Shown here piece by piece: positions 1 through 17,302 of a DNA stretch of 17,302 nt. The position numbers and the translations under genes are program-made. The notes below the pieces were generated by a model that was not told where the DNA came from, searched no databases, and saw only the letters and a program-made list of their open reading frames with translations. Numbering within the stretch: the stretch's first letter is position 1; every line of letters starts with the position of its first letter. This DNA comes from Willaertia magna (lineage: Eukaryota; Heterolobosea; Eutetramitea; Acrasida; Naegleriidae): the NCBI GenBank assembly GCA_902984215.1, contig CADWAF010003365.1:1-17302 (forward strand), in the 5' to 3' direction.

Positions 1-1
1 A

Positions 2-556
2 AATGGTAAAATTTCATGTGGTTTACACAGAGTTATACAATCAGATAATACTTTACAACAATTAGATAATAATTTACAACAAAATAATTGTAATGAAAAT
101 AATTATTACAATAATTATTACAATAATTTTACAATGAATAATTTTTCAGAAAGAATTACAATGTGGTATGAAGTTTGTGCAAAAGAACAAATTTCAAATA
201 AATTTTTACAATCAATTTTTTCATTACAACAAGTACAATTACAATTAAAATTAAAATTAAAAGGAGGAACCGAAAATGAAAATAATAATTTAAATAATGA
301 AAATAATTTAAATAAAATAATTACAGTCTTTATTAAAACATTAACTGGAAAGAAAGTTGAATTAAAAATTGAAGAAAATTCAACTGGTTATCAATTAAAA
401 AGATTATTAGAAGAAAAAGTTGGAATTCCACCACCAAAACAAAGAATTGTATTTAAAAAGTCAATTTTAGGAGATGATTGTATTTTGAGTAAAGTTGGGA
501 TTGAAGATCAAACTGTTTTACATTTAGTGTTGAGTTTAAGGGGTGGAAAAGATTAA
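2..556 (+). CDS. Ubiquitin-like protein with C-terminal Gly-Gly, 5' partial
   Basis: The frame is open to the window edge, so the gene starts upstream; the ATG at 134 is internal or an alternative start. Counting from that ATG, residues ~61-138 form a ubiquitin fold: an IKTLTGK first strand, the GIPPPKQR turn, the VLHLVLSLRGG tail, then a two-residue KD extension that a deubiquitinase would remove. Aligned by eye with ubiquitin, positions equivalent to K6, K11, K27 and K33 are Lys, while the K48 and K63 positions are Ser and Asp, so classical K48/K63 chains could not form on it. An upstream segment ending LKLKGG, with NGKIS and NTLQQL before it, looks like a degraded preceding unit, linked by an Asn/Glu-rich spacer. 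I infer a divergent tandem ubiquitin-like (polyubiquitin or NEDD8-like) protein conjugated to substrates. All Gln codons are CAA/CAG and the stop is TAA. Confidence 0.85.
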   Translation, partial: NGKISCGLHRVIQSDNTLQQLDNNLQQNNCNENNYYNNYYNNFTMNNFSERITMWYEVCAKEQISNKFLQSIFSLQQVQLQLKLKLKGGTENENNNLNNENNLNKIITVFIKTLTGKKVELKIEENSTGYQLKRLLEEKVGIPPPKQRIVFKKSILGDDCILSKVGIEDQTVLHLVLSLRGGKD

Positions 557-1031
557 AACAAAAATCGCTTTAACAATAAATTACATTTTGCTCTGAATGA
601 CAAAGTATTAATGTGAATATAAATTGTGGCTAATTGTTACTGATTGAAAACATTACAAATTTATTAATGTACAAAATTTACATTTCCTGGTGTGCTAATT
701 ATTTAATTTTTCATTTCTTTTTTATTTCTTTTGTTTTTTAATTCCCCTTGCAGTTGCTTTTTTCTAAACAATTTATTGAACTTCTTTCACTTCAGTTAAA
801 TTGGTGAAACATACAGTTCAAAACCTTTTGAGTGGAATATTACATGGTTTTGAAACTAATATTGATACAATCTTCAGCAAATAAGGCATTGGAAATGATA
901 ATTTACTATAGATTAATTATGAAACAATTATTGGAATATGCTCTTAGAGAACGGAATTATAATAAACAGGTGTTGTAATAATTTTTTACATATATATTAG
1001 TTAATTATATAGTATTTATAATTTTAAAATT
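557..1031. other. Intergenic region between convergent host genes
   Basis: No open frame of note. An AATAAA at 575-580 lies 19 bases after the ubiquitin-like stop and is a plausible polyadenylation signal. A pyrimidine-rich run ending in ccccttgcag near 744-753 resembles a 3' splice site, but no coding exon follows, so I do not call one. Confidence 0.5.
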
Positions 1032-2273
1032 CTATTGTCCATTACTTGTTTGTGTCTGCTGTTTGTTGACACAATTGTTTTGTTTTTGTTTAAAATTTAA
1101 ATATTCCCTTAATGAATGAATAGAACTTGTAAATATCTTTTCTTCTTCATTTACAGTGGTTGTTGCCTCCTTCATTATTTCATCTTCTTCCTTATTCTCC
1201 TCTATATTATTATTCTGTATTAATAATCCATCATTATCGATTAATGGATCATCAAACCAATCAGTTTGTAGTTTTTCATCTAATTGTTCAATAATATCCA
1301 TTCTCTTTTTAGATTTAGCTTCTTGATAATAATCATCAATATTATCATCGACATCTGTTGTTTCCATCTTTCCAGCGTCATTGTCAATATGCCAATCTTC
1401 ATTTTCCCATTCATCCTTTTCATCTTCAGCCCATTCATTCTTTTCATCTTCATCCCATTCATTATCTTTTGTATCAGTATGTTCAAGCCAATCATTATCA
1501 AGCTCTCCATAATAACCATCTCCATCTGTGTGCCAATCAGCTAGATCATAATCACAATAATGACCTAAAAAGAACTCAATTTTATCTTTGTTGTAAGTAA
1601 AAAGTAAACTATTTGTAATATCGTTAGTGAACCAAGTATCTTTAGTATCAAAATCTTCCATGGCACTAAAATGATTGACATTTGTCATTTCATTATATTC
1701 TTTATCCAATAATTTCATCATTTCAATTCTCTTTTCCATCGTTGTATCATTATTTACAAAATTATTAACTCTCTTTTCATCAACAATTGAAGAATAATTT
1801 GGAAATAAATATTTTACATCATTTTTATTATTATTATCTTTAAAATTATAATTATGAAATAAAATTCCATGATTTAAATTTAACTGTTGTGGAGTTCCAT
1901 ATAATAATAAATAAATTTTTTGTAATTGAATATTTTTGTAAATTGAAAAGAAAAATTTTGAACATTTTGAAATATTTAACAAAGTATTTTCATCACAAAA
2001 ATAAAATATAATTTGTAATATTTCTGGAATGTTTGAAATTGTGTGAAATTTATTTTTTAATAAATTTTGTTCATTTTCTTCTTCATCAATTAAGTCACAA
2101 TTATTATTTTTATTGGAACAATATTGTTCAATAAAGGATTTCATTGCGTTAATGTCAAGATTTATATTTTTATCATTTTCATTATCTTGAAAATCGGAAA
2201 GTAAAAGAAATCTTTGTTTTAAAAGTTTTTGAAATAATTCACCAAGTTGTTCTTCTTCTATTTGATAATTCAT
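1032..2273 (-). CDS. Probable F-box protein with acidic Trp-rich repeat region
   Basis: 413 codons, ATG at 2273, stop TAG at 1032-1034, no internal stop. Residues ~78-122 match the F-box pattern: an IPEILQIIF start, a short acidic turn, a Leu/Ile helix, then a Cys/Phe-rich helix and LQKIYLLL. F-box proteins bring substrates to Skp1-cullin ubiquitin ligases; that role is inferred. Residues ~30-75 are Asn/Asp/Glu-rich. Residues ~245-345 are strongly acidic with many Trp, including three near-copies of an eight-residue N/D-E-W-x-E-D-E-K unit. No WD40, LRR or kelch domain follows, so the substrate-binding part is unrecognised. Trp is always TGG and Gln always CAA/CAG, which shows that the host uses the standard code. 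The F-box call rests on one pattern and could be wrong; the gene itself is secure. Confidence 0.65.
   Translation of the reverse strand: MNYQIEEEQLGELFQKLLKQRFLLLSDFQDNENDKNINLDINAMKSFIEQYCSNKNNNCDLIDEEENEQNLLKNKFHTISNIPEILQIIFYFCDENTLLNISKCSKFFFSIYKNIQLQKIYLLLYGTPQQLNLNHGILFHNYNFKDNNNKNDVKYLFPNYSSIVDEKRVNNFVNNDTTMEKRIEMMKLLDKEYNEMTNVNHFSAMEDFDTKDTWFTNDITNSLLFTYNKDKIEFFLGHYCDYDLADWHTDGDGYYGELDNDWLEHTDTKDNEWDEDEKNEWAEDEKDEWENEDWHIDNDAGKMETTDVDDNIDDYYQEAKSKKRMDIIEQLDEKLQTDWFDDPLIDNDGLLIQNNNIEENKEEDEIMKEATTTVNEEEKIFTSSIHSLREYLNFKQKQNNCVNKQQTQTSNGQ
1392..1463 (-). repeat. In-frame 24-bp tandem repeat inside the F-box gene
   Basis: Three imperfect 24-bp units encode residues ~271-294, each starting N/D-E-W and rich in Glu/Asp/Lys. 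The + strand shows it as repeated ttcatc and cccattcat blocks. Units differ mainly at the fourth residue. It is a coding minisatellite likely to vary in copy number. Confidence 0.7.
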
Positions 2274-2640
2274 TTTATTAATAAATGAAATAATAAAAAA
2301 GACATTACTGTAAATCTATTTTTTTTGTTCTTGCTTTTTTTTGTATTGACGTTTTTTAGATAAAATTTCAAAAATCCGGATAACTAGATTTTGGAAAACT
2401 TTTTAAAAAGTAATTACATTAATTTAGTCACAATTTAGTAAAAAAAAGTGTGACTACTATTTCTTTTCTAGTTGGGTTGAAAGTAGTTGTAAAATTTATA
2501 AATAAAGTAGATACAAATTTTTTATTTTATGTTTACAATAAATTTCAAAACACGTCTTCAAGAAAAATACAATTAGCCGGTATTTTCATAAAAGAAATTT
2601 ATTATTAAAACCAACCTTTAAAAACAACTCATCATACTTA
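2274..2640. other. Upstream region of the F-box gene
   Basis: Host-like composition, with scattered G and C, in contrast to what follows. It should contain the minus-strand promoter of the F-box gene; I see no distinctive promoter motif. No ORF. Confidence 0.4.
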
Positions 2641-3933
2641 ATACAAAGAATTAAATCATTTGATTAATCTTTTAAAGTAATTATTTTATTATTTAATACA
2701 CATAAAACTGTTATTTGTTTAAAATTTTTATTTTTTTTAATTTTATATTAAAATAAAATTCATTAAACAAATAATAATAGTCATTTTTATTTACATTGTA
2801 AACAGTAGATCTAAATTTATTAAAAATAATTAATCAATTTAAAATAAATAATTTAATAGCTTTTCTTTTTGAGTTATTTTTTTTTAATACTTCTAATAAT
2901 AATTCCAATAATATCTTACAAAACAAAACAAGATATTATAAATAAAAAGTTTAAATTATATATTGAATTAATAAAATATAAAAAACAATGATTAATTAAT
3001 ATTAATAAATGTAAGCTAAAATATTTTTTTATTTGTTATAAAATTTTAAATAATTTTTTTTATAAAAATATTTAAAAGTTAAATATATAAACATTTTTTT
3101 TAAATTAAACCATTATTTAATATTTATATTAAATATTTTTTAATATTACTATGAATTGTAAAAAATAAATATTAATATTAAACTTATCTACAAAATAAAA
3201 AAAAGCATTTATTATTATAAAAAAAATTATTGTTAAATTAAAAGAAAAATTAAAATTAAAATTATTTAATAATTATTTCAATTTATTATTGTTAATTTGT
3301 TTATTATATATATATATTAAAATATTATAAAAAAAATTATAAATAATCAAAACTAATTATAAAATATTTAAAAAATAAAAAAGTAAAACAATTTAATATT
3401 ATAATAAAATTATTAATATCTATTATATAAATATTAAAATTTTAATTAATGAATTTGCTATTTTTATTAATAAATTAAATAAAAAAAATTAGATTTTATT
3501 TTTTAATAATATACTATAATTAATAATAAAATAAATTTTATCAACATTAAATTTATATAAAGTTTTTAATATATAAATTTAATATTTTTTAAAAGAAACT
3601 TTTAAATATTTTTTATTATTAACTAAAAATTAAAAAAAGTCTAATAAATATTTTTTTAATATATTTTATTAAAATTTTATTAATAATAAAAAAATAATAT
3701 TATTATTCAGTTTTTTTTTATTATTTATTTTATATAAACTAAATTTAATAATTTTAATATTAAATTAAAATACATTATTAAAATTTGTAATGTAATTAAA
3801 AAAAATTTATTGTATTTACATTAATGTTAATAAATTTTTATTAATTTAACTTTTAATTTAAATTATTGATTATAAAGTATTTTAATAATTTTTTTTAAAA
3901 AAATTAATATTAATATTAAATAAAAAAACTTAT

Positions 3934-4028
3934 TTTTAGTAATATCTTTTAAATAAAAAATTATTTATTTATATAACTTTTATAGGGTTTCTTTAATTGA
4001 TTAAAAAAATTAAATGATATTACTAAAA
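3934..4028. repeat. Foldback with 13-bp perfect arms
   Basis: TTTTAGTAATATC at 3934-3946 is the exact reverse complement of 4016-4028, and the pairing extends imperfectly inward. The loop holds one of the few GGG runs in the desert (tatagggttt, ~3981-3990). It could be a tiny decayed MITE. Confidence 0.5.
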
Positions 4029-4050
4029 TTATATAATTTAAAATTAAATT

Positions 4051-4122
4051 TAATTAAAATTATTATTTATTAAGTTTAATTAAAATTATTATTTATTAAA
4101 TTTAATTAAAATTATTATCAAT
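4051..4122. repeat. 26-bp tandem repeat, about 2.7 copies
   Basis: The unit beginning taattaaaattattattt starts at 4051, 4077 and 4103. The first two units differ at one base; the third ends early. Non-coding. Confidence 0.75.
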
Positions 4123-4438
4123 TTTTTTTATTATTACTTAATTTATTAATAATGTTCATAATATAAATAATTTTAATACTTTTTAATTATTTATATTCTA
4201 ATGAAATAATAATATATGAAATTAGTAATATAATAAGATTAATATTATATTTTATTATTATATTTTTATTTTAAAATTTTGATATTTATTAAAAAAATAA
4301 TATTTTTTTTATTATTACTTATTTTTTTTCTTTAAAAAATAATTTTTTATGAAAATATTTAATTTATTTATTATTTATTCAAATAATTAATTTAAAAAAA
4401 ATACATTAATAACTTAATATCATTATTTAACAAACAAT

Positions 4439-6470
4439 ATGACCTCATTATTATCATTATCTCCCAAACCAAATAAAAATCATCAAAAACAAATACAGTA
4501 GAAACTTTTCAAGTTTGCGCAAAAAAAATTGAAAAAAAAATTGAAAAAAAAGTAAAAAAATTTTTCACAAGTTGCCTTTTAGAGTAGGTTTTTGAAGGGC
4601 ATTAGGTCTTATTTTGGTGGTATTGTGGGTAAAAATTGTGTATTCTTGCTTTATTAAAGAGAATTTGATTGAACGTTTAGGTTTTTTTCAACTCTAATTG
4701 CATAACTTACTTAATAAAGCAACCCTTCAAAATTCTATGTTTTTTCATGCACAAACTTAAAAAGTTTCTACTGTATTATCATTAATATAAGAAATTATTA
4801 ATGAATTTATTGAAGATTCAGATAATAATTATATTAAAAAAATTAAAAATCAATTATTAAAAGCAAAAGGATTAAAAGATGTTGAATTTGAAAAAAATAT
4901 AAATGTTAGAGAAATTTTTAGTATTGGTTTAAATAAAAAAAATAAAATAAAAAACAAATTAAACAATATTTTAAATCTAAAAATTTAAATATCAGTATTA
5001 ATAGTTATTTATTTAAAAAATAGGAAAATTTATTTATTGTAAATACTATATAAAAAAGAGATAATACTAATATTTATAAAAACATATTAGAAGATCCTAA
5101 TGAAATTAATGATGAAGAAAATGATAAAGAAATTGTAGAAAATTGATGTGATATGGTTAAAAAAATTAAAAAAATATATAAATTAAAAACAATATCAAAA
5201 ACAAATTATTTTATTATTCTTTTTGTAGTTATATTAAAAAATTAAGTTTAAGAGATCTATTTAGAGAATATGATAAATTTTTAAAAAAATTATTAAGAAG
5301 ATTATTATATAAATATAAAAATATAATTAATAAAGTATTACTATATTTAAATATTTATAGAAATTAAATATTACAATATTTAGATTTAAATAAAAATAAT
5401 AATTTAAGAACTTATATAATGTTTAAACAAGTATATATAAAAAGTTTTTATGGAGATTTTTTTGAATATGTTAAATTAGAATATATAAAATAAGAAAAAA
5501 TTAAAGATATAAAAGATAGAAATAAGATAAATAAATTTTTTATAATTAATATAGATTTTATAATTGTAAAAGATAAAAATTTAAATAATAATATTAGAAA
5601 TTAAAGAGTAATTTATGAAAAAAAATTTAAAATATAAATATAAATATAAAAAAACAAAAACTATTAAAAAATATTATAGTAGTAATAATTTAATTACAAA
5701 ATGAGATAATAATATTTATTGTAATTATATTAAAGAAAACAATTTAAAAAATTTAATTACAATTACAAATAAAAAATTAAAAACACTTATTAAAGTTATA
5801 CAAAAAAAAAATATTCTAAAATTAATTATAAAAGATGATTATAAAAATATTAATATTATTAATAATAATAATGAAATTAAAAAAGAAGAAATTAATAAAA
5901 ATTTTAAAGAAGAAGAAGAAGAAAATAATTTAAAAAATTATGAAAAAAAATTATTTTTAGATTAATAATAAATGATAAATATGATAGTGATGAATATAAT
6001 GATGAAGATTTTAAAAAAATTATTATTTTTATAAATATAATAAATTAAAAAATCGTCATAAAAATAAATATTAGAAATTAAAACATAAACATTATTTATA
6101 AAATAGTAAATTAAAGAAAAAATAAAAATTAAAAAAATAAAAATTATTAAAATTATATGAAAAATAGATTAATAATTTAAAAATTAAATTTAATTAACAA
6201 TATTCAAGTAAAAAAGATGATAATAGTGAAAAGAAAATAAATAAAAATTTTTTATAATTAAATAATATTTCTCAAAAAAAAAAAGAAAAAGAAAAAGAAG
6301 AAGAAGAAAAAGAAAATAATTTAAATAAAAGTGATTTAACTATTGAAAATATAAATAATAATTATATATCTAATAAAAAAAAAGAATTAAAAAATACTTT
6401 AAAAATAATTAATTCTATAAATACTTCTATTGTAAAAGATATAAAAATTATTTATATTGATTCTGATTAA
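4439..6470 (+). pseudogene. L1: homologue of recombinase gene R3 lacking the catalytic core
   Basis: Begins MTSLLSLSPK at 4439. Coding is recognisable only across in-frame stops and several frameshifts (near 4970, 5235, 5640, 5950, 6020). The N-terminal part resembles R3: LIQEI here (4782-4796) and LIQRI there (14445-14459), with TAA at 4788-4790 aligned to CAA at 14451. The C-terminal part matches too: KWDNNIYCNYIKENNL (5699-5746) against KWKSAILYDYCKKHNL (16325-16372), with the Trp written TGA in both. Boxes I and II of the recombinase are not found, so roughly 300 codons present in R3 are missing. Frame 6024-6470 is a Lys/Gln coiled-coil-like stretch with seven TAA/TAG at Gln-like places, then an acidic region ending IIYIDSD. 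A MITE interrupts codon 19. Probably non-functional, or a non-catalytic partner. Confidence 0.6.
4496..4773. mobile_element. MITE with Tc1/mariner-type ends, TA target duplication
   Basis: 25-bp terminal inverted repeats at 4496-4520 and 4749-4773 differ at two bases, both starting CAGTAGAAACTTTT and flanked by TA (4494-4495, 4774-4775). Internal arms also pair: TTTGAAGGG (4591-4599) with CCCTTCAA (4723-4730), and GCTTTATTAA (4648-4657) with its complement (4711-4720), so the whole unit can fold back. No ORF. Visibly richer in G and C than the element around it, in line with a later host-family insertion. CAGTAGAA...TA ends are typical of pogo/Tc1-mariner relatives; the family itself is not identified. 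Confidence 0.85.
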
Positions 6471-6650
6471 ATTATTATATATTAATTTTTAAAATAAAAT
6501 TATTATTTTTTTTAAATAATATTATATTTTCTTTATTTATTCGATTAAAAATTGAATATTAAAAAAGAAATTAATATAAAAATAATGTTTTATTAATATA
6601 AATAATAATTAAATACAAATTAAACCCCATTTTAATATTCTTTATCATCT

Positions 6651-8142
6651 TTAATATTTTTTTTTCTTTTTTAATTCTTTCTCTTCTTCAAAATCTAATA
6701 TTATTCTATTATTTTCAATCACTTCAATTGATCTATTAATATTAATTTTAATTTTTCTCTTATATAAATTACTTTTCTTTAACAAAAACAATACAACTTC
6801 AAATTTTCTTATTTCTACTATAGAATCATCAAAAAAAAAATTTTCTTAACCAAATCATTTACAGTAATATTATTTGTAAATAATATATTCTTTAAACATT
6901 CTATTATTAAAAAACCACTTTTGAAATCTGGAATAACAAGTAATAAAATTTGATTTTTTAAAATTGATAATTTATTTAATTTTAAATTATTATTACTAAA
7001 AAATATTTAATTAATAAAACAAAAATAAATTGTATTATTTTAATTGTTAAAATATAATAATATAGAAATTTTTTATTTATAATATTATTTTTTGATTTCT
7101 AATTTCAATAGGTTTAAATTTTAAAAAATAATTTAAATTAATACTATCTATTGAACATTGTAATAAATAAAATTTATAATAATTCCTTTTTTTTAAAATA
7201 AATTTTTTAATATTAAAATAAATTAAAAACCATCTTTTTGTTGTAGATTTTAATTTAAATAATATAAAAACAATGTTAATTGAATTATTATTAGAAATTA
7301 AATTATTAATTAAAAAATTATTTATATTTATATCATTATAATTATTAATTTTAAATAATAATTTTTCACTTTCTTTATAATTTAATAAAGAATTTTTTAA
7401 ATTTAATAATTATAAATAAATATGTTTACTTATTAAAATTTTTATTTATTAAAATAATTAAATTTAATAAAATTATTACTTACATTCCAATTAATAATAC
7501 TAATAAATAATTTTTCTTTTTTAAAATTTAAAATCTATTTCAAATAAATCTTTAAAATATATTAAATATAAATCAGAAATACCTTTTATTGAATTATAAG
7601 TATATTTAAATAAATTAATTATTTCATTTTCTTTTAAATATTTATTATAAAAAAGGTCTTTATATTTTTTTTATATATTAATGTTATATTATTTTAAATT
7701 ATTTATTAAATCATTTTGACCTTTATTGTAAATACTAAAAATAAATAAAGTTTTATAATTTTTAATAATAGGTAATGAAGAGGTTTTAATTGATTTTAAT
7801 AATGGTAATAAATTAATTTTATATTGTTCTTCTTGTTGAGTTTTTTATTGATTTGATTGTTGTTGTTGTTGTTGTTGTTTTGTTTTATTTAATTGTTTTT
7901 GTTAATTAGTGTTTGTATTAATAATAGTAATTATATTAGAGCTAAAAGTTGTTTTGTTAATAATTTATTGTATATGTTGATCATTATATCTATTAATTAA
8001 ATTTTTCTTTAAGTTATTTTGTTATTTATATATTTTTTTTATTATTTTTTAAAAAAAAACATTATCATAATGAAGTTTCAGAATTATTTTTTTTAAATAA
8101 TCTTTCAATAGGACATCTAAAAAGAAAAATTGTTTAAATCAT
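6651..8142 (-). pseudogene. L2: homologue of R1, unknown function
   Basis: Likely start is the ATG at 8142-8140, giving M-I-stop-TIFLFRCPIERLF, comparable with the HPKKLY start region of R1. Frame 8024-7500 runs ~175 codons with seven in-frame TAA (ends at 8022, 7965, 7902, 7845, 7689, 7671, 7521) and no frameshift. Several of these TAA sit next to CAA in a Gln-rich region that includes seven CAA in a row. Further on, RWFLIYFNI and RNYYKF (7187-7170) match NWYIIFFNV and RNYYKF of R1, and EIDFKF..KII.Y matches QIDLVFLKDKIKY. There the TAA at 7523-7521 faces a Leu TTA of R1, not a Gln. Frameshifts occur near 7490, 7000 and 6832. The C-terminus is Glu/Lys-rich. No known domain recognised. Confidence 0.6.
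7857..7877 (-). repeat. (CAA)7 polyglutamine microsatellite
   Basis: Seven consecutive CAA codons in the L2 frame, with TAA codons close on both sides (7902, 7845). None of the seven has become TAA, which suggests recent expansion or selection for Gln. Confidence 0.85.
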
Positions 8143-8208
8143 TAAAAATAATAAAAAATTAATTAAAAAAATATAATAATCGTTTTATTTATTTCATTTA
8201 AGTAAACA

Positions 8209-9288
8209 ATGAAAATTATAATTATTCTTTTTAATGATAATAATTTATTTTTTTTTACTACCAACATTGTAAAACAATAATACAAAATAATAACCCTAAT
8301 AATCAAAATAATCAAATTAACGATCTCAAAGATAAAAATATTATTTCGTATCAACAAAATAAAGATTAATACTTATTATCACTACTAATATTACCTATTA
8401 TTAGTAATAAACAATAATTAAATTATTTTTTACGTTCAAATAAAAAAATAAATGATTTACAAAATATAATTAAAAATATATTAAATCAATAATTATTTTT
8501 TTCTTTCTCTATCCAAAGTTTACTAAAAGATGATAGCATTTTAAAAAATATTATTTCTATTGAAAAAAAAATTAATCTTTAAATTAATATTAAAGAAAGT
8601 AAAATTTTCATAAATTTATTAACAACATTATTTGATAATTTAATTCTTGAATAATCTAATAATTATTTATTAGATTTATTAGAAAAATATAATAAGCTTT
8701 ATAATTATGTTATTATTTTAGAAAGTAAATTAGTTGATATTTTTAATAGATTATAATTTGATGATGATGCTATTAAAATAAATAGTTATTTTATTATTAA
8801 AAATATTAATCAAAAAAATTCAAAAAAAAAGTACTATTTTATTAATTAATAAAATTAATGACCTTAATAAAGATAAAAATAAATCAAAAAACAAAAAAAA
8901 GGTTAACAAAAAGATAAAAAAGATAGAGAAGCTAAAAAAAAAAGAAAAAAAAGAAAAAAAAAGATAATAATTAATTAAAGAAAAAAATTATTATTATAAA
9001 AACAAACAAAAGCCCTTAAAAAGAAAAAGAAGATTAAAAAGAAAAAAAAAGAAGAAAAAACAAAAAAAACAAAAAAGTAATTTAAAAAATAATATTATTA
9101 TTCTTAACAAAAAAGATTTTGAAGAAGTTGTTAATATAGAATTTGAAGAAGAAGAATATAAAGATTTAAAAGAAAAAGAAGAAGATGATGATAATGAAAA
9201 AGATAATAAAAATATTATTTAATCTTTTGTTAAGGAAAATGATAGTGATAATAATGAAAATGGGTTTGGATTTAATGGAAATACTATA
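8209..9288 (+). pseudogene. L3: homologue of the N-terminal part of R2, truncated
   Basis: ATG at 8209 is followed by a frameshift in a T run; frame 3 (codons starting at multiples of 3) is then open from ~8245 to ~8835, about 195 codons, interrupted only by six TAA (8367, 8415, 8490, 8580, 8652, 8754), with no TAG, no TGA and no frameshift. DLLEKYNKLYNYVIILESKL (8673-8732) aligns with DLLSNYLNLQNYISILQYKL of R2 (11683-11742), 11 of 20 identical. After one frameshift near 8835 comes a long Lys block (~8850-9090), then Glu/Asp clusters with VVNIEFEEEE, mirroring the Lys/Glu block of R2. The match ends at Asn-Thr-Ile-Ser near 9288, where foreign-looking sequence begins. Function unknown. Confidence 0.6.
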
Positions 9289-9497
9289 TCCAGAACATAG
9301 CACGTCCTTTTTTAGGACTTCCAAATAATTTCTATATATAATAGGGGATCTAAAGTACAACCTATATAGAATCTGTTTAAAAATATACATAGGTTACCTT
9401 AGTACAATATAGTGACTTGAATTTGTCTCCCGTGGACTTTGTAAAAAAATCTTAAAAATAAGGTCAATAAATTTTTTTTAATTTTTAAACAATATTT
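9289..9497. other. G+C-richer patch at the junction of the two element copies
   Basis: Not coding. Composition is clearly different from both sides (tagcacgtcc, aggggatc, gtctcccgtgg). Contains a perfect hairpin GTCCT-AGGAC at 9304-9318, and AACCTAT (9359-9365) pairing with ATAGGTT (9389-9395). It cuts L3 off from the rest of its R2-like sequence. It could be host DNA left between two insertions, a small insertion, or a terminal structure of the right element. Confidence 0.45.
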
Positions 9498-9513
9498 TAT
9501 GATAAACATCACA
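9498..9513 (+). repeat. Palindromic box A1
   Basis: TATGATAAACATCACA, followed by aactaaaaaagaaatac and, ~25 bases on, aattgaaaaaagttcaaat. First member of a pair 96 bases apart, outside the 3' end of R1. Confidence 0.75.
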
Positions 9514-9593
9514 AACTAAAAAAGAAATACTTTTCTAATTGAAAAAAGTTCAAATAATTGGAAAATGAAAAAATTATAAATTATTTTATATTT

Positions 9594-9609
9594 TGTGATG
9601 GACATCACA
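9594..9609 (+). repeat. Palindromic box A2
   Basis: TGTGATGGACATCACA: perfect 7-bp arms around a 2-bp centre. The following ~55 bases repeat those after A1 (aactaaaaagaaaatacc, then aattgagaaaagtcaaa). Confidence 0.85.
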
Positions 9610-9701
9610 AACTAAAAAGAAAATACCTTCCCAATTGAGAAAAGTCAAAATATTGGAATACAATAAAATAGAAAAATTACACACTTTATTTATTACATTC
9701 A

Positions 9702-11025
9702 TTAATCACCATTATCATTTCTAATTTCTTCAGTTCTGTCATTTTTAGGTTGTTTATAAATAAAATATTTAAAGAGACTATTTAATATTTGATATTTGAT
9801 AATTGTGACAGTATTTAAATTAATAATAAAATTATGATAAATTATATATTCATCACTGTCAAATATATTCTTGTCTATAAATAAGAGAGATTTTAATAAT
9901 TCTATTGATACAAAATCCCTATATTGTATTTGAATATTTAATGGAATAAAATCTTTATATAAACGACATATTTTTAAATTATTAATTTTTAAATTTTCTC
10001 TTAAAGCATCATCATTAAAGTTTTTACTATTATTAAAATTAAAAAACTTATAAAGAAAATTCCAAATAAATCTAATAGCTCTACTAATATAAATAAAATC
10101 AAAATAAAGACTTTCAAATAAAAAAAATTTGTTCCATAAATTAGTGTAAAAAAATTTATAATAATTTCTTTGATTTCTTTTAAATTCATCCACATTAAAA
10201 AAAATAATATACCAATTATTAATTACACTTAAACCTTCAAATACAAAACTAATATAGAGTAATCTTTATAACAGTTAAAAAAATTATTCTAATATTCAAA
10301 TAAATCCTTATTTAAAGCCCATTTACTGAGTTAAATTAAATTATTGTAATTTTCATTATTAACATTAAATTTATTTAATTCCTCATTATCATCATATTTA
10401 ATAACATCATTAATAGAAATAAATGGAATATAACAATATTTAATTTTATCTTTTAAAAAAACTAAATCAATTTGTAATTTACTTAAATATCAAAAAAGTA
10501 AATCCATATATTCATTTAATATTTTATAATTACTTAAAAATAAATTAAAATCAATATTTTGAGTATCATTATTAATATAAAAATTTTCATATTCATTATT
10601 AATTTCTTTATCACTTTTTTTAAATTTTTCAATTACTTTTAAAAACATATCCTTTAAAAAATTTGGACTGTTATAATTAAAATTAAATTTATGAATAAGA
10701 TTAGAAAGATCAAAAAGAGAAGTAATTTCATTTGAAGTTTTTAATATTTGTGGAATTGTTTTACTTAATAAATTATTATTCTTTTTTTTAATACTAACAG
10801 TACTTTTAGATATGGTTGGAACTTTTTTTTATTTGTTTTTTGTTTTTTATTCATTTTTTTTTCTTTAATACGATTACTTCTTTTAAGAGTAATTTCTTTA
10901 CTTTGTTCAGTAGTGGTTGATGATGAAGTAAATGATGAAGCGAATGATAAAGCAAGTGATGAAGATGTATCAGAATATAATTTTTTTGGATGTTTAAATG
11001 CTTTTTTATTATTATTATTAACCAT
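9702..11025 (-). pseudogene. R1: unknown element protein, homologue of L2
   Basis: ATG at 11025 (MVNNNNKKAFKHPKK), about 440 codons, stop TAA at 9704-9702 with TGA and two more TAA in the next four codons. Two frameshifts split it, near 10800 (A run) and ~10240. In-frame stops are TGA at 10492-10490 (between Phe and Tyr), TAA at 10333-10331 and TAG at 10291-10289. The N-terminus is Ser/Thr-rich then basic (KRSNRIKEKKMNKKQK), a possible nuclear localisation signal; the rest is a helical Phe/Tyr/Asn-rich protein. Most Trp codons are TGG and most Gln codons CAA, so stop-like codons are less frequent than in L2. NWYIIFFNV and RNYYKF (10169-10152) anchor the alignment to L2. It is transcribed away from R2 and shares its promoter region. 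No known domain recognised. Confidence 0.65.
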
Positions 11026-11113
11026 TTTTTTTAATTAATTTATAAAAATTTTTGAATTTCAATAAATACTTTATAATAACAATTGAAAAGTTACCAGCTT
11101 TAATTTTAAAATC

Positions 11114-11129
11114 TGTGATGAGTATTACA
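11114..11129 (+). repeat. Palindromic box B1
   Basis: TGTGATGAGTATTACA, imperfect right arm, followed by actcaaaaaggaaatatcc, like the flank of the other boxes. Confidence 0.7.
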
Positions 11130-11276
11130 ACTCAAAAAGGAAATATCCGATAAATAATAAAAAGTATCAAATTTAATGTTTTATTATATTTTTAATTGAA
11201 TAACATTTAAAAATTAAGAGCTTTATTGATCTTTAAATTTAAATTGAGAAAACATTTAAAAAAACTAAGTAAAATC

Positions 11277-11292
11277 TATGATGGGCATCACA
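11277..11292 (+). repeat. Palindromic box B2
   Basis: TATGATGGGCATCACA, followed by gataaataaggaaagag. Same orientation as B1, 163 bases away. Confidence 0.75.
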
Positions 11293-11369
11293 GATAAATA
11301 AGGAAAGAGATGACATAAGTTTGAAAAAGAACATGAAAATTGATTAAATTTATTTTTCAATTGAAAAAA

Positions 11370-14159
11370 ATGAGCAACATAAATAATGCTGTATCTAATT
11401 CTTAAATTGATACTTCAGTTTCTTCTAATAATGAAGAAAATAACAATATTAATTTATTCGAGATTATACCTACTCCACTAAGTATAAGCGAAGCTATATC
11501 TTTATTATTATTTGATCCACAACTTTTTTATCACCTATACTTCATTCATCTCCTATTTCTACTAATACAACTTTTGAAATTGAAAATATTAATGATATTA
11601 ATAGTTGTTAAAAACTATTCTTCTGTTTGATGAAATTAAAGGAGAAAATAATGATTTCTTATATGACAATTTAAATTGTAAAGATTTATTATCTAATTAT
11701 TTAAATTTACAAAATTATATATCTATTTTACAATATAAGTTATTAGAAATTAATAAAAAAGCATTTTCAAATAATATAAAACTTAATATTATTACACCAG
11801 AAAATATAATAACTCTAAGTACTTCCTTAAAGCCTCTTTCATCAGTTCTCCCTATAACATCAATTATTAATACCGCTGTTGGACCAATATCAACAAAAAG
11901 AAAAGTTCAAACAGGTAAATCTTTAAATGGAGATAAAGAAGATTCAGAAGAAGAAGAAAAAGGAGAAGAAGAAGAAAAAACTAAAAAGGCTAGTAGTTCT
12001 TCAAGTTCATAACTACAATTTAAAGGTGACAGTTCAAAAAAAAAAAACTGCTCCAAAAGAACTAAAGAAAAAAAAGAAAAAAGAAAAACCAATATATATA
12101 GATGATAAATATGAAATTTTTTCAACAGTATCATTTAAAGAAAAAGAACGTATTTTAGGAGTATCAGTTTTTAGTCAACCTTTTGATGAAGAAAATACTA
12201 TAACAACACCATCTCTATGCCTTGCAAATATTGAACCATTTTAAGAAACAGAAGTTGATGTAGGAGTAAAGATTAATAAAATAAATGAAGAAGATTATAA
12301 AAATATTAAATTTGTATTAGAAGAAGTTCTTAATCCAAGTATTATCAGTTTTTTAATTCCATATACTTTTAATAAGAAAACTGAAAGTATTAAAAAGAAT
12401 ATAACTTTTAAGAAAAAATTAGATATTGTTTGTGCACTTGCTTGGTTAAATTATAAACAGTTAACTAATGAGAAAATAGTTGTATCTATAAATATATTTA
12501 GAGAATATTTAAGAGAATTTGTAGAACAATATAATATTTCTTTTAAATTACAAAATTTAATTAAAACCCTTGAAGATAAACGTAAAGAATTTAATAAAAA
12601 ACAACAACAAGAACAAAATTTAGAGGATTCTGATTTTTCAAAATATTTAAGTAATACAGAAATGAATTTAAAGATTAGATATTTAAAACTTAAATATAAG
12701 AATGTGATATTACTAGATTTAAAAGAATTAATTGATAATTCTTCTATAGATATTAAATTATATTGGTTAAATTTTATAAATGCTTCAATATTAACTAAAT
12801 CTTCAATTCCTAAAAGTAGTAGAGAAATGATTTTATTTTTAGAAAAATTTAAAGATTTATTTTTATTTTATTATACTTTAAAATATACTACTACTATTGA
12901 TAGTTATTATAAATTAATTAATATTTATTTTTCTTTAAGAGCATTCATTAGTGAACAATCAATTAATAATAATTTGCCAAATGTTATTAAAAAAAAGTAA
13001 AATTAATTTTACATTTTTTAATTCAACTTGATTTACCTTTTGGTTATAACTTTTTTGTATAAAGTACCAGTTTTATTAATTAATTTAAAAATTTAGACCC
13101 AAATTTTAATACTAATATTGTTCAAAATTATTTTAAGACTTATGAAGAATATGTTGAAAATGTGGAAGATGTATTAAATGAAGAATTAGAGAAGAAAAAA
13201 GAAAGGACATTTTTTAGTCTTTTTGAAGATGATAATTTTTTCAATACTAATCCTATTTATCAAATAATAATAATGATACTATAGAAAAAATCAACATAAA
13301 TGAAACTAAATAATATTGAATGAAAGCTTTAAATAGTGTGATAAAATCAATTCAAAAAAGAACACATATAGGTATTGCTAAAGAAATTATGGAAAGAGCT
13401 GATAGTTTTTGGAGCATTTCCGATGAATATGACGTGTTTGTTGAAAGATTTGTTTTGATTTTAACTGAAATTGCTAGAGGTATTAAATTGAAATAATTAA
13501 ATATTGATATAAATGAAGAAATTCAATATTTTATACCTTCCGCTGAGGCAATTTCTGCAATAGTAATTGATGAAAGTAATTTTAGGGTTTTGAAAGTGGC
13601 TTTTTTAATTAATTTTGTCTTACTTTATAGAAAAAGAAAAGTTTGTTATGTGGTTGGTACTTATGGTAAAATGGGTTTTAAGAATGTAGATGATTATTTA
13701 TGTCATGTTTTTGATAAAGATAGAACAATTTTAGCTAAAAGAAATTATTTAATCACTTTTTTTGAAACATATTCACCATTAATTATATTTGTAAATCAGG
13801 TAAATGTATTATCAAAATTAGTTATTGTAAGAGAAGTAGAAAATTATATTGCTAAAAATTCAAATAAGTATTCTAAAATTATTAATAGTGCAGAAGCAAT
13901 TAGAGAAGCATTAATTTATTTAGCTAAATTTGATAAATTTGAACGTGTTAAGTTTAAATTATCAGAAAATGGTGAACTTAAACAAAGTATTATTGTAGGT
14001 TATAGTTTTTTAATTCTTACTTTAAATGCTTTAATTAGACCAGTAGATGAGAATAATTTTGATAATATTGTGGTCAATGATAATTTATTTACAATTCCTA
14101 TAGCTTATATTGAAAAAATGGATCCTCTTGTTGATATATTAATTGAAGAAGATGAATAG
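11370..14159 (+). pseudogene. R2: large unknown element protein, homologue of L3
   Basis: Start MSNINNAVSN at 11370; TAG at 14157-14159 ends the last frame; about 930 codons. In-frame stops: TAA at 11403, 12010, 12242, 13060, 13081, 13311 and 13494, and TGA at 13317. Frame changes near 11525, 11604, 12040 (12-A run), 12990 (8-A run) and 13262 (AAT repeat). Layout: an Asn/Ser-rich N-terminus; a helical domain shared with L3 (DLLSNYLNLQNYISILQYKL, 11683-11742); a Glu then Lys/Ser-rich linker (~11890-12090); then a long helical part with LDIVCALAWLNY near 12420-12455 and a final ~298-codon frame (13266-14159) without frameshift. No catalytic motif recognised. It precedes R3 on the same strand and may be a DNA-binding or packaging partner of the recombinase, which is only a guess. 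Confidence 0.6.
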
Positions 14160-14244
14160 ATGAATAGTGTTGTTGTAATTGTAATAGTGTGTTTTGTGAC
14201 TGTAATAATAAAACCAATTTTTATTATCTTTCTACACAATATTT

Positions 14245-14260
14245 TGTGATAAGCATCACA
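14245..14260 (+). repeat. Palindromic box C1
   Basis: TGTGATAAGCATCACA, followed by acccaaaaagaaaatacct and then atatgaaaaaggccaaat. Closest relative of A2. Confidence 0.8.
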
Positions 14261-14330
14261 ACCCAAAAAGAAAATACCTTCTTTATATGAAAAAGGCCAA
14301 ATAATTGAAAAAAAATATTGAATAATATTT

Positions 14331-14346
14331 TATAATGGGCATCACA
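14331..14346 (+). repeat. Palindromic box C2
   Basis: TATAATGGGCATCACA, followed by aatatataaagaaattac. The left arm is degraded. Confidence 0.65.
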
Positions 14347-14374
14347 AATATATAAAGAAATTACTGTTACTTTG

Positions 14375-16915
14375 ATGACAACGTCTATTGTTAAACTATT
14401 TTACTAAAAAAATATCATTAAGTAAACAAAGTCAATACTTTAAATTAATACAACGTATTCAAATATTAATAAATAATGTAACTGATGATGGTAAAGGTGT
14501 ACTATCTGAAACTCAAAAAGAATATGAAAAAACTTATTGTTTAAAGAAAGATATTTTAAAAGAAATTAGATTAGATAATTTATCATTTAGTAAAGAAAAC
14601 ACTTGAAAATTTGCAAATATAAATGATAATGAAAAACAGATATTTGAAAAAACAAGTATTGTACTTGTAAATAGATGTAATACTTTTGATTTACTCTCTT
14701 CTATAAATAATGAAACAAATTCTAAAGATTTTGATTTTAATGAATTATTTGATATTGATAATAATAATAATTTTAAAGCAGATTTTGATACAAATTTTGA
14801 AACTAATTCTAATGTTGAAGTACATGAAGGTGTTTTAAATGAATATTTCTTTGTACAAGCAATTATTGATATTGAAAATATAGGTGTATTTGAATCTACT
14901 AAACGATTATATGATTATACTTATAGACATTATAAATTTTTTTTATGAAACATTTAAAAATAAATTAGAAAATTTTAATAATGGAAATAAATTTTCTGTA
15001 CAAGAATTTACATGTAAATTGTATGTATTATATTTAATGAATATTAAAAAGTTTACTTTTTCTACAATTATTCAGTTTGCTTATAGTATGCTTAATAATA
15101 TAAACAAAAAATTAACTGGTAATTATATTGTGGATGAATTTAAGTATTTCTTTTTTGGTATTATTAAAAGAATTGGTTTTGATCAACGTAAAGTAAATTT
15201 TTTATTGAATGGACCTAAATGGAAAATGTTGAATTCTTTAAATCAATTAATAGAAAAAGATGCTTTGATGGTTGCTTTAATAGCTCAAGGTAGATTACGT
15301 GGTTTAAGATCTGATGCATGGTAAAATTATGCATTAAAAGATTTAACTTTTATTACTTTGAATCATCCAAATAGTACCAAAGTACTTTATACAAGACTTT
15401 AGATTAGAAAAGATAAAGTAATTTTAAAAAAACCTCGTAATCAAACACTTTATGGATATATTAATTATAAATTATGCCCTAATATCGCATTGTTGGTTTA
15501 TTTAATTAAAATTAGACAATGTTTTAAAATAAATGATTTAGTAAAATTAATGACAAAAGGTATAGATGATCTTAAATTTAAAGGTTGGGAAATTAAAGAA
15601 GAATGTAAAAATCAACCAACATTTTCAAAACAGTCACTTGAACTTCCTTTGATTAATAAGAATATTTCAAATAGATTAATTGCTTTATCTAAGAAATTAA
15701 ATTTATCAAGATATTCTTCAAGAAGTTTTAGATTTGGTTTATGTTGTTTATTGTTTATATGTTTTAATTCCAATGGTATTACTGTTAATGATAATATAAA
15801 GGAAAAGATTGCAGAATTTATTGGCTGAAGTGATGTCAAAATGGTAAACGTATATAACTGTGACATCACTAACTATGCTACATCTGTTGGATTGTATTCT
15901 GAAAATAGAGATGATAATTATGCCTAAAAGATGAAAGAATTAATGATTAAAAAAGATGAAAAGCTTAATTTAATTGAAGATAATTCTTATAATGATTATA
16001 ATGAAAGAGTTAAATTAAAAGATATTACTGAGAAAGATTTTTATATTAATGAAGAATATTTTAAAAATTATAAACTTGTAATACCATATGATAGAATTTC
16101 ATTAACTTTATCTTGTTATTTAAGAATTAAAGATAAATTTACAAAAAAAATATTAATAAGAAAGACTAAATGGAAAAAAATATAAAAATACAACAATTCG
16201 TTTAACAACTTTGAAATATGCAAATAAAGTTATTTCAGATTTTCAAATGGAGAGAAGTATTTATTATAATGATGATTTAAATTCTAAACAGAGAAGAAAT
16301 TTAAAGAAATATTTATTAGTTAAAAAATGAAAATCTGCAATTTTATATGATTATTGTAAAAAACATAATTTAACTATTGTTCCTGATGGTAAAAGTTTAA
16401 AAGTAGTTCCATCTAAAAATGTAGTTGAATTAAATAAGAAAAGAAGTATTAAAGAAATATTAGTTAAACAAAATAATATTAAATTAACAAATTCTAATTA
16501 CAGAAAAGAATATAGTAAATTAACTTTAAAAATTAAATATCATACTCAAGTAAATGCCAAAAAATATAAAATAGCTTTACAAAAAATTAATAAGAAATAA
16601 GGTATTCAAAATGAAATAGATGATTCATTAGATAAATTAATTGAAAAAGATAAAAAAGAAAAAATTAAATATAAAAAAATTTCAAAAAAATTAAATATTA
16701 ATAATAATTTTGATTATTATAATATATTTAATTTATCTTCTGATGATGATGATAATGATGATATTGAAGAAATTGAAAAAGAAAAAACAGAATTTGTTAT
16801 TTTCAAAGAAGAAGAAGAAGAAGGGTAAAGTATTTTTATTAGTGATACTGATACAGATAATTATAAAAGTAATTTAGAAAAATTAAATGATTTATTAAAT
16901 AATAAAAAAAATTAA
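14375..16915 (+). pseudogene. R3: tyrosine recombinase of the element
   Basis: ATG at 14375 (MTTSI), frameshift within ~15 bases, another near 14940 and one near 16187. Between 14940 and 16185 one frame holds the whole catalytic domain. Box I is GRLRGLRSDAW with Arg at 15307-15309, 12 residues (inclusive) before the Asp of LKDL, as in XerC-type enzymes. Box II is SRSFRFG, Arg at 15730-15732, with Arg in place of the usual His. Box III is G-TGA-SDVKMVNVY with Tyr at 15853-15855, ten positions from the TGA. In-frame stops: TGA 14604, TAA 15322, TAG 15400, TGA 15826, TAA 15925, TGA 16328, TAA 16598, TAA 16826. The ~330-residue C-terminal extension is basic, then acidic, with SUMO-interaction-like IFISDTDTD. 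After 16915 a shifted frame continues as TIVDTNSESE to ~17061. It should catalyse excision and integration of the element. Confidence 0.8.
15829..15870. repeat. 10-bp inverted repeat in the recombinase catalytic region
   Basis: AGTGATGTCA (15829-15838) and TGACATCACT (15861-15870) are perfect complements around a 22-base centre. The arms contain GTGATG and CATCAC, the same core as the six intergenic boxes. It starts directly after the TGA of box III and spans the catalytic Tyr codon. Confidence 0.7.
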
Positions 16916-17302
16916 AGTACACTATTGTAGATACCAATAGCGAAAGTGAATATAATATAAATATTAATATTACTGATGATGAATTTATTTCAGAAAAAAA
17001 TATCTATAGTATTAATAATAATGAAATATTTAATAATACAAATATTTTTTTAAATTTAATATAAAAATAATTATATAATTTTTAATAATACAAAATTAAT
17101 AAAATATTTATATTTATTAATATAATTTAATTTTACAATCTAATTTAAGTATTTTTAATTTTTATAAAATTAATATATATTTTATTATATATTAAATAAT
17201 TATATTTTATTTGAAAATTGGCTAACCAGTAAGTCAAATAAAATTTTTATTTAATTTTTTTAAATCAAAATTTTTAAATTAATTTATTTTTTGAAAATAT
17301 TT
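16916..17302. other. 3' end of the right element and following AT-rich sequence
   Basis: 16919-17061 reads as a coding-like tail of R3 in a shifted frame (TIVDTNSESEYNINI, ending with TAA at about 17059). Beyond it there is no ORF. A short less AT-rich patch near 17211-17240 (gaaaattggctaaccagtaa) may mark the edge of the element. No palindromic box here, and no terminal repeat matching the left side was found. Confidence 0.4.

Follow-up and report, generated by a model that had tools for sequence, protein, structure and literature searches.

The window analysed here is a stretch of 17,302 nucleotides, one entire contig of the Willaertia magna assembly (19.2-Mb genome, 894 contigs). It contains two copies of a mobile element, an older one and a younger one that interrupts it from about position 9280 (Table 1). 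Loci elsewhere in the same genome are labelled with C and a number, such as C312, C846 or C786. Two host ORFs lie at the left end and both are open, which confirms an earlier claim that the neighbouring host genes use the standard code. The AT island between 2316 and 4440 had no row among the 45 matches listed in a search with R/Y-collapsed sequences. This search returned 24,520 hits against 24,315 with reversed queries and, since the best reversed hit reached 200 bits, weaker hits carry no meaning. The window contains no tRNA gene, and 63 tRNA loci are listed for the genome. The element proteins found matches in proteins of W. magna (Heterolobosea), and a plasmid search with positions 9300-16000 gave no match.

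Table 1. Coordinates of the host and element features in the window.
Feature	Position	Strand	Remarks
Host ORF, C-terminal ubiquitin-like domain	2..556	+	Open in standard code; 5' end beyond contig; PF00240, E 8.7e-17
Host ORF, weak F-box-like match	1032..2315	-	Open in standard code; PF00646 E 0.05, below cut-off
Very AT-rich stretch	2650..4440		6-10% GC; separates host genes from older element
Older, heavily decayed element copy	4440..9279		Left edge approximate; aligned part 4775-9262
MITE-like insert, 289 bp	4491..4779	+	37-nt terminal inverted repeats, arms 89% complementary
L1, relic of tyrosine-recombinase-like gene	4791..6110	+	C846/C312 type; alignment to sister copies
L2, relic gene	6635..7844	-	Homologue of C312:6859-7683 and C846:77956-79637
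L3, relic of large gene's N-terminal part	8421..9262	+	Truncated at younger element; open over 1165 codons in C846
Younger element copy	9280..16950		Left edge about 9280, where identity with C786:17345 starts; right edge approximate
Two imperfect palindromes of the kind TGTGATNNNCATCACA	9492..9609		Intergenic gaps; others near 11114, 11278, 14245 and 14334
R1, relic gene	9702..11034	-	Piece 9705-10262 has 88% protein identity to C786:17774-18319
R2, large relic gene	11605..14159	+	Distant homologue of the 1165-codon C846 frame
R3, relic of tyrosine-recombinase-like gene	14607..16600	+	Nearest relative C178, 48% over piece 15403-15825

Across its aligned part, the DNA identity of the older copy per 250-column block is mostly 79-91% to C312 and 57-82% to C846. 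Its MITE-like insert has relatives at C172 (71%) and, for a portion of its length, at C501 (92%). The preliminary description had counted six TAA in about 195 codons of L3 and seven TAA in about 175 codons of L2. In L3, the best 195 codons (8418-9279, + strand) do hold six stops, but four are TAA and two TAG; in L2, the best 175 codons (6600-7950, - strand) hold eight TAA and one TAG, although the gene boundaries used here may differ from the earlier numbering. These stretches are not convincing as genes on stop count alone: six or fewer stops in 195 codons were reached by 13 of 100 simulations, and the best 175-codon stretch anywhere in the left half, with four stops, was matched by 2 of 100. 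The L genes are nevertheless relic genes, because they can be aligned with genes of sister copies.

In the younger copy, the stop counts claimed before were reproduced, with two TAA and one TGA in the 297 codons at the end of R2 (13266-14156) and two TAA, one TAG and one TGA in the 415 codons of the R3 + frame (14938-16182). When the right half was simulated 100 times with an order-1 Markov model, the minima were 8 stops per 298 codons and 13 per 415, so that both stretches lie below every simulation. Between R1 and C786, 38 codon differences are nonsynonymous and 7 synonymous, compared with 167 to 21 on offer from C/G transitions free of selection, and two stop positions are common to both.

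Inspection of seven sister proteins of the recombinase-like gene indicated that R262, K295, R396, G430-W431 and Y440 are invariant, and position 399 is Arg in six of them and His in C360. The counterparts in Cre are R173, K201, H289-SA-R292, G314-W315 and Y324, with identical spacing from Gly-Trp to Tyr. Judged by these residues, the sister proteins appear to carry the tyrosine-recombinase catalytic set of Arg, Lys, His/Arg-x-x-Arg, Trp/His and Tyr. Pfam gave nothing above the cut-off for any element gene scanned, in window pieces or open sister genes, the PDB profile search returned chance-level hits only, and hhalign against Cre, FimB, FimE and lambda Int found no significant match. The structure predicted for one W. 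magna protein with no alignment was a poor model (pLDDT 33.8). Scoring of 29, 7995 and 7996 candidates detected no homologue outside W. magna. Nothing in these results links the elements to a virus; one endogenous viral capsid gene that looks intact is mentioned for W. magna in passages of PMC11702301.

The in-frame stops had been described as lying at Gln-like and Trp-like positions, which holds for part of them. Among 27 left-half stops in 1093 ungapped codons (a separate set of 79 was excluded from the counts, with off-frame alignments among them), 14 stand opposite a Gln of one or both sister copies, four opposite Trp and nine opposite neither; seven are also stops in C312, so that the copies are not fully independent. 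In the right half, alignments with distant relatives cover 16 stops, most of which face neither residue: two of three TGA are opposite Trp only, any Gln stands opposite just 2 of 12 TAA, and the single TAG is opposite Leu, Ile, Trp or Thr. Such matches, with the two TAA codons in the otherwise open recombinase frame of C846, are what an element with its own code (TAA/TAG for Gln and TGA for Trp, as in some ciliates) would display. For one of these two TAA, C312 has CAA and the window TAA; the second apparently falls in the same column as a C312 TAA, as judged by eye, and counts against the decay reading.

Several observations nevertheless speak against the proposal of a separate code, which we regard as almost certainly wrong. 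Elsewhere in the genome, sister genes keep frames of 470 to 1165 codons open under the standard code, and the element itself writes Gln as CAA. The R3 piece was found in ten other places, seven of them without a stop inside the match and with open frames of 470-830 codons (two open sisters, C360 and C378, extend past a contig end); in C846, the frame of the large gene stays open for 1165 codons. Of the 23 codons that are Gln in both sisters, the window itself retains 18 as CAA, although 46% of C/G overall were altered, and frameshifts are present in addition to the nine left-half stops that face neither residue. If TAA were Gln, CAA-to-TAA would be a silent-like change and nonsense transitions should be about as frequent as silent ones. 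Between the window and C312 they are rarer (16/47 against 48/79, p 0.0055), so CAA-to-TAA is not favoured. Selection may have acted during part of the window's history, or selection on the sister branch may have biased this count.

The other explanation put forward earlier, decay from C to T and G to A, is supported by the substitution data, and more strongly than the letters of the window alone could show. At sites of the older copy where two sister copies agree, 218/469 C/G had become T/A in this three-copy test, compared with 58 A-T swaps and 32 A>G/T>C changes in 2616 A/T sites, and both strands were affected (C>T 100/210, G>A 118/259). Gaps relative to C312 are not multiples of three in 31 of 43 cases, coding and non-coding pooled, and the frameshifts are often of one base, in agreement with the earlier view that frameshifts favour at least partial decay. 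The same substitution pattern was found in other degraded copies (ghosts). The ghost set consists of six pairs among the 45 matches listed, plus the C786 pair, and codon counts come from four of the six. In these four (1289 codons), a comparison of transition rates by codon effect gave nonsense 40/78, missense 413/746 and silent 70/152; these rates are alike, which shows no selection at all and, for nonsense against missense, also speaks against a separate code. Moreover, 35 of their 47 new stops derive from CAA, CAG, CGA or TGG.

The per-site ratio of C>T/G>A changes to A-T swaps ranged from 8 to 67 in the six ghost pairs, which were picked for one GC-poorer member, a choice that fixes the direction of the bias and not the low transversion rates. 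A second set, of seven GC-poorer and six control pairs out of 32 rows, gave 7.6-32.9 for the degraded pairs against 1.3-3.5 for those with both members open. Changes were found in 594/1135 CpA, 508/1101 CpT, 178/417 CpC and 45/95 CpG, indicating no clear neighbour-base preference in degraded or ghost pairs, the CpG values resting on 95 and 62 sites only. The decay is therefore C-to-T on both strands, dominated by transitions and without clear context. C-to-T change is not the whole story, since 9/27 left-half stops and most right-half stops are opposite neither Gln nor Trp. Sequencing or assembly error, suggested by 894 fragmented contigs and by frameshifts of which many are one-base, is extremely improbable, as it would neither raise C-to-T change on both strands to between 8 and 67 times the per-site rate of A-T swaps nor leave host ORFs intact. 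A simple AT bias of mutation in all unconstrained DNA, with methylation uninvolved, would fit the fourfold-site GC of open copies (only 0.099) and the ORF-free stretches of at least 300 bp, which average 8-18% GC per contig in the contigs compared. We consider it quite improbable, as the ratio at 307 fourfold sites of open pairs is 2.8 (32 transitions, 102 A-T differences) and not the 8 to 67 of the ghosts, a control made imperfect by the age and partial saturation of these sites, by members that recur among the six pairs and by its restriction to element DNA. We conclude, with high confidence, that the in-frame stops are real, that silenced copies lose C/G to T/A and that the genes combine the standard code with C-to-T decay.

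In the explanation that we favour, the genes belong to copies of a multi-gene mobile element with a tyrosine-recombinase-like gene and are read in the standard code, and both copies in the window are dead. Silenced copies in the genome pass from C:G to T:A on both strands next to any neighbouring base, with CAA and CAG becoming TAA and TAG, and TGG becoming TGA, TAG or TAA. Decay of this kind at CAA, CAG and TGG concentrates stops where Gln or Trp was encoded, and no recoding is involved. The process would start with 5-methylcytosine on silenced repeats and proceed by its deamination; deamination of context-free 5-methylcytosine is the likeliest cause and, we infer, probably the correct one.

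An active C-to-T mutator triggered by duplication, similar to repeat-induced point mutation (RIP), would instead act in a burst on new copies and not by slow deamination of methylated cytosine. This account is credible, if unlikely. The youngest pairs differ by nearly pure transitions: the ghost C423 lost 125/346 C/G, whereas only 6 of its 1119 A/T sites show an A-T swap and 12 of 1465 sites a transversion, and 85 of the 94 mismatches between the window and C786 are transitions, in both directions. Open and degraded copies also occur on one contig. Several duplicated sister copies are still open, however, there is no CpA or CpG preference, unlike in the fungal cases, and deamination of 5-methylcytosine can yield similar transition ratios. 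It is also rather unlikely that a heterolobosean amoeba directs an active context-free C-to-T mutator against mobile elements, with AT-rich islands partly its ghosts; if true, this would be a RIP-like genome defence outside fungi.

Returning to deamination of 5-methylcytosine, one DNMT1-like and one DNMT2-like gene were found in the genome. According to PMC12344493, methylation of Naegleria gruberi repeats does not differ among the four CpN contexts; its level over the whole genome is low (0.28%), with full methylation at few sites, so that strong deamination is not assured.

The novelty of this locus is the decay footprint, not a new code. What looked like a new genetic code is thereby set aside as a false lead, and the case shows a trap, as C-to-T decay in an AT-rich genome mimics reassignment of stops to Gln and Trp. 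A search by title and the start of the abstract, with most subscription journals outside its scope, found no earlier printed report of such decay in Heterolobosea, Willaertia, Naegleria or protists.

Condylostoma and karyorelicts have reassigned stop codons, and the window resembles them in that some of its TAA/TAG lie close to Gln columns and some TGA close to Trp columns; it differs in that its genes are not read through stops as a rule and the sister frames are standard. Cryptons and DIRS are mobile elements with tyrosine recombinases, and the elements described here share with them the invariant Arg, Lys, Arg, Gly-Trp and Tyr and the Cre-like spacing from Gly-Trp to Tyr, but they have several long genes per element and no Pfam or PDB profile match. 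In fungi, RIP turns C:G pairs of mobile-element repeats into T:A pairs, on both strands, creates stops at CAA and TGG and leaves AT-rich ghosts; it prefers CpA or CpG, is triggered by duplication in the sexual cycle and depends on a methyltransferase of the RID or DIM-2 type. The mobile-element copies of W. magna show the same changes, stops and ghosts, and differ in the absence of dinucleotide preference, in a host outside fungi and in a DNMT1-like methyltransferase. The passages of PMC12344493 on N. gruberi report methylation and no mutational footprint; C-to-T decay of repeats is absent from them, as is the word Willaertia from the text available. The two cases are alike in belonging to Heterolobosea, in targeting repeats and in having no context preference, and the DNA footprint of context-free repeat decay described here for Heterolobosea fits the published Naegleria methylome.

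The element genes of the window are almost certainly standard-code relic genes that underwent C-to-T decay, and not genes written in a new code. The window, C551, is a complete 17,302-base contig of a 19.24 Mb genome in 894 contigs. One open protein from the elements of this genome shows 100% identity to a hypothetical protein of Willaertia magna, a heterolobosean of the Naegleriidae, and the host is taken to be this species or a very close relative. Both flanking host ORFs are open in the standard code, as the preliminary description had stated. The six element genes that it counted are six relics, but they form two adjoining three-gene copies, the older cut off by the younger, since identity with contig C786 (94.4% between window 9280-11282 and C786 from 17345) begins at about 9280 and the sequences left of this point differ. 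In blocks of 250 columns, the aligned part of the older copy (4775-9262) mostly shows 79-91% DNA identity to the sister copy on C312 and 57-82% to that on C846.

Features of the window
Feature	Position	Strand	Description
Host ORF	2-556	+	Ubiquitin-like domain; standard-code open frame
Host ORF	1032-2315	-	Standard-code open frame
Older element copy	about 4440-9279		Three relic genes, from alignment to C312 and C846: tyrosine-recombinase-like (+); minus-strand gene; start of large gene (+)
MITE-like insert	4491-4779 (289 bp)		37-nt inverted repeats; related stretches on C501 (92%, part of length) and C172 (71%)
Younger element copy	from about 9280		Minus-strand gene, large gene, second recombinase-like gene

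The recombinase-like gene comes first in the older copy and on C846 and last in the younger copy and on C178; gene order thus differs between subfamilies of the element. Imperfect palindromes such as TGTGATNNNCATCACA, possibly binding sites of an element protein, are repeated in the intergenic gaps of the younger copy (9492-9609, 11114-11293 and 14239-14349) and are also present in its C786 relative; with a loose pattern, the sole close one in another element contig, among the matches listed, is on C504. The 1.8 kb between the host genes and the element (2650-4440; 6-10% GC) could be an older ghost, that is, a decayed copy.

The in-frame stops first noticed in the younger copy, two TAA, one TAG and one TGA in about 415 codons of the recombinase-like R3 core and two TAA and one TGA in about 298 codons at the end of the large gene R2, were counted exactly, and are fewer than in all of 100 simulations. 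For the older copy, L3 has the six stops described in about 195 codons, not all of them TAA (the best 195 codons hold four TAA and two TAG), and the seven TAA in about 175 codons of L2 are only roughly right (the best 175 hold eight TAA and one TAG). Six stops in 195 codons were reached in 13 of 100 simulations, so these stretches are unconvincing by stop count alone; they are convincing as relic genes because of their homology to sister-copy genes. The placement of stops at Gln-like and Trp-like positions holds in part: in the left half, 14 of 27 face Gln and four face Trp in at least one sister, and nine face neither. Among the 16 right-half stops inside alignments to distant relatives, two of three TGA are matched by Trp only, a Gln occurs opposite two of 12 TAA, and the single TAG is opposite Leu, Ile, Trp or Thr, columns that at 26-41% identity say little on the immediate ancestor.

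A code with TAA/TAG as Gln and TGA as Trp, one of the two explanations first offered, finds no support in the sister genes. The R3 piece 15403-15825 matched ten further sites in the genome. Seven of them are stop-free within the match and belong to open frames that span 470-830 codons (two run off the contig end), and three have one or two TAA; the large gene on C846 is open for 1165 codons. The standard code is thus the one in which this family is read. The C846 recombinase frame (L011) is open save for two TAA: one lies where C312 reads CAA and the window TAA, and the other, judged by eye, seems to be shared with the C312 gene (L012). Mutation in parallel, or descent from one already dead copy, could account for this.

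If TAA were Gln, CAA-to-TAA changes would be silent and should occur roughly as often as the remaining silent C-to-T changes. Of 3085 left-half sites identical in C312 and C846, 330 are different in the window, among them C>T or G>A at 218 of 469 C/G sites; A-T swaps account for 58 of 2616 sites, and A>G/T>C for 32 of 2616. The two strands are equally affected (C>T at 100/210 and G>A at 118/259). Gaps against C312 are mostly not multiples of three (31/43), and 1093 ungapped codons contain 27 stops in the window, one in C846 and eleven in C312, seven of the 27 being stops in C312 as well. At codons that are Gln in both sisters, the window reads CAA 18 times, TAA three times, TAG once and another codon once. 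In pairwise counts, which include changes on the sister branches, transitions against C312 were found at 16/47 nonsense, 239/515 missense and 48/79 silent sites (nonsense against silent, p 0.0055; against missense, p 0.13), and against C846 at 15/69, 287/578 and 46/77 (p 4e-6 and 1e-5, respectively). Nonsense changes are thus rarer, not equal to silent ones as a Gln code predicts. A stricter count, of codons identical in both sisters, is weaker (nonsense 7/26, missense 97/206, p 0.06; silent 3/7). Because this gradient follows the standard code, it gives a hint that the copies were in the past under some selection, which would count against pure decay.

Decay itself was upheld by ghosts elsewhere in the genome, found with C collapsed to T and G to A (best reversed-query match, 200 bits). 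Under this R/Y collapse, C423:9288-10761 is 98.0% identical to C423:17064-15592, C846:71301-72410 is 94.5% identical to 76104-77226, and C192:2393-3361 is 91.6% identical to C178; further ghosts of open genes are among the matches listed. The C423 ghost lost 125 of 346 C/G, with only 12 transversions in 1465 sites. In the 1289 codons of four ghosts that were put in frame, transitions hit 40/78 nonsense, 413/746 missense and 70/152 silent sites, nonsense being no different from the other two classes (p 0.55 and 0.49), the outcome that the preliminary description had named as refuting a new code; CAA, CAG, CGA or TGG is the source of 35 of their 47 new stops. For the minus-strand gene R1, three C786 stops stand where the window copy has Gln (two) and Trp (one), and two more stop positions are common to both; over 361 codons the copies show 38 nonsynonymous and 7 synonymous differences, near the proportion of 167 to 21 available to C/G transitions without selection. 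Long ORF-free stretches of 8-9% GC (C846:65024-75028, C178:11300-16111 and C192:559-5471; L016/L017, L019 and L027) contain element-gene ghosts, and part of the AT-rich islands of the genome is therefore decayed elements.

No clear neighbour-base preference was found in seven degraded pairs (C lost: CpA 594/1135, CpT 508/1101, CpC 178/417, CpG 45/95) or in six ghosts (CpA 287/525, CpT 230/457, CpC 114/204, CpG 39/62), two overlapping sets; the numbers for the window alone (CpC 14/45, CpG 0/4) are too small to weigh. Per site, the rate of C>T/G>A exceeds that of A-T swaps by a factor of 8 to 67 in the six ghost pairs, with the smallest value for the most diverged pair, and by 7.6-32.9 in the seven degraded pairs. 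The factor is 1.3-3.5 in six both-open pairs, of which one member, C846, carries two TAA. It is 2.8 (32 transitions, 102 A-T differences) when taken from 307 fourfold sites in open pairs; these sites are old and partly saturated, and some pairs have a member in common.

In an alignment of seven sister proteins, Arg, Lys, Arg, Gly-Trp and Tyr are invariant, and the spacing from Gly-Trp to Tyr matches that of Cre. Profile searches, a structure model and alignment to known recombinases gave no profile or fold support, so tyrosine-recombinase-like is a motif-level designation; scoring of candidate sequences revealed no homologue beyond W. magna. At C504:1319-14569 (L025, L026), a recombinase-like gene lies in an element-like series of long open genes (1181, 830, 620, 460, 434, 420 and 193 codons); the five genes other than the 1181- and 620-codon frames gave nothing above cut-off against Pfam.

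The copies died by transitions and frameshifts, on both strands and without clear context, a context-free, RIP-like footprint that is worth a methylation test. The cause is somewhat more probably than otherwise methylation: silenced repeats would acquire 5-methylcytosine, and its deamination would then give C-to-T on both strands. In N. gruberi, according to PMC12344493, methylation does not differ among the four CpN contexts, is enriched in repeats and is higher in younger than in older insertions; counting against deamination, its genome-wide level is low (0.28%), with full methylation at few sites. The genome of the window has a DNMT1-like gene, whose longest match crosses one TAG and one TAA, perhaps within introns, and a DNMT2-like gene; two TET/JBP matches are weak and below cut-off. 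A burst-type mutator resembling RIP, the repeat-induced point mutation of fungi, is an unlikely source of the footprint: a preferred dinucleotide is the hallmark of fungal RIP, whereas the decay in W. magna shows no clear one.
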